Assembly (NCBI GenBank): GCA_039802005.1
Contig: JBDRVV010000005.1
Location: forward strand, 1 to 64,000
Source: a candidate division WOR-3 bacterium
Lineage (GTDB): Bacteria; Hydrothermota; Tepidihabitantia; SM23-42; JAOAFX01
DNA length: 64,000 nt
Reading direction: 5' to 3'
The translations under genes and the position numbers were made by a program. Of the stretch, positions 1 to 64,000 are shown piece after piece (position 1 is the stretch's first letter; each line of letters begins with the position of its first letter). The notes below the pieces were generated by a model. It saw nothing but the letters and a program-made list of their open reading frames with translations, searched no databases and was not told the origin of the DNA.

Positions 1-96
1 GTGCCCCTCGCTACGCTCGAAACACCCCAATTGGTGCCCCTCGCTACGCTCGAAACACCCCAATTGGTGCCCCTCGCTACGCTCGGGACACTCAAT
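1..96. repeat. 33-bp tandem repeat, about three copies
   Basis: Two near-perfect 33-bp units at 1-33 and 34-66 and a degenerate third at 67-96. Each contains the palindromic-sounding core CTCGCTACGCTCG. The array runs off the left edge, so the copy number is unknown. An open frame runs through it only because 33 is a multiple of three. There are no unique spacers, so it is not a CRISPR array. The stretch 97-253 holds nothing further that I can recognise. Confidence 0.8.
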
Positions 97-253
97 TTTC
101 CAGCCACATCTGTCTGCGCTTCGCTTGACATCTGTGGGGAAAATTGGTGCATGCTACCGCCCTTGTCAGTTACATTTTCTGACCTTAAATAAATCATAGA
201 TTTGGCATTTATATTTTATTCAGTTTGATTTTATTGTCAATCCCTAAAAACAA

Positions 254-277
254 GAGCCCCGCCTTAAGGCGGGGCTC
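254..277 (-). terminator. Rho-independent terminator of the kelch/CARDB gene
   Basis: A perfect 10-bp GC-rich stem (254-263 with 268-277) closed by a TTAA loop. Read on the minus strand it is followed by TTGTTTTT. It lies 20 bases beyond the stop codon of the minus-strand gene ending at 297. Confidence 0.9.
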
Positions 278-296
278 TTTACTCATTCCGCTTTCC

Positions 297-3236
297 TTAT
301 TTCACGAGGACGAGTTTATGTGTGGCAACTTTACCTTCTGCCTCAAGTTTCAGGAAGTAAACACCACCAGTAACCTGTCTCCGATTATCATCTTCGCCAT
401 TCCAGTAAACAGTCTTTGCACCCGCAGGCTCATTTGGACGATTAACGAGTGTGCGCACAAGTCTACCAGTTGCATCATAAACCCTAAGCGTTACCTTTCC
501 AGCCTTCGTTGTAGTGTATGAAATAGGCGTGTAATCTTTTGTTGGATTCGGCATATTAGGAGCAAATCCGAATTTAAGATTGGAGATTGGTGCATTCGGT
601 TTTTCCTGCACACCAGGCACATGGCCCGTATGGAAAACTTCATGGGCAGGAACATAAGAACCACCCTGATAACCGCTGGCAACAAATACACCAATATCTC
701 CTGCAGCACTCAAGGTGACTGCAATCGGTGAAACATTGCCCACAGGTGTAGGTTTAGGTTTATTCCAGTTGGTCCAGGTATTTGTATATGGATTATATGA
801 CCAGGTCTGGGCACTTGAACCACTTGCCGTCTGACCGCATACAACCCAGAGTTCTTTATTTACATGGTCAACACCACTTGGTACACGATAACGGCCATCA
901 GTCATACCAGGAATCGTTGTCGGTGAACCCCAGGTGATCTGAGAGCAGTTTGCAGGATTGATTATACCAACAATATAATCATTTCTGTATGTCGAGGAAC
1001 CATCGTAACCACAGGCAACAATTGCAAATGTGTCAATCACTCCGCCCGCAGCACAACCTCTGCCAACACCGGTCATTGAGGTTGCCTGGGTCCAGGTATT
1101 CAAATAGGTATCATAGAAATAGACATTCGTATGCGGAGACACAGCTCCACCCCAATTACCACCACCAAATGTAAAGAAGAGCGAATCTTTGTATACACCA
1201 GATACATGATCAACATTCGCTGTTGGTGACGGCGCTCCGCTTGACCACTGATTACTACCTGGGTCATATATATCAACCCTTGTCAATGCGGTGGGCCAGG
1301 AATCGGTTCCACCGTGTCTGTAGTACTTGCCATTCACACCCTGGGCAGTACCATAAGCACCACAACCATAAGGATTATTTGGACCAGCAGTCCAAGAACC
1401 GGCATTGATATCATAGATTTGAGTCTGATTTGTATAACCGCCGGTTGTTCTGATGCCAAATACCATGTACTTACCGTCATTTATTGTTGCCATTGAATGT
1501 CCTGAACTCGGGGATGGGAATTGAGCAGAGAGAATTTCCCAGAATGTAGGATTAACAACCGCATTCTTTGTCAGAGTGTCATTTGCTGGATTAACATCGC
1601 CTGCCAAAACAGTATATGCCTTGAAGGTGTAGGTAATACCGGTTGTCCCACAACAAATCCAGTTAGGGAATGTAATAACCGTATCTTCACCTGCATTGAC
1701 AGTGATATTCTGGGTCTGGTTATAAACAATCGTTCCTGAAGAATCAATCACAAAATAAACATCAAAGGTTTCGTTGTTATTACCAAAGTTCTTGTAGGTC
1801 GCGGTTGGCTGATATGTTGTATTTGGCAACAAATTATCGGGCGGTTGGTTAATCACAGTCGTTCCCACATCATGGGTTGCAACATAGAGTTCACCATTGA
1901 TAGTAACATTGTCAATCGCACCATACCACTGCCAGCCATTACCATCATCGTAGTACGCATAAACCTGTAGTCTTGGATAGGTCTTATAAGCACTTACATC
2001 GGCTGAATCCCATGTTCCTGGAATATCAGCAGTGTAGGTCTTTAGTGGCACAACTGTCCAGTTAGAACCATCAAAGTATTTTATACCTACTTCAAGTTTC
2101 TCTGGAGTAGTTAAGTAATTGTATGTCACTCCCCATTTTAGCCAGTTTGTTGTTGAATGTGGAACAATGACTGGAGAAAGTGCGGTATCTTTTAATGGTG
2201 GTGCACCACTACCTGCGGCATCATCATCAAACCATAAGCAGGAATCCTGGGCATTTGGTGGCATCCAGCCGCTATGTAAATTGGAACGTGCCACTCCCCA
2301 CGCATTAGGGAATGTATAAGAACTTGAATGAGTCCAACCCTGCCATCCAGTTTCAAATGTCCAGCGGATTGTATCATCAAGGATAATTCCCACATCATAG
2401 ACCCAAATTTTATCAGGACCTGACTGGTCAAGGATATATACATACTGACCATCGAATGCGCAGTCTGCCTCATATCCCTGGGTCTGTCCTGGGTCACACT
2501 GCCAGACCGATTCTGGTGATGTCGCAGGCACACCAGCAGTCAGACGGAATTGGTAGAAATGGGCAGGATTAGCCTCTTCAGCCTGGAATAATAATGTTGG
2601 TGCAGTAGTCCCATAGGCACCACTGACTCCGCAAGGATATTGCGGTCTACCCTGTGTAGTCCAGGTTCCAGTCTGGGAGGGCTTGGCATATCCAAGAATG
2701 TTTGATGTCCAGTCCGTAGCATAAACTACATCATCAACAGGATTGAAATCAAGACCTTCAAGTGTGCCGCTGACTGTGCGATAGACCGACCCTGTACCAT
2801 TGGTCAAGTCAATGCGGTAGATCGTATTGTTGTATCCTGCCATGTACATTATGTTACTACCAGCATAGCCAATACCAAGACGATATGTTGGAGCTCCAGA
2901 ACCAAGGGTAACCGAATCAACTTTTGTACAGGGAGAATGTTTCTGAATCGCATACATTTTAGGATAAGCGCTATTCCATTGAGTAACCCAGAGTGCATCC
3001 CTTTCCCAGTCATAGGCAAGACCCCAGCAATAACCTACGGAATTTATTGGAGCGAGACTAATCGTATCCACAAGTGTTGGGGTTGCAAACCGACCGGTAT
3101 AAGGAATGCCGTTTGGATTCCTTGAAACCTTAAAAACATGTGATGGCACATCACTCGGTGCCCTAAGGTCTTCATTAGCACCGAATGCAATTGTTATAAC
3201 TGCCATCATTAATAATATTGATGCTAATCTCTTCAT
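297..3236 (-). CDS. Secreted kelch/CARDB protein with C-terminal sorting domain
   Basis: A 979-residue exported protein. It starts with a signal peptide (MKR, then a hydrophobic run ending near AFGA). The first half reads as a beta-propeller-like region with a jelly-roll-like segment. A CARDB-type domain follows at about 455-550, then kelch-like repeats at about 560-880 (for example a GHSMATI segment). The last 85 residues form a FlgD-like/Por-type sorting tail (YDATGRLVRTL, then GGVYFLKLE and a KLVLVK end). Such tails direct type IX-like secretion or surface anchoring; no secretion machinery is visible here. Start ATG has AGGAG upstream. It has its own promoter, a long leader and a terminator, so it is monocistronic. 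Ligand or substrate unknown. Confidence 0.85.
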   Translation of the reverse strand: MKRLASILLMMAVITIAFGANEDLRAPSDVPSHVFKVSRNPNGIPYTGRFATPTLVDTISLAPINSVGYCWGLAYDWERDALWVTQWNSAYPKMYAIQKHSPCTKVDSVTLGSGAPTYRLGIGYAGSNIMYMAGYNNTIYRIDLTNGTGSVYRTVSGTLEGLDFNPVDDVVYATDWTSNILGYAKPSQTGTWTTQGRPQYPCGVSGAYGTTAPTLLFQAEEANPAHFYQFRLTAGVPATSPESVWQCDPGQTQGYEADCAFDGQYVYILDQSGPDKIWVYDVGIILDDTIRWTFETGWQGWTHSSSYTFPNAWGVARSNLHSGWMPPNAQDSCLWFDDDAAGSGAPPLKDTALSPVIVPHSTTNWLKWGVTYNYLTTPEKLEVGIKYFDGSNWTVVPLKTYTADIPGTWDSADVSAYKTYPRLQVYAYYDDGNGWQWYGAIDNVTINGELYVATHDVGTTVINQPPDNLLPNTTYQPTATYKNFGNNNETFDVYFVIDSSGTIVYNQTQNITVNAGEDTVITFPNWICCGTTGITYTFKAYTVLAGDVNPANDTLTKNAVVNPTFWEILSAQFPSPSSGHSMATINDGKYMVFGIRTTGGYTNQTQIYDINAGSWTAGPNNPYGCGAYGTAQGVNGKYYRHGGTDSWPTALTRVDIYDPGSNQWSSGAPSPTANVDHVSGVYKDSLFFTFGGGNWGGAVSPHTNVYFYDTYLNTWTQATSMTGVGRGCAAGGVIDTFAIVACGYDGSSTYRNDYIVGIINPANCSQITWGSPTTIPGMTDGRYRVPSGVDHVNKELWVVCGQTASGSSAQTWSYNPYTNTWTNWNKPKPTPVGNVSPIAVTLSAAGDIGVFVASGYQGGSYVPAHEVFHTGHVPGVQEKPNAPISNLKFGFAPNMPNPTKDYTPISYTTTKAGKVTLRVYDATGRLVRTLVNRPNEPAGAKTVYWNGEDDNRRQVTGGVYFLKLEAEGKVATHKLVLVK

Positions 3237-3310
3237 TTTTTCTCCTTTTTTTCATCGAACATATCCCGGCATTGCCGGCTTTCCTGATATAACGATGTCT
3301 TGATAGACAT
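3233..3310 (-). CDS. Possible 25-residue leader peptide
   Basis: A short frame in the transcribed leader of the kelch/CARDB gene. ATG at 3310 is preceded by an AGGGGTGG Shine-Dalgarno-like run. The TGA overlaps the ATG of the large gene as ATGA, the classical arrangement for translational coupling. The frame spans a 7-bp hairpin (GATGTC/GACATC, loop TTGATA). The peptide is hydrophilic and lysine-rich at its end and resembles nothing I know. It may be chance; the SD plus the ATGA overlap is the only support. Confidence 0.3.
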   Translation of the reverse strand: MSIKTSLYQESRQCRDMFDEKKEKK

Positions 3311-3538
3311 CGCAACCACCCCTTCTTTTTTGTTTATCACCCCCTTTCTTTCAGAATTTTATATTTTTTCAATAATAACAAAAACCGTAAGCATCGAGTA
3401 CCTTAGCATATTATATTTAAAATTTGAAGAAAGTCAAGGGTCCGCAGTAAAGATAGAATACCGAACTCCAATTTGGTTACTATATGGTGTTAGATTTTAC
3501 AAACAAGAGCCTCTAATATATTTAGAAAGGAGTCTTAT
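3237..3538. other. Intergenic region with divergent regulatory sequence
   Basis: This stretch holds the structured leader and promoter of the minus-strand kelch/CARDB gene, including a CCGGCATTGCCGG palindrome near 3267 and a 7-bp hairpin near 3295-3312. To the right lies a weak candidate promoter for deoA: TTTACA at 3496-3501 and TATATT at 3517-3522, spacer 15. An AAAGGAG Shine-Dalgarno sits at 3526-3532. Confidence 0.6.
3410..3437 (-). promoter_or_regulatory. Promoter of the kelch/CARDB gene
   Basis: TTGACT at 3432-3437, 16-base spacer, TATAAT at 3410-3415 (minus strand). The predicted start site near 3403 gives a leader of about 165 bases, by far the longest in the window. Confidence 0.8.
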
Positions 3539-4885
3539 ATGGTTTTAACTCTTGATTTTATAAAAATATATAGTTATAATAACTATATGCGGTATAATTT
3601 TATAGATATGCTAATGAAAAAAAGAAATGGTGAAAATTTGAGTTCTACTGAAATTGAATTTATAATAACAGGATATACAAAAGGCATAATTCCAGATTAC
3701 CAGTTTTCGGCTTTTTTAATGGCAATATTTTTCCAAGGTATGAGTTTTAAAGAAACAACATACCTGACCAAGGCGATGCTTTATTCAGGCAAAAGGCTCA
3801 ATCTATCAGATATAAAAATTCCAAAAATAGACAAACATTCTACCGGTGGTGTTGGAGATAAAGTCTCTTTAATCCTTGCCCCTCTCGTTGCAAGTTGCGG
3901 TGTTTGTGTACCAATGATCTCTGGCAGGAGCCTTGGTCATACCGGTGGGACACTTGATAAGTTAGAATCAATACCAGGATTCAGAACAAATCTAAGGTTA
4001 AACGAATTCAAAAACCAATTAAAAAAAATCAATGTAGGAATAATTGGACAGACCGAAGAAATAGCGCCTGCTGATAAAAAGATTTATAGTCTGCGTGATG
4101 TAACTGGAACTGTCGAATCGATACCTTTGATTACCGCAAGCATTATGTCCAAAAAACTTGCTGAAGATCTTGACGGACTTGTCTTGGATGTGAAATGTGG
4201 CAATGGCGCGTTTATGAGAGATTATAGAAAAGCAAAAGAACTTGCGCATTATCTGGTTCAGACAGGCAAAGGGTTCAAAGTTAAAACAGTTGCTATTCTA
4301 ACTGATATGAATGACCCACTCGGATTGTACATCGGTAATTCTCTTGAAATTATTGAAACAATTGAATGTCTCAAGGGCAATGGACAAAAAGATTTGATGG
4401 AGATAACATTTACTCTATCAGAACACATTTTAAGGATTGCCAAACTTCAAGGAGGAAGGGGGTTGTTGTTAAAAAAGATAAAGACTGGTGAGGCGCTCAA
4501 CAAATTCAGAGAAATGATAGAACATCAAGGTGGAAATCCAAAGGTGATAGACGATTATAATCTATTACCAGTTGCGAAGAGAAGCACTTTATTCTCCTCC
4601 CCGAAAACTGGTTATATAAAAAATATTGATACCTTCAAATTAGGCTTGCTTGCCACAAAACTTGGTGCAGGAAGGTTGAAGAAAGAAGATAAAATTGATC
4701 CCGGTTGTGGTTTTAAAATTTATAAAAAAACCGGGGATTTTGTAAAAAAAGGTGAACCTGTCATTGAAATATTTTCTGATAACAAAATGCTTGTTAAAGA
4801 AGTTTTAAATGAATTGAGTACAGTATTTTTAATAAAATCCGAACATTCCAAAAGAAAAAAATTAATAAGGGATATTATCAGGTAG
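3539..4885 (+). CDS. deoA: Pyrimidine-nucleoside (thymidine) phosphorylase
   Basis: Cleaves pyrimidine (deoxy)nucleosides with phosphate to base and (deoxy)ribose 1-phosphate in nucleoside salvage. The phosphate/nucleoside signature KHSTGGVGDK is near residue 100, followed by the SGRSLGHTGGT glycine-rich loop; the C-terminal alpha/beta domain is complete. Length 448 residues, slightly above the usual 430-440. Start ATG 3539 is chosen because AAAGGAG lies 6 bases upstream; the family-like N-terminus (MRYNFIDML) would begin at 3587, where no Shine-Dalgarno is visible. Whether it prefers thymidine or also accepts uridine (Pdp type) cannot be told. The 3' end overlaps the convergent HD-GYP gene by 24 bases. 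Confidence 0.93.
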   Translation: MVLTLDFIKIYSYNNYMRYNFIDMLMKKRNGENLSSTEIEFIITGYTKGIIPDYQFSAFLMAIFFQGMSFKETTYLTKAMLYSGKRLNLSDIKIPKIDKHSTGGVGDKVSLILAPLVASCGVCVPMISGRSLGHTGGTLDKLESIPGFRTNLRLNEFKNQLKKINVGIIGQTEEIAPADKKIYSLRDVTGTVESIPLITASIMSKKLAEDLDGLVLDVKCGNGAFMRDYRKAKELAHYLVQTGKGFKVKTVAILTDMNDPLGLYIGNSLEIIETIECLKGNGQKDLMEITFTLSEHILRIAKLQGGRGLLLKKIKTGEALNKFREMIEHQGGNPKVIDDYNLLPVAKRSTLFSSPKTGYIKNIDTFKLGLLATKLGAGRLKKEDKIDPGCGFKIYKKTGDFVKKGEPVIEIFSDNKMLVKEVLNELSTVFLIKSEHSKRKKLIRDIIR

Positions 4886-6187
4886 GGTCTTGTCGCTATT
4901 TTGTGCTATTATATCAACAAATTTTTCAACAATCTCAGGGTCAAATTGCTTGCCCCTGGAATTTAATAACTCTTTGATTGCTTCAAATTTTGACATTGCC
5001 GGACGGTATGGTCTCTCTGAGAGCATTGCATCATAGGCGTCGGCAACTGCCAGAATCCTTGCAAGAAGTGGAATCTCATCATTTTTCAACCCATTTGGAT
5101 ACCCAGAACCATCATACCGCTCATGGTGAAAATAGATTATATCAAGTATCTCCTGAAAATCGCTCATTTGCCCTAATATCTCTTTTCCCAGTTTTGGATG
5201 TTTATAGATATACGAGCGATCTTTCGTTGTTAGTGGCGATTTTTTATTAAGCACTCCATCAGGTATACCAATTTTTCCTATATCATGGAGTAAACATGCT
5301 TTTCTTAAAATTTCTATCTGTCTTTCATCCAGATTGAATATCTTTGCAATCCTCACTGCATATTCAGCAACCCTCATTGAATGTCCAGCGGTATATTTAT
5401 CTTTGGCATCAATGGTCTTTGCAATCAACTGGACAAATTCATTAAAATTCTGTTTATTTTTATTCAAAAGATTCTCAAGTTCAATCAATGCCTTTTGATA
5501 TTCAAGCATTGTTTGAGAATAACTGAGTAGAATAAAGATGCCGAAAGAAAGACTGATAGACAACATCCCCATACTGAATGCGTCTTTAAGCCAGGGTAAA
5601 ATGGGTATGCCATTTAGCCTTCCTGCATAATCAAATATGCCACTTAGAATACAGATACCAAGTCCAATGGGTATTATATACTTTAATTCAGGATTTTTTA
5701 ATCGGTTGGCAAAATAAATCATCTTGCTAAAGTAGTAAATACAAAGAATGAAAAGCACAGTGCAAAAATATGGATATAAAACACCTATCTTGGCTGAGTA
5801 AAAATTAGCATAGATATATGAATTAGAAGTTATTATTAGATTTGTGAATATCGTTAGAAAGATTGTTATTAGTGTGATGGTTGCACAGATTGTTAAAATT
5901 AGTGGTTTAAAATTTTCATCAGTCAGACTGGTTACAAGCATCGGTGCGGTCAGAAAATAGGTCCAGAATCCAATATATTGTAATTTGGTAAGGATCACTG
6001 CGGTTGCAGGGTCACTGTTCTGTTCTATTAACAATTGGATAAATATTGTAAATATGCCGGACACAAAGAATGGTATTGTCCGACAGAATTTTTTACCATT
6101 TTTGACATACGCGCAAAGATAAATAAGCGTAATATTAATAAAAAATAATAATACCAACGCAGGTAGAGTAAAAAGGGACGGGGCCAT
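4862..6187 (-). CDS. Membrane HD-GYP cyclic-di-GMP phosphodiesterase
   Basis: A 441-residue signalling protein. The N-terminal half has about seven hydrophobic segments, resembling the 7TM sensor regions of some histidine kinases. A short coiled coil follows, then an HD-GYP domain with HDIGK near 299 and the diagnostic HHERYDGSGYP near 352-362. HD-GYP enzymes hydrolyse cyclic di-GMP, and all metal ligands appear present. The start is ATG 6187. The upstream in-frame TTG at 6223 is itself the -35 box (TTGACA) of the promoter, and the -10 lies just before the ATG, so the message should be leaderless. A GGDEF protein at 15.8 kb is a possible counterpart. Confidence 0.9.
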   Translation of the reverse strand: MAPSLFTLPALVLLFFINITLIYLCAYVKNGKKFCRTIPFFVSGIFTIFIQLLIEQNSDPATAVILTKLQYIGFWTYFLTAPMLVTSLTDENFKPLILTICATITLITIFLTIFTNLIITSNSYIYANFYSAKIGVLYPYFCTVLFILCIYYFSKMIYFANRLKNPELKYIIPIGLGICILSGIFDYAGRLNGIPILPWLKDAFSMGMLSISLSFGIFILLSYSQTMLEYQKALIELENLLNKNKQNFNEFVQLIAKTIDAKDKYTAGHSMRVAEYAVRIAKIFNLDERQIEILRKACLLHDIGKIGIPDGVLNKKSPLTTKDRSYIYKHPKLGKEILGQMSDFQEILDIIYFHHERYDGSGYPNGLKNDEIPLLARILAVADAYDAMLSERPYRPAMSKFEAIKELLNSRGKQFDPEIVEKFVDIIAQNSDKTLPDNIPY

Positions 6188-6195
6188 CGGGTTTA

Positions 6196-6223
6196 AGTCT
6201 ATCCAATTTTTAAAAAATGTCAA
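6196..6223 (-). promoter_or_regulatory. Promoter of HD-GYP gene (leaderless type)
   Basis: TTGACA at 6218-6223, 16-base spacer, TAGACT at 6196-6201. Eight bases separate the -10 from ATG 6187, and no Shine-Dalgarno is present. It is back to back with the lemA promoter; the two -35 boxes are 7 bases apart. Confidence 0.75.
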
Positions 6224-6230
6224 TACCTCA

Positions 6231-6258
6231 TTGACAAATCAAAAATTTTAAGTAAACT
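6231..6258 (+). promoter_or_regulatory. Promoter of the lemA operon
   Basis: TTGACA at 6231-6236, 16-base spacer, TAAACT at 6253-6258. The start codon is 18 bases further on, with GGAGG before it, so this is a conventional led transcript. Confidence 0.75.
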
Positions 6259-6276
6259 TAACAAAATGGAGGTTCA

Positions 6277-6819
6277 ATGATAATACTTCTGATAATCATT
6301 ATCCTTCTGGTGATTTGGGTAATTGCAATTTATAATAGTCTTGTTACCAAAAGGACCAGAGTGGATAATGGCTGGGCACAGATTGATGTGCAATTGAAAC
6401 GCCGCTATGATTTGATACCAAATCTGGTAGAAACCGTTAAAGGTTATGCGGCACATGAAAAAGAAGTTCTGGAAAAGGTTGCAGAATTGCGCTCAAGGGC
6501 AATGGGTGCAACCAGTCCCAAGGAAGCTGCCGAGGCGAACAATATGCTCAGTGCAACATTAAAAACTCTATTCGCGGTTGCTGAGAATTACCCGCAGTTA
6601 AAGGCAAATGAAAATTTTATGAGACTTCAGGAAGAATTGACTGCGACCGAAAATAAAATCGCCTTTGCCCGGCAATTCTATAATGATGTCGTAATGGATT
6701 ATAATGTCACAATACAGAAATTTCCGCAGACGATAATTGCTTCAATGTTCAATTTCAAACCGAGAGAATTCTTCACCGCTCCGGCTGAAGAAAGAGAGGC
6801 AGTAAAGGTAAAATTCTAA
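6277..6819 (+). CDS. lemA: LemA family protein
   Basis: A 180-residue membrane-anchored protein of the LemA family. It has an N-terminal hydrophobic helix (residues 1-20) followed by the family hallmark [20 protein letters not shown] and a long helical bundle outside the membrane. The biochemical function of LemA is not established. In many bacteria lemA precedes htpX, exactly as here, with only one base between the genes, which suggests a joint role in membrane protein quality control. GGAGG precedes the ATG. Confidence 0.95.
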
Positions 6820-6820
6820 T

Positions 6821-7723
6821 ATGCGCGAAACACTATATGACCAGATAGCGGCAAATAAGCGCAAGACATTTATTTTTATTGTCATCACCAGTCTGTTTCT
6901 TGGTGCGCTGGGATACATAGTCGTTGAACTACTACATTGGGGAACCGCAGGATATATCTTCTTCGGCCTTTTCATAGTCATTTACAACTTTGTTCTCTAT
7001 TATAATTCAGATAAGATTGCCCTTGCTTCAACCGGTTCGGTTCCGGCTGACCCAGAAGAATTTAAACAACTCCACAATGTTGTAGAGGAGGTAGCAATTG
7101 CCGCGGGTGTTCCAAAACCCAAGGTTTACATCACACCTTCACCCGCGCCCAATGCCTTTGCCACAGGAAGGAATCCCCAGAATGCAGCAGTTGCTGTAAC
7201 GACTGGTTTACTTGAAATTATGAATCGCGAAGAGCTACAGGGGGTCATCGCACATGAGATGGCACATATAAGAAATTATGACATTCTTTTGATGACCGTG
7301 GTCGCAGCAATCGGTGGTTTGATTGTTTTATTAAGGGACTTCTTTTTACGGAGTATGTTTTTAGGAGGCAGAAGAAAGAGCAATCGCAGCAGCAGGGGTG
7401 GTGGTATTTTGATACTAATCGGTCTTGTTCTCGCAATCATCGCACCGTTATTTGTCGCTTTGATAAGGGCAGCGATATCACGACAGCGTGAATATCTTGC
7501 CGATGCATCTGGTGCATATATAACCCGCTATCCCCAGGGGCTTGCCCAGGCGCTGGCAAAACTAAAACAGGCATATCAGCCAATGGCAAAGGCATCCCAG
7601 TCAAATGCCCATCTATTCATTGCCAGCCCATTCGGTAAAGATAGATTTAATATATCAAATCTGTTTTCAACCCATCCACCCATAGATAAAAGGATAGAAA
7701 GACTTAACAGCCTGGTTGTCTAA
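6821..7723 (+). CDS. htpX: HtpX-like membrane zinc metalloprotease
   Basis: M48 family protease of 300 residues that degrades misfolded membrane proteins. Two hydrophobic segments at about 20-40 and 45-65 precede the catalytic HEMAH zinc motif near 145. Further membrane segments follow, then the third-ligand region REYLADASGAY. The HPPI(D)KRI motif near the C-terminus is typical of HtpX. It starts one base after lemA and presumably forms part of an envelope stress pair with it. The next gene begins 4 bases after its stop. Confidence 0.95.
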   Translation: MRETLYDQIAANKRKTFIFIVITSLFLGALGYIVVELLHWGTAGYIFFGLFIVIYNFVLYYNSDKIALASTGSVPADPEEFKQLHNVVEEVAIAAGVPKPKVYITPSPAPNAFATGRNPQNAAVAVTTGLLEIMNREELQGVIAHEMAHIRNYDILLMTVVAAIGGLIVLLRDFFLRSMFLGGRRKSNRSSRGGGILILIGLVLAIIAPLFVALIRAAISRQREYLADASGAYITRYPQGLAQALAKLKQAYQPMAKASQSNAHLFIASPFGKDRFNISNLFSTHPPIDKRIERLNSLVV

Positions 7724-7727
7724 AAAA

Positions 7728-8468
7728 ATGAATGTCAAACATTTTATAAAAGTATTATCTTGTTTATTTTTACTCGTAATTCCTATTGATCTTTCATTCG
7801 GGAAAAATTTAAAATTCTTTCCTATAGGTGAAAAACTTGAATACGAGGCACGATTTGGCTTAATAAATCTTGGTAATATGGCTTTGCAAATTATAGATAC
7901 AACGACTGTCAATGGTAAACAATGTTATCTTATCTCATCTCATCTTAATTCCAGTTCTGATTTGAACTTTCTCTTCACCTTAAATGATACGATAAATGTC
8001 ACCACAACAATAAATGATTTAATACCGGTTTTTTATGAAAAAAGAATACACGAAGGTAAATACACAAATTATCAGAAATTGAACTTCAATCAGGATAGTT
8101 TATATGTAATAATCAATGATTCATCAAGGATAAAAATTTCTCAGCCAGTAATGGACCTGCTCAGTTTCTGGTATTATTTAAGACGCATACCACTGGTTGA
8201 AAACGATACAATCGTGCTCTATATATTTGAAGCAAAACAGCAACACAGAATAGATTGTGTGGTGGGGAAAAAAGAAATTATAAAAACACCGTTGGGCAAA
8301 TTTTCAACAATTCGCGTAACACCAAAAACTTCTAACAAAGGTGTGTTCGGTGCGGGTGGTTCAATGGATATATGGTACACAAATGACGAAAACAGATTTC
8401 CGGTCCAGATAAAGACAAAACTAAAATTCGGTACTGTATTATTTAAACTGAAAGAGGTGTCTAATTAA
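7728..8468 (+). CDS. DUF3108 family exported protein
   Basis: A 246-residue protein with an N-terminal signal peptide (hydrophobic run ending LSFG) and a beta-rich body matching the DUF3108 pattern (GEKLEYEARFG near the start; a late DIWYTNDENRFPVQI segment, where such proteins interpret the polymer or lipid they bind). The function of DUF3108 proteins is not established; they are thought to be periplasmic or outer-membrane associated. ATG 7728 is preferred over an in-frame TTG at 7716 that overlaps htpX. The stop codon overlaps the ATT start of manC by one base. Confidence 0.8.
   Translation: MNVKHFIKVLSCLFLLVIPIDLSFGKNLKFFPIGEKLEYEARFGLINLGNMALQIIDTTTVNGKQCYLISSHLNSSSDLNFLFTLNDTINVTTTINDLIPVFYEKRIHEGKYTNYQKLNFNQDSLYVIINDSSRIKISQPVMDLLSFWYYLRRIPLVENDTIVLYIFEAKQQHRIDCVVGKKEIIKTPLGKFSTIRVTPKTSNKGVFGAGGSMDIWYTNDENRFPVQIKTKLKFGTVLFKLKEVSN
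8454..8459 (+). promoter_or_regulatory. Shine-Dalgarno that decides the manC start
   Basis: GAGGTG four bases before an ATT codon at 8464. There is no ATG, GTG or TTG in frame between the upstream in-frame stop (8449-8451) and the region encoding the catalytic signature, so this site supports ATT initiation. Confidence 0.65.
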
Positions 8469-9501
8469 AAGATTTGCGATAATTCTTGCAGGAGGACAGG
8501 GAGAAAGGTTCTGGCCCTTGAGTCAGCCGGACTTTCCCAAACAATTTATCAATATATTCCATAATAAACCATTGATAAATCAAACAATTGAACGAATCAG
8601 TGGCTATTTCAAAAAAAATGAGAGATTTTTAGTGATTCCCGAAGAACTGAGGGGCATAACAAAAAGATTTGTCGGGAACGAAAATCTTATCATTGAGCCG
8701 GCACGAAGAAATACCGCACCAGCAATATGCCTTTGTGCAATGTCGTTAAAAGAAAAATATGGTGATGGAATAATTCACATAATGCCTGCCGACCATATCA
8801 TTAAAGACAATAAGAAATTCATTGAATGTCTTAAATATGGAGAGGCGATGGCGGAAAAAGAATTTCTGGTTACCTACGGTATAGTACCTGAAAGACCCGA
8901 GACAGGCTATGGTTATATAAAAATCGGAAAAGAGATTGTTAAAGATAAAAGGCTCACTGGATTTTATGGTGAGGGGTTCACTGAAAAACCCTCAATCAAT
9001 AAAGCAAAAGAATATCTGAAATCCAAAAGATATTTATGGAATAGCGGAATATTTACCTATAGAATAAGCACGGTACTTAAAGAAATAAAGAAATTCGTTC
9101 CAGATGTCTATAATGGGGTAGAAAAATATTTAAAATTTAAAGACAAGAAATACTTTGAAAAAATTTCTGAAATATCAATAGATTATGGAATAATGGAAAA
9201 AAGTAATAAAATATGCGTAATAAAATCCGACTTTGGCTGGGATGATGTTGGGACCTATCTTGCCCTGGAGAGATATTTCATAAAAGACAAAAATGGCAAC
9301 ATCTTTTTAGGAGATATTTTGGGTCTTGAAACGAGTAATTCAATTATATATACTAATAGTGTCCCAGTCGGGGTCTTTGGAATAAATGGGCTTATTGTTG
9401 TGGCAAGCCCTAAGGGAGTCCTTGTATGCAAAAAGCAAAGGGCTCCGGAGTTAAAAAAACTTCTTTCTTTTTATAAGGAAAAGAAAAAAAGGAGGTTATG
9501 A
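8464..9501 (+). CDS. manC: Mannose-1-phosphate guanylyltransferase, ATT start
   Basis: Makes GDP-mannose from GTP and mannose 1-phosphate. The nucleotide-binding signature LAGGQGERFWPLS lies at residues 8-20 only if translation begins at ATT 8464. Starting at the first conventional codon (TTG 8518) removes it and would leave a dead enzyme. Other family marks are PADHII near 105, the ERPETGYGYI and GFTEKPS segments, WNSGIF near 180 and the FGWDDVGT loop near 255. At 345 residues this is the short form without the mannose-6-phosphate isomerase domain. It overlaps the DUF3108 gene by 3 bases (8466-8468) and the SPOR gene by 4. The product could feed the GT2 mannosyl transferase at 49 kb. Confidence 0.9.
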   Translation: MKRFAIILAGGQGERFWPLSQPDFPKQFINIFHNKPLINQTIERISGYFKKNERFLVIPEELRGITKRFVGNENLIIEPARRNTAPAICLCAMSLKEKYGDGIIHIMPADHIIKDNKKFIECLKYGEAMAEKEFLVTYGIVPERPETGYGYIKIGKEIVKDKRLTGFYGEGFTEKPSINKAKEYLKSKRYLWNSGIFTYRISTVLKEIKKFVPDVYNGVEKYLKFKDKKYFEKISEISIDYGIMEKSNKICVIKSDFGWDDVGTYLALERYFIKDKNGNIFLGDILGLETSNSIIYTNSVPVGVFGINGLIVVASPKGVLVCKKQRAPELKKLLSFYKEKKKRRL

Positions 9502-10154
9502 TGAAGAAGTTGCTGATATTGGGTGTTATTATGCTTTTTGTATTCTGTGCACCCAAAAAGACCACGGTAAAGACAGAGGGGCTGGAAGAAGTCGTTGTAT
9601 TTGGTGAAGAAGGAAAGAATATTTCTGAAGAACCGGTCTATCCAACCCCTGCGCCAGTACCCGCAACCCCTGCGCCAGTACCGGAAACCCCGGCACCAAC
9701 ACCCGAAGTCTCCGCGCCGCCAACAGAGGCACCTGCATTACCGCCCGCGATTGAAGAAACTCCTGCGCCCATGGAAGAAGTAACAATTGCCCCGCCTGTT
9801 CCCACACCAGTTGCACCATTGCCCATGGAAGAAGTAACAGCATTACCACCAATTCCTGCCCCTGCCCCCACCTATACACCCTCACCATCTCCATCGCCAT
9901 CAACCACACCTGCGTCAATTTATGGTTTCAGGGTTCAAATATTTGCCTCATCAACACAAAAAGGTGCTTCAAAGGTTGCTGACGATGCGCGAGGTCTATT
10001 TGGTGGTAAGGTATATATTGAGCACACCCCTCCATACTACAAAGTCCGCATTGGAGATTGCCTCACAAAGGAAGAAGCAGAATCTCTAAAAAATCTTGCA
10101 ATAAGTAAGGGTTTCAGGGGTGCATTTGTCGTTGAGACAATGATAAACCCTTAA
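9498..10154 (+). CDS. SPOR-domain lipoprotein with Pro-rich linker
   Basis: A 218-residue cell-envelope protein. The N-terminus carries a lipoprotein signal (hydrophobic run then LFVFC, Cys near 17). A proline/alanine/threonine-rich spacer at about 50-140 is followed by a C-terminal SPOR domain (GFRVQIFASS to the end). SPOR domains bind denuded septal peptidoglycan, so a role in division or wall remodelling is likely. ATG 9498 overlaps the manC stop; ATG 9501 has better spacing from AAAGGAGG and may be the real start. The proline repeats create long shadow frames on both strands. Confidence 0.88.
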   Translation: MMKKLLILGVIMLFVFCAPKKTTVKTEGLEEVVVFGEEGKNISEEPVYPTPAPVPATPAPVPETPAPTPEVSAPPTEAPALPPAIEETPAPMEEVTIAPPVPTPVAPLPMEEVTALPPIPAPAPTYTPSPSPSPSTTPASIYGFRVQIFASSTQKGASKVADDARGLFGGKVYIEHTPPYYKVRIGDCLTKEEAESLKNLAISKGFRGAFVVETMINP

Positions 10155-10167
10155 ACGGGAAGAGGAA

Positions 10168-10192
10168 TACAGGGGGTCAAAGACCCCCTGTA
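10168..10192. other. Perfect 11-bp stem-loop between SPOR gene and rdgB
   Basis: An 11-bp perfect stem (10168-10178 with 10182-10192) with an AAA loop, 14 bases after the SPOR stop and 8 bases before the rdgB ATG. There is no U-run on the plus strand, so it is a poor terminator there. It may stabilise the upstream message, attenuate rdgB, or be a short mobile palindrome. Confidence 0.7.
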
Positions 10193-10199
10193 TAAATTT

Positions 10200-10796
10200 A
10201 TGTTCCACATAGTTCTGGCAACAAGAAATCATAATAAGATTGAAGAAATAAATCAGATATTAAATTTAAATAAGGTTTTGTTGATTCCATATACACGCTT
10301 CATTGATCTGCACATTCCTGAACCAGGCGACACACTCATTGAGAACAGTTTATTAAAGGCAGAGTTCATCCATAGGATAATAAAACTTCCGGCGCTTGCT
10401 GATGATTCAGGATTATTTATTGAAGAATTGGATGGCGCACCCGGAGTTCTATCGTCAAGATATGAAGTGAATGATGAGAAAAGAATAGAAAGGGTTTTAA
10501 GGGAACTGGGAAAGGCAAAAAATAGACGGGCGTGGTTCCGCGCTGTATTTGTTTATTTTTACGATATAAATACATATAAAGTATTTGAAGGAGAGATTGA
10601 GGGGAGAATAACCTATGAACCAAGGGGGGAATGGGGATTTGGATACGATCCTATATTTATTCCAAAAGGGTATAGAAAAACCTTTGCTGAACTTGGGCCA
10701 TGGGTAAAAAATCGCATAAGCCATCGTGCAAGGGCATTAAAAAAATTCAAAAAATTTTTGCTCAAGAATTTTGCGCAGGAAATAGGCTCTGATTGA
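10200..10796 (+). CDS. rdgB: dITP/XTP pyrophosphatase (RdgB/HAM1)
   Basis: Hydrolyses non-canonical purine NTPs (dITP, XTP) to monophosphates to keep them out of DNA. The 198-residue protein has the family N-terminus LATRNHNKIEEI, the metal/substrate region ALADDSGLFIEELDGAPGVLSSRY around 66-90, and GFGYDPIFIP around 150, all as expected. No Shine-Dalgarno precedes the ATG and a strong stem-loop lies just upstream, so expression may be limited or initiated from a processed end. It is followed by holB, whose promoter begins right after the rdgB stop. Confidence 0.95.
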   Translation: MFHIVLATRNHNKIEEINQILNLNKVLLIPYTRFIDLHIPEPGDTLIENSLLKAEFIHRIIKLPALADDSGLFIEELDGAPGVLSSRYEVNDEKRIERVLRELGKAKNRRAWFRAVFVYFYDINTYKVFEGEIEGRITYEPRGEWGFGYDPIFIPKGYRKTFAELGPWVKNRISHRARALKKFKKFLLKNFAQEIGSD

Positions 10797-10799
10797 ATC

Positions 10800-10827
10800 T
10801 TGATTTAATAAAAAAATTTATTATAAT
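10800..10827 (+). promoter_or_regulatory. Promoter of holB (leaderless type)
   Basis: TTGATT at 10800-10805, 16-base spacer, TATAAT at 10822-10827. GTG 10833 follows after 5 bases and there is no Shine-Dalgarno. Confidence 0.78.
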
Positions 10828-10832
10828 AGTCT

Positions 10833-11771
10833 GTGGATTACCTTGATGAGATTATTGGGCAGGAAACAGCAAAAAAATTTATCCGCAACGCTCTAAAAAA
10901 AGATCAAATTTACAATCTACTACTTGCCGGTCCAAAAGGTGTTGGTAAAAGACAAACTGCGTTTGCCCTATCAAAAACACTCGGCTGTCCACCAAATTCG
11001 CCAAATTTTATGCTCATTGCACCGGTCCCACCAGGCACCAAGGAAGAAAAGATATTTGAATATATGAAAAATTATCTCCCTGAAAATACCGTTGTCCATC
11101 TTGATGATTCTTCATCTATTGTAATAAAACAGATAAGAACACTAATTGAATGGCTACTATTAATGCCCGCAAAAGGGACAAAGCGAATTGTTTTAATCCT
11201 TGAAGCAGACCGGATGAATGAAGAATCTGCAAATAGTTTTTTAAAAACACTTGAAGAACCACCAATAGATACATTATTCATTCTAACATCTTCCCGACCC
11301 GACTTTTTAATCCCTACAATTCGTTCACGATGTCAGATTGTAAAATTCAGTTATCTAAATAACACGCAAATAGAAAACATAATTTTCGAAGGAAAAGATA
11401 ATTTCTATCTCGGAAGTCCAGGAGAAATAATGTATCTTAGGGATAATAATATCTTTCCAATTGCAAGAGAAATCTTTAAAAAGGCACCCTTATCTACCGA
11501 GAGCGTAGCAAAATTGGCAAGAGAACTTGAGAACGAAAATCTTACTGACCTTTTCTATAGTCTGCTCCTTCTTTATCGTTCTGTATTTTACAAACAATTA
11601 AATCAATCAATATCAAAAGAACTGGAAATGGAAATTAACACAAAGGCACGGAGGGTTAGTATTGAGAAAATTATTAAAACTATTTTAATGCTCAACAGCT
11701 GTATAAATGTACTTGGGCACAATCCTAATTATTTAATTCTTTTATTCAATACCCTAATTAGACTACCTTAA
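10833..11771 (+). CDS. holB: DNA polymerase III delta'-like clamp-loader subunit
   Basis: An AAA+ protein of 312 residues in the delta'/gamma family that helps load the sliding clamp. Walker A is GPKGVGK at 33-39. The region EADRMNEESANSFLKTLEEPP, split across residues about 125-145, and the SRC motif (IRSRCQ) are typical of clamp loaders. The zinc-binding cysteines of many delta' and gamma proteins are not visible. It starts with GTG 5 bases after a strong -10, so the message is probably leaderless. It leads a three-gene operon with the Mut7-C and SpoIID-like genes. Confidence 0.88.
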   Translation: MDYLDEIIGQETAKKFIRNALKKDQIYNLLLAGPKGVGKRQTAFALSKTLGCPPNSPNFMLIAPVPPGTKEEKIFEYMKNYLPENTVVHLDDSSSIVIKQIRTLIEWLLLMPAKGTKRIVLILEADRMNEESANSFLKTLEEPPIDTLFILTSSRPDFLIPTIRSRCQIVKFSYLNNTQIENIIFEGKDNFYLGSPGEIMYLRDNNIFPIAREIFKKAPLSTESVAKLARELENENLTDLFYSLLLLYRSVFYKQLNQSISKELEMEINTKARRVSIEKIIKTILMLNSCINVLGHNPNYLILLFNTLIRLP

Positions 11772-11776
11772 AACAT

Positions 11777-12214
11777 ATGAAATTTATTTGCAATGGTATG
11801 CTCGGTAAATTATGTAAATATTTGAGAATCTGCGGGATTGATACACTCTATTCCAACGAAGGGATAAAATCATTGATTCTGGCGAAAAAAGAAAATAGAA
11901 TTTTTTTAACAAGAAATCTAAAATTAAAGGAAAAAGAAGGTGTATTTTTTGTTGAATCCGAAATTTTATCTAACCAGTTAAGAGTAGTTATCAAACATTT
12001 TAATCTTGCAGATCAGTTACATTTTTTTTCGCGCTGTCTTCGTTGCAATGAACTTTTGATAAATGTAATGAAAGAAGATATAAAAAATTTTATTCCTTTT
12101 TATACATACAAAAATTTTAATGAATTTGCCCGGTGTCCAAAATGTCAACGCATCTACTGGAAGGGAAGCCATTACAAGAAAATGATTCAGACTATAAACA
12201 ATTTAATTGGTTAA
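11777..12214 (+). CDS. Mut7-C RNAse domain protein (PIN-like plus Zn ribbon)
   Basis: A 145-residue protein of the Mut7-C family. The first part is a PIN-like fold (MLGKLCKYLRICGIDT; LTRNLKL), and the second a zinc ribbon with C87/C90 and C120/C123. The family is widespread in archaea and deep-branching bacteria and is predicted, but not well proven, to be an RNase. It starts 5 bases after holB with no clear Shine-Dalgarno. Its stop codon lies in an 8-bp repeat that also supplies the next start. Confidence 0.88.
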   Translation: MKFICNGMLGKLCKYLRICGIDTLYSNEGIKSLILAKKENRIFLTRNLKLKEKEGVFFVESEILSNQLRVVIKHFNLADQLHFFSRCLRCNELLINVMKEDIKNFIPFYTYKNFNEFARCPKCQRIYWKGSHYKKMIQTINNLIG

Positions 12215-12232
12215 ATGGTTAAATGGTTAAAT
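12207..12232. repeat. 8-bp tandem repeat across a stop/start junction
   Basis: Three copies of GGTTAAAT. The first contains the stop of the Mut7-C gene and the ATG of the SpoIID-like gene (12215) is formed by the junction of the first two units. Since 8 is not a multiple of three, gain or loss of a unit would change the frame relation. Confidence 0.85.
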
Positions 12233-13315
12233 ATAACTATTTTCTGTGGATTATTTGTTAATTGTATTTCTTATATACAGCCACAAAAATCTCCACACTT
12301 AATCCGTGTTGCCATAATCACTGGTTTAGATTCTGTTAATGTAAGTGGAATTAAAGGAGAACAATATCTTGAAAACTATAAAATAAAATTAAACGATAAT
12401 TTCCCTGTTTTTTTAAAACCTTTTGAAAATAAAGTAAAAGTCAATAATAAATTTTATTATGGAAACTTAGAGATAAAAAAAATGGATAATAAAATCTGGG
12501 TTATTAATGTTCTTGATATTGAAGATTATTTAAAAGGAGTTGTGCCCTGCGAAATCGGTAAGATAAATCCGCGATTGATTGAGGCGGCAAAGGCTCAAAC
12601 AATTGCTGCTCGCACCTATGCATATAGCCATTTAAATCAATATGCAAATCTCGGCTTTGACCTTTATGCAACAGTAAAAGACCAGGTTTATCAAGGTATC
12701 TCAGTTGAAGACACATTGATTAATAGTGCAATCTCAAAAACAAAGAGCCTCGTCTTAACTTACCAGGGTAAACCGATTGATGCAAAATACCATTCAACCT
12801 GTGGGGGTTATACCGCTGATTTCAATGACGCCTGGAATGGGAACCCGGTTTCTTATTTAAAAAGTGTCAAATGTGGATTCTGCAATGACAGTCCGCATTC
12901 TTATTGGAAAAAAGAATTTAACAAAAAAGATTTTTTTAAAATTTTAAGAAAAAATCTTTACGGAATGGGCATTGCAATTTCTGATACTGAATTGATAAGG
13001 AGTTTGAAATTCAAAAGGAACATAAAGAGTAAAAGGATTGTTGAAGTAATTATAACCACCGATAAGAAAGATTATAAAATCCCTGCCTACAATATTCGAC
13101 GTTTATTTGGTTCAGAAAAAGATCCTGGTGGGTTATTGAAATCAAGTAATTTTAATATCTATATTAAAGATAATAAAATAATACTTGAAGGTAAAGGATA
13201 TGGTCATGGAGTAGGAATGTGTCAATTCGGTGCCATGGGGATGGCGAAGAATGGTAAAAATTTTAAAGAAATTTTAAAACATTATTATCCCGGAACAAAA
13301 ATAAGTCGTTTCTGA
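12215..13315 (+). CDS. SpoIID/LytB-like peptidoglycan lytic transglycosylase
   Basis: A 366-residue envelope protein of the SpoIID/LytB family, which cleaves glycan strands lacking stem peptides. A hydrophobic N-terminus ends in FVNC (Cys17), a probable lipobox. The catalytic Glu is probably E113 in VVPCEIG, followed by the AKAQTIAARTYA signature, the STCGGYT segment and a C-terminal GYGHGVGMCQFGAMGMA signature. In non-sporulating bacteria the family acts in wall turnover. The start lies in the 8-bp repeat directly after the Mut7-C stop and has no Shine-Dalgarno, so translation is probably coupled. Confidence 0.9.
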   Translation: MVKWLNITIFCGLFVNCISYIQPQKSPHLIRVAIITGLDSVNVSGIKGEQYLENYKIKLNDNFPVFLKPFENKVKVNNKFYYGNLEIKKMDNKIWVINVLDIEDYLKGVVPCEIGKINPRLIEAAKAQTIAARTYAYSHLNQYANLGFDLYATVKDQVYQGISVEDTLINSAISKTKSLVLTYQGKPIDAKYHSTCGGYTADFNDAWNGNPVSYLKSVKCGFCNDSPHSYWKKEFNKKDFFKILRKNLYGMGIAISDTELIRSLKFKRNIKSKRIVEVIITTDKKDYKIPAYNIRRLFGSEKDPGGLLKSSNFNIYIKDNKIILEGKGYGHGVGMCQFGAMGMAKNGKNFKEILKHYYPGTKISRF

Positions 13316-13379
13316 ATATCTCTAAAAATTAAACCCGTTCCGGTTGCTATCACTCTTGTTATCTGTGTTTAGATTGGAC

Positions 13380-13407
13380 TTGACTTATTATAAAAAAGGG
13401 CTATAAT
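13380..13407 (+). promoter_or_regulatory. Promoter of the slipin-to-nadD operon
   Basis: TTGACT at 13380-13385, 16-base spacer, TATAAT at 13402-13407. AAGGAGG lies at 13420-13426 and ATG at 13431, so this is a led transcript. Confidence 0.85.
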
Positions 13408-13430
13408 ATAGCAATATTTAAGGAGGTTAA

Positions 13431-14180
13431 ATGGGAATAACGACCATATTAATAGTTGTTTTGATCTTAATTGTTTTAAGTGCAATTAAAGTCTTAAGGG
13501 AATATGAAAGGGCGGTCATTTTCAGGTTGGGAAGATTTATTGGTGTTAAAGGACCGGGAATTTTCATACTTTGGCCCGGAATTGATAAGATGGTGAAGGT
13601 ATCTTTAAGGGTTGTGACAATGGATGTTGCACCACAGGATGTGATAACAAAGGATAATATATCAGTGAAGGTCAATGCAGTGGCTTATTTCAGGGTTTTT
13701 GATGCAGCAAAGGCGGTTATAGAAGTTGAAGATTATCTATATGCCACAAGCCAGATTGCCCAGACCACATTAAGAAGTGTCCTTGGTGAATATGAACTTG
13801 ATGATTTATTAACCGAGCGGGAAAAGATAAATATGAGACTACAAAAGATAATTGATGAACATACCGATCCCTGGGGTATAAAGGTTTCAACCGTTGAGAT
13901 CAAGCACGTAGATATTCCTCAGGAAATGCAAAGGGCAATCGCACGCCAGGCAGAAGCAGAACGGGAGCGTCGCGCGAAAATTATCCACGCTGAAGGCGAA
14001 TTACAAGCAGCAGAAAAATTGAATAAGGCAGCAGAAATCATTGGACAGACACCGACCGGAATTCAATTGAGGTTCTTACAGACATTGACCGAGGTTGCAA
14101 CGGAAAAGAATTCTACCACAATATTTCCAATACCGATAGATCTCTTTTCGCCGTTTATAAAAAAAATGAGTGAAAAATAG
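13431..14180 (+). CDS. Slipin / SPFH-domain (stomatin-like) membrane protein
   Basis: A 249-residue prohibitin/stomatin homologue. An N-terminal hydrophobic anchor ([14 protein letters not shown]) is followed by the SPFH domain starting [12 protein letters not shown]. An Ala/Glu-rich coiled coil follows ([19 protein letters not shown]) and the tail ends FSPFIKK. Slipins form ring scaffolds at the membrane and often regulate proteases. The usual partner NfeD protease is not adjacent. First gene of a tightly spaced operon; a near-consensus Shine-Dalgarno precedes the ATG. Confidence 0.93.
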
Positions 14181-14189
14181 TAAAGCATA

Positions 14190-14681
14190 ATGGTCTGTCT
14201 GTATCAACAAGAAGGTTTAGAATTTTCGGAATTGGTTGGTGATATTCTAAAAAAACAATTCAATCTATCCGTAATGCGTTCTAAAGAGTTCAGAATAAAA
14301 TCCGAGACATTCAATCCATTGAGAGATCAGTACGAAGCATCAAGAATAATTGACTCACTTATGGATTGTTACGATAAAAGCTGTGATAAACATTTGGTCA
14401 TAGTAGACGTTGATATCTATACCCCGAGATTTAATTTTATATTTGGACTTGCCGATGTTCAGAGAAAAGTGGCGATCGTTTCTATTCATCGTCTTTCAAT
14501 AAATGGTTTATTAAAAGAAAGGCTGGCAAAGGAGGTTGTTCACGAAATCGGACACATTCTTGGTTTAAACCACTGTTCAATTCCAACCTGTGTTATGTAT
14601 TTTTCAAATACAATTGCTGATACAGACAGAAAGGGGATTGATTTGTGTGAAGAATGCAGGAGGAAAATTGAAGGGATATAA
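14190..14681 (+). CDS. Archaemetzincin (AmzA-like zinc metalloprotease)
   Basis: A 163-residue protein with the complete archaemetzincin motif. HEIGHILGLNHC at 118-129 gives three His ligands and a catalytic Glu. It is followed by C134, the Met-turn-like VMYFSN, and C153/C156 of the structural zinc site. The family is common in archaea and scattered in bacteria, and its natural substrates are unknown. It lacks a leader, so it is probably cytoplasmic. It lies 9 bases after slipin and overlaps the next gene by 14 bases. Confidence 0.92.
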   Translation: MVCLYQQEGLEFSELVGDILKKQFNLSVMRSKEFRIKSETFNPLRDQYEASRIIDSLMDCYDKSCDKHLVIVDVDIYTPRFNFIFGLADVQRKVAIVSIHRLSINGLLKERLAKEVVHEIGHILGLNHCSIPTCVMYFSNTIADTDRKGIDLCEECRRKIEGI

Positions 14682-15777
14682 ACTTTTTACACCAGGGCCA
14701 ATTGATATACCTGAAGATGTTCTTCAGGCAACTGCCCACAAATGTATTTATCACAGAGAGGATAAATTCCGAGTTCTAATGAATGATATTACCGATATGT
14801 TAAAAAAGGTCGTAGATTGTCATTACAGAATTTATCTTTTGACTTCTTCTGGTACAGGAGCAATGGAATCTTCATATGTAAATGTAGTCTCTTCTTCAGA
14901 TGAATTGGTCGTTGCTGTTTGTGGCAAATTCGGAGAAAGGTGGGTTGAACTTGCCCAAAGTTATGGTAAAAAGCCAATAATCATAAGACAGGAATTTGGA
15001 AAACCTGTTACACCAGAAATGATTGAGCATGGTTTGAAACAAACAAAGAGACCACCACTTGTTTTTACGACCCTAACTGAAACCTCTACGGGCGTAGTAA
15101 ATGATATAAAAGCAATAAATGAAGTGGTAAAGAAATATGAAGGTTATCTTATTGTCGATGGTGTTGCAGGCATTGGAGCCGACCCTTTTTATTTGGATAA
15201 ATGGAATGTGGATGTCATTGCGGGTGCCTCGCAGAAGGCATTGATGGCGCCTCCGGGGATTGCATTTGTTGGAATATCACAGCGCGTATTTGAAAAGATC
15301 AAAAATTCTGATACCCCGAAATATTATTTTGATTTTAAATTGTACGAAAAATTTCTGGAAAAAGGACAGACCCCCTGGACACCCGCAATCACAGTTTTAT
15401 ATGGGTTGAAAAAGGGATTAGAAAAAATCACAAAGATGGGGATAGAAGAAAATTTCAGACATCATCAGAAAATGTCTGAATATGTTCGCAAACGGGTCAA
15501 AAAAATGGGTTATGAGTTATTTTCGGAAAGCCCATCCAATGGATTGACTGTGATAAAAATGCCTGATGGATTGGATAGCACTGAGATAATAAAAGAATGC
15601 AAAGAAAAATATGGAATTCTTTTTGCCAATGGCCAGGGCGAGATGAAAGGAAAGATATTGCGTATAGGCCATATGGGAAATTATACTATTAATAAATTAA
15701 GCAAGGTCATAGATATTCTTGAAATGGTAATGGCAAAAAGAATTAAAAATAAGCGGAGTTCGTCTAAACTCCGGTGA
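14668..15777 (+). CDS. Class V aminotransferase (alanine-glyoxylate/serine type)
   Basis: A 369-residue PLP enzyme of the serine-pyruvate/alanine-glyoxylate family. It has the TPGPIDIPEDV N-terminus, a glycine/serine loop LTSSGTGAMESS, VDGVAGIGADP for the cofactor Asp and K190 in GASQKALM as Schiff-base lysine. The start is TTG 14668, with AGGAGG four bases before it; the longer open frame to 14590 is simply inside archaemetzincin. With SerA at 21.6 kb it might supply the transamination step of serine synthesis, as has been suggested for relatives in other thermophiles, but this is inference. Confidence 0.88.
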   Translation: MKGYKLFTPGPIDIPEDVLQATAHKCIYHREDKFRVLMNDITDMLKKVVDCHYRIYLLTSSGTGAMESSYVNVVSSSDELVVAVCGKFGERWVELAQSYGKKPIIIRQEFGKPVTPEMIEHGLKQTKRPPLVFTTLTETSTGVVNDIKAINEVVKKYEGYLIVDGVAGIGADPFYLDKWNVDVIAGASQKALMAPPGIAFVGISQRVFEKIKNSDTPKYYFDFKLYEKFLEKGQTPWTPAITVLYGLKKGLEKITKMGIEENFRHHQKMSEYVRKRVKKMGYELFSESPSNGLTVIKMPDGLDSTEIIKECKEKYGILFANGQGEMKGKILRIGHMGNYTINKLSKVIDILEMVMAKRIKNKRSSSKLR

Positions 15778-15790
15778 GGAGGGCAGAAAA

Positions 15791-16795
15791 ATGAATCGTT
15801 ATATTAAACTTGGATACGAAGGTATTGAACTTGAATTGCCAGTTCATGCCCTCTATCTTTATAAAGACGAAAAACAACTCCTTGAAAATATCAAACCTCT
15901 TATAAAAGAAGGAGTAGAGCGCAAAGAGCGTTGTGTTTACATAGGTAAAGAACCATGCATTAAAGAATTAAAAAGTGAATTCAAAAATCAGATTATGATT
16001 GTAGAAGAAATTATGGAGGCATCGCTCTTTCTTCCTTGGTTGAAAAATGAATATGATAAATTGATAAAAGGACACCAGGGAATGCGCGTCTTCGTTGAAA
16101 GCACTCCGGATTTTTTAACCTTTGAAGAATTACTTGATGACTTTAACACCCAGCCTGATTTAAAATTATTTGTTTTATGCCAATATCGGATTGAGAAGGT
16201 AAGTTCTCATGATGTCCTTGAGATATTAAAAAATCATCCCTATGTATTTGTGGAACATTTGTTAAAACCAAATTGTTTCTACTCACGGGTCAAACATCGA
16301 ATTTGGCTTGATCCATTGACCGGAATATTCAATCGCAGGTATTTTGAAAATCAATTGAGCAAGGAATTGCAGAGGGCATCAAGATATGAACACTCGCTTT
16401 CAATTTTATTCCTGGATATAGATAAATTTAAAAAAGTAAATGATGAATTTGGGCACCAAGTCGGCGACCAGGTATTACTTGAACTGGCTCAACTCCTTGA
16501 AAGAAATTTGAGGAGTGTAGATGTGATTGCGCGATATGGTGGTGATGAATTTATTATTCTTCTACCTGAAACAAAAAAGGAAGCAGCATATAAAACTGCA
16601 AACCGGATACTTTACGCAATCCAGCAATATGACTTTTTTAAAAATCATCCAAAGATAAAAGATTTAGGCGTCTCTATCGGAATAGCATCCTTTCCTGATG
16701 ACGCAGGTGGTACTTATGAATTGATAAAAAAGGCTGATATTGCGCTTTATAAGGCAAAGGAAAGAGGTGGTAATCAGATTATGGCGTTTATGTAA
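15791..16795 (+). CDS. MEDS-GGDEF diguanylate cyclase
   Basis: A 334-residue soluble protein. Residues 1-165 resemble the MEDS/DcmR sensory domain (YKDEKQLLENIKPLIKEGVERKE, split here as a long helical start). Residues 170-334 form a GGDEF domain with an intact RYGGDEF at about 248-254. RSVD five residues before GGDEF is a canonical inhibitory I-site. It should make cyclic di-GMP under product inhibition. GAGGAGGG precedes the ATG. Cotranscription with divIVA and bamD suggests coordination with envelope growth; the HD-GYP at 4.9 kb could degrade the product. Confidence 0.92.
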   Translation: MNRYIKLGYEGIELELPVHALYLYKDEKQLLENIKPLIKEGVERKERCVYIGKEPCIKELKSEFKNQIMIVEEIMEASLFLPWLKNEYDKLIKGHQGMRVFVESTPDFLTFEELLDDFNTQPDLKLFVLCQYRIEKVSSHDVLEILKNHPYVFVEHLLKPNCFYSRVKHRIWLDPLTGIFNRRYFENQLSKELQRASRYEHSLSILFLDIDKFKKVNDEFGHQVGDQVLLELAQLLERNLRSVDVIARYGGDEFIILLPETKKEAAYKTANRILYAIQQYDFFKNHPKIKDLGVSIGIASFPDDAGGTYELIKKADIALYKAKERGGNQIMAFM

Positions 16796-16807
16796 TAAGG
16801 AGGTATT

Positions 16808-17257
16808 ATGGCAATAACACCGCTTGAAATTCGTAAGCAGGAATTCAGGAAATCATTGCGTGGCTACGACCCCCATGAAGTCCGTTCATTCCTCGAAATG
16901 ATATCAAATGAAATGGAAAATTTGATGAGGGAGAATGCTTCACTTAATGAAAGGGTCAAAGACCTTGATGCGAAGATTGAAGATTATAGAAGGATGGAAA
17001 AAATTTTACAGGACACCCTTACCACTACCCAGAAGGCGACTGAGGAATTAAGGGAAGGTGCAAAGAAAGAGGCTGAAACAATCATTGCAAACGCCCGGGT
17101 TGAAGCACAGAAATTCCTGCGTGAGGCACAGTCCGAGCTGGCAAGGATAAAAGAAGAGACAAAAATGGTTGAACACCAGAAATTATTGCTCGTCTCTGAA
17201 TTCCGCGGACTTCTTGAATCCTACCTTCGTTTACTTGAAAGATTAGAAAAGAAATGA
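16808..17257 (+). CDS. divIVA: DivIVA-domain coiled-coil protein
   Basis: A 149-residue DivIVA/GpsB-like protein. The N-terminal lipid-binding crossed-loop region has the hallmark ITPLEIRKQEFRKSLRGYDP and VRSFLEMI, followed by a long coiled coil to the end. DivIVA proteins sense curved membranes and organise poles and septa. The gene follows the diguanylate cyclase by 12 bases, has AAGGAGG, and overlaps punA by ATGA. Confidence 0.93.
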   Translation: MAITPLEIRKQEFRKSLRGYDPHEVRSFLEMISNEMENLMRENASLNERVKDLDAKIEDYRRMEKILQDTLTTTQKATEELREGAKKEAETIIANARVEAQKFLREAQSELARIKEETKMVEHQKLLLVSEFRGLLESYLRLLERLEKK

Positions 17258-18066
17258 AGGCAAAAATAAAGAAGACCCTGGATTATCTTTGTGCAAAGAC
17301 AAGTTTGAGACCTGAGATCGGGATAATACTCGGAACCGGACTCGGTGGTCTGGTGAAAAGTATAAAAGTAAAAGATTCGTTTAACTATGCCGATATTCCT
17401 CATTTCCCAGTTTCTACTGTTGAATTCCATAAAGGCAGATTGCTCTTCGGTCATCTCTGCAACCATCGGGTTATGGTAATGCAGGGAAGATTCCATTATT
17501 ATGAAGGGTATAATGCAAAAGAAATCACTTATCCGATAATTGTTATGAAAAAAATGGGAGTCAAATATTTAATAATTTCAAATGCGGCGGGCGGTTTGAA
17601 CCCGGAATTTTCCCCGAGTGATATAATGATAATTACCGACCATATCAATCTAATATGCGATAATCCATTGCGCGGTCCCGACGATTTGAAGATGGGACCA
17701 AGATTCCCTGATATGCTCAACTGTTACGATCCCAAACTTGTCAAGCTCACGGAAAGTGTTGCGCAGAAACTTGGTATTTTTATAAAAAAAGGCGTTTATG
17801 TTGCTGTTCCCGGTCCAAATCTTGAGACCCGTTCCGAATATCGTTTCCTTAGAACAATTGGTGCTGACGCTGTTGGAATGTCCACAGTCCCTGAGGTAAT
17901 TATGGCAAGATATTTAGGGATAAAGGTGCTTGGACTTTCAGTGATTACTGATATGGGAATTCCTGATGCACTTCAGCCAGCGAGTATTGTAAAAATAATT
18001 ATGGCGGCGAAAAAGGCAGAACGAAAGCTTATAAAAATTGTGGAGGGCGTCGTCGCAAAACTGTGA
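17254..18066 (+). CDS. punA: Purine nucleoside phosphorylase, trimeric type
   Basis: A 270-residue PNP/MTAP-family enzyme that phosphorolyses purine nucleosides. Motifs are GIILGTGLGGL (phosphate loop), GRFHYYEGY, SNAAGGLNP and VGMSTVPEV. The purine-recognition position that is Asn in guanosine/inosine enzymes is Asp here (D233 in SVITDMG), as in methylthioadenosine phosphorylases, so 6-amino purines may be accepted. ATGA overlap with divIVA; GTGA overlap with the next gene. It complements deoA at 3.5 kb for nucleoside salvage. Confidence 0.92.
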   Translation: MKAKIKKTLDYLCAKTSLRPEIGIILGTGLGGLVKSIKVKDSFNYADIPHFPVSTVEFHKGRLLFGHLCNHRVMVMQGRFHYYEGYNAKEITYPIIVMKKMGVKYLIISNAAGGLNPEFSPSDIMIITDHINLICDNPLRGPDDLKMGPRFPDMLNCYDPKLVKLTESVAQKLGIFIKKGVYVAVPGPNLETRSEYRFLRTIGADAVGMSTVPEVIMARYLGIKVLGLSVITDMGIPDALQPASIVKIIMAAKKAERKLIKIVEGVVAKL

Positions 18067-18932
18067 AACTAAAAATTTTTTTATTATCAATTTTTTTAAT
18101 ATCCTGTTCTCAGAAAAATGCTCATATAAATAATGCTCGAAAATTTATCAATCAGTGGAATTATGATCGGGCACTTATTGAAATCTTAAAATATCGTGAA
18201 GATAAAGATGCAGAGATTCAATATCTATTAGGTTTATGCTACTTTGGAAAGAATAAATATGACCAGGCAAAAGAATATTTTAAAAATTCCCTTCAGTTGG
18301 ATACGATATTTAGAGATAGTATTATATATATTTACACTACTTCAGCAAAAAAAGCCCTAAAAATATCTGATTTACGAAAGGCACTCCAGCTTTATAAAAC
18401 AATTCCCGAATTAATCCCCGATTACAAACAGGCAGACAATCTATTTTTAGTTGCAGATTTGAATTTTCAACAGGGCAATTATCCTGGTGCTCTTGCCGGT
18501 TACATAAAAGCATATGAAATTGATTCTACATCTGAAATGGCAAGGAGGTCATTAAAAAATTTTTTGAAATCGCTGATTGAATGTGATAGCCTTTTGCTGG
18601 CACGGACAATAGCCCTGAGAGAATATAAAAGGGCAAGGACTTCAGAAAATTTGCTATTGCTCGGTGAAATCAATTTTCTTTTAGGAAAAAAGTATTATGA
18701 TAAAGGACAGTATGACAGTGCAACCGTATTTTTAAAGGAAGTTGTGACAAATCAAGAACCCAAATCATTGCTCGACGATGCCTGTTTTTATCTTGGTGAA
18801 ATATTTTATACCAGCGAAAACTATGACCAGGCAATGGAATATTACAAAAAGGTACTCAGCCTTAACCCCTATCAGAAAGGTGAACTTGTCCAGAGATCAC
18901 GGGAAAGAATAAAAGAGATAAAGGAGAGATAA
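18063..18932 (+). CDS. TPR lipoprotein
   Basis: A 289-residue exported protein starting at GTG in a GTGA overlap with punA. The signal ends in LISC (Cys15), a lipobox. About six tetratricopeptide repeats follow (AEIQYLLGLCYFGKNKYDQA, cut here, and a late DDACFYLGEIFYTSENYDQA). The position just before bamD suggests a helper in envelope assembly or cell-wall protein complexes. I do not recognise a specific family. Confidence 0.85.
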   Translation: MKLKIFLLSIFLISCSQKNAHINNARKFINQWNYDRALIEILKYREDKDAEIQYLLGLCYFGKNKYDQAKEYFKNSLQLDTIFRDSIIYIYTTSAKKALKISDLRKALQLYKTIPELIPDYKQADNLFLVADLNFQQGNYPGALAGYIKAYEIDSTSEMARRSLKNFLKSLIECDSLLLARTIALREYKRARTSENLLLLGEINFLLGKKYYDKGQYDSATVFLKEVVTNQEPKSLLDDACFYLGEIFYTSENYDQAMEYYKKVLSLNPYQKGELVQRSRERIKEIKER

Positions 18933-19693
18933 TGAACAAAATTTTGGATTTCGGATTGCGGATTGCGAAATTAAAATTTTTGATATTCTGCATTGTTATT
19001 TTTTGTAGTAAGCAGGTGATAGCACCGCTTGAGCCTGAAGATGAATTTGAAAGGGCAATGGAATTCTATAAGCACAAAAAATACGATTCGGCAATAAAAT
19101 CCTTTGAAAAAATTATATTCTATCATGCCTCAACCGAATTTGTTGATGATGCCCAGTTCTATCTCGCAAAATCATATTTTGAAAAAAAGGATTATAATCA
19201 AGCAATTACTGAATTTGAATATTTAATAAAGAATTTTTCCAATAGTCCATTTCTTGAGCAAAGTTATCTATTAAGGGCAAAGGCATATTATTTAAAATCG
19301 CCCGGCTATGAAAAAGACCAGACCGAAACAAAAGAGGCGATATCTTTATTTGATGATTTCATAACCCGTTTCCCAAATTCAAGTTATGGGGATTCGGTAA
19401 GATTGTTGATCCTCCAGGCAAGAAATCGTCTGGCGAAGAAAGAATTGGAAAATGGAAGATTATATTTTAAGATGAAAGAATATGAATCTGCGATCCTGTA
19501 CTTTAAATATGTTATTGAAAATTATCCAGAGACGCCGTCTGCTGATGAATCAAAATTTTTACTTGCTCTAACTTATGAAAAAATTAATCGAAAACAAGAA
19601 GCTTATGAGATATACAAAGAACTGCGCGAAACTGAAGGCTGGAAAAAATCAGCAGAAAAAAGAATAAAAAGATTGCAAATTGAAAAGCCATAA
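18932..19693 (+). CDS. bamD: BamD-like outer membrane assembly lipoprotein
   Basis: A 253-residue TPR protein with the BamD layout: hydrophobic start with a Cys near 25 (IVIFC lipobox), then EFERAMEFYKHKKYDSAIKSF and repeats with spaced FPNSSYGDS/YPETPSADES turns. BamD is the essential partner of BamA in inserting outer-membrane barrels. AAGGAGAG precedes the ATG, and the stop of the TPR lipoprotein overlaps as TAATG. The N-terminal residues before the signal are encoded by a 7-bp repeat and make the leader unusually long. The downstream nadD overlaps by 14 bases. Confidence 0.88.
   Translation: MNKILDFGLRIAKLKFLIFCIVIFCSKQVIAPLEPEDEFERAMEFYKHKKYDSAIKSFEKIIFYHASTEFVDDAQFYLAKSYFEKKDYNQAITEFEYLIKNFSNSPFLEQSYLLRAKAYYLKSPGYEKDQTETKEAISLFDDFITRFPNSSYGDSVRLLILQARNRLAKKELENGRLYFKMKEYESAILYFKYVIENYPETPSADESKFLLALTYEKINRKQEAYEIYKELRETEGWKKSAEKRIKRLQIEKP
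18946..18967. repeat. 7-bp tandem repeat in the bamD leader
   Basis: GGATTTC then two copies of GGATTGC within the first codons of bamD. It encodes an extra stretch ahead of the lipoprotein signal. It is one of three short tandem repeats at gene junctions in this window. Confidence 0.75.
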
Positions 19694-20276
19694 TAATATA
19701 TCAGTAGGAATTTTTGGTGGTCTATTTGACCCACCCCACATTGGACACCTGATAATATGTGAGTGGGTCCTTGAAGAATTCAGCCTAAATAGAATAATTT
19801 TCATTCCTGCATTTAATCCTCCTCATAAACTTAATTACTCTCCTTATAAACATCGTTATAAGATGACCAAGATTGCAATCAAAGGCAATAAAAGATTTTT
19901 TATCAGTGACATTGAAAAGAAAATCAAAGGTAGAAGTTATACATTCAAGGTAATTAAGACACTGAGGAAATCTGATAAAATTTATCAACAAGCAAATCTC
20001 TATTTAATAATCGGCGCAGATCAGTGGAACGAGATAAACCACTGGAAAAAACCAGAGGTGATCTTTAACGAAACAAATGTGATTGTATTACCCCGTCCTA
20101 ATTTTGAAATTAAAAAAATCAAACCATTCTATGATAAAATCATTATCAGTAGTGCCCCATTGATAGATATTTCTTCTACATTAATAAGAGATAGAATAAG
20201 AAGGGGGCTGTGCGTTGAATATCTCACAGTCCCCAAAGTATTAGAATATATTAAAAAGAATAAGTTATATTTTTAA
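19680..20276 (+). CDS. nadD: Nicotinate-nucleotide adenylyltransferase
   Basis: Adds AMP to nicotinate mononucleotide in NAD synthesis. The 198-residue protein has the nucleotidyltransferase start VGIFGGLFDPPHIGHL at residues 8-23 and the C-terminal ISSTLIRDRIRRG signature. The start is TTG 19680, overlapping the bamD end by 14 bases; no ATG lies before the catalytic loop. Last gene of the operon, ending one base from the convergent DUF1015 gene with no visible terminator. Confidence 0.93.
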   Translation: MKSHNNISVGIFGGLFDPPHIGHLIICEWVLEEFSLNRIIFIPAFNPPHKLNYSPYKHRYKMTKIAIKGNKRFFISDIEKKIKGRSYTFKVIKTLRKSDKIYQQANLYLIIGADQWNEINHWKKPEVIFNETNVIVLPRPNFEIKKIKPFYDKIIISSAPLIDISSTLIRDRIRRGLCVEYLTVPKVLEYIKKNKLYF

Positions 20277-20277
20277 T

Positions 20278-21549
20278 TTATCCCTTTATGTCATAAAATA
20301 CCAACCCCGAAATCAATTTAGGATAAAAATCGGTTGATTTCTGAGGCATCCGCTCTTTTTTTGTTGCGACGTCGCGCACCTGCTCAGCCCTGGTTGGATT
20401 CATCAAGAACGCAAATTGGAATTCTCCAGAATCAACTTTATTCAATGTCTCCTCAATCCCACGTTGGTATCTTACATAATCTTCAATCTTTTCGGGTTTT
20501 ATATTAAGGATATTTTCTATCAAAACCGTATGGAGTATTGCCACATCAAGACTTTGGTATTCCTTGCTCCGCTCAGGGAGGAATTTTTCCATCACCTTCA
20601 AATCCCTTAGTTTAAGAGTATAACAATCGTTTTTTGTGTAAAATCCAAACGTGTACATCTTTTCTTTTGCAAGTGCTGATTTAAGTTCTTGCCTATTTAT
20701 TTTCTTCACCTCAAAATAATCCTTTGCCTTTTTTATGAAATCATCGGTTTTGAAATCCCTCAAATTCATTAGCAAACGATGGGTGGGTAGTATCACAAGC
20801 CCTGAATCTTGAATATTCACAAGGGTCACCATTTTGAAATTTGCTGGATGTTCTGTGCCTACCTCTCCAATTTCTTTTAGATAATTGAATGCAGTTTCAT
20901 AACGGTGATGTCCATCAGCAATGACAAATATCGCTTCATTTAATGCCGAGGCAATCTTTTTGATTGTATCCTTATCCGAAATCTTCCATAATTTATGTGT
21001 CACTCCCCGATCATCCATTACATCCACGAGTGGTTTGTCCTTACATTTCATCTCAATCATATCCATAACCGTATTCTTTGGGTCAGTGTACAATAAAAAT
21101 ACTGGCTCAAAATCCTTTTTGGTAATCCTTGTTAAATTAAGACGGTCTTCTTTTGGTTTAGAAAGGGTCTTTTCGTGGGGTAAGATATTACCTTTTCCTA
21201 ATTCTTCAAGTCTCAATCTACATATAAAACCCTTTCTTATATAACGTTTTCCTTCAACACTGAATTCCTGAAAATATGGATAAATTGACTCTTCTTTATC
21301 TTGCACAAATATTTGATTTCTCAGCCAGGTTTCAACACAATTCTTTGCATTTTCATATTCCTTGTTACGATCATGACCATCAGCATAATGGGTAAGGACG
21401 AGGTTAACAAAACTATAAGGGCTCCTTTTTTTGTATTCCTTTTCCATTTCATCTGTTATCTGGTCGTAAGGCTGAGTTATCACTTCAGCAAGATTCTTAA
21501 TTTTTTCTGGATTATACCTGATACCCTTGAAGGGTCTAATCTCCGGCAT
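20278..21549 (-). CDS. DUF1015 family protein
   Basis: A 423-residue DUF1015 protein: N-terminus PEIRPFKGIRYN, the conserved TQPYDQI segment, and ADGHHRYETAF near 225. The function is not established. The gene follows serA on the same strand after 64 bases and has AAGGAGG. DUF1015 next to serA is an arrangement I recall from other bacteria and archaea, so a link with serine or phosphoserine metabolism is plausible but unproven. Confidence 0.9.
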   Translation of the reverse strand: MPEIRPFKGIRYNPEKIKNLAEVITQPYDQITDEMEKEYKKRSPYSFVNLVLTHYADGHDRNKEYENAKNCVETWLRNQIFVQDKEESIYPYFQEFSVEGKRYIRKGFICRLRLEELGKGNILPHEKTLSKPKEDRLNLTRITKKDFEPVFLLYTDPKNTVMDMIEMKCKDKPLVDVMDDRGVTHKLWKISDKDTIKKIASALNEAIFVIADGHHRYETAFNYLKEIGEVGTEHPANFKMVTLVNIQDSGLVILPTHRLLMNLRDFKTDDFIKKAKDYFEVKKINRQELKSALAKEKMYTFGFYTKNDCYTLKLRDLKVMEKFLPERSKEYQSLDVAILHTVLIENILNIKPEKIEDYVRYQRGIEETLNKVDSGEFQFAFLMNPTRAEQVRDVATKKERMPQKSTDFYPKLISGLVFYDIKG

Positions 21550-21613
21550 TGAACCTCCTTTTTGAATTTGTAAATGGCATTTATGCTATTTAGGTAATCA
21601 GGCTCTTCGGTAT

Positions 21614-22510
21614 TTATTTAAGTGCGTCTCTGACTAACTCAGCGATCTGAACCCCTGCCCTTTGCTGTCCTTCATCGGTTTGGGCACCAATATGGGGTGT
21701 GAGAATAACCTGTTCCAAACTGAATAATTTATGTTCTTTAGCGGGTTCAACTTCAAAGACGTCAAGACAGGCAACCTTAACTTTTCCTGAAACCAATGCA
21801 TCATATAGAGCATCCTCATCTACAACACCACCCCTTGCACAGTTTACGATTATTACACCGTTTTTCATTTTATCAAATGCAGATTTGTTTAATAAATGGG
21901 TCGTTTCCTTTGTCTTGGGAATATGTAAGGATATAAAATCCGAGTTTTTCAATAATGTATCAAAATCAACGATCTTTCCAAAATCAGTAGAATTGACATA
22001 GGGATCATAGGCAATAACTTCCATTCCCAGTGCCTTTGCCCTTTTTGCCAATTCAGAACCAATCCTTCCGATACCTATGATACCAAGCGTTTTGCCATAG
22101 AGCTCGGTTCCGTGGAATCTCTTCTTTTCCCATTTACCCGCCTTCGTTGATGCGGTGGCCTGGGGAATCATTCTTGCAGCTGATAGCATCATTCCTAAGG
22201 CAAGTTCGGCAACTGATATAGAAGTCGCAGCGGGTGTATTAACCACTTTAATCCCCTTTGCCTTTGCTGCCTCCGCATCAACATTATCAAGCCCAACACC
22301 AGCCCTGCCTATCACCTTCAATTTCTTTCCTGCCTCAATAACTTCTTTTGTTACTTTTGTTGCACTGCGCACAATTATTGCATCGAAATCCGGAATAGTT
22401 TTTATCAACTCATCCGGCGTCATTCCAGTTTTTTCAACAACCTCAAATCCACTCTTCTTTAAAATTTCAATCCCTTCTTTCGCAATTGGGTCAGAAATCA
22501 GAACTTTCAA
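21614..22510 (-). CDS. serA: D-3-phosphoglycerate dehydrogenase, short form
   Basis: First step of serine synthesis: oxidises 3-phosphoglycerate with NAD. The 298-residue protein comprises only the substrate and nucleotide domains: GRAGVGLDNVD near 78, the Rossmann loop GIIGIGRIGSELA near 145, catalytic Arg in NCARGGVVDEDAL near 230, Glu in VFEVEP and His in LTPHIG. The regulatory ACT and intervening domains of long SerA are absent, so serine feedback via ACT is not expected. It starts at TTG 22510 with AAAGGAGG at good spacing. Confidence 0.93.
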   Translation of the reverse strand: MKVLISDPIAKEGIEILKKSGFEVVEKTGMTPDELIKTIPDFDAIIVRSATKVTKEVIEAGKKLKVIGRAGVGLDNVDAEAAKAKGIKVVNTPAATSISVAELALGMMLSAARMIPQATASTKAGKWEKKRFHGTELYGKTLGIIGIGRIGSELAKRAKALGMEVIAYDPYVNSTDFGKIVDFDTLLKNSDFISLHIPKTKETTHLLNKSAFDKMKNGVIIVNCARGGVVDEDALYDALVSGKVKVACLDVFEVEPAKEHKLFSLEQVILTPHIGAQTDEGQQRAGVQIAELVRDALK

Positions 22511-22528
22511 TTTTGCCTCCTTTGGATA

Positions 22529-22556
22529 ATTATATTCAAAAATTTCTTAAAATCAA
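22529..22556 (-). promoter_or_regulatory. Promoter of serA
   Basis: TTGATT at 22551-22556, 16-base spacer, TATAAT at 22529-22534; start codon 18 bases on with a Shine-Dalgarno. Its -35 box is 3 bases from that of the divergent hslV promoter. Confidence 0.82.
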
Positions 22557-22559
22557 TGA

Positions 22560-22587
22560 TTGACATAATGTTTTCTCTGACTATAAT
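22560..22587 (+). promoter_or_regulatory. Promoter of hslV (leaderless type)
   Basis: TTGACA at 22560-22565, 16-base spacer, TATAAT at 22582-22587. The ATG follows after 6 bases and there is no Shine-Dalgarno. Confidence 0.87.
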
Positions 22588-22593
22588 AATTTT

Positions 22594-23118
22594 ATGAAGT
22601 CAACCACGATACTTGGTGTGAGGCATAATAACAAAGTAGCTATTGGTTGCGACGGTCAGGTAACGGCTGGTGAAACGATAATGAAGCACCGCGCAAGGAA
22701 GATTCGTAAAATGTACAAAGATAAGATTCTTGTTGGTTTCGCTGGTGCAACTGCAGATGCCTTAACACTATTTGAACGATTTGAGGCAAAATTAGAAGAA
22801 TACCGGGGTAATGTAGCGAGGAGTGTGATTGAACTTGCCAAAGATTGGCGTCAGGACAAGATATTAAGAAGGCTGGAGGCATTTCTGGCGATCCTTGATA
22901 AAGAACATTCATATATTGTCTCTGGAGCAGGAGATGTCATTGAACCGGATGATGGCATTGTTGCAATCGGCTCGGGCGCTCCCTATGCCCTGGCTGCTGC
23001 ACGGGCGCTTGTAAAATATACCAATCTCTCGGCGCGAGAGATCGTTGAAGAATCAATAAACATTGCCGCCAAAATTTGTATCTATACAAATACCGAAATC
23101 TTTATTGAAGAATTATAA
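22594..23118 (+). CDS. hslV: HslV proteasome-like peptidase subunit
   Basis: The 174-residue peptidase of the HslUV (ClpQY) protease. After a three-residue propeptide the N-terminal nucleophile is T4 (TTILGV). The body matches E. coli HslV closely: [39 protein letters not shown] and ICIYTN. Its ATPase HslU is normally next to it, but the adjacent genes here are a sigma factor (convergent) and serA (divergent), so hslU must lie elsewhere. The message is predicted leaderless. Confidence 0.95.
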
Positions 23119-23129
23119 AATCTGAAAAT

Positions 23130-23969
23130 TTATTTTATCCGCGGGAGGATTAAACGCAATTTTTTCAATGCGTTATCCCTTATCTGCCTTACCCTCTCCT
23201 TTGTTATATTCATTAACCTGCTTATTTCTTCAAGACTTTGAACCTCAAAATCGCCGAGCCCAAAATTTCTTTCTAATATCTCTTTTTCCCGAGGCGATAA
23301 TTTCTTCAACGCCTTTTGAATTTTTTCTGATTCTTGTTTCTGTTTCAAAATTTCTTCGGGTGATGGTAAAACTAACTTTTCTGATGCACACTGCTCAATT
23401 GATATTGTTTCTATCATAGGACCCGATTCCTCATCCATCTGCGTCTCGTCAAGCGAAATCATAGGAAGTAACTCAATAAGGGCATTTGAGACCTGGTGAA
23501 CAGAAACTTTAAAATGTTTGGCAATTTCCTGTATTGTCGGTTCATGTCCATGTTCCTGAACAAAATTAGGGATGAACATCTTTATTCTTTTTGCCAGATT
23601 ACTCTTTGGTATGAGTTCCTGTTCAGAGAATATTGCTTTATAAATCTCGCGCTTTATCCACCATGTTGAATATGTGCTAAACCTGTAGCCCTTTCTTTCA
23701 TCAAATTTATCTACTGCATGCATCAACCCCTGTGTCCCAGCATTTATCAATTCACTTAAACTTAAACTATAATCCTGATATTGCTTACAGATATGAAGAA
23801 CATTTCTCAAATTTGAAAGAATTAGTTTTTCTTTGGCATTGTTGTCTTTTTTTTCTCTTATCCTGCGGGCAAGTTCAAATTCTTCTTCTTTTGAGAGAAT
23901 GGGATATTTACTGATCTCTTCAATAAACTGTTGTAGCCCTGCTTCCTTTACCCGTTTCTTTATCCCCAT
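23130..23969 (-). CDS. RpoD-family alternative sigma factor
   Basis: A 279-residue group-2-like sigma factor with regions 1.2, 2, 3 and 4. Region 2 keeps FSTYSTWWI (W103, W104, melting Trps), but the -10 readers equivalent to E. coli Q437 and T440 are R107 and Y110. Region 4.2 keeps the -35 readers (TKERVRQI, with K replacing R584). So it probably recognises an altered -10. It starts 4 bases after degP in the stress operon, without a Shine-Dalgarno, implying coupled translation. It is presumably a stress sigma, not the housekeeping one. Confidence 0.9.
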   Translation of the reverse strand: MGIKKRVKEAGLQQFIEEISKYPILSKEEEFELARRIREKKDNNAKEKLILSNLRNVLHICKQYQDYSLSLSELINAGTQGLMHAVDKFDERKGYRFSTYSTWWIKREIYKAIFSEQELIPKSNLAKRIKMFIPNFVQEHGHEPTIQEIAKHFKVSVHQVSNALIELLPMISLDETQMDEESGPMIETISIEQCASEKLVLPSPEEILKQKQESEKIQKALKKLSPREKEILERNFGLGDFEVQSLEEISRLMNITKERVRQIRDNALKKLRLILPRIK

Positions 23970-23973
23970 TAAT

Positions 23974-25464
23974 CTATGGTGTCACTGCCACATATCTCTT
24001 TCTCTCACCACGTTGAACTTGAAATATCACCGGCTTACCTTTTCTTAAATTCTGTACTGCATTTTTAAAATCAGCAATATTTTTAATATCTTTATTTCCA
24101 ATCCCGAGGATAACATCTCCAACCTGTATTCCAGCATCTCCTGCCGGAGAATTAGATTCCACACTCGTCACAACAACCCCTTTCTTAGCGCTGATATTAT
24201 ACATTTTTGCATCAGGGCTGTCAATATCCACAACCTGCAAACCGAGTTTGGTTTCGTGTTCTTCACCACTCTTTGCAACAACCTCTTCTTTCATTTCACC
24301 GATCTTCACCTTTATCTCCATTTCTTTACCATTTCTTATCAATCTTAATTTTACGCTCTTACCCGGTGTTGTTGATGCAACCATTATCCTGAATGACTGA
24401 ACATCAGTCACCTTCTGTCCATCGTATTCAATAATCACATCACCTTCTTTTATTCCAGCATTATCTGCAGGTGAATTAGCAATAACTTCATTTACCAGAA
24501 CACCATCAAGAGATTTAAGGTCCAATGCGTTTTTCATATCCTCTGTCAGTTCCTCAAGATAGACACCAAGATAACCTCTTGTGACCTTGCCTTTCGTCTT
24601 CAGTTCTTCAATAATATTCTTTGCAAGATTTATTGGTATGGCAAATCCAATTCCGATATTGCCGCCACTCGTTGATGTAATTGCTGTATTAATGCCTATT
24701 ACTTCACCTTTAAGATTTAATAATGGTCCCCCTGAATTACCGGGATTTATCGCCGCATCGGTCTGCAAAAAATTTTGTAAATCAGGACCTTCACTTAATG
24801 GGATATGACTTCTGCCCTTTGCTGATATCACGCCGACAGTAACCGTTCCTTCAAGATTAAAAGGATTGCCAACAGCCATTACCCAGTCACCAACCTTTAT
24901 CTTATCAGAGTCGCCAAAATTTAAATAAGGAAATTTTTCTTTTGTTTCTATCTTTAACAACGCAACATCTGTTCGGGAGTCAGAACCGATTATTTTGACA
25001 TCCTTACCTTTATATTCTTTCTTATTGGTAAGACGGATTATAATATTATTTGCATTCTTTATAACATGGTGATTTGTTACGATATAACCATCTTCGGAGA
25101 TGATAAAGCCAGAACCAAGGGTTGTAGTCTTGCTCTCACCGCGTGGAAAATTTCTGAAGAAGTCACGGAAGAAGTCTTCAAATGGACCACGGAAATTCCA
25201 TTCAAAGTCTTCTATACCTGTTTTAACAGTTTTTTCAGCCGAGATATTTACAACTGCAGGTGAAACCATTTCTGCCACTTTGGTAAACGGACTCTCTCCT
25301 TGTTCGGTGATGATTGGATTTAATCCAACCGTGCCCTGACTTGCTTCGGTTTTGTTTGAAATAACAGGAATCCCAGTACTTATAATCAATCCGAACAAGA
25401 AGGCGACAATTGCTGACACCCCAGCAATGATACCCACACCCCTTAATGAAATTTTGCCTTCCAT
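23974..25464 (-). CDS. degP: DegP/HtrA-type periplasmic serine protease
   Basis: A 496-residue envelope protease/chaperone. An N-terminal signal or anchor helix (VGIIAGVSAIVAFLFGLI) is followed by a trypsin-like domain with the His in TNHHVI, Asp in RTDVALLKI and Ser in INPGNSGGPLL. Two PDZ domains follow at about 305-395 and 405-496. It degrades misfolded envelope proteins. The start is ATG 25464, with an AGGGGTGAT Shine-Dalgarno at proper distance; the in-frame GTG 25470 overlaps that element. It is placed 8 bases after hsp20 and just before a sigma gene. Confidence 0.93.
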   Translation of the reverse strand: MEGKISLRGVGIIAGVSAIVAFLFGLIISTGIPVISNKTEASQGTVGLNPIITEQGESPFTKVAEMVSPAVVNISAEKTVKTGIEDFEWNFRGPFEDFFRDFFRNFPRGESKTTTLGSGFIISEDGYIVTNHHVIKNANNIIIRLTNKKEYKGKDVKIIGSDSRTDVALLKIETKEKFPYLNFGDSDKIKVGDWVMAVGNPFNLEGTVTVGVISAKGRSHIPLSEGPDLQNFLQTDAAINPGNSGGPLLNLKGEVIGINTAITSTSGGNIGIGFAIPINLAKNIIEELKTKGKVTRGYLGVYLEELTEDMKNALDLKSLDGVLVNEVIANSPADNAGIKEGDVIIEYDGQKVTDVQSFRIMVASTTPGKSVKLRLIRNGKEMEIKVKIGEMKEEVVAKSGEEHETKLGLQVVDIDSPDAKMYNISAKKGVVVTSVESNSPAGDAGIQVGDVILGIGNKDIKNIADFKNAVQNLRKGKPVIFQVQRGERKRYVAVTP

Positions 25465-25472
25465 TATCACCC

Positions 25473-25922
25473 CTATTTTATCTCAACTTCAATTTCTTTC
25501 GGTTTCATTGTTTCGGGTTTGGGTAGTGTTATATGTAGCACGCCATCCTTATATACCGCCTTTATTTTATTCACATCAACTTCACTCGGTAACGATATCG
25601 TCCTTGCGAATTTTCCGTACATTCTTTCAACTCTATGATAGGTCTTGTTTTTAGTCTCAGTCTCCTGTTTTCTTTCCCCGGAAATGGTCAATAAGTTGCC
25701 CCGAACAGAAATCTTTACATCCTCTTTTTTCAAGCCAGGTAGTTCGGCACTGACAATGAAATTTTCGTTATCTTCCTCAATATCAATCACTGGAATCCAA
25801 ACTCCTTCTGATTCCTCAGCAAGTGGTTTACCAAAGAATGCATTAAATAGCCTATCCATATCCTCTCTTAATGAAACCAATTCCCTGAAAGGATCCCATC
25901 TTTTAATAAATTTATCTGCCAT
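25473..25922 (-). CDS. Hsp20 small heat-shock protein
   Basis: A 149-residue alpha-crystallin-type chaperone. The start WDPFRELVSLREDMDRLFN is classical, the alpha-crystallin domain runs from about 45 to 135 (ELPGLKKEDVKISV; RSF-type GKFARTISLPSEVD) and the tail ends KPKEIEVEIK. It holds unfolding proteins in a refoldable state without ATP. GAAAGGAGG precedes the ATG. Second gene of the stress operon. Confidence 0.95.
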   Translation of the reverse strand: MADKFIKRWDPFRELVSLREDMDRLFNAFFGKPLAEESEGVWIPVIDIEEDNENFIVSAELPGLKKEDVKISVRGNLLTISGERKQETETKNKTYHRVERMYGKFARTISLPSEVDVNKIKAVYKDGVLHITLPKPETMKPKEIEVEIK

Positions 25923-25939
25923 GGTTAACCTCCTTTCTT

Positions 25940-26245
25940 TTATTTATTCTTCTGACCAATTTTTTTATATTCTGCTTCCTTTTTAGTTATTTCATTCTTA
26001 ATCCGTTTTATTTTTTGCACAAGACCTTTAATATTTTTATCACTTTTGAAATCCTCATTTCCCTTCAACGGGAAAAAACCATAAAAAGCCTCTCCGAGTT
26101 CCTTAAACAATTCCTGCAACTGCCTCTTTAGTTCAAATATTTCCATTTTCAACTTACCCTTCATCGTCAGGTCACCAGCTTCCTTGCTCAGAACCTTAGA
26201 AGCATCCTCAAGCCACCGTGAAAAATCATCCCAGAATTTAGGCAT
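25940..26245 (-). CDS. Small coiled-coil protein heading the stress operon
   Basis: A 101-residue, highly charged helical protein (EIFELKRQLQELFKELGEAF mid-way and a Lys/Glu-rich tail). It has no signal peptide or membrane helix. I do not recognise the family. It has AGGAGG and is 17 bases from hsp20. A role as a stress-related chaperone helper is only a guess. No standard promoter with a 16-base spacer was found upstream. Confidence 0.75.
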   Translation of the reverse strand: MPKFWDDFSRWLEDASKVLSKEAGDLTMKGKLKMEIFELKRQLQELFKELGEAFYGFFPLKGNEDFKSDKNIKGLVQKIKRIKNEITKKEAEYKKIGQKNK

Positions 26246-26328
26246 TTTACCTCCTATTCGTTATTTTGACAAAAAATAGCCGTTTGAGTTTAGTATAATA
26301 ATCGGTAAAATAAAAGCCCAACTATATA

Positions 26329-26356
26329 TTGACTTGTGCTAATTAGTATATAATAT
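26329..26356 (+). promoter_or_regulatory. Promoter of the envelope trio (near-leaderless)
   Basis: TTGACT at 26329-26334, 16-base spacer, TAATAT at 26351-26356, 8 bases before ATG 26365. An overlapping TATAAT at 26349-26354 would give a 14-base spacer. Confidence 0.65.
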
Positions 26357-26364
26357 TTGTCTAT

Positions 26365-26913
26365 ATGACGGGAGTCTTTCTAATTATCATAAGTCTAAGC
26401 AATATTTCTACCGATTCAGTAATTGCAATAGACCGCAATTATTTTGTCGATGGAATCCATGGATTGATCGGTGGCGCAGTTGGTTTCGGGTCAGTTGCTT
26501 ATATTACATTTTTTTCGCTTTCCCTAACCGATTATAGTACGGGCAACTTTGCTCAAGAACTTGGCTATGTGTTTGGTTATACCGTTGGAATGCCCATCTG
26601 TGCATCTTCTTTTATTCATTTTAGTCCTTATAATAAAAATCACTCAAAAAAATCTTTTATTCAGGCTATAAAAAACAGTTTTATTGGTGCCCAACTCGGG
26701 CTCTGTACAATCCTAATCACTTCACATATCTCTCGTGATACAAAATATTGGGCAGGGCTTTTTATCCTTCCTCTTCCAATAATCGGTGCGGTTATGGGAC
26801 ACAATACTCTACCCTTAGAAACCAACTATAAATCTATAGATAATGAAGACAATCTAATGAAAACCAATACTCCAAAACTATATTTAAAAATTTTTAAAAT
26901 TGATTTAAAATGA
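26365..26913 (+). CDS. Unrecognised multi-pass membrane protein
   Basis: A 182-residue protein with about four hydrophobic segments (residues 1-12, 30-55, 65-85, 108-145) and a glycine-rich motif (GLIGGAVGFGS near 33-43). The C-terminal 40 residues are hydrophilic. No known family comes to mind; the glycine-rich helices recall small barrel or glycine-zipper proteins. Its stop overlaps the start of the next gene by 4 bases. Confidence 0.7.
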   Translation: MTGVFLIIISLSNISTDSVIAIDRNYFVDGIHGLIGGAVGFGSVAYITFFSLSLTDYSTGNFAQELGYVFGYTVGMPICASSFIHFSPYNKNHSKKSFIQAIKNSFIGAQLGLCTILITSHISRDTKYWAGLFILPLPIIGAVMGHNTLPLETNYKSIDNEDNLMKTNTPKLYLKIFKIDLK

Positions 26914-27893
26914 AAAAATTCCCTCTGCTCATAACCTTGCTTTTTATTGTCTGCAGTGATTATTATGGGCACTTTGTTCCGCTTGGTGATGAGTTTGAGG
27001 ACCGCTGGAAGAAAATTAATTTTGAAGATTTGATCTACCGAATAGAGGCATCAAAAATTAACAGAAACGAATTTTTCATCGGCAGTGAAAACAATATATA
27101 TATCCTCCAGGACACTGTCATAAAACGACTGCCGATTACCTATCCATATAGAATATTAACAGTTATTGCATCTTCTTTTAATGCTCCCCAGCGATTGCTC
27201 ATAGGAACCGATAATGGCAAGATTTATTATTGTAGTATGGAGAGTATTATCAGAATAATTTCTGTTCCAGATATTGAGTGTATTGAGTACCTTTCATTCT
27301 CACCATTGGACACATCAATATTTTATCTTGCCAGTAGCAATATTTTATTGAGACCCGATATGACAGGCATTGACTTTGATACAATATTGACTGGTTCAGA
27401 CAAAATCATAAATCTTTCGGTCAGAGAATCTGGAGAGATATTTGTAGCGACCACGCATTGCTTGTTAAACTCAACAAATCAGGGGCTTCACTGGGATACT
27501 CTTTATAATTCAGAAACTGAACCAATAATTGCTTTTGCCATTGATAAAAAACAAAGACTTTATCTTTTGATTCAAAACAGAATTATAATGTCTCAAGATT
27601 GGACAAACTGGACCGAACTCAAAAATGTTCAGTCCAATAATTTGTCAATTATAGGCATTGAAGATGGATTATTGCTTCTTTGTTCAAACGGCTCTAATGT
27701 AAATGCATTTAAATTATATGCAGATGGAAGAATATATGATATATCAATGGGAATAGTCCATAACTTTTCCTGCATTTCAGAATTACCAATATTGGTTTCA
27801 GTAAATGGCAATAAATACCTTATATCATTCAGCGATGCATTTGAATCCGAATCTGCCCTTTTATATTTTTTTGATACCCCTTTACCCCCATGA
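26910..27893 (+). CDS. Lipoprotein with propeller-like repeats
   Basis: A 327-residue probable lipoprotein: hydrophobic start then LFIVC (Cys15). The body has recurring beta-strand patterns of the type 'FFIGSENNIYIL', 'LLIGTDNGKIYY' and 'FYLASSNILLR', suggesting a BNR/Asp-box or similar seven-bladed propeller. I recognise no specific family. ATGA overlaps on both sides mean it is translationally coupled to its neighbours. Confidence 0.75.
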   Translation: MKKFPLLITLLFIVCSDYYGHFVPLGDEFEDRWKKINFEDLIYRIEASKINRNEFFIGSENNIYILQDTVIKRLPITYPYRILTVIASSFNAPQRLLIGTDNGKIYYCSMESIIRIISVPDIECIEYLSFSPLDTSIFYLASSNILLRPDMTGIDFDTILTGSDKIINLSVRESGEIFVATTHCLLNSTNQGLHWDTLYNSETEPIIAFAIDKKQRLYLLIQNRIIMSQDWTNWTELKNVQSNNLSIIGIEDGLLLLCSNGSNVNAFKLYADGRIYDISMGIVHNFSCISELPILVSVNGNKYLISFSDAFESESALLYFFDTPLPP

Positions 27894-28567
27894 TCTTCTT
27901 TCTAATAAATTCAATCCCATTTTTACTCGGATTAAAGATAGACTATTGCACTATCGGGCATTTTAATAAACATTTCCAATTTCTTGAAAACAGGGCATCA
28001 ATGCTTGGCTGGAATGGCGATCTTGGTAGATTTGATAATATATTATATTCGCCGACCCTGGAATTAGAATTTATGAAGATTGAAAATCTCTCAACTTGCC
28101 TTTCAATTTACTATTTCAGGGACAAAAGTACCGGGAAATTCAGTTATCCTGCTGGTACCGATACATTCTGGTTAAATGAAGAATGGCGATATTGGCGAAT
28201 ACCCTTTGATATTAAGTTCAATCTTTACCTTGGTCCAATAATCTTTATAAGCGGGTTTGAAGTTTCATTTACAAAACTGACGATTGATGCACTGAGTAAT
28301 TATCAGATGAATGAAAAATATCCTAAATATTTTGAGAGCAATGATGTAGGGCTGTTCATAGGATTAGGAAAAAAGATAAAAAAATTCCAATTTGAAATTT
28401 TTTATACTTATACACGGAATGACCAGTTTTATAATGAAGACGGTTTTTTATATTACAATGAGATAATGGGATATATTTATATCGGTCCTGACAATCATAA
28501 TAATCCAACTGCCATTTTAGACCATTCAGGGATAGGTATTATATTGTATTATAACTTATTTGATTAA
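27890..28567 (+). CDS. Probable outer-membrane beta-barrel protein
   Basis: A 225-residue protein with an N-terminal hydrophobic signal and alternating aromatic beta strands through to a C-terminal IILYYNLFD, a typical barrel end with a penultimate aromatic. No known family. It probably forms the outer-membrane component of the trio with the upstream lipoprotein and membrane protein. Confidence 0.7.
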   Translation: MIFFLINSIPFLLGLKIDYCTIGHFNKHFQFLENRASMLGWNGDLGRFDNILYSPTLELEFMKIENLSTCLSIYYFRDKSTGKFSYPAGTDTFWLNEEWRYWRIPFDIKFNLYLGPIIFISGFEVSFTKLTIDALSNYQMNEKYPKYFESNDVGLFIGLGKKIKKFQFEIFYTYTRNDQFYNEDGFLYYNEIMGYIYIGPDNHNNPTAILDHSGIGIILYYNLFD

Positions 28568-29125
28568 CTAAACTTCTCTGATTTCCTTTTCTTTTTTCTT
28601 GAGTATCTCATCAATTTTTTTTATATACTCATCGGTCATTTTCTGGATTGATTCCTGTGCTTTAAATGAGTCATCTTCAGAAATCTTTTTTTCCTTTTCC
28701 GATTTTTTTAAGTCATTATTTGCATCCCTTCGTATGTTTCTTATCGCAACCCTGCATTCTTCAGCCAGTTTTTGTGTGAGCTTCACGAGTTCTTCCCTTC
28801 TTTCTGCAGTCAATGGCGGCAAAGATAGTCTAATCACATTACCATCATTATTCGGGGTAAGTCCGATATCAGCTTTGTATATTGCCTTCTCAATCGCAGA
28901 AAGTGCTTGCTTATCCCAGGGCTGGATTACGATCAACCTCGGCTCAGGGATGCTGATGCTGGCAACCTGATTTAATGGCAAAAGGCTATCATAATACTCA
29001 ACCTTTACGCCGTCAAGAAGTGCGGGCGTAGCCCTTCCGGTTCTTATTTTTGCAAATTCCTGATTTAAAAGGTTTATTGATTTTTCCATTTTCTGCCGGG
29101 CATCGTTTTTGATTTTATCTATCAT
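28568..29125 (-). CDS. frr: Ribosome recycling factor
   Basis: Splits post-termination ribosomes with EF-G. Exactly 185 residues, the family norm, when started at ATG 29125, which has AGGAGG at good spacing; the longer TTG-started frame would overlap pyrH. Motifs: FAKIRTGRATPALLDGV near 30-47, the LNQVASISIPEPR segment, and EECRVAIRNIRRDAN near 120-135. Last gene of the ribosomal operon. Confidence 0.97.
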   Translation of the reverse strand: MIDKIKNDARQKMEKSINLLNQEFAKIRTGRATPALLDGVKVEYYDSLLPLNQVASISIPEPRLIVIQPWDKQALSAIEKAIYKADIGLTPNNDGNVIRLSLPPLTAERREELVKLTQKLAEECRVAIRNIRRDANNDLKKSEKEKKISEDDSFKAQESIQKMTDEYIKKIDEILKKKEKEIREV

Positions 29126-29145
29126 AAATTTCCTCCTGAATTTCC

Positions 29146-29853
29146 TCAATAAACAAGGGTACCAACTGCCTCTCCGTAAAGAATTTTTTTGAGAGGATAT
29201 TTCATAAGATTATAAACATAAATGGGAATCCCTGCATCTTTGCATATTCTAAATGCCGTAATGTCCATAACATTTAGATTTTTTTCGATCGCCTGTTGAA
29301 ATCTCAACTTACGATAAAATTTCGCATTTTTATTCTTTTTAGGGTCGGCTGAATATACACCGTCAACCTTTGTTCCTTTTATTAGTATTTCTGAAGAAAA
29401 TTCAACGGCACGAAGTGCGGCAGCAGTATCAGTAGTAAATAAAGGATTACCTGTTCCCCCTACCAGAATGATCACACCACCTTGATTATAAATCGTTTGG
29501 TCTTCTATTTTGTGAAAACTCTCTACAAATCCCGTAACTTCAAAACTGCTGCGCAAATAAACATTATCTATGGTTTTTTTTAGTATTGAATAAAGTGCCA
29601 TACCGTTGATTACCGTAGCAACCATTCCACACAAATCTGCTTCCACTGGATTTAACCAGGAAATCTCTTTGCCTCTTATTATATTACCGCCCCCGACTAC
29701 AACTGCGGTTTTAACACCAAGTTTATAAACTGAAAGTATCTGCTCGGCAATGTAATTTAATATGCTCGGTGTTAAAACTTCGTCATTCTGTCCGAGTATT
29801 TCACCGGAGATTTTTAAGAGAATTTTTTTGTATTTTATCTTGTCTCTACTCAC
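29146..29853 (-). CDS. pyrH: UMP kinase
   Basis: Phosphorylates UMP to UDP for pyrimidine nucleotide synthesis. The 235-residue amino-acid-kinase-fold protein has KILLKISGE at the start, VVGGGNIIRG near 52-61, GTGNPLFTTDTAAALRA near 132-148 and KGTKVDGVYSADP near 155-167. It starts with GTG 29853, overlapping the tsf end by 8 bases. The order tsf-pyrH-frr is highly conserved in bacteria. Confidence 0.97.
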   Translation of the reverse strand: MSRDKIKYKKILLKISGEILGQNDEVLTPSILNYIAEQILSVYKLGVKTAVVVGGGNIIRGKEISWLNPVEADLCGMVATVINGMALYSILKKTIDNVYLRSSFEVTGFVESFHKIEDQTIYNQGGVIILVGGTGNPLFTTDTAAALRAVEFSSEILIKGTKVDGVYSADPKKNKNAKFYRKLRFQQAIEKNLNVMDITAFRICKDAGIPIYVYNLMKYPLKKILYGEAVGTLVY

Positions 29854-30433
29854 CGAGGCGAAAACGGATGAATCTTCTGATTACAATATTTTCGCCAAAC
29901 TTTGCGATCTGTTCTTTTAAATAGTCACCAACAGTCTTTTCCGGAATTTTTACAAAGGGCTGTTCTAAAAGACATACCGAATTATAAAATTTTTCCATTT
30001 TACCTTCAATAATCTTTTCAATTATTTCAGGGGGTTTTTTGACATCCTGCATCTGACTCCGATATATTTCTTTTTCCCTTTCAATTATTTCGGGTGTAAG
30101 TTCTTCACGACTTACCACCAATGGTTCGCTTGCCGCAATCTGCAATGCAATATCATGTACGAACCTGCGAAAATCCTGGTTGCGAGCCACAAAATCAGTT
30201 TCGCAGTTTACCTCAACAAGAACCCCCAATCGGTCTCCAGGATGGATATAGGCATCAATGATGCCTTCTTTTGTAATCCTGCCCACCTTTTTTGCAGCAA
30301 GGGCTACTCCTTTCTTTCTCAAAATATCAACTGCTTGTTCTATATCTCCATTTGCCTGCATCAAGGCATCTTTACAATCAACAATACCTGCACCGGTCCT
30401 TTCCCTTAACTCCCTGATTTTTTCAGTATCCAT
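29846..30433 (-). CDS. tsf: Elongation factor Ts
   Basis: Exchanges GDP for GTP on EF-Tu. A short form of 195 residues, comparable to the Thermus type rather than the about 280-residue E. coli type. The UBA-like N-terminus RERTGAGIVDCKDALMQ is clear, and VNCETDFVARNQDF near 80-93 is the EF-Tu contact loop. ATG follows the rpsB stop directly with AAAAGGAGG inside the end of rpsB. Confidence 0.97.
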   Translation of the reverse strand: MDTEKIRELRERTGAGIVDCKDALMQANGDIEQAVDILRKKGVALAAKKVGRITKEGIIDAYIHPGDRLGVLVEVNCETDFVARNQDFRRFVHDIALQIAASEPLVVSREELTPEIIEREKEIYRSQMQDVKKPPEIIEKIIEGKMEKFYNSVCLLEQPFVKIPEKTVGDYLKEQIAKFGENIVIRRFIRFRLGE

Positions 30434-31141
30434 TTATGCCTCCTTTTCTTCAGTTTCAAAACCTTTTCTACCCTCAAGGACTGCATTAGAAATGACCTTT
30501 GCAACAAGGGAAATTGCCCTGAGTGAATCATCATTCCCCGGAATCGGATAGTCTATATCGGTTGGATCTGTATTCGTGTCCACAATTGCAATTATTGGAA
30601 CACCTACCTTCTTTGCTTCTTTAACTGCAGTAGCGTCTTTTATTATATCAACGATGAATACCAGTCCTGGTAGTCTGTCCATTTCTTTTATGCCTTCAAA
30701 ATACTTTGAAAGTTTTGTAAACTCGCGTTCATACCGGACAAGCTCCTTTTTGGGAAGCATTGACCACCGTCCGTCTTCTTTCATCTGTTCTAATTCTCGC
30801 AATCTTTGCACCCTCGTATATAATGTGCTAAAATTTGTAAGTAAACCACCAAGCCAGCGCTCAGTGATATAAAATGCACCTGCCCTTAATGCCTCTTCTT
30901 TTATTACATCTCGTGCCTGCTTTTTTGTTCCCACATATAATATTCCTTTTCCCTGCTCCGCAATACGAACCGTTATCTCATAAGCCTTTTTAAGATTTTC
31001 AAGGGTCTGGCGTAGATCAATGATATGAACCCCATTCTTTTTACCAAAAATATATTTAGCCATTTTTGGATTCCAGCGCTTTGTCCTATGTCCAAAATGT
31101 ATTCCGGTACTTATCAATTCCTGCATTGTAACTATCTCCAA
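30434..31141 (-). CDS. rpsB: 30S ribosomal protein S2
   Basis: A 235-residue S2 protein with TGIHFGHRTKRWNPKM at 12-27, the ERWLGGLLTNF and GLVFIVDI segments, and the DTNTDP(T)DIDYPIPGNDD signature. The start is taken as TTG 31141, with AAGGAGG four bases upstream; this gives MEIVTMQEL, matching the usual S2 N-terminus. An internal ATG at 31126 is less well spaced but possible. Confidence 0.96.
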   Translation of the reverse strand: MEIVTMQELISTGIHFGHRTKRWNPKMAKYIFGKKNGVHIIDLRQTLENLKKAYEITVRIAEQGKGILYVGTKKQARDVIKEEALRAGAFYITERWLGGLLTNFSTLYTRVQRLRELEQMKEDGRWSMLPKKELVRYEREFTKLSKYFEGIKEMDRLPGLVFIVDIIKDATAVKEAKKVGVPIIAIVDTNTDPTDIDYPIPGNDDSLRAISLVAKVISNAVLEGRKGFETEEKEA

Positions 31142-31156
31142 AATACCTCCTTCTCT

Positions 31157-31540
31157 TTAACGTTTGGAGAATTGGAATCTTTTACGTCTCTTTGCCAATC
31201 CATATTTCATACGCTCTTTTTCCCGTGGGTCTCTTTTCAATAATCCCGCACTTTTTAATGTTGGCCTCAACTCAGGGTTGAAATTAACGAGTGCCTTGGC
31301 AATCCCTAAACTAACCGCACCTGCCTGACCAGAAACCCCGCCACCTGAAACCTTCGCATAAATATCCACTGCCCCTTTTACACCAGCGGTAATCAAAGGC
31401 AGATTCACAAGATCAACAAGGTCCTGGCGACAGAAATACTTAATGGGATCTTTTCCATTTATTTTTATTATTCCTTTTCCTGGAAATAATCTAATCTTTG
31501 CCACACTCCTTTTACGCGAACCAGTGAAGATTGATTCCAT
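31157..31540 (-). CDS. rpsI: 30S ribosomal protein S9
   Basis: A 127-residue S9 protein with GSRKRSVAKIRLFPG at 7-21, GGVSGQAGAVSLGIAKAL near 66-83, and the conserved basic C-terminus KKRKRFQFSKR-type tail (here RRKRFQFSKR) that reaches P-site tRNA. TAGGAGG precedes the ATG. Cotranscribed with rplM. Confidence 0.97.
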   Translation of the reverse strand: MESIFTGSRKRSVAKIRLFPGKGIIKINGKDPIKYFCRQDLVDLVNLPLITAGVKGAVDIYAKVSGGGVSGQAGAVSLGIAKALVNFNPELRPTLKSAGLLKRDPREKERMKYGLAKRRKRFQFSKR

Positions 31541-31551
31541 TAATAAACCTC

Positions 31552-31980
31552 CTATATCTGAATTTCCTTTGGTGATTGTGCCATATGAGGGTGCTCAGTC
31601 CCAAGATAAATCTTCAATCTTTTTAGTCGTCGTGCGCGGAATTTATTCTTGGGCAGCATGCCGCTGACCGCATGATAGAGCACCTTTTTTGGGTTCTTTT
31701 CAAGCATAAGTTTCAGATTAATTGCCTTTAAACCACCAAGATAAAAAGAATGTTTATAATAAATCTTATCTTCCAGCTTATTGCCCGTGACTTTAAATTT
31801 ATCAGCGTTGAGCACAACCACATAATCCCCACAATCAACATGGGGAGAATATTGTGGTTTATCTTTACCTATTAGAATTCTGGCAATCCTTGTTGCCATT
31901 CTTCCAAGTATCTTACCCTGGGCATCAATCACATGCCAGTTTCGTTTTATCTCAGATTTCTTTAAAACCTTTGTTTTCAT
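31552..31980 (-). CDS. rplM: 50S ribosomal protein L13
   Basis: A 142-residue L13 protein: WHVIDAQGKILGRMAT near 14-29, VDCGDYVVVLNADKF near 47-61, and the AVSGMLPKNKFRARRLKRL segment near 104-122. First gene of the rplM-rpsI-rpsB-tsf-pyrH-frr operon. It has no Shine-Dalgarno. The -10 box ends 7 bases before the ATG, so the whole operon message appears to begin with the L13 start codon. Confidence 0.97.
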   Translation of the reverse strand: MKTKVLKKSEIKRNWHVIDAQGKILGRMATRIARILIGKDKPQYSPHVDCGDYVVVLNADKFKVTGNKLEDKIYYKHSFYLGGLKAINLKLMLEKNPKKVLYHAVSGMLPKNKFRARRLKRLKIYLGTEHPHMAQSPKEIQI

Positions 31981-31987
31981 AGCCTAA

Positions 31988-32015
31988 ATTATAACCATTT
32001 TATGAAAAAAGTCAA
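31988..32015 (-). promoter_or_regulatory. Promoter of the rplM operon (leaderless type)
   Basis: TTGACT at 32010-32015, 16-base spacer, TATAAT at 31988-31993; 7 bases then ATG 31980. Confidence 0.87.
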
Positions 32016-32100
32016 TACCTGAAAATTTTTAATACCATCCATTATTCTCATTTGTTCTCAATAAAAAAATGGTTCTAAAATCTCTGTTCAGAACACATTG

Positions 32101-32128
32101 TTGACAACTATATATATATGAATATAAT
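32101..32128 (+). promoter_or_regulatory. Promoter of the small-protein pair
   Basis: TTGACA at 32101-32106, 16-base spacer, TATAAT at 32123-32128. The ATG is 22 bases on with AAGGGGG between. Confidence 0.87.
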
Positions 32129-32150
32129 GTATCTATATTAAGGGGGAATC

Positions 32151-32351
32151 ATGAAAGAGGAAAAAATTAACGAAACACTACTTGCCAGCATGGATGAAGC
32201 AGCACAGAAGGCCAAAGAAGAATTTGACCAGATGCCAGAAGATGTAAAAAAGGTCATTTCCCAGTGGATGAGAAAATGGTATCTTAAGGCAGGCTATAGA
32301 AGACTTGGCAGGATTGCGGTCGCATATGCAAAGGCACTTGAAAAAGGATAA
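32151..32351 (+). CDS. Unrecognised 66-residue helical protein
   Basis: A small charged protein (MKEEKINETLLASMDEAA start; VISQWMRKWYLKAGYRRLG middle), predicted all-helical, with no signal or membrane segment. A perfect promoter and AAGGGGG Shine-Dalgarno argue that it is expressed. The basic, aromatic centre could bind nucleic acid or a partner, but no family is recognised. It is followed after 13 bases by the next unknown gene. Confidence 0.8.
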   Translation: MKEEKINETLLASMDEAAQKAKEEFDQMPEDVKKVISQWMRKWYLKAGYRRLGRIAVAYAKALEKG

Positions 32352-32364
32352 ACGGAGGCATTGA

Positions 32365-32913
32365 ATGATATTTGACGATATGGAGGACTCTGAAAAAGGG
32401 CCATTCTGCAAGCCATTTGGACAATTGTTTTATGATAACTTGGAGAAAATGCCCTCTTTTCAGATTGTTGAAGCCTACCTTTCTTTTCTCATTGACGCTC
32501 AGGATAAAATTCAAAAGGCAATAGCCATTCTTGAAGGCGCGTTAAAAAAAGGTACAGAAAGACTGAAAGAAATTCAAAATCCCGATGAGTTACAATTCTA
32601 TTTTGGCAAGATAACCTCAGCCCGCGGTGAAATTGAAAAAGAAATTGAAAGATTGTCGCGCAATCGTCGCGATATTGAAAGTCTAATCACTGAATATTCG
32701 GAAAAAGGCGTATTTAATGTCCCTTTAAAGGAATTTATGATTACATTTGATGCTGAATACCCGATAAAAGTAGAGAAAAAACACATTGACAGTGATGAGT
32801 GTTATACTACAGAAATGAAGGCGTCAGATCTTATCGGCAGTGCTGGATTTGAGCACCTAAATCGGTTAATGACCGGATATATTCTAAAAAAATTGCTCAC
32901 AAAAAATAAATGA
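32365..32913 (+). CDS. Unrecognised 182-residue coiled-coil protein
   Basis: A soluble protein with an acidic N-terminus (DDMEDSEKGPF), a central long coiled coil at about 45-115 (KAIAILEGALKKGTERLKEI) and a mixed C-terminal part. CGGAGG precedes the ATG. It forms a two-gene operon with the 66-residue protein. Function unknown; no catalytic motif visible. Confidence 0.8.
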   Translation: MIFDDMEDSEKGPFCKPFGQLFYDNLEKMPSFQIVEAYLSFLIDAQDKIQKAIAILEGALKKGTERLKEIQNPDELQFYFGKITSARGEIEKEIERLSRNRRDIESLITEYSEKGVFNVPLKEFMITFDAEYPIKVEKKHIDSDECYTTEMKASDLIGSAGFEHLNRLMTGYILKKLLTKNK

Positions 32914-32916
32914 TCA

Positions 32917-32944
32917 TTGACTAATTAAGAATTTTGGATATAAT
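32917..32944 (+). promoter_or_regulatory. Promoter of barrel gene (near-leaderless)
   Basis: TTGACT at 32917-32922, 16-base spacer, TATAAT at 32939-32944; 8 bases then ATG 32953, no Shine-Dalgarno. Confidence 0.82.
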
Positions 32945-32952
32945 ATTTTATT

Positions 32953-33804
32953 ATGAAGAAAATAATGTTTATTGGATTGATTGTGGTGTTCAGCCCTCTA
33001 TGGGCAAACTGGACGAGAATGAATACTTTGGTGGTTGGCGATTATATAGATGACCCGGTGAATATAGGTATCTATCCACAACACATAAATGTATTTCCAA
33101 ATAATTTCTATGGCGATATAGTATCATTAAAAAACGATTTTGGTATAGTGATCACACCCATTGAGAAATATGGTGGGCTCGCGTTCTGGCAGGATAAGAA
33201 TTTCAACATTGGCTATGGCATTACTGTAAAAAAATTTGAACTCGGTATTATGGGTTCACCGGTAAAAAACCGTAATCGCCTGGGCATAGGATTGGGCTAC
33301 GCGACGTTTGATATGCGAATTGATTTCTCGGGTATTATTAATAACGAAATAAATGTAAACGAAAGCTATGATATAAATATCAGGTTGCTCAAACGTAAAA
33401 GTGAATATATCTTGATTCCAAAGTATTCATTGAATATTAAATCTGCACCCTATGATTATCAGAGCCATAATATTGGTTTGGCACTCCAGAGGCTCATTCT
33501 CAATGATGGATTCGTTATATTGGGGATGGAATATCTATTGCGCCAAGGGGATATCACGGCTGACTTCGCCTACTTTTTTGCTGGGTTTGAACTACCATTG
33601 AATAAAACATTCTATCTCCGAATGGGTGCGCGTGAAGAGTTTAACCAAGACTTCGTTCCTCAAGCATGGATTGTGGAACCCGGGATTGGATTACGCATAA
33701 GGGAATTTAATCTGGATTTTCATCTTAATCAGGAAAGACTCTTTAATAAAGAAACGACTTTTTTCAAATCCTTTGGCTTAGATCTGAACTTTGGAAGATT
33801 TTAA
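32953..33804 (+). CDS. Probable outer-membrane beta-barrel protein
   Basis: A 283-residue exported protein. The signal peptide (MKKIMFIGLIVVFSPLWA) is followed by many short alternating beta strands with Tyr/Phe/Gly turns (LGIGLGYATFDMRIDFSG; FYLRMGAREEF) and a C-terminal FGLDLNFGRF with terminal Phe, the usual barrel-insertion signal. No specific family recognised. It is transcribed alone from its own promoter. Confidence 0.75.
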   Translation: MKKIMFIGLIVVFSPLWANWTRMNTLVVGDYIDDPVNIGIYPQHINVFPNNFYGDIVSLKNDFGIVITPIEKYGGLAFWQDKNFNIGYGITVKKFELGIMGSPVKNRNRLGIGLGYATFDMRIDFSGIINNEINVNESYDINIRLLKRKSEYILIPKYSLNIKSAPYDYQSHNIGLALQRLILNDGFVILGMEYLLRQGDITADFAYFFAGFELPLNKTFYLRMGAREEFNQDFVPQAWIVEPGIGLRIREFNLDFHLNQERLFNKETTFFKSFGLDLNFGRF

Positions 33805-33876
33805 TTCTTAAGATAATAAGTTTTGGGGCATCAGTTATTCCAACCACTATGCCCTGTAACCAATAAACATCCGTTA

Positions 33877-33949
33877 GGGGGTGTAGCTCAGCTGGGAGAG
33901 CAATGCGTTTGCAACGCATAGGTCGGCGGTTCGACTCCGCTCACCTCCA
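33877..33949 (+). tRNA. tRNA-Ala (anticodon TGC)
   Basis: A complete 73-base cloverleaf: 7-bp acceptor GGGGGTG/CACCTCC with one G-U pair, D arm with TAGCTCAGCTGGGAGAGC, anticodon stem ATGCG/CGCAT with loop TTTGCAA, and T loop TTCGACT. Discriminator A. The CCA end is not encoded. No clear promoter upstream. Confidence 0.96.
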
Positions 33950-33987
33950 TTAAGCGTGCATAAATAAGTAATAGATCTTCTTCAAAG

Positions 33988-34025
33988 ATGTAGGATGCAA
34001 AAAATATATTTTGCAAGTCCTACAT
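33988..34025. other. Stem-loop upstream of the radical SAM gene
   Basis: An 8-bp outer stem (ATGTAGGA/TCCTACAT) continues into a 7-bp inner stem (TGCAAAA/TTTTGCA), interrupted by a 2-base bulge and closed by a short AT loop. It ends 29 bases before the gene. It is either an attenuator-like structure or a remnant of a short palindromic repeat. Confidence 0.7.
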
Positions 34026-34054
34026 TTAGTAATTACGAAAATAAATGAAATAAA

Positions 34055-35215
34055 ATGGCAGGTAAAATGAATTTTGCAGACTTTCAAGAAAACAGAGATT
34101 TGATTATTAATATTTTTGTTACGAGCAAATGCAACGCCCGCTGCCAGGAGTGTATCAATCAGACGATTACGAATAATTCAGAACTACAACCAGAAGAATT
34201 AGAAATCAATATAGAACGCGATTTAAAAATCATAAAAGAAATACTCAAGAAAAATAAAAACCTGCCGGCAACGATGTGTTTTTATGGCGGAGAACCACTC
34301 CTTGAACCCCATCGTTTTGTGCCGATAATTGAAAATTTGCAGAAAGGTAAAGATTATAGCAAAGTTAAATTTATGATTTATACAAATGGAGAATTTCTTG
34401 CCAGATTTTTTAAAGACTATTTAGAGATTGCTAAAAATATCTGGATTTACGCGGTGTCAATTGATGGTGACGAAGAACAGCATAACCGGGTAAGGATTGG
34501 AACAGACCTCAAACGGATCAGGAAAAACCTTAAATTAATAAAAGGAGATTATCGCGGTAATATTTTAATGTGGGCAACATTACGTGAAGATCAATCATTA
34601 TTGAAATGTTTTGAAGAATTTATCAGATTATATAATGAAGGGCTTGTTAATCATTTCTTCTGGCACTGGCTTGAAACCCAGGATGATTTTAAAAATTTTT
34701 CTGCATATTTTGAAAATTACACAAATGATTTCAAAACAATAGTTGGATATTACATTGAAAAATTAAAGAACGGAATTTTATTACCCATTGCCCATCTTAA
34801 TGAGTTGGTTTTATATCTAATTACAGAAAAGCAGAGAAATCATACAGCTTGCGGTGCAGAGTTAAAAACGAATTACGACCTCGTCGGTGGAGAGATACTT
34901 GCCTGTGTTGATTTACCATTTGAAATTGGTAAAAAATTGAAACAAAATCCAGAGGAATTTCTATTATTGAAAGAATCGCTCGGTTGTTATAATTGCGGTA
35001 TCCACTTTTATTGTGGAGGGAGGTGTCCAATACAAATTCTATACGGAACAAAATTGAGGACGAAACAATATTGTGAGCTATTAAAAGCCCATGTCCAAAT
35101 TGTAAAAGAAAGGCTATCAGAGATAAAAAAAATCCTCATTGATAAAGATATTAAACTCCAGGATATTTACGACCGTTCGGCTTTTATCGTGCGTTATACG
35201 GATGTTACACCATAA
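34055..35215 (+). CDS. Radical SAM / SPASM-domain enzyme
   Basis: A 386-residue enzyme. The SAM cluster motif CNARCQEC (CX3CX2C) is at about 27-34, followed by the GGEP segment (FYGGEPLLEP) near 75. The C-terminal SPASM-like cysteines include CGAEL, CVDL, CYNCG and the YCGGRCP segment, for auxiliary iron-sulfur clusters. Such enzymes modify peptides or act as sulfatase maturases. No precursor peptide, sulfatase or peptidase partner gene is adjacent. ATG 34055 lacks a Shine-Dalgarno; ATG 34067 with GGCAGGT before it is an alternative start. Confidence 0.88.
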   Translation: MAGKMNFADFQENRDLIINIFVTSKCNARCQECINQTITNNSELQPEELEINIERDLKIIKEILKKNKNLPATMCFYGGEPLLEPHRFVPIIENLQKGKDYSKVKFMIYTNGEFLARFFKDYLEIAKNIWIYAVSIDGDEEQHNRVRIGTDLKRIRKNLKLIKGDYRGNILMWATLREDQSLLKCFEEFIRLYNEGLVNHFFWHWLETQDDFKNFSAYFENYTNDFKTIVGYYIEKLKNGILLPIAHLNELVLYLITEKQRNHTACGAELKTNYDLVGGEILACVDLPFEIGKKLKQNPEEFLLLKESLGCYNCGIHFYCGGRCPIQILYGTKLRTKQYCELLKAHVQIVKERLSEIKKILIDKDIKLQDIYDRSAFIVRYTDVTP

Positions 35216-35216
35216 T

Positions 35217-36089
35217 TTATATTTCTCTTAAAATCCCCAAAAAATTTCTATAAAATATTTTTTCAATTTGGTTTTCTTTATAACCTTTTTCTCTTAGCAT
35301 ATTTTCAATTTTTATATATCCTTCAGGGCATTTCAAAATTGGATCAGTGATTCCATCAAAATCACTACCCAGCCCCACGCTACTAATTCCAAAATTTTTA
35401 TAAAGATAATCAATATGCTCAACTACATTATGAGTCCCAAGGTGTTTCTTAGAAAAGTTCATACCAATAACGCCGTCTCTCTTCACAATTGCCCTTATTG
35501 CCTGGTCATCAATGTTTCGGATAAATGGATTTAAACTCCTGATACAGGAATGTGAGGCAATTACTGGATTTTCACTGATTTCACAAACTTCTAATGCTGT
35601 TCGGGTTGAGGAATGGGAAAGGTCTATTATTATGTCATAGTACTTAAGCATTTTAATAAATTCCTTACCCATTCTTGTTAATCCCTTTTTATCATTATCA
35701 AATGCGGAATGAGCGAATCTATTTGAATTATTCCAGGTAATCGTAAATACACGCACACCGAGTTCATAAAAGGTCTCAAATTGTGTGAAACTTTTATCAA
35801 ATATATGACCACCCTCAACTCCCAATATGATATTTGTTTTTTTAGTATCAAGTCTATTTAATTCGTAAAGAATATTTATTTCTTTTCTGCTCTTCAAATA
35901 ATTCAATGTATTCAACACAAGTTTAACACCCGCATCAAATGGCTCTTTCTCTTTTGGATAAATAAAATGGGCAAATATTGCCCCATAAAATATCTTATGA
36001 TTTAGATAGTCAGGTTTGAGGTGCTTGAATTTTTTCTTTTTTATATTCAATGGTGTATCACAATGAAGGTCAAAGACAGGTATATTCAT
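35217..36089 (-). CDS. Membrane-dipeptidase family (M19) peptidase
   Basis: A 290-residue renal-dipeptidase-type zinc enzyme. Metal ligands are HCD near 9 (VFDLHCDTPLN), Glu in GVEGGHIF near 90, His in LSHSS near 152 and in ASHS near 172, and the GLGSDFDG motif near 245. It cleaves dipeptides, often with D-residues or wall-derived. No signal peptide, so cytoplasmic here. It overlaps the phosphoesterase gene by 4 bases and is last in the polA operon. Confidence 0.92.
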   Translation of the reverse strand: MNIPVFDLHCDTPLNIKKKKFKHLKPDYLNHKIFYGAIFAHFIYPKEKEPFDAGVKLVLNTLNYLKSRKEINILYELNRLDTKKTNIILGVEGGHIFDKSFTQFETFYELGVRVFTITWNNSNRFAHSAFDNDKKGLTRMGKEFIKMLKYYDIIIDLSHSSTRTALEVCEISENPVIASHSCIRSLNPFIRNIDDQAIRAIVKRDGVIGMNFSKKHLGTHNVVEHIDYLYKNFGISSVGLGSDFDGITDPILKCPEGYIKIENMLREKGYKENQIEKIFYRNFLGILREI

Positions 36090-37153
36090 TTGTTTAACCT
36101 CAGTGAATCAAAGACCGTTCCATCAGGTTTTATTGCCCTTAATAATAATTCCTTTCTTTTAACAGAAACCAGGCAAAAGTGATGGGTTTTTTCTGAATAT
36201 GCAGTCCACTCATTCTTTCCTACATTATATAGTGGTGCACCACCGCCTGCACAGACTATATAAATAACTCCGTTTATCTCTTTTGTTCTCTCATAAGAAT
36301 GGTCATGTCCACAGAATACGATATCCACACCATATTCTTCAAATATGGGACACCAAGTCTTGCGCACCTTCATATCACTACCATGACTTCCTGAAGAATA
36401 AGGAGGTCTGTGTAAATTCACAAATATCCAGTGAATGGTTGTATCCGTAGAGAGAAATTTCAATTCCTTGACGAGCCATTTCTGTTGTAAACCAGCTAAT
36501 TCCATTTCGGTATTCAGGCAAATAATACAGACATTGGCGAATCTCACCGAGTAAAAATCTTCTATTCCGGGCAGGGCAAAGAGTGTATCATACTGCCAGA
36601 AAGGTTTTTCATGATTGCCAATTGCGGGCAAAAATAGTTTTTTCGAAATGATTTTACCTTCTATATTAAAAAATCTCCTCCAATCATCAGTGCTATATCC
36701 CCTGGTAACGAAATCTCCGGAATGGATAATAAATTCAAAATCATATTGTGAAATTCTATCAATCACTGCCTGGTGGCTAGTAGAATCACTTCTTGTATCA
36801 CCAATTACGATAAAATTAAACGAATCTGCAAACAAGGGGAAGGTTTTAAATGTATTTATTTCTCCATCCGGCAAAATTTTGTAGTAATACTCTGACCCAG
36901 GATTAAGATTATTTATAACTATATGATGGAAATTTGTAAATTTATATATTGTGATAGTATCCCTTAATAACAAATCCGTCCCAAAGGCAACAATACTTGG
37001 CATTGGCAATTTTGTGTTCCAATTGATTACGACCGAAGTTGATGGTGATGAACTCGGTGTTAGATAAGGTGGAGAATCAAAACTATAAAATTGTCTCTGT
37101 TCAAGACTTGCAATCTGATTGTAAATTATCAATGTTATAAAAAAGAACTGCAT
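36086..37153 (-). CDS. Secreted purple-acid-phosphatase-like metallophosphoesterase
   Basis: A 355-residue exported phosphoesterase. The signal peptide (MQFFFITLIIYNQIASL) is followed by a fibronectin-III-like domain to about 105. The calcineurin-like core has GDTR, HSGDFV, GNHE, the NLHRPPYS segment and GHDHSYER. Start ATG 37153 overlaps the polA stop as TGATG and has GAGGTG in front; the longer TTG-started frame (37171) is unlikely. Probably releases phosphate from organic phosphates outside the cytoplasm. Confidence 0.9.
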   Translation of the reverse strand: MQFFFITLIIYNQIASLEQRQFYSFDSPPYLTPSSSPSTSVVINWNTKLPMPSIVAFGTDLLLRDTITIYKFTNFHHIVINNLNPGSEYYYKILPDGEINTFKTFPLFADSFNFIVIGDTRSDSTSHQAVIDRISQYDFEFIIHSGDFVTRGYSTDDWRRFFNIEGKIISKKLFLPAIGNHEKPFWQYDTLFALPGIEDFYSVRFANVCIICLNTEMELAGLQQKWLVKELKFLSTDTTIHWIFVNLHRPPYSSGSHGSDMKVRKTWCPIFEEYGVDIVFCGHDHSYERTKEINGVIYIVCAGGGAPLYNVGKNEWTAYSEKTHHFCLVSVKRKELLLRAIKPDGTVFDSLRLNK

Positions 37154-39591
37154 CAATGCACCTCTTTCCAATTTTTCCCTATACCAATATCAACCTCAAT
37201 AGGTACCTCAAACTTATGTATATTTTCCATCACCTCTTTTATTATCTCTTTTGCCTCCTCAGCACGCTCCTGTTCTATTTCAAACAAAAGTTCATCATGG
37301 ATTGATAATACAAGTCCGCTTGCGAACTTTGCATCCGAAAGTCTTCTTTCAACTTCAATCATTGCGAGCTTAATCAAATCCGCAGCAGTCCCCTGTATCG
37401 GTGTGTTTATTGCCAGTCTCTTTGCTGATTCCTTAAGATTAAAATTCTCTGAATATATCTCGGGGATAGGTCTTCTTCTACCAAATATTGTCTCTGTATA
37501 ACCTTTTTCTTCAACACTCTTTATTGCCGACTTTCTCCACTCTTCAACCCCAGGATACAGTGTGTAGTATTTCTGAATAAATTGACTTGCTTCTTCACGG
37601 GATATACTCAATTCCTGGGCAAGCCCATAATCACTCATTCCATAAATTAAACCATAATTTACCACCTTTGCTATCCGTCTTTGATGTTCATTGACATTCT
37701 CTTCAGGGGTATTAAATATCAAGGATGCAGTATGGTTATGGATATCACGACCTGATTTGAATGCATCAATGAGATTTTTGTCCTTGGTTATATGGGCAAG
37801 AATCCGCAATTCAATCTGGGAATAGTCAGCAGAAATAAGCAAAAACCCATCTTGGGCAATAAATGCCTTCCTCAGTTCATTACCCCAGTAACTTCGTATC
37901 GGAATATTTTGTAGGTTTGGATTGCTCGATGAAAGCCTGCCTGTAGCAGTTCCGGTTTGATTGAATGTAGTGTGTATTCTACCGTTTTTTGCCAATTCAA
38001 TTAAAGGGTCAATATATGTGTTTGCAACCTTTGCCAGTTCGCGATACTCAAGGATTTTGCGTGGCAATTCGTGCTTCGCACTCAATTGCTGCAAAACCTC
38101 AAAATCTGTAGAAAAATGTGATTTTCCTTTTTTAACCGGGGTAAGTTTTAACCTTTCAAATAAAACTTCCGCAAGTTGCTTTGGAGAATTGATATTGAAT
38201 ACACATCCAGCAATCTTATAACACTCATCTGCAAGGAGGCGAACATCTTTTTCAATCCTTTTCTTTAGCTCCTTTAAAAAATTGAGATCAATCCCAATGC
38301 CCCTCTTTTCCATTTTTGCCAGCACAATTATTAAGGGTTCTTCAATCCTTTTATAGAGTGTTAATTCATCAATTTCTTCCAGTTTTTTCTTTAAAACAGG
38401 ATAAAGTTTTAATGAAAGGTTGGATATGACCTCGGGCGATGAGTCCACATAACAATTAAGATATTTTAAACAGATATCTTCAAATCGTTCGTTCTTTAGA
38501 TTCGGCTCTATAAGCCAGGATGCTATCTTCACATCAAATAGCGGCGGGGTCAGTGGAATTGATTTATATATTTCTTTTAAATCAAACCCGATCTTTGTTA
38601 TCCCTGTATCAGATATAATCTTTTTCCCATCTTCTAAGTTCGTAGTATATATCTCCCCTTCACTAAAACTCAAAAAAACTTTATCTTCACTAAATGCGAT
38701 ACCAAGATTCTTATTTATTACAGCACCGGGCAATTCTGTTTTTTTATTAAAATTCTTTGCATCAAATTTAGGTGCAAATTCTTTTATTAAAGAATGGAAT
38801 TCAAGTTCAGAGAGAATTTTTAAAAGATTATCTATCTCTATATTTTTTGCCGCCAAATCGTCGATCTTTATTTGGATTGGAGTATTAATATCCAGTTCTA
38901 CAAGTTTCATGGATAACTGAAGCAGATTGCGATGTTCTTTTAATTTTGACTCTTTTTCCATTGCTGTTTCAAGATTCTGATATTTTTTCAAAATCTCTAT
39001 TGCCCGATGTGGACCAATGCCGGGAACTCCAGGGATATTATCAATTGAATCACCACAAAGTGCAAGGTATTCACCGATACGTTCAGGTTCAACACCAAAT
39101 TTTTCTTTTACCTTTTCTCTATCATATACTACATCATTAAAGACATCGTAGATAAATATATTTTCTGAAATTAATTGCATAAGGTCTTTATCTGAACTTA
39201 CAATATAAACTTCACCATAATCTTTCAATTTTTTTGCTAAAGTTGCCAGAATATCATCTGCTTCATAACCGGGCATTTCAAAACTTTTGATGCCAAGATA
39301 ATGACTTATTTCTTTTACCTTTTCAATCTGAAATGGTATATCTCTTGGTGCGGGTGGCCGGGTTGCCTTATACTCCTTATAAACCTTATCTCTAAAGGTC
39401 TCACCTGGGGCATCAAATGCAAGAACTATATAATCACTTGCAAATTTTGTCTTTATTTTTTTTAGAGAATTGAGGAAACCAAAGACCCCTGAAGTATTCT
39501 GCCCTTTTGAATTCTTGAGTGGATTTTTTATAAATGCAAAATAGGCACGGAATATCAGAGAATGGGCATCAAGAAGTAAAAATTTTTTCAT
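37153..39591 (-). CDS. polA: DNA polymerase I
   Basis: An 812-residue Pol I for gap filling and primer removal. The 5'-3' nuclease domain (MKKFLLLDAHSLIFRAYFAF start; YEADDILATLA; SSDKDLMQL; GVPGIGPHRA) fills about 1-285. The middle 3'-5' exonuclease-like domain is reduced and lacks the usual DxE and Dx3D acids, so proofreading is unlikely. The polymerase domain has ADYSQIELRILAH, an O helix RRIAKVVNYGLIYG with Tyr646 at the Phe762 position of E. coli, and IHDELLFE. Start is ATG 39591; the TTG at 39597 overlaps the -10 box. Confidence 0.96.
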   Translation of the reverse strand: MKKFLLLDAHSLIFRAYFAFIKNPLKNSKGQNTSGVFGFLNSLKKIKTKFASDYIVLAFDAPGETFRDKVYKEYKATRPPAPRDIPFQIEKVKEISHYLGIKSFEMPGYEADDILATLAKKLKDYGEVYIVSSDKDLMQLISENIFIYDVFNDVVYDREKVKEKFGVEPERIGEYLALCGDSIDNIPGVPGIGPHRAIEILKKYQNLETAMEKESKLKEHRNLLQLSMKLVELDINTPIQIKIDDLAAKNIEIDNLLKILSELEFHSLIKEFAPKFDAKNFNKKTELPGAVINKNLGIAFSEDKVFLSFSEGEIYTTNLEDGKKIISDTGITKIGFDLKEIYKSIPLTPPLFDVKIASWLIEPNLKNERFEDICLKYLNCYVDSSPEVISNLSLKLYPVLKKKLEEIDELTLYKRIEEPLIIVLAKMEKRGIGIDLNFLKELKKRIEKDVRLLADECYKIAGCVFNINSPKQLAEVLFERLKLTPVKKGKSHFSTDFEVLQQLSAKHELPRKILEYRELAKVANTYIDPLIELAKNGRIHTTFNQTGTATGRLSSSNPNLQNIPIRSYWGNELRKAFIAQDGFLLISADYSQIELRILAHITKDKNLIDAFKSGRDIHNHTASLIFNTPEENVNEHQRRIAKVVNYGLIYGMSDYGLAQELSISREEASQFIQKYYTLYPGVEEWRKSAIKSVEEKGYTETIFGRRRPIPEIYSENFNLKESAKRLAINTPIQGTAADLIKLAMIEVERRLSDAKFASGLVLSIHDELLFEIEQERAEEAKEIIKEVMENIHKFEVPIEVDIGIGKNWKEVH

Positions 39592-39596
39592 TGCCA

Positions 39597-39624
39597 ATTA
39601 TATCTGATATTAAAAATATTGCAA
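39597..39624 (-). promoter_or_regulatory. Promoter of polA (leaderless type)
   Basis: TTGCAA at 39619-39624, 16-base spacer, TATAAT at 39597-39602; 5 bases then ATG 39591. The open frame's upstream TTG start codon is formed by part of the -10 region. Confidence 0.78.
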
Positions 39625-39665
39625 GTATAAATCTTTGATGACTTCGAATACTAATGGTCTATGAT

Positions 39666-40031
39666 TCATTCGTCCCAGAGACGCTTAGTTACAAATGATT
39701 CTTTATAAAACACAAATTCAGTATTCGGTTCTTCAAATCCTTTATCAAGCCCTTTTTTTATAACCGTTGTAAATAAAACCATCAGGTGTTCTTTAATTTT
39801 CTTTTCCAATTCTTCATTAGCAATCGTCTTTATTTCTTTTGGCTCGATCTTCAAATCAATCAAAGCCCTTTCTTTAGATATCCTCCCATACCAGAATATA
39901 TCTTTATCCTCTCCCCTGATTTGATACTTTACAATATAGTCTTCCCCATCTTTCCAGAATTTTAAAAAATATACGATATAAACCTTTCTGGTCTCTGCCT
40001 TATATTTAAATTCATTTAATTGTTGGAGCAT
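39666..40031 (-). CDS. Unrecognised 121-residue protein
   Basis: A soluble, mixed alpha/beta protein (YIVYFLKFWKDGEDYIVKY near the start; EELEKKIKEHLMVLFTTVIK later), with no signal peptide, cysteines or catalytic motif that I recognise. A strong leaderless-type promoter in front shows that it is a real gene. It is transcribed towards polA but polA has its own promoter. Confidence 0.75.
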   Translation of the reverse strand: MLQQLNEFKYKAETRKVYIVYFLKFWKDGEDYIVKYQIRGEDKDIFWYGRISKERALIDLKIEPKEIKTIANEELEKKIKEHLMVLFTTVIKKGLDKGFEEPNTEFVFYKESFVTKRLWDE

Positions 40032-40037
40032 TAAATA

Positions 40038-40065
40038 ATTATATCAGGTTTCTCTTTAAAGTCAA
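40038..40065 (-). promoter_or_regulatory. Promoter of the 121-residue gene (leaderless type)
   Basis: TTGACT at 40060-40065, 16-base spacer, TATAAT at 40038-40043; 6 bases then ATG 40031, no Shine-Dalgarno. Confidence 0.85.
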
Positions 40066-40137
40066 TCAGCAGGACATTTGCTAATCTCTGAATCCTCTAC
40101 ACATTTATTTAAATTATTTTTAACCCTTAAACTGCCT

Positions 40138-40230
40138 ATTGATTATCGTCGACATATCAATATGAATTAAATGTAGTGGCCGAGTTTACTCGGCTTTTTA
40201 AATATTTGCAGACCAAGGTCTGCCACTACA
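40138..40230. repeat. Modular palindromic repeat, copy A
   Basis: A 59-bp core at 40172-40230 bounded by TGTAGTGGC and its exact inverse GCCACTACA. Inside are two perfect hairpins: GCCGAG-TTTA-CTCGGC (40179-40194) and GCAGACC-AA-GGTCTGC (40208-40223). About 34 bases to the left (from 40138) are also shared with the copy at 63.7 kb. Confidence 0.88.
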
Positions 40231-40305
40231 AATCTTACGAAAAGATTTTATTGAAACTAAAGAAACCATTCTATAAAGTTGGAAAGAAGTCAGTTTTAAC
40301 CGCCC

Positions 40306-40333
40306 TTGACATATTATATAATGTTTATATACT
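40306..40333 (+). promoter_or_regulatory. Promoter of the zinc-ribbon/TPR/PEGA gene
   Basis: TTGACA at 40306-40311, 16-base spacer, TATACT at 40328-40333. The promoter lies inside the longer open frame, showing that the true start is ATG 40371. Confidence 0.82.
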
Positions 40334-40370
40334 TATTATATGGGGTTTGATCTCCAAAAAGGTAGGGGTT

Positions 40371-42293
40371 ATGAATAATTGTCCACATTGTGGCGCAACA
40401 ATAAAAGAAAATTATAAATTATGCAGTGCCTGCGGTACAATCCTGATAAACCTCAGTACTGAAACCACTGCCCATATAAATCTTTTAAGGAAAAAAATTG
40501 AATCAGACCCAAAAGATGTAAATTTACGGGTTGAACTTGGAAGTCTTTATCAAAAAAATGGGCTCCTTTATGAAGCACTTGATGAATATAAAATTGCAAT
40601 AGGAATAGACCCAAATAATTTTGATGCCCATAGCAAATCCGCATTAATTTATCTTAAACTAAATGACCTGCACAATGCCGAATCTGCGTTCCATTCAGCG
40701 TTACATATCAAACCTGATTCTGAAGAATCACTCATTGGTCTGTTTCGTGTATATTATCTGCAAAACAAAACTATTGAAGCGATTACTATTGGTGAGAAGG
40801 TCGTCAAAATCAAACCCGAGAGTGTAGAGTTCCATATGTTGATGAAAAATCTTTACAAACAAAAGGGCGATAAAGAAAAGACATTTTCAGAATTACAGAA
40901 ATTAGAGCAACTTGTTCCTGATAATGAACAGGTGATAAAAGAAATTGTCCAGTATTTTACCGACCAGAACGATATGGAAGGACTTGCCAAATATTATCAA
41001 AAAATGGAGGAGATGAATATAGAAGATACAAAACTGGGCATGGCGATTGGAAAATATTATTATGAAAATGGCAATTATGAAAAGGCAACCGAGATGCTTA
41101 ATAAGTTATTAACTAAAGAAGGAATTACTGATGAAATGCGAACTATGATACTGACCTATTTGACATTTGCAAGTTTTGCCAAGAATAATCTTACTGAAGC
41201 AGAAAATTTTGTATTAAAGATACAAGAACCATTTGATAGAATAGATGAACAATCACGCAAAAAATTAGCTTTGATTCTCTCAAAGATTGGCACAAATAAA
41301 ATAAATAATAACAAAAAGAGAGAAGCAATATCTTTCTTTGAAAGGGCAATTAAATGTGATCCCGATAATAAACAATATCAGGAAATTCTAAGCAAGATAA
41401 GAACCGAAATTTTAGCCGCACAGAGAAATTTTATTAAAAAGGCATTGCTAATCGCTGGCAGTGCAGTTGCGGTTTATATCATCGTGATATTATTATGGAA
41501 TTTCACACGCAATAGAATTATAATAAATATTGAACCCACAACTGACTTAACAATCTTAATTGACGGAAGGCGAATGGAATTGGTAAATAGAAAAATTGGT
41601 GTTTATGAGACACCGGAACTTTTCATGGGGTCTCATATTATTGATATTGAAAAAGAAGGGTATGAAAAATGGCAGGCAAAAGTAAATCTTAGATTCGGGA
41701 AAAATACTGTGATTAGTGCAAGCCTTGTTCCAATCTATGGTGTATTTCAGATAAATTCTCAACCCGAGAGTGCAGATGTCTATCTTGATGGAATGCTCGT
41801 TGGCAAAACACCCTATATATCAGAAAATATACAGGCAATTCCACATAAACTTGAATTGAGAATGCCGGGTTATCAAATATTCACGAGTGATATAAAGCTC
41901 GTTTCAGGCGAGACGCTTGACCTTGGAATTATTATCCTTAAAAATCTTGTCGGTAATTGGAAAGGAAAGATCGGACATGATGGAATTTCGTATAATGCTT
42001 CTTTTAAAATGACGGTAAATCAAAAAGATGGTCAGATTAAAATAAAATATTTTCACCAGCCAAAAAATGAGATGACTTATAGTGGTGAGATAAATGGGGT
42101 GATATCAAAGAATGATTTTCTTGCTGATGGTAATGTAAATTGTAAGGAACGAAATGTGTTTTACTGGACCACAACAAAAAAGAGGGTTATTTTAAAAGGA
42201 AAAATTTCTGATGATTGGGAGCGCATTGAAGGCAAGCATTATGCCGAAGGCCTTGGTGAAAAAGATTGGTGGGCAGTTAGGGAGGAACAATAG
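40371..42293 (+). CDS. Zinc-ribbon, TPR and PEGA-domain membrane protein
   Basis: A 640-residue protein. Residues 1-25 form a zinc ribbon (CPHCGA and CSACGT). TPR repeats run to about 345 and a transmembrane helix lies at about 357-380 (LLIAGSAVAVYIIVILLW). Two PEGA domains follow outside the membrane at about 380-455 and 456-525 (the second has QPESADVYLDGMLVGKTPY). The C-terminal 110 residues are beta-rich and unassigned. PEGA domains are surface, probably carbohydrate- or protein-contacting modules. The start is set by the promoter and an AGGTAGGGG Shine-Dalgarno; the open frame to 40176 runs through the palindromic repeat and is not coding. Confidence 0.85.
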   Translation: MNNCPHCGATIKENYKLCSACGTILINLSTETTAHINLLRKKIESDPKDVNLRVELGSLYQKNGLLYEALDEYKIAIGIDPNNFDAHSKSALIYLKLNDLHNAESAFHSALHIKPDSEESLIGLFRVYYLQNKTIEAITIGEKVVKIKPESVEFHMLMKNLYKQKGDKEKTFSELQKLEQLVPDNEQVIKEIVQYFTDQNDMEGLAKYYQKMEEMNIEDTKLGMAIGKYYYENGNYEKATEMLNKLLTKEGITDEMRTMILTYLTFASFAKNNLTEAENFVLKIQEPFDRIDEQSRKKLALILSKIGTNKINNNKKREAISFFERAIKCDPDNKQYQEILSKIRTEILAAQRNFIKKALLIAGSAVAVYIIVILLWNFTRNRIIINIEPTTDLTILIDGRRMELVNRKIGVYETPELFMGSHIIDIEKEGYEKWQAKVNLRFGKNTVISASLVPIYGVFQINSQPESADVYLDGMLVGKTPYISENIQAIPHKLELRMPGYQIFTSDIKLVSGETLDLGIIILKNLVGNWKGKIGHDGISYNASFKMTVNQKDGQIKIKYFHQPKNEMTYSGEINGVISKNDFLADGNVNCKERNVFYWTTTKKRVILKGKISDDWERIEGKHYAEGLGEKDWWAVREEQ

Positions 42294-42297
42294 AATT

Positions 42298-42873
42298 ATG
42301 AAAAGAAAAAAATATGTAATTGGAATAATAGGTAGTCCAAGAAAAAATGGTAATACATCAGTTACTATACATAATATCTTAAAAACTGCATCTTTAAAAG
42401 GAGCATTGATTGAAAAGATTTTTCTTAATGAGTTAAAAATAAAACCCTGTCAGGGATGTGATTATTGCAAAAGCCACAAAAATTGTAAAACAAAAGATGA
42501 TTTTCAGAAAGTCATAGAGAAAATCAAAAAAGCAACTGGAGTAATCATTGGATCACCAATTTATTTTGGTACAATCTCTGCCCAGACAAAAATCTTTATA
42601 GACAGATTGTATTCGCTCTTTGATAAAGACTTCAACAATAAATTAAAGGGGAGGAGAAAAGGTGCATTTGTCCTTGTATGGGCAGCAAGTGACAAAGGTT
42701 ATGCACAAAAAAGAAAACCAACTATTGAACTGCTCGAATCTGTTCTTAAATCACCTTTGAATGCAGAAATTATTGGAAAGATAGTTAGAGGCGGCATAAG
42801 TTCCATCGGTGATGCTGCTAAAAATGAGAAATTAATGAGAACTGCTCAAAGAATTGGAAACAGAATAGTTTGA
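42298..42873 (+). CDS. NADPH-dependent FMN reductase / iron-sulfur flavoprotein
   Basis: A 191-residue flavodoxin-fold protein. IGSPRKNGNTS near 9-19 is the FMN phosphate loop, and CQGCDYCKSHKNC near 50-62 is the compact cysteine motif of archaeal-type iron-sulfur flavoproteins. GSPIYFGTISAQTKIFIDR is the second FMN segment. It likely carries electrons or reduces quinone/oxygen species in an anaerobe. The start is ATG 42298, 4 bases after the upstream stop, with GGAGG 12 bases before it; the longer frame would overlap the PEGA gene. Confidence 0.92.
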   Translation: MKRKKYVIGIIGSPRKNGNTSVTIHNILKTASLKGALIEKIFLNELKIKPCQGCDYCKSHKNCKTKDDFQKVIEKIKKATGVIIGSPIYFGTISAQTKIFIDRLYSLFDKDFNNKLKGRRKGAFVLVWAASDKGYAQKRKPTIELLESVLKSPLNAEIIGKIVRGGISSIGDAAKNEKLMRTAQRIGNRIV

Positions 42874-42979
42874 AAATTTTATATTGATTTTTCTATTTAT
42901 TTTTTTGGACATCTCATTCATTAAACTATTTTTCGAAAATCGAAGTTGATAAATGTTCTGCAGGAATTATTGATTACGG

Positions 42980-43198
42980 TTATGAGTATTTTGCCACTTC
43001 TCTCAAAAGTCTTTCAGTCTCTTTAGCCTCTTTTTCATCTATCGGATTTATCGCAAAACCCGCATGGATCATAACATAATCCCCTACCTTAACTTCAGGT
43101 GTGAGCACAATAGATATCTCCTTACGCACACCCATAATTTCAGCAATTGCCATATCTCCATCAATTTTTTCTATTCTACCAACAACCGCTAAACACAT
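42980..43198 (-). CDS. hypC: Hydrogenase maturation chaperone HypC
   Basis: A 72-residue HypC/HupF protein: starts MCLAVVGRIEKIDG with the essential Cys2, then the VKVGDYVMIHAGFAI motif. It shuttles the Fe(CN)2CO unit with HypD to the large subunit of [NiFe] hydrogenase. AGGAAG precedes the ATG, within a 7-bp repeat tract. It is last of the hyp genes; hypD and hypE are not in the window. Confidence 0.96.
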   Translation of the reverse strand: MCLAVVGRIEKIDGDMAIAEIMGVRKEISIVLTPEVKVGDYVMIHAGFAINPIDEKEAKETERLLREVAKYS

Positions 43199-43265
43199 AA
43201 CTTCTCACTTCCTACTTCTCATTTCCCATTTCTCACTTCTCATTTCTCATTTCTCACTTCTCATT
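43199..43265. repeat. 7-bp GA/CT tandem repeat between hypF and hypC
   Basis: On the minus strand about nine imperfect units of GAGAAAT, GAGAAGT or GGAAGT. The tract encodes the last two codons and stop of hypF and provides the Shine-Dalgarno-like AGGAAGTGAG for hypC. It is purine-rich on the transcribed RNA. Confidence 0.85.
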
Positions 43266-45560
43266 TAATAAGTTCCCACATATCACTTGCCCGTAAGAGA
43301 TACAACCATCATTTGTTGGGAGTTTATGGTGTGTGAAAACTTTGAAATCATTATCTTCCATCCGTCTGATCATTAAATTCAACAAATATCTATTTTGAAA
43401 AACTCCGCCGGACAAAACTACTCTGTTCACGCCATAAATTCTACGCAGTCTTCGGACAATGTCAAGGGAAAATTGTGCTACCGTATTATGGAACTTTGCT
43501 GAAATAAGACCTTTATCAATACCCCTTTTAAGGTCGTTTAATATACCTTCAAGGATGGGACGGATACGAATTAGAAATTCATTATCGCAAGTGGAAGTCG
43601 TTACATTCCCTTGTCTTAAGTAATTCAGGGATATTTTAGAAATTTCGTAGGGATAATAATCCTTTATACCTTTTTTGGCTACATATTCTAAGTTTATCGC
43701 TGCCTCTGCCTCATAGGTTATTTCCTGGGTAATGCCAAGCATTGCTGAAATGCAATCAAAGAGTCTTCCCATACTTGATGTATAAGCAAGATTATAATTC
43801 TGTTCTATCATTTTAATTATTACATCAATTTCATTAGAATGAATGTTAAGGCATAAGTCTTTTATAAAATCCTTACCAAAAATTTTATAAAGATAGGCTA
43901 TCGCAATACGATAAGGTTTTTTAATGCTCTCTTCACCACCTGGTAAGGGAAGGTATTCTAAGTGGGCAACCCTTTTTTGATTTTTTAGATCACCGATAAA
44001 GAATTCACTACCCCATATATTCCCATCAAATCCGTATCCTGTTCCATCAAATGCAATACCAATTGCTGTTTCAGATATTTTATTCTCGCCCAAACAAGAA
44101 ACAATGTGGGCGATGTGATGCTGGACACCAATTTTTTTTAATCCCTTTTTCTTTGCTATCTCAAAGGCAACCTTGGTAGATAGATAATCTGGATGCAAAT
44201 CGTGCACAATCAACTCTGGCTCAATCTTAAACCATCTTTTATAATTTCCAACCATTTCATAGAAAAAATTTAATGTCTCAGAGTTATCAAGGTCTCCAAT
44301 GTGTGGTGAAACATAGGCATTCTTTTTATCAGCAAGGGTGAAGGTATTTTTTAAATAAGGTCCGGTTGCAAGGGTTGGTCTCACAGAAAATGGCAGTTCA
44401 ATCGGCACCGGCACATAACCCCTTGAGCGACGAATTATTGAAAATCCACGGTCTTTGAGATAAAATCCTATAGAGTCATCACATCTATTTATAATTTTAC
44501 GATTGTGGGTAAGATAGAACGAAACAATCTTTTTGAGCTTACTTTTCACTTCTGTATCATCCTTTACAAGTGGTTCATCTGCGATATTGGCACTTGTCAT
44601 AACAAGAAGTGGAATTTTCTCAAGAAGAAGATAATGAACCGGCGCATATGGCAGCATTACACCAAGATATGGATTATTTGGTGCAACCTCTTCACATACT
44701 TCACTATTTTTCTTTTCAAGTAGCATTATCGGTGCGACCGGAGATTTTATAAACTTTTTTTCTTGTGGTGTGACCCTCACTATTTTTTCCAGAACTTTTT
44801 CAGAAGCCATTATTGCAAATGGCTTCGTTGGACGATTCTTCAAAATTCTCAATTTATTTACAGCGCTACAATTCGTGGCATCACAGGCAATATGAAATCC
44901 ACCGATCCCTTTTATTGCAACAATCTCACCTTTTTTCAGCAAGTTTATTGCCTCAATTATCGGGTCTTTTGTTTTAATCATTTTTCCATCAATCCGGTAT
45001 ATTGAAAATTCTGGTCCACATACAAAACAGCAATCAGGCTGGGCATGAAATCTGCGATTATAGACATCTTCAAACTCTTTTTCACACTCCGGACACATTT
45101 TGAATTCTTTCATAGAAGTCTGCTGACGGTCGTAAGGTGTAGTGTAGATTATAGAATATCTGGGACCGCAGTTCGTGCAATTTATGAAAGGAAATTTGTA
45201 TCTACGATCTTCAGGATTAAAGAATTCTTTCAAACAATCTTTACAGGTTGCAATATCCGGTGAAATCTGGGTGAAACCACTGGATTGTTTACTGTGTTTT
45301 ATGACAAATCTTTTTTCTCCTTTGACTGGTATCTGTTTCACTGTAATTAATTCAATTATTGATGCAGCTGGTCTTTCCAATGAAAGTCTTTTTAAAAATT
45401 CTTTTATTCTTTTTGTATTACCTTCAATCTCTATCTCCACCCCGTAAGACGTATTGCGGACAAAACCGGTAAGATTTAATCTATTTGCCAGGCGGTAAAC
45501 AAAAGGTCTAAATCCCACACCCTGAACAATGCCTTTAACCTGAACAAGACTCCGCGCCAT
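43254..45560 (-). CDS. hypF: Carbamoyltransferase HypF
   Basis: A 768-residue enzyme that makes the cyanide ligands of [NiFe] hydrogenase from carbamoyl phosphate. The N-terminal acylphosphatase domain (VQGVGFRPFVYRLA, residues 12-25) is followed by two zinc-finger repeats (CKDC...CTNC and CPEC...CFVC, about 108-185). A YrdC-like domain is next (IKGIGGFHIACDA, near 215) and a Kae1-like domain (HHIAHIVSCL; FDGTGYG; GGVFQNRYLL). Length is typical. It starts 14 bases after hypB with no Shine-Dalgarno; its stop lies in the GA-rich repeat. Confidence 0.97.
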   Translation of the reverse strand: MARSLVQVKGIVQGVGFRPFVYRLANRLNLTGFVRNTSYGVEIEIEGNTKRIKEFLKRLSLERPAASIIELITVKQIPVKGEKRFVIKHSKQSSGFTQISPDIATCKDCLKEFFNPEDRRYKFPFINCTNCGPRYSIIYTTPYDRQQTSMKEFKMCPECEKEFEDVYNRRFHAQPDCCFVCGPEFSIYRIDGKMIKTKDPIIEAINLLKKGEIVAIKGIGGFHIACDATNCSAVNKLRILKNRPTKPFAIMASEKVLEKIVRVTPQEKKFIKSPVAPIMLLEKKNSEVCEEVAPNNPYLGVMLPYAPVHYLLLEKIPLLVMTSANIADEPLVKDDTEVKSKLKKIVSFYLTHNRKIINRCDDSIGFYLKDRGFSIIRRSRGYVPVPIELPFSVRPTLATGPYLKNTFTLADKKNAYVSPHIGDLDNSETLNFFYEMVGNYKRWFKIEPELIVHDLHPDYLSTKVAFEIAKKKGLKKIGVQHHIAHIVSCLGENKISETAIGIAFDGTGYGFDGNIWGSEFFIGDLKNQKRVAHLEYLPLPGGEESIKKPYRIAIAYLYKIFGKDFIKDLCLNIHSNEIDVIIKMIEQNYNLAYTSSMGRLFDCISAMLGITQEITYEAEAAINLEYVAKKGIKDYYPYEISKISLNYLRQGNVTTSTCDNEFLIRIRPILEGILNDLKRGIDKGLISAKFHNTVAQFSLDIVRRLRRIYGVNRVVLSGGVFQNRYLLNLMIRRMEDNDFKVFTHHKLPTNDGCISYGQVICGNLLNEK

Positions 45561-45574
45561 TGATAAATAAATTT

Positions 45575-46225
45575 TTACTTTTTCTTAGCCAGTTCTTTTT
45601 TTATAAAATCAATAAGCTTATCAAACCCTCTACCATTTTTGGCTGAAACTTCAAATATTAATGCCTTAGGGTTTTTATTTACTATATTTTTTTTGGCTTT
45701 TTTGACCTTAAAATCCAGATAAGGCAAAAGGTCAATTTTATTAATGATCACAACCTTTGCCAGATGAAACAATAAGGGATATTTTATTGGTTTATCATCG
45801 CCCTCCGGGGTAGAAAGAATTGCGATCTTATAATCTTCACCAATTTCAAACTCGGCAGGGCAAACAAGGTTACCAACATTTTCAATAAGTATTAAATCAT
45901 AAGGTTTATCCACCTTAGGCAGGGTTTGGGCAATCATAAATGCATCAAGATGACATTCAGTTTGGGTATTTATCTGAATCGTATCAATCTTCAATTTATT
46001 CAACCTCTCGCTATCAATTGACCCCTTGATATCCCCTTCTATTACAAGGATTTTGAATCGCGATTTTAATCTTTTTACAATGTTCTCTATCACCGATGTC
46101 TTCCCTGAACCCGGTGAACCAATGATATTTAAAACCAAAGAATTTGACTTATCAAAAAATTTTCTATTTTCTTTTGCCCTTTCCTGATTTGATACCAAAA
46201 CAGGTTTGAGAATATTTATCTTCAT
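45575..46225 (-). CDS. hypB: Hydrogenase nickel incorporation GTPase HypB
   Basis: A 216-residue GTPase for nickel insertion. P-loop GSPGSGKTS at about 36-44, EGDIKGSIDSERL, the metal-binding ECHLDA (dimer-interface Cys-His) near 90, and NKIDLLPYLDF. The N-terminal CxxCGC motif and histidine-rich stretch of some HypB proteins are absent. GAAAGGAG precedes the ATG. Adjacent to hypA. Confidence 0.96.
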   Translation of the reverse strand: MKINILKPVLVSNQERAKENRKFFDKSNSLVLNIIGSPGSGKTSVIENIVKRLKSRFKILVIEGDIKGSIDSERLNKLKIDTIQINTQTECHLDAFMIAQTLPKVDKPYDLILIENVGNLVCPAEFEIGEDYKIAILSTPEGDDKPIKYPLLFHLAKVVIINKIDLLPYLDFKVKKAKKNIVNKNPKALIFEVSAKNGRGFDKLIDFIKKELAKKK

Positions 46226-46237
46226 AATACTCCTTTC

Positions 46238-46579
46238 TTATTCACCTTCTATTGATTCTACATAAAATTCCCTGCCCGATAATATCTCTATGGCTGTTTT
46301 CCCACATTGCGGACAAACAAATAACGGTTCTTCTATCTCATTTTCAAAATTACAATCACAGCATTTTATACGAATCGGAATATCAAAAAAATCGATCTTC
46401 GCAAATTCACACCGTGTTCCCTTTTTTAAATAATCAAAATAAAAATTTATTGCCTCGGGAGAAAATCCGGTGAACTTTCCAAGTCTAACTTTTATTAACT
46501 TTACCGAATTTATTTTATGTCTCTCTGCCTCCTGATTACAAAGGTCAACAAGCGACTTGGTTACACTATACTCATGCAT
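46238..46579 (-). CDS. hypA: Hydrogenase nickel chaperone HypA
   Basis: A 113-residue HypA. MHEYSVTKSL provides the nickel-binding His2, and a zinc site is formed by CCDC and CPQC near 73-92. It delivers nickel together with HypB. The gene is 12 bases from hypB and 35 from the propeller gene, so it may belong to the transcript that starts at the GT2 gene. Confidence 0.96.
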   Translation of the reverse strand: MHEYSVTKSLVDLCNQEAERHKINSVKLIKVRLGKFTGFSPEAINFYFDYLKKGTRCEFAKIDFFDIPIRIKCCDCNFENEIEEPLFVCPQCGKTAIEILSGREFYVESIEGE

Positions 46580-46614
46580 AATATAGGGAAAAAACTAATT
46601 CAATGTGCTTCAAT

Positions 46615-48780
46615 CTATTTGACAATAGCAAATTTACAAACCTTTTTATCATTACCGGTATTAATCAGTGCGAAGTATAAACCACTTGATATATTATGGG
46701 GAATGTGCCAGAGAACTTCGCCCAGGGAGTTTGGTTTCAATCCTTCTGTCAATTTTCTACCTGAAATTGAAAATATAATGACCGAAGCATCATTGGGAAT
46801 ATTCTTAATTCGTACCGCATCTCCTCTTATTACAGGATTTGGATATATTACTATACTGTCCAATGAAGAAGTGTCTTTTTTAATAATTTCAAGTTTTAGC
46901 AACCCATTCTGACTACCCAACCAGAAACAAGAACGATAAGAATCATAGCAAAATCCTTGGACCTGTATTATTTCGTTACTTACCGGCAAAAATTCTACAT
47001 TAACACCCAATTCATTGAACGTAAAACCTTTAAGCATTTTGTAGTTTATATCATAATTGTATACTCCATTGTCAGCCATTATCCATACCCTGCCTTCGCC
47101 ATCAGCGAGTACATCATAAATCACACCGCCATTAAAATTTTCTATGTGTTCAAAGATATTATTTACAAGCACCGAGACACCCACTTCATTAGCAATGTAA
47201 ACATTGTTTTTTTCATCTACTGTTATACCTGAACAGAACTGTGAAAGTAATCCATCGGTCTTTCCATACTTTAAATTAACATCATCACCGCGGTCAAAAA
47301 TAGTCCCCCTGGTATCAATCATCAAAACTCCACCTGCGGCATCAAAGATCGTACTAAATACACGCAAACTTGAATCTATTGCAAGTTCAACCTCAAATCC
47401 CGGGGTCCTATCGCCAAGGAGATACGCTGTTGTCAATGCAGAATCATATACCCAAATTTTGTCTGATGGTCCGGCAAGGGAAAGATACATATTATTCTTC
47501 AGGTCAAATTTCAAATCCCATATTGCTACAGTGCTATCAATACCGCGATACTTTTGCCTCAAATAATACCAGCTATTATTCTCTGGGTTAAAAGAAATTG
47601 CCAGTAAAGAATCTGTATAATGTAGAGCAAACCAGACTCTTTTATCCGGTGCAGTGACACAACGGTGGATGAATTTTGTTGGAACAAGTGAATCCTGACA
47701 CAAATTTTGCCAGGTATTATCATTCTTAAACCAACTAACCCCGCGTGCATCAACATTCCTTGTCCCGTGCGCAATGAAAACACCGTATTGATTTGCCGTA
47801 ATACTACAAATATGATTTGAAGCGAGACCATTGTCTTTTTTTAATTCCCATTGTTGATTGGGAAAATTATAGATACCTATTCCTTCCCCGAAATAATCGG
47901 ATTTAAAGGGATTGCCGGTGGCACAGAACCATTGACCTTTATAATTCTCAACATCATTGACCCTGGTCAGATATGGAATACCTGCGTTTAAAAGGCTTAA
48001 ATTTCCCTGAAAAAATATGCCAATTTGACGAATGGAATCAAGGGCAAGCAATAATGAATCACCGGCTTTTTCTATATCAACAATTTTATATCCGATAATT
48101 ACTGTATCAAAATAGATTCCGGTAAATCTGTTTAATCCTGCATCAGTTCCGACATATAGAACTGAATCTATAATTTTTAATTTTCTAATGTAGTTTTTAA
48201 GAAGTCCATTTTCCACACCATAAATAGTATAGTTCTGGAAATCATTGCTAAATCTTGTTATTTTTTCATCCGTTCCAATCCAGAATCCAGTATCGATTGC
48301 AATCGTCAGCACGTTATTGGAAGATAATCCTTGGAAATCATATACCTTTAAAACTCTGTCATCCTGGAAATTCTCTAATGTGCCTTTTGTATCTATGATT
48401 AACAAACCGTTTTGAGTTCCCACCAAAATCGTATCTTTTAAACAATAGATTGTATTCACCCTTGTGCAGGGCAAACATTCCATCGGATAAATCCGGATAT
48501 TAGTGAATGATTTATCAACCTGGACAAGTCCATTGTTCGAACCCGCCCAGATGTTTCCTGCACTGTCAATTGCAATGCATTGCTGACGATTAACCGTAAG
48601 TCCATCAGTATTTGTTAAAACTCTGAAAGTATTATTTAGATAATTATAACCAACAACACCACCATTAGTTGCTGCATAAACAAACGAATCGTTGACTGCA
48701 ATATTGTATATATAATTGTGATTTGTATAGAAAACTGGTTTTAACGAAATGGAAAGAATAAAAAATTCAATTAAAATCAT
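46615..48780 (-). CDS. Surface propeller protein with C-terminal sorting domain
   Basis: A 721-residue exported protein. A short hydrophobic N-terminus is followed by many two-component-regulator propeller-like repeats (VYAATNGGVVGYNY; IWAGSNNGLVQV; VLVGTQNGLLII; FWIGTDEKI). The C-terminal 80 residues are a Por/FlgD-like sorting tail (IFSISGRKLTEGL; SSGLYFALINTG; KFAIVK end). Unlike true sensors it has no kinase or DNA-binding domain. The ATG overlaps the GT2 stop as ATGA. Confidence 0.85.
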   Translation of the reverse strand: MILIEFFILSISLKPVFYTNHNYIYNIAVNDSFVYAATNGGVVGYNYLNNTFRVLTNTDGLTVNRQQCIAIDSAGNIWAGSNNGLVQVDKSFTNIRIYPMECLPCTRVNTIYCLKDTILVGTQNGLLIIDTKGTLENFQDDRVLKVYDFQGLSSNNVLTIAIDTGFWIGTDEKITRFSNDFQNYTIYGVENGLLKNYIRKLKIIDSVLYVGTDAGLNRFTGIYFDTVIIGYKIVDIEKAGDSLLLALDSIRQIGIFFQGNLSLLNAGIPYLTRVNDVENYKGQWFCATGNPFKSDYFGEGIGIYNFPNQQWELKKDNGLASNHICSITANQYGVFIAHGTRNVDARGVSWFKNDNTWQNLCQDSLVPTKFIHRCVTAPDKRVWFALHYTDSLLAISFNPENNSWYYLRQKYRGIDSTVAIWDLKFDLKNNMYLSLAGPSDKIWVYDSALTTAYLLGDRTPGFEVELAIDSSLRVFSTIFDAAGGVLMIDTRGTIFDRGDDVNLKYGKTDGLLSQFCSGITVDEKNNVYIANEVGVSVLVNNIFEHIENFNGGVIYDVLADGEGRVWIMADNGVYNYDINYKMLKGFTFNELGVNVEFLPVSNEIIQVQGFCYDSYRSCFWLGSQNGLLKLEIIKKDTSSLDSIVIYPNPVIRGDAVRIKNIPNDASVIIFSISGRKLTEGLKPNSLGEVLWHIPHNISSGLYFALINTGNDKKVCKFAIVK

Positions 48781-49505
48781 TTACAGAGCCATTTTTTGTT
48801 GAAAATTGACATAAGTCGTAACTTCCATACAAGCCAGAATGCCTCCCAGATTATTCTCTTTGACATCTTTGATGTTCCTGCTCTGCGTTCTACGAAGATT
48901 ATCGGAATTTCCTTTATGGGCAGGCGGGCACAGAACACACCATAGACACTCTGGATTTGAAATCCATAACCATCAACCTTAAATTTTTTCCAGTTTACAC
49001 TTTCGAGCGCGCGGCGCGAATAACACTTAAATCCACTGGTAAGGTCGCGCACCGGGACACCGGTGACAATCCTCGCAAAGATACAGGCAAAAAAGGACAA
49101 TAATAGTCTCTTCATTGGCCAGTTGACAACACTCACACCATTTATATATCTGGAGCCAATGATTAAATCATATTTATCTAAGAGCTCAATGAACCTGGGT
49201 AGATCATTCGGGTCGTGTGAAAAATCAGCGTCCATTTCAAAGACGAAATCGTAGTTATTTTCAAGCGCATATCCAAACCCAGTAACATAGGCAGTGCCGA
49301 GCCCCATTTTTCGAGGTCTTTTAATGATATGCACTCTATTATTTTGTTTCATTAGACTTTCAACGATCTCTGGGGTATTGTCCGAAGAGTTATCATCAAT
49401 TACCAAAACTTCAAGTTGTTCCGATTTTGAAAGAACTGCATTAATAATCTTCTCAATATTAACCGCTTCATTATAGGTTGGAATTATCACCAATCCACGC
49501 TTCAT
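48777..49505 (-). CDS. Polyprenol-phosphate mannosyltransferase (GT2)
   Basis: A 242-residue dolichol-phosphate-mannose-synthase-type GT2: VIIPTYNEAVNIEKII at 5-20, DDNSSDNT near 37-44, catalytic DADFSHDP near 88-95, GSRYINGV and TSGFKCYSR. No C-terminal membrane anchor is visible, as in short DPM1 types. It may transfer mannose from GDP-mannose (manC at 8.5 kb) to a lipid carrier. The start is ATG 49505; the ATG at 49514 overlaps the -10 box, so the message is leaderless. Confidence 0.92.
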   Translation of the reverse strand: MKRGLVIIPTYNEAVNIEKIINAVLSKSEQLEVLVIDDNSSDNTPEIVESLMKQNNRVHIIKRPRKMGLGTAYVTGFGYALENNYDFVFEMDADFSHDPNDLPRFIELLDKYDLIIGSRYINGVSVVNWPMKRLLLSFFACIFARIVTGVPVRDLTSGFKCYSRRALESVNWKKFKVDGYGFQIQSVYGVFCARLPIKEIPIIFVERRAGTSKMSKRIIWEAFWLVWKLRLMSIFNKKWLCK

Positions 49506-49512
49506 TATTTTC

Positions 49513-49540
49513 ATTATACTTAAAATAATCTACTTGTCAA
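49513..49540 (-). promoter_or_regulatory. Promoter of GT2 gene (leaderless type)
   Basis: TTGACA at 49535-49540, 16-base spacer, TATAAT at 49513-49518; 7 bases then ATG 49505. May also drive the propeller and hyp genes downstream. Confidence 0.87.
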
Positions 49541-49563
49541 TCAGATTTAATGGTAAGTAATTA

Positions 49564-49591
49564 TTGACTTTCGTTATAAATTTTATATAAT
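49564..49591 (+). promoter_or_regulatory. Promoter of tRNA-Arg and the TPR gene
   Basis: TTGACT at 49564-49569, 16-base spacer, TATAAT at 49586-49591. The mature tRNA begins 14 bases on. Confidence 0.85.
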
Positions 49592-49605
49592 CTAACTATG
49601 TCTGT

Positions 49606-49679
49606 GCCCCTGTAGCTCAGCAGGATAGAGCAGCGGTTTCCTAAACCGCAGGTCACCCGTTCAAATCGGGTCAGGGGTA
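49606..49679 (+). tRNA. tRNA-Arg (anticodon CCT)
   Basis: A complete 74-base cloverleaf: acceptor GCCCCTG/CAGGGGT with a terminal G-U, D arm GCTC/GAGC, anticodon stem GCGGT/ACCGC with loop TTCCTAA, T loop TTCAAAT. Discriminator A; CCA not encoded. The next ATG is 12 bases beyond the discriminator, so tRNA processing must cut the shared transcript. Confidence 0.96.
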
Positions 49680-49691
49680 TTTAGGAGAATT

Positions 49692-50351
49692 ATGAGAGAC
49701 ATGAAGCGAGGTCTTAAGACCGAAGACTCATTCCAGAAAACGATGGAAAAATTAATAAAATTTATTGTTCGGCATCGTGATATAGCAATCTGGATAGGGA
49801 TAGGTATTGTTGCAGCAATATTTGTTATAGGATATCTTTTTTATCCTTCAGAAAAAGTAAATCCTGAAGCAGAGTTGATTTATACACAGGCAATCAATTT
49901 TGTTACTATGGGAAGGCTGCAAGATGCGGAAAATTATTTTTTGCAGTTAACTGAAAAATATAATAATACAAGACCGGGTAAGGTAGCTTATTATTATCTC
50001 GGGGTGATAAATTACCACACTGCGCGATTCAGCGAAGCATTAGATTATTTTGATAAATTTCTATCTAAAGAAAAGAAAGACTTTTTATTAACCCCATCAG
50101 CACAATTTGGTGCGGGCTGTGCCGCCGAAGGATTAAAAGATTATGAACGGGCATTAAAGTATTATGAGAGTGTTGCCAAAAACAAAGATTCCCATTTCTA
50201 TTATTTGGGAATGCTCGCCTGGGGAAGGATAAATGGAATTTTAGGTAACACCGATAAGGCAAAAGAAATACTGCGAAAACTTCTGGAACAGAACCCACCC
50301 CAGGACATTACAAATGATGCAAAATTCTATCTTGGCTATTTTAATAAATAA
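49692..50351 (+). CDS. YfgM-like TPR membrane protein
   Basis: A 219-residue protein: cytoplasmic N-terminus (about 1-33), one transmembrane helix at about 36-54 (AIWIGIGIVAAIFVIGYLFY) and an outside TPR domain (GKVAYYYLGVINYHTARFSEAL). The topology matches YfgM-type proteins, which assist secreted or outer-membrane proteins near the translocon. AGGAG precedes the ATG. It shares a transcript with tRNA-Arg, and GH57 follows after 47 bases. Confidence 0.82.
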   Translation: MRDMKRGLKTEDSFQKTMEKLIKFIVRHRDIAIWIGIGIVAAIFVIGYLFYPSEKVNPEAELIYTQAINFVTMGRLQDAENYFLQLTEKYNNTRPGKVAYYYLGVINYHTARFSEALDYFDKFLSKEKKDFLLTPSAQFGAGCAAEGLKDYERALKYYESVAKNKDSHFYYLGMLAWGRINGILGNTDKAKEILRKLLEQNPPQDITNDAKFYLGYFNK

Positions 50352-50398
50352 TACCTATCTATTCATTTTTTGGTATTTAGGACCCGAAGAATTGATTA

Positions 50399-52465
50399 AT
50401 GATGAATAATCTATCGGTTGCATTCCTCTGGCACTTCCACCAACCGATATACTCAAATCCAGAAGATAAAGTTTTACCAATGCCCTGGGTCCGATTGCAT
50501 GCAATAAAAGATTATCTTGATATGTTAAAAAATCTACAGAATTTTCCACAGATTCATGCAACATTCAATTTTACACCCACCCTGCTCATGCAACTCCAGG
50601 AATATAAGGAAAACAAATGCACTGATCGCCAGTTTCTACTTTTCAAAAAACCAGCAGAAAATTTAACTATAGAAGATAAAATTGAAATCCTTAAGGATTT
50701 TTTTCTTGCGAACTGGGATGAAATGGTTGAACCCTATCCAAGGTATTTTTCTCTACTGATGAAAAGGGGCAAAAAACTTGTGCCAGAAGAATTGCCGAGT
50801 GTCGCCGAAAGTTTTACAACCGACGAATTCAGGGATTTACAAATATGGGCAAATCTTACCTGGATTGACCCTGTTTTTAGAGACGAGATAAAAGATTTAT
50901 ATCAGAAAGGCAGGAATTATAGAGAGCAGGATAAAGAACTCATTATTAACCTACAGAATAAAATAATTAATTCTATTTTTGATGAATATAAAAAAGCAGC
51001 AGAATCAGGACAGATTGAACTTACGACATCCCCACTATCACACCCAATTCTGCCCTTGCTTATTAATAGCAATCTTGCAAAAATATCAAATCCCAATCTC
51101 GAGATACCTTTTGAATTCAAACACCCCGAAGATGCAAAAGAACAAATCAAAAAGGGAATAGAAGTATTTGAAAAAATATTTGGATTTAAACCAAAAGGAC
51201 TCTGGCCGTCAGAGGGAAGTGTCTGCTCTGAACTGATCCCAATTATATCCGATGTTGGCCTTGAATGGATTGCAACTGATGAGGAGATACTTGCCCGCTC
51301 AATAAATATCTCATTCAAACGGGATGAAAATGGAATTCCAAATCACAGCAATCTGCTTTATAAACCCTGGAAAATGGGTAATATCAAGATATTTTTCCGG
51401 GACCATTTACTATCAGACCGCATTGCATTCGTATATAACAGATGGGAACCAGAAAAGGCAGTTGAAGATTTTGTAGGCAGGATAAAACAAATTGCGGGTT
51501 CCCTTTCACCGTTAGAAAAATTTATTCTTCCTGTTATCCTTGATGGCGAAAATGCCTGGGAGTATTTCGCGAATGATGGAACTGATTTTCTACAATTACT
51601 TTATAAAACCATTTCTGAACAAAAAATTCCAACAACGACATTCTCAAAATTTGTGAATGAACATTCAGAAGCAATTAATAGTCTCACAAACTTATTTCCT
51701 GGTTCCTGGATTGGAGCAAACTTCAATATCTGGATTGGTAAATCTGAAGACCATAAGGCATGGTTGATCATAAAAAATTTAAGGAATAAACTCGTTGAAT
51801 CGGGAATAAACGACCCTGAAATCTGGAGGCGATTATATTTCCTTGAAGGCAGTGACTGGTTCTGGTGGTTTGGAGATGATTTTTTCTCTGTTACAACCGA
51901 AGTATTTGACCAACTATTCAGACAGAATGCACTTTGGATATATAAAAAAATAAATATTGAACCACCGCATGAATTATTCCTGCCAATAAACCCCCAGACA
52001 GAGTTATATGCTACACAACCTATAGATTATATCTCACCCACCATTGATGGCAAACTGACATTTTTTTATGAGTGGTATAACGCTGGTTATCTTGACTTAA
52101 AAAGAACCGGTGGCACAATGCAGAGATTTGCTGGGCTATTTTCAAAGGTCTTTTATGGATTTGATGATAAAAATTTATACATAAGATTTGATATTTTAAA
52201 TCAGGATATAAACCAGTATGAATATGAAATAGATTTTGAGAGACCGGGTGGATTAAAATTTATTCTTAGTATGGAAAAAAATATCATCTTTAAAATAGAT
52301 GAATTTGTTGAAGTAGCAATTCCCCTTGATTACATAGGAACAATTAAAGATTACATAGAATTTATAATAAAGGCGCGTGAAGCTGGCAAGGAAATAGACC
52401 GCACACCGCTTTTAAGAGTAATTCTTACCCAGAAAGATATTATTTTAAAGAATTGGACAGTGTGA
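50399..52465 (+). CDS. GH57 glycoside hydrolase (alpha-glucan active)
   Basis: A 688-residue family GH57 enzyme. Motif HFHQP at 12-16, the nucleophile E272 in LWPSEGSV, acid/base D382 in LDGENAWE, and the later SDWFWWFGDDF motif are all present. The C-terminal 180 residues form an additional beta-rich domain. GH57 enzymes are alpha-amylases, branching enzymes, transferases or pullulanases, mostly in thermophiles; subtype not decided. No signal peptide, so it probably acts on internal glycogen-like polymer. No clear Shine-Dalgarno; two adjacent ATG codons. Confidence 0.93.
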   Translation: MMNNLSVAFLWHFHQPIYSNPEDKVLPMPWVRLHAIKDYLDMLKNLQNFPQIHATFNFTPTLLMQLQEYKENKCTDRQFLLFKKPAENLTIEDKIEILKDFFLANWDEMVEPYPRYFSLLMKRGKKLVPEELPSVAESFTTDEFRDLQIWANLTWIDPVFRDEIKDLYQKGRNYREQDKELIINLQNKIINSIFDEYKKAAESGQIELTTSPLSHPILPLLINSNLAKISNPNLEIPFEFKHPEDAKEQIKKGIEVFEKIFGFKPKGLWPSEGSVCSELIPIISDVGLEWIATDEEILARSINISFKRDENGIPNHSNLLYKPWKMGNIKIFFRDHLLSDRIAFVYNRWEPEKAVEDFVGRIKQIAGSLSPLEKFILPVILDGENAWEYFANDGTDFLQLLYKTISEQKIPTTTFSKFVNEHSEAINSLTNLFPGSWIGANFNIWIGKSEDHKAWLIIKNLRNKLVESGINDPEIWRRLYFLEGSDWFWWFGDDFFSVTTEVFDQLFRQNALWIYKKINIEPPHELFLPINPQTELYATQPIDYISPTIDGKLTFFYEWYNAGYLDLKRTGGTMQRFAGLFSKVFYGFDDKNLYIRFDILNQDINQYEYEIDFERPGGLKFILSMEKNIIFKIDEFVEVAIPLDYIGTIKDYIEFIIKAREAGKEIDRTPLLRVILTQKDIILKNWTV

Positions 52466-52580
52466 AAATTCAAGAGATATTTCCAGCACTCAAACCCATT
52501 AACCTTAAACCATAGACCAAAGATCATAACAGCATCCATGCCCAATAACCTTGAACCATTTTTTAATGAGGAAACCCTTA

Positions 52581-52666
52581 TGCCGAGAGGGGGAGTTGAA
52601 CCCCCACGCGCCTTTCAGCACTGCGGATTTTGAGTCCGCCGCGTCTCCCAGTTCCGCCATCTCGGC
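52581..52666 (-). tRNA. tRNA-Leu (anticodon CAA)
   Basis: An 86-base class II tRNA: acceptor GCCGAGA/TCTCGGC, D arm starting TGGCGGAACTGG, anticodon stem GCGGA/TCCGC with loop CTCAAAA, long variable arm (TGCTGAAAGGCGCG region), and T loop TTCAACT. Discriminator A, no encoded CCA. A weak promoter TTGATT (52725-52730)-N16-TATGTA (52703-52708) may serve it. Confidence 0.95.
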
Positions 52667-53120
52667 AGTAAAGTATTTTATCTGCTCATCAACATTTCTT
52701 TATACATATCCAGGCGGACTACAAAATCAAGATTTTTCCCTCGCATCCGCTCGGGATCTCAGACCCGCATTTATTATGCGGAGTCGGAGAAAAATTATAT
52801 CCAAAAATAGATATATGTCAACTTATAATTTTACCTGAGTCCTCTCCACATTTTTTCTTTTGAAATTTTAAGTCTTCATACTACATGTCCATAGTGCATT
52901 TCTTTTTTCTGTCGTACCCACTTTTCGCAAATATTTATGAAATCACAATTTCAATCCCCCTCTTTCCCCCTTTTGAAAAGGGGGATAATGGGGGATTAAA
53001 CTTTTGTAAAAGGAGATAGTGGGAGATTATTAAATAAAAACAAAACTTCTGATATTTAAAAAGAAAATTCAGGAACTAACTCTTAATATTGAAAAATTTA
53101 GAAAGGTAAGATATATGAAC
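52667..53120. other. Non-coding region with hairpins and C-rich palindrome
   Basis: Holds the probable tRNA-Leu promoter, a CCGCAT/ATGCGG hairpin (52765-52781), and a large C/G palindrome (52953-52997). No coding frame is credible; the frame 52551-52838 simply runs across the tRNA. Confidence 0.75.
52953..52997. repeat. C-rich intergenic palindrome
   Basis: An inverted repeat built from AATCCCCC...CCCCCTTTT and AAAAGGGGG...GGGGGATT around a central G at 52975, with a poorer second arm continuing to about 53029 (GGAGATAGTGGGAGATT). Palindromes of this type occur dispersed in many genomes. Confidence 0.85.
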
Positions 53121-53966
53121 TTAAATCTTGAGTGTCTTTATAAATTCAACAAGGGCATCCTGCCAGGAACGCATTTTTTTATCAAATAAAAATTCATAAT
53201 TTTTTGAACCAAGTGGTGCAAATTTTGGTCTCGGTGCGGGGAGATTTAATTCATCCGTTTTGACCGGAATCAACTCTGTGTTAAATTTCATAATCTCCTT
53301 TGCCCTTAACAGAAAATCAAGCCATGTTCCATACTCTCCATTTACAATATGGTATGTACCGTAATTTTCTGATTTAATTATATTAAATATCGCTTCGGCA
53401 AGGTCCACAACATAGGTAAAAGAACCAATCTGGTCACAAATAACACTTATTGAACGTGGTTTCTCATTCTGCTGCAAAAATCTTGATGCAAATGTTTTCG
53501 AATTTTTTCCAAAAAGCCAGGATGTGCGGACAATATAAAAGCGATTGTAAATTTCTCTGATGTATTTTTCTCCAAGATACTTCGTTTTTCCATATGTACT
53601 TATTGGATTGGGTTCGTCATATTCATAATACGGTCTCTCAATATTGCCATCAAATACAAAATTTGTGCTGGTGTAGAGCAATTTTGCATTTATTTTCCGG
53701 GCAATTATTGCAATACCCAGGGTTGAAAGGGTATTTATTCTAAACGCCAAATCGGGTTCCCGTTCACAGGCATCAACATCGCTGATTGCAGCAAAATGGA
53801 GTATGACATCCGGTTTATAATTCATAATTGTTTCATTGATTTTTTTGAAATCTGATATATCAATTTGTTGCACATCAACCCCAAAATGGTTAACATTCTC
53901 CTGTTTGAGCAGATTTTGCATCACACTTCCCAAACATCCCTGGGAACCAGTAATAAAGACTTTCAT
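53121..53966 (-). CDS. RmlD-like dTDP-4-dehydrorhamnose reductase / SDR
   Basis: A 281-residue extended short-chain reductase: GSQGCLG at 7-13 for NAD(P), HFAAISDVDACE near 62-73, catalytic YGKTK near 130, RTSWLFG near 152. It matches RmlD/StrL, which form dTDP-L-rhamnose or related sugars. No rmlABC partners are adjacent, so the exact sugar is unknown. Transcribed alone from a near-leaderless promoter. Confidence 0.88.
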   Translation of the reverse strand: MKVFITGSQGCLGSVMQNLLKQENVNHFGVDVQQIDISDFKKINETIMNYKPDVILHFAAISDVDACEREPDLAFRINTLSTLGIAIIARKINAKLLYTSTNFVFDGNIERPYYEYDEPNPISTYGKTKYLGEKYIREIYNRFYIVRTSWLFGKNSKTFASRFLQQNEKPRSISVICDQIGSFTYVVDLAEAIFNIIKSENYGTYHIVNGEYGTWLDFLLRAKEIMKFNTELIPVKTDELNLPAPRPKFAPLGSKNYEFLFDKKMRSWQDALVEFIKTLKI

Positions 53967-53974
53967 TCATTCAG

Positions 53975-54002
53975 ATTATATTGGATTTTTATCCTGCGTC
54001 AA
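53975..54002 (-). promoter_or_regulatory. Promoter of the RmlD-like gene (near-leaderless)
   Basis: TTGACG at 53997-54002, 16-base spacer, TATAAT at 53975-53980; 8 bases then ATG 53966, no Shine-Dalgarno. Confidence 0.82.
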
Positions 54003-54022
54003 GTCCGAACCTATGTTTCCCA

Positions 54023-54050
54023 TTGACAATTAATTAAAATTAGTTATTAT
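54023..54050 (+). promoter_or_regulatory. Promoter of the lipoprotein-pilT-recG operon
   Basis: TTGACA at 54023-54028, 16-base spacer, TATTAT at 54045-54050; ATG 26 bases on with AAAAGGAGG. Confidence 0.8.
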
Positions 54051-54076
54051 TATCAAATTATCCAAAAGGAGGTCCT

Positions 54077-54796
54077 ATGAAGAAACTATGTGCTTTTCTA
54101 TTTGTCTTAATGGTTATTGGGTGTGAAACAGGAATGGAAGTCAATCTTGAATGTTGGGTTAAACATACCAGTGAGGTTATTAATGTTGAAACGAGCATTC
54201 TCGGCGAAAAGTCTCAGGTATTTGTGAATTTGACCTGGGGCTGGACATTGCAAAGACCGCAGATTGATGCAGTGATAGTAGAGCGGAGCAATGACTCAAC
54301 AAATTTCGTTGCACTTGATACAGTACCAATTGATACGATAATGTATTTCAATGATGCCGATACTTTACTCAGACCAAATACAAAGGTCTATTACAGGTTA
54401 AATTCACTCTATGGAAAGGCGAGCGACCATATAATTGACCTATCGGTAGAAATCCCCCCGGTCCAGCATTTTCATAAACCCGATGCAGAATTTATTTCTA
54501 TCTTAAATGATACACTCTGCATATCTTTCACCCGTATATCGGGCTTTGACACCACGGATATCGCAATATATAAGGGGGCGCCTAAATCAATAGATAGTCT
54601 CCTAAATTATTTAACAAATCCATTATACGATACGACCATTGCTGATACAATTCTGTTCGTCAGCAATGCTGATTCCCTTTTCCCAATAGATTCGATGCCT
54701 TACACCATTAAGATTAGTTCTTCAAAAATGGCTCAACTTGATTATATCACTGATACATCAATAGGCTTCCGTGCATTCATTAGAACGCAGAAATAA
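54077..54796 (+). CDS. Unrecognised lipoprotein heading the pilT operon
   Basis: A 239-residue lipoprotein (FVLMVIGC, Cys16). The body is beta-rich with two fibronectin-III-like segments (VNLTWGWTLQRPQIDAVIVE and LCISFTRISGFDTTDIAIYK). No known family. AAAAGGAGG precedes the ATG. The position directly before two PilT-type ATPases hints at a pilus- or surface-related role, but this is guesswork. Confidence 0.78.
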   Translation: MKKLCAFLFVLMVIGCETGMEVNLECWVKHTSEVINVETSILGEKSQVFVNLTWGWTLQRPQIDAVIVERSNDSTNFVALDTVPIDTIMYFNDADTLLRPNTKVYYRLNSLYGKASDHIIDLSVEIPPVQHFHKPDAEFISILNDTLCISFTRISGFDTTDIAIYKGAPKSIDSLLNYLTNPLYDTTIADTILFVSNADSLFPIDSMPYTIKISSSKMAQLDYITDTSIGFRAFIRTQK

Positions 54797-54799
54797 GAT

Positions 54800-55864
54800 A
54801 TGCCAAATATTGAAATTGATGTCCTTTTAGAAGAACTTGTTTTAAGAGAAGGTTCAGATTTGCATCTGCGTGTGGGTGAACCACCGATATACCGTGTTGC
54901 CGGTGAACTTCAACGATCTGACAATCCGCCAGTAACAAAAGAAGATATGGAAAGTTTGATATATGGTTTAATGAAACCCGCCCAGCGCGAGATATTTGAA
55001 AAAAATCTTGAATTTGATATGGCATATGAGATACCTGGAGTAGCAAGATTCAGGGTAAATTGTTTTAAACAGATGGGAAATATTGGTGTGGTAATGAGAA
55101 TCATACCTTTAAAGATAAAAACTATTGATGAATGGGGATTTCCATCTGTATTAAAACGTATTGCTGAACTACCCAGGGGTCTTGTTCTTGTAACCGGTCC
55201 CACTGGAAGTGGAAAATCTACAACCCTTGCTTCAATGATTGAACACATTAATCAACATTTCCGAAAGCATATTATAACAATTGAAGACCCAATAGAATTT
55301 TTACATCGTGATAAGTTATCCATTATTGAACAAAGGGAAATTGGTATTGACACAAAATCTTATGCCGAAGCGTTAAGACGTGCCATAAGACAGAATCCTG
55401 ATATCATACTCGTGGGTGAAATGCGCGACCTTGAAACAATGGCACAAACTATTACTGCTGCAGAAACAGGTCATCTGGTTTTTTCAACACTTCATACAAT
55501 TGATGCAGTACAAACCATAGACCGTATCATTGATGTTTTTCCGCCTGCCCAGCAGCAGCAGATAAGACTCCAGTTATCAACAACACTTCAGGCGGTGATA
55601 ACTGAAACGCTGGTGCGAAGAAAAGACGGGGCCGGACGCGTTGCGGCATTTGAAATTATGGTTTGCACACCGGCAATTCGCAGTGCAATCCGGGAAGGAA
55701 AAACACCACAAATTTATACTGCGATACAGACTGGTTCCAGACTCGGTATGATACAGATGGATCAATATCTCCGCAATCTCCTGAATCAGGGAATAATTGA
55801 ATATGAAGAGGCACTTGCACATTGCACAAATCCCGATGAATTTGAAAGGCGGGTGTCAGCATGA
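54800..55864 (+). CDS. pilT: PilT-type twisting-motility ATPase (first copy)
   Basis: A 354-residue secretion-family ATPase that powers pilus retraction. An N-terminal PAS-like domain to about 100 is followed by the RecA-like core: Walker A GPTGSGKST near 133, Asp box IEDPIEFLH, Walker B ILVGEMRDLET near 200 and the His box HLVFSTLHTIDA near 225. The C-terminus RVSA corresponds to the usual PilT end region. It starts 3 bases after the lipoprotein and overlaps the second copy by 4 bases. No pilin genes are in view. Confidence 0.94.
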   Translation: MPNIEIDVLLEELVLREGSDLHLRVGEPPIYRVAGELQRSDNPPVTKEDMESLIYGLMKPAQREIFEKNLEFDMAYEIPGVARFRVNCFKQMGNIGVVMRIIPLKIKTIDEWGFPSVLKRIAELPRGLVLVTGPTGSGKSTTLASMIEHINQHFRKHIITIEDPIEFLHRDKLSIIEQREIGIDTKSYAEALRRAIRQNPDIILVGEMRDLETMAQTITAAETGHLVFSTLHTIDAVQTIDRIIDVFPPAQQQQIRLQLSTTLQAVITETLVRRKDGAGRVAAFEIMVCTPAIRSAIREGKTPQIYTAIQTGSRLGMIQMDQYLRNLLNQGIIEYEEALAHCTNPDEFERRVSA

Positions 55865-56934
55865 TAAAACTCAATGATCTCTTACATACCCAGGTAAATA
55901 GTCGTGCGTCAGATTTGATTTTAAAGGTAGGTTCACCACCAATCTTGAGAATTAATGGTGACCTTACAAGTCTTGAAGTTCCACCCCTTACAGCGATTGA
56001 TATTGAATCAGGACTCGTTGAAATGCTCAAGAAGGAACAGATTGAAGAATACAAAAAAAATAACGAGCTTGATCTATCTTATGAAATGACCGGCGTTGCT
56101 CGGTTCCGCGTCAACCTGTTCAGGCAGAAGGGTAATATTGGTGCAGTATTCCGACTTATTCCAGAAAAAATTCCAACAATTGATGAACTTGGATTCCCGC
56201 AGATTTTAAAGGATATGGCAATGAGACCGAGGGGGTTGATCGTTGTCACCGGACCTTCTGGTTGTGGAAAATCAACCACCCAGGCAGCCTTGATTGACTA
56301 TCGTAACGAAAACGATAATTGCCATATTGTCACAGTTGAAGACCCAATTGAATTCATTCATAAGAATAAAAAGGCACTCGTAACCCAGCGTGAAGTTGGA
56401 AGAGACACACATTCCTTTGCGAATGCATTAAAATTTGTACTCAGGCAGGATCCCGATGTAATCCTCGTGGGTGAAATGCGCGACCTTGAAACGATCTCGC
56501 TGGCAATTACTGCCGCAGAAACCGGGCATCTTGTCATTACAACCCTCCATACCGCGGATTCCATATCCACTATTGACCGTATTATAGATGTCTTTCCACC
56601 CCATCAGCAAAACCAGATAAGAATGCAATTATCATTGAACCTTCTGGCAATATTTGCTCAGAATTTGATAAAAAGGGCAGATGGCAAGGGTCGTATCGCA
56701 GCCTATGAATTATTGATCGCTACGGGGAGCGTCCGCAATTTAATAAGGGAAGCAAAAACCCATCAATTGCTATCTATCCTGCAGACCTCCCAACAACAAG
56801 GTATGATAACCTTTGATGCCTGTCTGGCAAATCTTGTAAAGAAGAATCTTGTCTCAATAAAGGATGCTGAGGCAAAGGCATTAAACCCTGATACATTTCA
56901 TAAGGAGATTGAAATAATAACCCAGGGTAAATAG
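55861..56934 (+). CDS. PilT/PilU-type ATPase (second copy)
   Basis: A 357-residue paralogue of the preceding ATPase. Walker A GPSGCGKST near 131, VEDPIEFIH, Walker B ILVGEMRDLETIS near 200 and HLVITTLHTADS near 220 are intact. As tandem pilT-pilU pairs do in other bacteria, the two may form accessory retraction motors. An unusual aspect is the ATGA-coupled pair running directly into recG (stop and GTG share one base). Confidence 0.93.
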   Translation: MIKLNDLLHTQVNSRASDLILKVGSPPILRINGDLTSLEVPPLTAIDIESGLVEMLKKEQIEEYKKNNELDLSYEMTGVARFRVNLFRQKGNIGAVFRLIPEKIPTIDELGFPQILKDMAMRPRGLIVVTGPSGCGKSTTQAALIDYRNENDNCHIVTVEDPIEFIHKNKKALVTQREVGRDTHSFANALKFVLRQDPDVILVGEMRDLETISLAITAAETGHLVITTLHTADSISTIDRIIDVFPPHQQNQIRMQLSLNLLAIFAQNLIKRADGKGRIAAYELLIATGSVRNLIREAKTHQLLSILQTSQQQGMITFDACLANLVKKNLVSIKDAEAKALNPDTFHKEIEIITQGK

Positions 56935-59015
56935 TGCAAAAAAAACAGTTTTTAAGACTTGATAGTCCGGTTCAATACATAAAGGGAATTGGACCAAAGA
57001 GGGCGAGTTATTTCAAAAAACTGAATGTTGAGAATGTAAAAGACCTCTTATTTTTAATTCCGCATCGGTATCTTGATTACTCCACTGTTTTAAAGATAAA
57101 AGACCTAAAGATTAATGACGAAGCAACGGTTATAGGCAGGATTCATCTTATTGAAATTAAAAAAGCAAGACACAGGGGAGAAATGGTCAATGTATTGTTG
57201 AAAGATGAAACAGGCAGCGTGGTATTAAGATGGTTTAACAGACCTGATTTGAAAAACAAATTTAAAATTGGTGATTGGTTGATAGTTTCAGGAAAAGTAA
57301 CTTTTTTCTACAATAAGCAATTCATCAATCCTATTTATGAAATAATCGGAGACGAAGAAACAATTTCAGAAAAAACCGGGGGAACAATAATTCCGATATA
57401 TCCATTAACAGAAGGACTGGGTATCTGGGATGTAAGAAGGGCAATGAATATCGCCATTGAGCTCTGTCTTAATGAAATTGTAGAAACTATCCCTGAATAT
57501 ATATTACAAAAAAATAATCTTCCATCATTAAAAGAGGCAATAAAAGATTTGCATTTTCCTCAGGCAATTGAAAAGGCAAAAAAAGCACGGCAGCGACTCG
57601 TTTATGATGAATTTTTCTTCTTTGAACTCGCCCTTGCTCGAAGAAGACTAAAAGCAAAGAGCCAGGAAGGTGTTGTTTTGAAACAAACCTGCAAATTGAC
57701 CAATTCGTTTTTGAATTCATTAAATTTTGAACTCACTGAAGGACAGAAGAAGGTGATTAATGAAATCATCTTTGACTTAGCAAAGTCAAAGCCTATGAAT
57801 CGTTTGCTCCAGGGAGATGTTGGTTCAGGAAAGACCATTGTCGCTCTCTTTGCCCTGCTCGTGGCTGTAGAAAACAATTATCAGGGTGCAATGATGGTTC
57901 CAACAGAAATTCTTGCGGAACAGCATTATATTAACCATCGCCAAATTCTGGAAAGGCTCGGCGTTAAATCAGTGCTCTTGACAAGCAGTATAAAAAGCTC
58001 AGCACGGGAAGAAGTGATAAATCAGATTCAGAGTGGCGAAGCAAAGATAATTTTTGGAACCCATGCCCTTATTGAAGAAGGAATTATTTTCAAAAATTTA
58101 GGATTGGCAATAATCGATGAACAGCATAGATTCGGCGTAATGCAAAGGGCAGCCCTTGTAAACAAAGGAATAAATCCACATTTTCTCGTGCTCTCAGCGA
58201 CACCAATACCAAGAACACTTGCATTAACCCTTTATGGCGACCTTGATATTTCTACATTGACCGAAAAACCCGCGGGCAGGGGTGAAGTAATAACAAAATT
58301 GTATTTAGAGAATGAAAAAGCAACCGTCTACAGATTCATAAATGCCGAGTTACTTAAGGGACGTCAGGCATTTGTGGTATGTCCGATAATTGAAAAATCT
58401 GAAAAATTAGAATTGAAATCGGCAAAAGAAATTCACGAAGAGGTTTGCAATATATTTCCAAATTTTTCAGTTGGCTTAATACATGGAAAGCTCAACACAC
58501 AGGAAAGAATAAATATAATGTCAGATTTTCGCAATGGAAAAATAAATATTCTTGTCGCTACAACAGTCATTGAAGTTGGAGTTGATATTCCCAATGCAAC
58601 AATTATGTTGATACTACATCCCGAGCGATTTGGTCTGGCACAACTGCACCAGTTAAGAGGAAGGATTGGCAGGGGTGCAGAAAAATCGTATTGCTTTCTG
58701 ATATTGAGTAAATTTGTTGCCCAGGAAACCTATGAGCGATTACTCTTTTTTGAAAGGAACAATGATGGATTTGCATTGGCAAGAAAGGATATGCAGTTAA
58801 GAGGGCCTGGTGAGATTTTGGGAAAAAGGCAGCACGGCTTACCAGATATAAAGATTGGAGACCTTGAACAGGACCAGGAACTATTATTTCTGGCAAGGGA
58901 TGATGCATTCGCGGTAGTGAGTAAAGATCCTGAGATAAAATTACCCGAGCATTGGCCAATAAGAAAATATCTGAGCGAATTTCAGAAAAAAGAAGAATTG
59001 TTGAGAATAGGATAA
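56934..59015 (+). CDS. recG: ATP-dependent DNA helicase RecG
   Basis: A 693-residue branch-migration helicase that remodels stalled forks. It has an OB-fold wedge domain near 60-150 (ATVIGRIHLIEIKKARHRGE), then helicase motifs: Walker A QGDVGSGKT near 292, DEQHRFGV (motif II) near 395, SATPIPRTLAL (motif III) near 420, and the motif VI region QLRGRIGRG near 570. The N-terminal extension of E. coli RecG is shortened. GTG start overlaps the previous TAG by one base. Confidence 0.96.
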   Translation: MQKKQFLRLDSPVQYIKGIGPKRASYFKKLNVENVKDLLFLIPHRYLDYSTVLKIKDLKINDEATVIGRIHLIEIKKARHRGEMVNVLLKDETGSVVLRWFNRPDLKNKFKIGDWLIVSGKVTFFYNKQFINPIYEIIGDEETISEKTGGTIIPIYPLTEGLGIWDVRRAMNIAIELCLNEIVETIPEYILQKNNLPSLKEAIKDLHFPQAIEKAKKARQRLVYDEFFFFELALARRRLKAKSQEGVVLKQTCKLTNSFLNSLNFELTEGQKKVINEIIFDLAKSKPMNRLLQGDVGSGKTIVALFALLVAVENNYQGAMMVPTEILAEQHYINHRQILERLGVKSVLLTSSIKSSAREEVINQIQSGEAKIIFGTHALIEEGIIFKNLGLAIIDEQHRFGVMQRAALVNKGINPHFLVLSATPIPRTLALTLYGDLDISTLTEKPAGRGEVITKLYLENEKATVYRFINAELLKGRQAFVVCPIIEKSEKLELKSAKEIHEEVCNIFPNFSVGLIHGKLNTQERINIMSDFRNGKINILVATTVIEVGVDIPNATIMLILHPERFGLAQLHQLRGRIGRGAEKSYCFLILSKFVAQETYERLLFFERNNDGFALARKDMQLRGPGEILGKRQHGLPDIKIGDLEQDQELLFLARDDAFAVVSKDPEIKLPEHWPIRKYLSEFQKKEELLRIG

Positions 59016-59027
59016 TAATTTTGTGAA

Positions 59028-59873
59028 ATGGAAAATATCCTGAAGAAAAAAAGTTTTACTGTTCAATCGGAATTGGGCGAGCGTCGTCTTGATTATGCTA
59101 TTTCGTTCTTTACTGATTTATCCCGTAAAGAAGCAAGAGAGATTATAGAAAATGGCCTTGTGCTGGTTAATGGCATGCGAAAAACATTCCCTTCAACAAA
59201 AGTGAAAAAAGGTGATAAGATAATCATTCTTGAATACAATAAAATTCCTATTTTATATGAGCCAGCAATATTATATGAAGATGAACAAATAATTATTGTG
59301 AATAAACCTTCGGGTTTTCTCACAGAAAAAATAGGCGGGGAAAAGGGCGCTGCAATGAATGAAATTCTAAAAAATAAAGACAGAAACGTTTATCCGGTCC
59401 ATCGGCTTGACCGCGAGACAAGCGGAGTAATGGTCTTTGCGAAGAACGAAAATGCCCGTGATTTTTTGATTGAAGAATTCAGAAGTCGTAAGATAAACAA
59501 AACTTATATTGGAGTTGTTGAAGGGGTGCTGGGTCAAAAAAGTGGTATTTTGAAAGGACTGATTCAAAAGACGAAAGAATATGCTGAGACACATTACGAA
59601 GTTATGAAAATATTAAAAAATGCAACAATATTGAAACTGATGCCCAAGACCGGACGCACCCACCAATTGAGATTGCAACTCGCCCAGATAGGACATCCGA
59701 TTATTGGGGATAAAAAATACTATAATATAAAAAAAACAAAGCTCTTTTTTCACAGGCAGGCATTACATTCTTATAAGATAAACTTCGTCCATCCTGAAAC
59801 AAAAAGATGGGTGTCTTTTACTGCACCCATCCCTGAGGATATTAAAGAATTAATAAATAGTTTGACTCGTTAA
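59028..59873 (+). CDS. RluA-family 23S rRNA pseudouridine synthase
   Basis: A 281-residue pseudouridine synthase. The S4-like RNA-binding N-terminus (ERRLDYAISFFTDLSRKEAR) precedes the catalytic HRLDRETSGVMVFAK with Asp near 128. The KTGRTHQLR and GHPIIGDKKY motifs follow. The subtype (RluC, RluD) is not decided. It starts 12 bases after recG; no good Shine-Dalgarno. Confidence 0.93.
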   Translation: MENILKKKSFTVQSELGERRLDYAISFFTDLSRKEAREIIENGLVLVNGMRKTFPSTKVKKGDKIIILEYNKIPILYEPAILYEDEQIIIVNKPSGFLTEKIGGEKGAAMNEILKNKDRNVYPVHRLDRETSGVMVFAKNENARDFLIEEFRSRKINKTYIGVVEGVLGQKSGILKGLIQKTKEYAETHYEVMKILKNATILKLMPKTGRTHQLRLQLAQIGHPIIGDKKYYNIKKTKLFFHRQALHSYKINFVHPETKRWVSFTAPIPEDIKELINSLTR

Positions 59874-60016
59874 AAACCCTGTTCTTCTCTCTTCTTCTTT
59901 TCTTCAATATTCTTTTTTACAATCTCTTCCCTTCTTTTTTTGTCTGCGGCCTGAAGAATCTGTGTTATAATCCAGCCGATTATCACAACTATGAGTATTA
60001 TTATAATTATCTTCAT
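59870..60016 (-). CDS. Small 48-residue membrane protein
   Basis: MKIIIIILIVVIIGWIITQI start, one transmembrane helix, then a strongly charged Lys/Arg/Glu tail (DKKRREEIVKKNIEEKKKRE) ending GF. Too short to be found by standard length cut-offs. AGGAG and a consensus promoter (60037-60064) support it strongly. Its stop overlaps the convergent RluA-family gene by 4 bases. Function unknown; similar single-pass anchor proteins often regulate transporters or proteases. Confidence 0.82.
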   Translation of the reverse strand: MKIIIIILIVVIIGWIITQILQAADKKRREEIVKKNIEEKKKREEQGF

Positions 60017-60036
60017 ATTTGATTCTCCTTTCGTAA

Positions 60037-60064
60037 ATTATATAAAAATCAAATTAGAAGTCAA
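60037..60064 (-). promoter_or_regulatory. Promoter of the 48-residue membrane protein gene
   Basis: TTGACT at 60059-60064, 16-base spacer, TATAAT at 60037-60042; ATG 20 bases on with AGGAG. Confidence 0.85.
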
Positions 60065-60101
60065 TAATAATGAAAACAGGCTTTATCAGACTTACCTATG
60101 C

Positions 60102-61808
60102 CTATTTTTCCGCCAACTGGTATTGATATAGACTCCAGTATAAACCCCTTTTATTAATCAATTGTTCGGGTGTACCCTCCTCAACAATCTTTCCCTTATC
60201 CAGCACATAAACATAATCGCACATTGACAGAATTGATAATCGGTGCGAAACGACTATTACGGTCATACCTTGAATCTCAACGATATGCTGAATCAATTTT
60301 TTCTCTGTATCAGCATCAAGATTGCTTGTGGCATCATCAAGAATCATGATTTTTGCTTCATTCAAGAGGGCACGGGCGATTGCCATTCTCTGTTTTTCAC
60401 CGCCTGACAATTTTAGTCCTCGTTCCCCGATTAATCCATTATAACCATCGGGTGAATTTTTAATAAAATCACTTAACTGGCTGATTTCAATAACCTGGGC
60501 AATTTTATTTTCATCAATAACCTTCCCAAATACTATATTATTGTATATGGTATCTGAAAATAAAGAAGGCTCCTGTGGAACATAGGAAAACAGCCCACGA
60601 TATTTTCTTAAGTTTAGTTCACGGACCGAAAGACCATCTAATTTAATATCACCTGATATTGGCTCATACAAATGCATTAGAAGTTTTAAGAGTGTAGATT
60701 TGCCAGAGCCCACGGTCCCTGCTATTCCAATCTTTTTTCCAACAGAAATTTTTATATTTATTTCCTTTAAAACCGCAGGCACACCTTCGCCATAAGAGAA
60801 GGTTAAATTTTCAGCAATAAGTGAAGTAAAATCAAATTTAGATATTTTTCCGGTATCCCTTACATCTGGTGGATAATTTTTTATATCCTCAATTCTTTTC
60901 ACCTGTACTTCGGCACGCTTTTTTATTACAAAGAAATTTGCGATATCAATCATCGGACCAAGAAGGGTCATAATATAAGCCATAAATGCAATTAACCCGC
61001 CGATAGTAATCATATTCTTTATCACAAATATTCCACCACATAAAAGGACGAGCACAATTCCAATCTCTTCTATTGATGCAAACATATTCTGAAGTAAAGA
61101 TTCTATCCTGAAAACCTTTCTTGCTGAATCAACCCTGTTCTGGAGCAACTTCTTAAATTCTTCTTCATTCTGTTTTTCAAGTGTGTATGCCTTGATAATA
61201 CGAATTCCAGAAAAGTTTGATTGGAGATAACTATGAATCTGTGATATTATCTCACGCCAGGTCTTAAAATATCTATAAACTTTGGGTGAAAAAAATCTAT
61301 AACCTAAAATCATTACGGACATTGGTAAAACAGCAATAAGCATCAATCTCCAATCAATACGGGATAGAAAATATATGGCAAAGGTGATAGTCAAAATACC
61401 TTCAAGCGGCCTGAATATTCCCGAGCAGGCAAACCATGACAATTCACCCAAATCTAAATCCATTCTTTCCAGAACATCACCCGCGGAAAATTTGGTAAAG
61501 AAAGAATGACCCTGGACGACGATTGATTTAAATATATTATTTCTTTCTTTAAGATTGAAGATTTCATTAGTTCTGCCTCGGGTGTACGGAAGAAACACAC
61601 CTGCTGTAGAACGGAGTACCCCAATTATTCCAAGAATTAAAATTGCGTTAAATAATTGCCTTGTGCTAAATTCTGACTTTATACCATCAATAAGATCCTT
61701 TAAAATATAAGGGAATAATAGAACAAGAAATGTGTAAACTATCGTAAAAAGAATTAGAAATATCAACCGCACCGGCCGTTCTTTCCAGAATTGAGTAATC
61801 GTCTTCAT
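60102..61808 (-). CDS. ABC exporter half-transporter, degenerate-site subunit
   Basis: A 568-residue type-IV ABC exporter. Six transmembrane helices (about 15-310) precede the nucleotide-binding domain: Walker A GTVGSGKST near 370, LSGGEKQR signature near 470, Walker B IMILDDATS near 490. The residue after the Walker B Asp is Asp rather than the catalytic Glu, as in the non-catalytic partner of heterodimeric exporters. ATG directly follows the stop of the partner gene, with an AGGTAGGA Shine-Dalgarno inside it. Substrate unknown (drugs, lipids or peptides). Confidence 0.92.
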   Translation of the reverse strand: MKTITQFWKERPVRLIFLILFTIVYTFLVLLFPYILKDLIDGIKSEFSTRQLFNAILILGIIGVLRSTAGVFLPYTRGRTNEIFNLKERNNIFKSIVVQGHSFFTKFSAGDVLERMDLDLGELSWFACSGIFRPLEGILTITFAIYFLSRIDWRLMLIAVLPMSVMILGYRFFSPKVYRYFKTWREIISQIHSYLQSNFSGIRIIKAYTLEKQNEEEFKKLLQNRVDSARKVFRIESLLQNMFASIEEIGIVLVLLCGGIFVIKNMITIGGLIAFMAYIMTLLGPMIDIANFFVIKKRAEVQVKRIEDIKNYPPDVRDTGKISKFDFTSLIAENLTFSYGEGVPAVLKEINIKISVGKKIGIAGTVGSGKSTLLKLLMHLYEPISGDIKLDGLSVRELNLRKYRGLFSYVPQEPSLFSDTIYNNIVFGKVIDENKIAQVIEISQLSDFIKNSPDGYNGLIGERGLKLSGGEKQRMAIARALLNEAKIMILDDATSNLDADTEKKLIQHIVEIQGMTVIVVSHRLSILSMCDYVYVLDKGKIVEEGTPEQLINKRGLYWSLYQYQLAEK

Positions 61809-63602
61809 TTATCCTACCTTTTGCTGGAGGTACTGAAGTTTATAAAAATTGCAGTAGAAACCTTTTTTCTTTAGAAGTTCGGAATGGCTTCCCTGTTCCA
61901 CAAGTTTGCCATTATGAATTATTAAAATGCGGTCAGCGAGTCGGGTTGTGGTGAGACGATGGGCAACGATTATTGCGGTGCGGTTTTGAAAGAGTTCCTT
62001 TAGGCCTTCCTGTATAATCCTTTCGCTCTGGGGGTCAACTGCAGAAGTCGCCTCGTCAAGGATGATTATCTCAGGGTCAAAGACAAGGGAACGGGCAAAG
62101 GATAACAATTGTCTTTCACCAAATGAAAGATTTATACCCTGTTCAATAATATCGGTATCATATCCTTTTGGTAAATTTAAAATCTTCTCGTGTATTCCGA
62201 TTCTCTGTGTTGCTTCATAAACTTTTTCAGGTGGGATATCATTATTAAAAAGACGGAGATTATCTAAGACTGTCCCCGGAAATAGGATGACATCCTGAGG
62301 AACAAAACCGATTCTCTTACGCAGTGAATAACGGTTTATTCTTTTTAAATCTATCCCATCAATACTGACAACACCCACATTGGCTTTATAGTATTTTAAC
62401 AAAAGCGAAATAATAGATGTCTTGCCGCCGCCGGTTTCGCCAACGAGTGCAATCCTTTCGCCTTTTTTTATTTCAAAATTCAGGTCTTTTAGTACCCAAT
62501 CTTCTTTTTCATAGGAAAATCGAATATTATCAAACTTTATCTTATCATTCAATATTGAAAAACTTTCTTTCTCAATTTCTTTATCAAATTCCGAAGGTAT
62601 AGAAAAGATATTAAATATTCTTTCTGCTGCAGCAAAAGAGCGTTCTATGAGATTGAACTGGTCAGATAAACCCCGCAGGGGACCAAAAAATTTTGTGATA
62701 TAGTTAATAAATAAAAAAAGCGTTCCAATCGTTATCATACCTTTTAAAGCCCATATCCCTCCAATCCCCAATATCAATAAAATGCCAATTATCTCTCCTA
62801 AATCTACCAGAAACCATATCCGGTACCAGTATAACATTGATTTCATTTCAAGGTCAAATTTTTCTCTACCCAATTTATCAATTCTTTTAAAAAAATTTTC
62901 TTCCTGAAGAAATACCTGAACTATCGGTAGGGCACGAAGCGTCTCCATTATGAAACTATTTATCTCCGCAATCTTCTTGCGTAGACTGATGTATATTGGT
63001 CGCACATGCTTACCGAACCACCAGAAGGCATACAAGAAAACAGGCAATAGTATCAAAATCAAAAGATATAACCTCCAATTTACTACAACCATAATTACCG
63101 ACATTCCTAAAAGCAATATAAAATCCTGGGCAAGGACAACTGCAGTGGAAGAGAATAAATTTTTTAATGTCTCCGCATCACCCTCTACACGGGTAATCAA
63201 TCTGCCCACCGGATTCTTATCAAAAAATTCAACGGGTAGTCTTATTGTGTGCTTAAATAAATCGAATTTCAAATCCGCAATTGCCCGTTCACCAATCATT
63301 GCAATCTCAATCTGCTGGAAATACCTTATTAAAATTATTAAACTTTGTATAACAAAATAAATAAATGCAATAAACAAAAGTCCCTGAAGATTTTTGTTCG
63401 GAATTTCATAATCAAGCACCCTTTTAATGAGTATTGGACCAACGAGGGTTAACAATGTAGAAAATAAGAGTAATATTGTAGCAACAATTATTTTTTTAAT
63501 GTATGGTTTGAAATATGGAGCAAGTTTTTTTATTAAGCGAATATCCCTTTTGCTTTTTTGTTCTTCTTCTTCTACAATCTCTTCTTCGTCATGCCACCAC
63601 AT
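61809..63602 (-). CDS. ABC exporter half-transporter, catalytic subunit
   Basis: A 597-residue half-transporter. An acidic N-terminus (HDEEEIVEEEE) precedes six membrane helices (about 40-330) and a nucleotide-binding domain with Walker A GETGGGKTS near 385, signature LSFGERQ near 490 and Walker B IIILDEATS with catalytic Glu. Together with the downstream partner it forms a heterodimer with one proper and one degenerate ATP site. The start is ATG 63602, leaderless; the TTG at 63620 lies in the promoter spacer. Confidence 0.92.
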   Translation of the reverse strand: MWWHDEEEIVEEEEQKSKRDIRLIKKLAPYFKPYIKKIIVATILLLFSTLLTLVGPILIKRVLDYEIPNKNLQGLLFIAFIYFVIQSLIILIRYFQQIEIAMIGERAIADLKFDLFKHTIRLPVEFFDKNPVGRLITRVEGDAETLKNLFSSTAVVLAQDFILLLGMSVIMVVVNWRLYLLILILLPVFLYAFWWFGKHVRPIYISLRKKIAEINSFIMETLRALPIVQVFLQEENFFKRIDKLGREKFDLEMKSMLYWYRIWFLVDLGEIIGILLILGIGGIWALKGMITIGTLFLFINYITKFFGPLRGLSDQFNLIERSFAAAERIFNIFSIPSEFDKEIEKESFSILNDKIKFDNIRFSYEKEDWVLKDLNFEIKKGERIALVGETGGGKTSIISLLLKYYKANVGVVSIDGIDLKRINRYSLRKRIGFVPQDVILFPGTVLDNLRLFNNDIPPEKVYEATQRIGIHEKILNLPKGYDTDIIEQGINLSFGERQLLSFARSLVFDPEIIILDEATSAVDPQSERIIQEGLKELFQNRTAIIVAHRLTTTRLADRILIIHNGKLVEQGSHSELLKKKGFYCNFYKLQYLQQKVG

Positions 63603-63609
63603 AGTCTCT

Positions 63610-63637
63610 ATTATCCACAAATTTAGAATTGCGTCAA
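63610..63637 (-). promoter_or_regulatory. Promoter of the ABC exporter operon (leaderless type)
   Basis: TTGACG at 63632-63637, 16-base spacer, GATAAT at 63610-63615; 7 bases then ATG 63602, no Shine-Dalgarno. Confidence 0.8.
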
Positions 63638-63692
63638 GTATACAGTTCTCTGCTTTTATTCAGAATATTTTCAGCTCTTAAAATGCTAATGG

Positions 63693-63904
63693 ATTGTTAT
63701 CGTCAACCATCACTATAAATTAAATGTAGTGCCCGAGTTTACTCGGCTTTAAAATATCTGCAGACCAATCCGCTATAAAACTTGTCGGACTGCCACTACC
63801 ATCAATCGTTCCATCCTGTAGTGGTTGAGCTTGCTCAACATTGATTATTGCAGAGTAAACACTGCCACTACAGTTTTTATTGCAGACCAAGGTCTGCCAC
63901 TACA
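63693..63904. repeat. Modular palindromic repeat, copy B (mosaic of three units)
   Basis: Unit 1 (63725-63799) shares with copy A the left flank, TGTAGTG end, and the CCGAGTTTACTCGG hairpin, but its second hairpin is disrupted. Unit 2 (63817-63872) has the same TGTAGTGG/CCACTACA ends and a different hairpin (GTTGAGC-TT-GCTCAAC). Unit 3 (63880-63904) repeats the GCAGACC/GGTCTGC hairpin and CCACTACA end. Confidence 0.88.
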
Positions 63905-64000
63905 AGTCTGAAGAAATTTCTATGGGTTTTTGGACATAAAAAACATTTTATGAAAAATTGGTGAGGATTCAGAACGGGTTTAAACGCCAAATTCCAATTA

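Follow-up and report, generated by a model that had tools for sequence, protein, structure and literature searches.

The manC gene in the window (the whole 64,000-nucleotide stretch of DNA that was analysed, from a candidate division WOR-3 bacterium) very probably has ATT 8464 as its start codon, as judged by comparison with related genomes, and an N-terminal (f)Met presumably lies there. Nearly the whole uncultured order to which the bacterium belongs keeps this codon, whose third base at the same time opens the stop codon of the upstream DUF3108 gene. It is very probable, from the comparisons given below, that manC is translated by Shine-Dalgarno (SD)-guided initiation at AUU; this start would be weak, probably IF3-sensitive and presumably coupled to termination of DUF3108.

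The manC locus

Read from TGA 8449-8451, the manC frame runs AAG AGG TGT CTA ATT (8464) AAA AGA TTT GCG ATA ATT CTT GCA and onward GGA GGA CAG GGA GAA AGG TTC TGG CCC TTG (8518). No ATG, GTG or TTG occurs in this frame between TGA 8449 and TTG 8518, and the ATT is the only candidate start of manC in the window that is linked to an SD sequence (Table 1). A sequence-only reading of the window had proposed that the frame is open only back to the stop at 8449-8451, that the guanylyltransferase signature is encoded before the first ATG, GTG or TTG, that ATT 8464, preceded by GAGGTG, is the sole plausible initiator and overlaps the DUF3108 stop by one base, and that automatic annotation would truncate an essential motif; every one of these points holds on inspection. 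With no earlier canonical codon to choose, a gene finder using table 11 begins manC at TTG 8518 and loses LAGGQGERFWP.

Could the shorter protein be the real one? TTG 8518 comes first among the canonical codons and is where table-11 open reading frame finding places the start, but a ManC that began there would lack the nucleotide-binding signature LAGGxGERFWP, which is conserved in all relatives. Depending on the genome, the first canonical codon inside manC lies at residue 5, 7, 18, 36, 53, 61, 69, 89 or 92. A downstream start is therefore rejected, as these codons stand at no common place, and it must be considered extremely unlikely.

Table 1. Positions of features in the window and, for the last three rows, elsewhere in the window's genome (G000)
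Feature	Position	Strand	Basis
DUF3108 gene, upstream of manC; ATG 7728, stop TAA 8466-8468	7728..8468	+	Pfam PF11306, E=8.6e-37; ORF list
In-frame stop TGA closing the manC frame upstream	8449-8451	+	Sequence and translation
Shine-Dalgarno-like GAGGTG	8454-8459	+	Sequence; spacer to ATT of 4 nt
Proposed manC start codon ATT	8464-8466	+	ATT in 22 of the order's 23 manC genes, TTG in 1
ATTAA, manC start plus DUF3108 stop TAA (8466-8468)	8464..8468	+	T8466 common to both
manC, mannose-1-phosphate guanylyltransferase, 345 aa from ATT	8464..9501	+	PF00483, PF22640, TIGR01479, 2x5s/2cu2
Signature LAGGQGERFWPL	8485..8520	+	Translation; upstream of or ending at first canonical start, TTG 8518
SPOR-domain gene, downstream of manC; ATG 9498	9498..10154	+	Sequence, ORF list, domain match
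aspS, aspartate--tRNA ligase	G000:C7:13851-15554	-	L147/L255; order set L256-L281
infC	G000:C4, about 44219	-	L128; order set L111-L134
4Fe-4S cluster protein gene, 497 aa	G000:C6:42762-44252	-	L299/L315, L316, L317

The product carries an NTP_transferase domain (PF00483), which holds the N-terminal signature, and a GMP beta-helix domain (PF22640), both above cut-off. Against TIGR01479, the profile of the bifunctional GMP/PMI enzyme, it scores 298.6 bits over profile positions 3-350 of 467, missing the cut-off of 372.95, and the C-terminal phosphomannose isomerase part of that profile is absent. On these two grounds ManC is a single-function mannose-1-phosphate guanylyltransferase. Its relatives of known structure are the guanylyltransferases 2x5s and 2cu2; residue 2 of the Thermus protein 2cu2 aligns with residue 2 of ManC, so that Met1 of 2cu2 falls on the ATT codon.

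The gene order is M48 peptidase, DUF3108, manC and SPOR-domain protein, and an ortholog of the SPOR-domain gene adjoins manC in the order-mate G005 as well. At the other end of manC, its stop TGA 9499-9501 and the ATG of the SPOR-domain gene run together as ATGA (window 9498-9501). From DUF3108 through manC to the SPOR-domain gene, each start thus overlaps the stop of the gene before it. The DUF3108 gene has a further in-frame TTG at 7716.

Conservation of the start codon

Of the 27 genomes of the order, most of them drafts, 23 yielded a manC gene, and the encoded proteins have a median pairwise identity of 60% (minimum 52%). The start column holds ATT in 22 of these genes and TTG in one, that of genome G003. 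How unusual is this constancy? Seven other near-invariant isoleucine columns of the same 22 genes have ATT in 1-15 of the 22, never in all, and ATT makes up 28% of all their isoleucine codons. The invariance of ATT at the start column, set against mixed ATT, ATC and ATA at the other isoleucine columns, is no chance effect. Given the relatedness of the genomes, 22 of 22 does not stand for 22 independent events, and a simple product of probabilities would overstate the case; the columns contrasted, however, all belong to one set of manC sequences.

An in-frame stop lies just one codon before ATT in 13 of the 22 genomes. In 20 of the 22, as in the window, the frame offers no ATG, GTG or TTG between the in-frame stop and ATT, ahead of the conserved N-terminus; the exceptions, G012 and G011, have a TTG at most four codons upstream, and an alternative start is possible in these two. 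Among the relatives, G-[AG]-G-G-T occupies positions -10 to -6 relative to ATT almost everywhere. The only 16S 3' end found, that of G005, carries GGATCACCTCCTTTC, with the normal anti-SD CCTCC.

Alignment of the locus in related genomes had been suggested by the sequence-only reading, with an ATG in other strains as the sign of a sequencing error. Among the 23 genes none has ATG. The source is indeed a draft assembly of 62 contigs, in which ATG could have been misread as ATT or an upstream start hidden by a frameshift error, but an identical ATT, with matching upstream stop and SD sequence, occurs in 22 species-level genomes. These relatives refute the idea of an error, the chance of which is negligible.

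RNAalifold gave no conserved fold around the manC start, folding energies there are near the local background, and no Rfam family matches the region. An RNA switch at the manC start was rejected for lack of both an Rfam family and an RNAalifold structure.

Each of the 87 homologues examined outside the order has a canonical start at most 16 codons upstream of the motif, and in 47 of the 87 an ATG stands in exactly the ATT column. In the manC tree the order forms one fully supported clade, within which the position of G003 is weakly supported. The simplest history would be a change from ATG to ATT at the base of the order, followed by a single change to TTG in G003; alternatively, the manC gene of G003 might never have had ATT.

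The overlap with the DUF3108 stop codon

The manC and DUF3108 frames overlap by 5 nt (8464-8468). In 21 of the 23 genomes (19 tabulated, plus L005 and L023 read by eye from their sequence contexts) the DUF3108 stop, TAA or TAG, begins on the third base of ATT, giving ATTAA or ATTAG. Why is the start ATT and never ATC or ATA? Its third base doubles as the first base of the stop, and canonical NNG starts are excluded from the 5-nt overlap for the same reason, as the third base must be T. The last DUF3108 sense codon before the stop varies by genome (AAT, TAT, CAT or GAT), so that it is ATT that is constrained rather than the C-terminus of DUF3108. A simulation study has pointed out that short overlaps of such phase need the rare ATT start and must otherwise be long (PMC3887535).

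Two genomes depart from this arrangement. In G003, DUF3108 ends upstream (TAA C TTG), there is no overlap, and manC starts with TTG. In G016 one extra base carries the DUF3108 frame to a stop at +16, about 17 bases into manC, and ATT is kept; the one-base shift (L009, G016:C1:110061) may be an indel error or may reflect a genuine, longer overlap.

Might the overlap be no more than a frozen accident, in which AUU initiation is real, has no regulatory role and persists only through the DUF3108 stop? T is the only base that can serve both codons, and a change of T8466 to G would remove the stop and extend DUF3108 into manC, the next stop in frame lying about 30 to 230 nt further on; in G003, where the overlap is gone, the start is canonical. 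On the other hand, G016 retains ATT despite the shifted upstream frame, release of the kind seen in G003 was reached only once, and aspS, discussed below, keeps ATH starts in 25 of 26 genomes with no shared stop base in 24 of 25. A non-regulatory frozen overlap is compatible with AUU initiation and quite possible, though the lesser part of our expectation rests with it.

A different reading dispenses with a manC start: a programmed +1 frameshift would fuse DUF3108 to ManC. In prfB an SD-like sequence precedes the stop at a programmed +1 frameshift site, and here too the frames stand in +1 relation, with a G-rich SD-like sequence a few bases before the stop. There is, however, no conserved slippery codon, and the tRNA reading AAT, TAT, CAT or GAT would mispair with ATT at two positions. 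The 13 genomes with the nearest in-frame stop leave a window of just one codon for the shift, the frames of G003 are separated and its manC starts with TTG, and homologues outside the order have ATG at the ATT column. Such a fusion is very unlikely.

Other genes with ATH starts

Is an ATT start a habit of these genomes or a property of a few genes? Ortholog starts were surveyed between 1.20 Mb of the window's genome (G000, about half of it) and 1.20 Mb of G005, where 430 reciprocal-best ortholog pairs remained after exclusion of antisense shadow open reading frames. The pattern sought was an SD-linked ATH codon combined with protein conservation that, in both genomes, extends N-terminally of the first canonical start. 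Only manC, with the top score, and aspS showed it among the 430 pairs, and reciprocal mapping of canonical starts between G000 and G005 yielded no more clear ATH cases. The motif GGAGG-N-ATHAAR is not enriched (48 occurrences, 65 in the reversed control). With only two genes among 430 pairs and no motif enrichment, a genome-wide ATT start habit was rejected.

The aspS start, in the 26 genomes of the order where it is readable, is ATC in 14, ATT in 9, ATA in 2 and ATG in one (G003); four aspS genes of sister families in the class have an N-terminal ATG. The gene upstream of aspS stops before the start codon in 24 of the 25 genomes with ATH. The aspS start thus drifts among ATC, ATT and ATA without a shared stop, and that of manC is pinned to ATT, which supports both halves of the explanation, initiation at a noncanonical codon and its fixation by the overlapping stop.

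Among 24 genomes, infC has an ATT start in 22 and an ATC start in the other 2, after AAGGAGGTG, the site in the order being AAGGAGGTGNNN-ATT-AAR. An in-frame GTG stands two codons ahead of it and will probably be mis-called as the infC start. IF3 itself is encoded in 24 of the 27 genomes, as judged by a match to PF05198. Sequence comparison thus indicates that ATH starts are kept in the order by three genes, infC, aspS and manC, and not by the genome at large.

G003 has canonical starts in manC (TTG, L021) and aspS (ATG, L258), and its infC still has ATT (L134); its IF3 or initiation machinery may differ. A 4Fe-4S cluster protein gene has an apparent ATA start after GGAGG in the three genomes of the window's genus, and in G000 the upstream stop overlaps this start as ATAA; in other genera the starts seem to be mixed, and some genes seem to have no obvious canonical start.

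What goes beyond the earlier reading of the window is the invariance of ATT through the first base of the upstream stop, the ATH start of aspS and the ATG in the same column of outgroup genes.

Proposed mode of initiation

Guided by the SD sequence GAGGTG, the ordinary initiator tRNA would read AUU 8464 as fMet. An ARAGORN scan over most of 1.2 Mb of the genome found two Met (CAT) tRNAs and one ordinary Ile (GAT) tRNA; an unusual initiator tRNA was rejected, weakly, as the scan covered most of 1.2 Mb only. A tRNA-SeC (selenocysteine) gene is predicted in the same genome at L159:2518-2611 (G000:C1).

The first U of UAA 8466-8468 is shared with AUU, so a ribosome that terminates DUF3108 is already at the manC start, and it could re-initiate on the overlapping AUU. 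Of 14 overlapping stop/start pairs tested, 13 proved to be coupled (PMC6728339), and re-initiation is reduced by excess IF3 (PMC2268962). Noncanonical starts are repressed by IF3, and E. coli infC has ATT (PMC5472188); in Staphylococcus aureus, cvfC1 with AUU and ccpN with AUA have an extended SD and give lower output than with AUG (PMC13009471). As a start, AUU is weak and normally disfavoured by IF3, and hence low, IF3-sensitive manC output is to be expected; it would be tied to DUF3108 translation and respond to IF3 as infC does.

Comparison with known systems

One of the nearest parallels is infC, the gene of IF3 in E. coli and many bacteria, which like manC has AUU after a strong SD, and whose site in the order is nearly the same as that of manC. 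In infC the feedback is known, IF3 repressing its own AUU, whereas manC codes for an enzyme of metabolism and has an AUU that lends a base to the upstream stop. The S. aureus genes cvfC1 (AUU) and ccpN (AUA) share with manC a conserved ATH start and an extended SD (PMC13009471). Their starts were demonstrated by ribosome profiling and reporters, and that of manC is proposed from sequence comparison; cvfC1 opens its operon, but manC is internal, with an overlapping gene in front.

Streptomyces sigR (PMC5472188) resembles manC in having a noncanonical start that automatic annotation missed and that is conserved among relatives. It differs in that the start is GTC, the product is a sigma factor and the start is repressed by IF3, as tested with infC alleles, the ATT start of manC being proposed from sequence. 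In the coupled ATGA and TGATG pairs (PMC6728339), as in manC, stop and start share bases and the SD lies inside the upstream gene; those overlaps are 4 or 1 nt, and that of manC is 5 nt.

Significance

Gene finders do not see ATT starts: in many genomes of the order they would remove the catalytic motif from manC and shorten aspS. ATTAA and ATTAG constitute a conserved natural example of a short overlap phase that is possible only with an ATT start (PMC3887535).

Could the three genes be linked by a common control? It is conceivable, though on balance doubtful, that infC, aspS, manC and perhaps a few more are held at IF3-sensitive AUH starts, so that IF3 would tune the supply of GDP-mannose and Asp-tRNA to the ribosome balance, manC being coupled in addition to DUF3108 by the AUUAA or AUUAG overlap. 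If a metabolic gene and a tRNA-synthetase gene retain ATH starts across deep divergence, start-codon control of the IF3 type would reach further than the handful of genes for which it is known.
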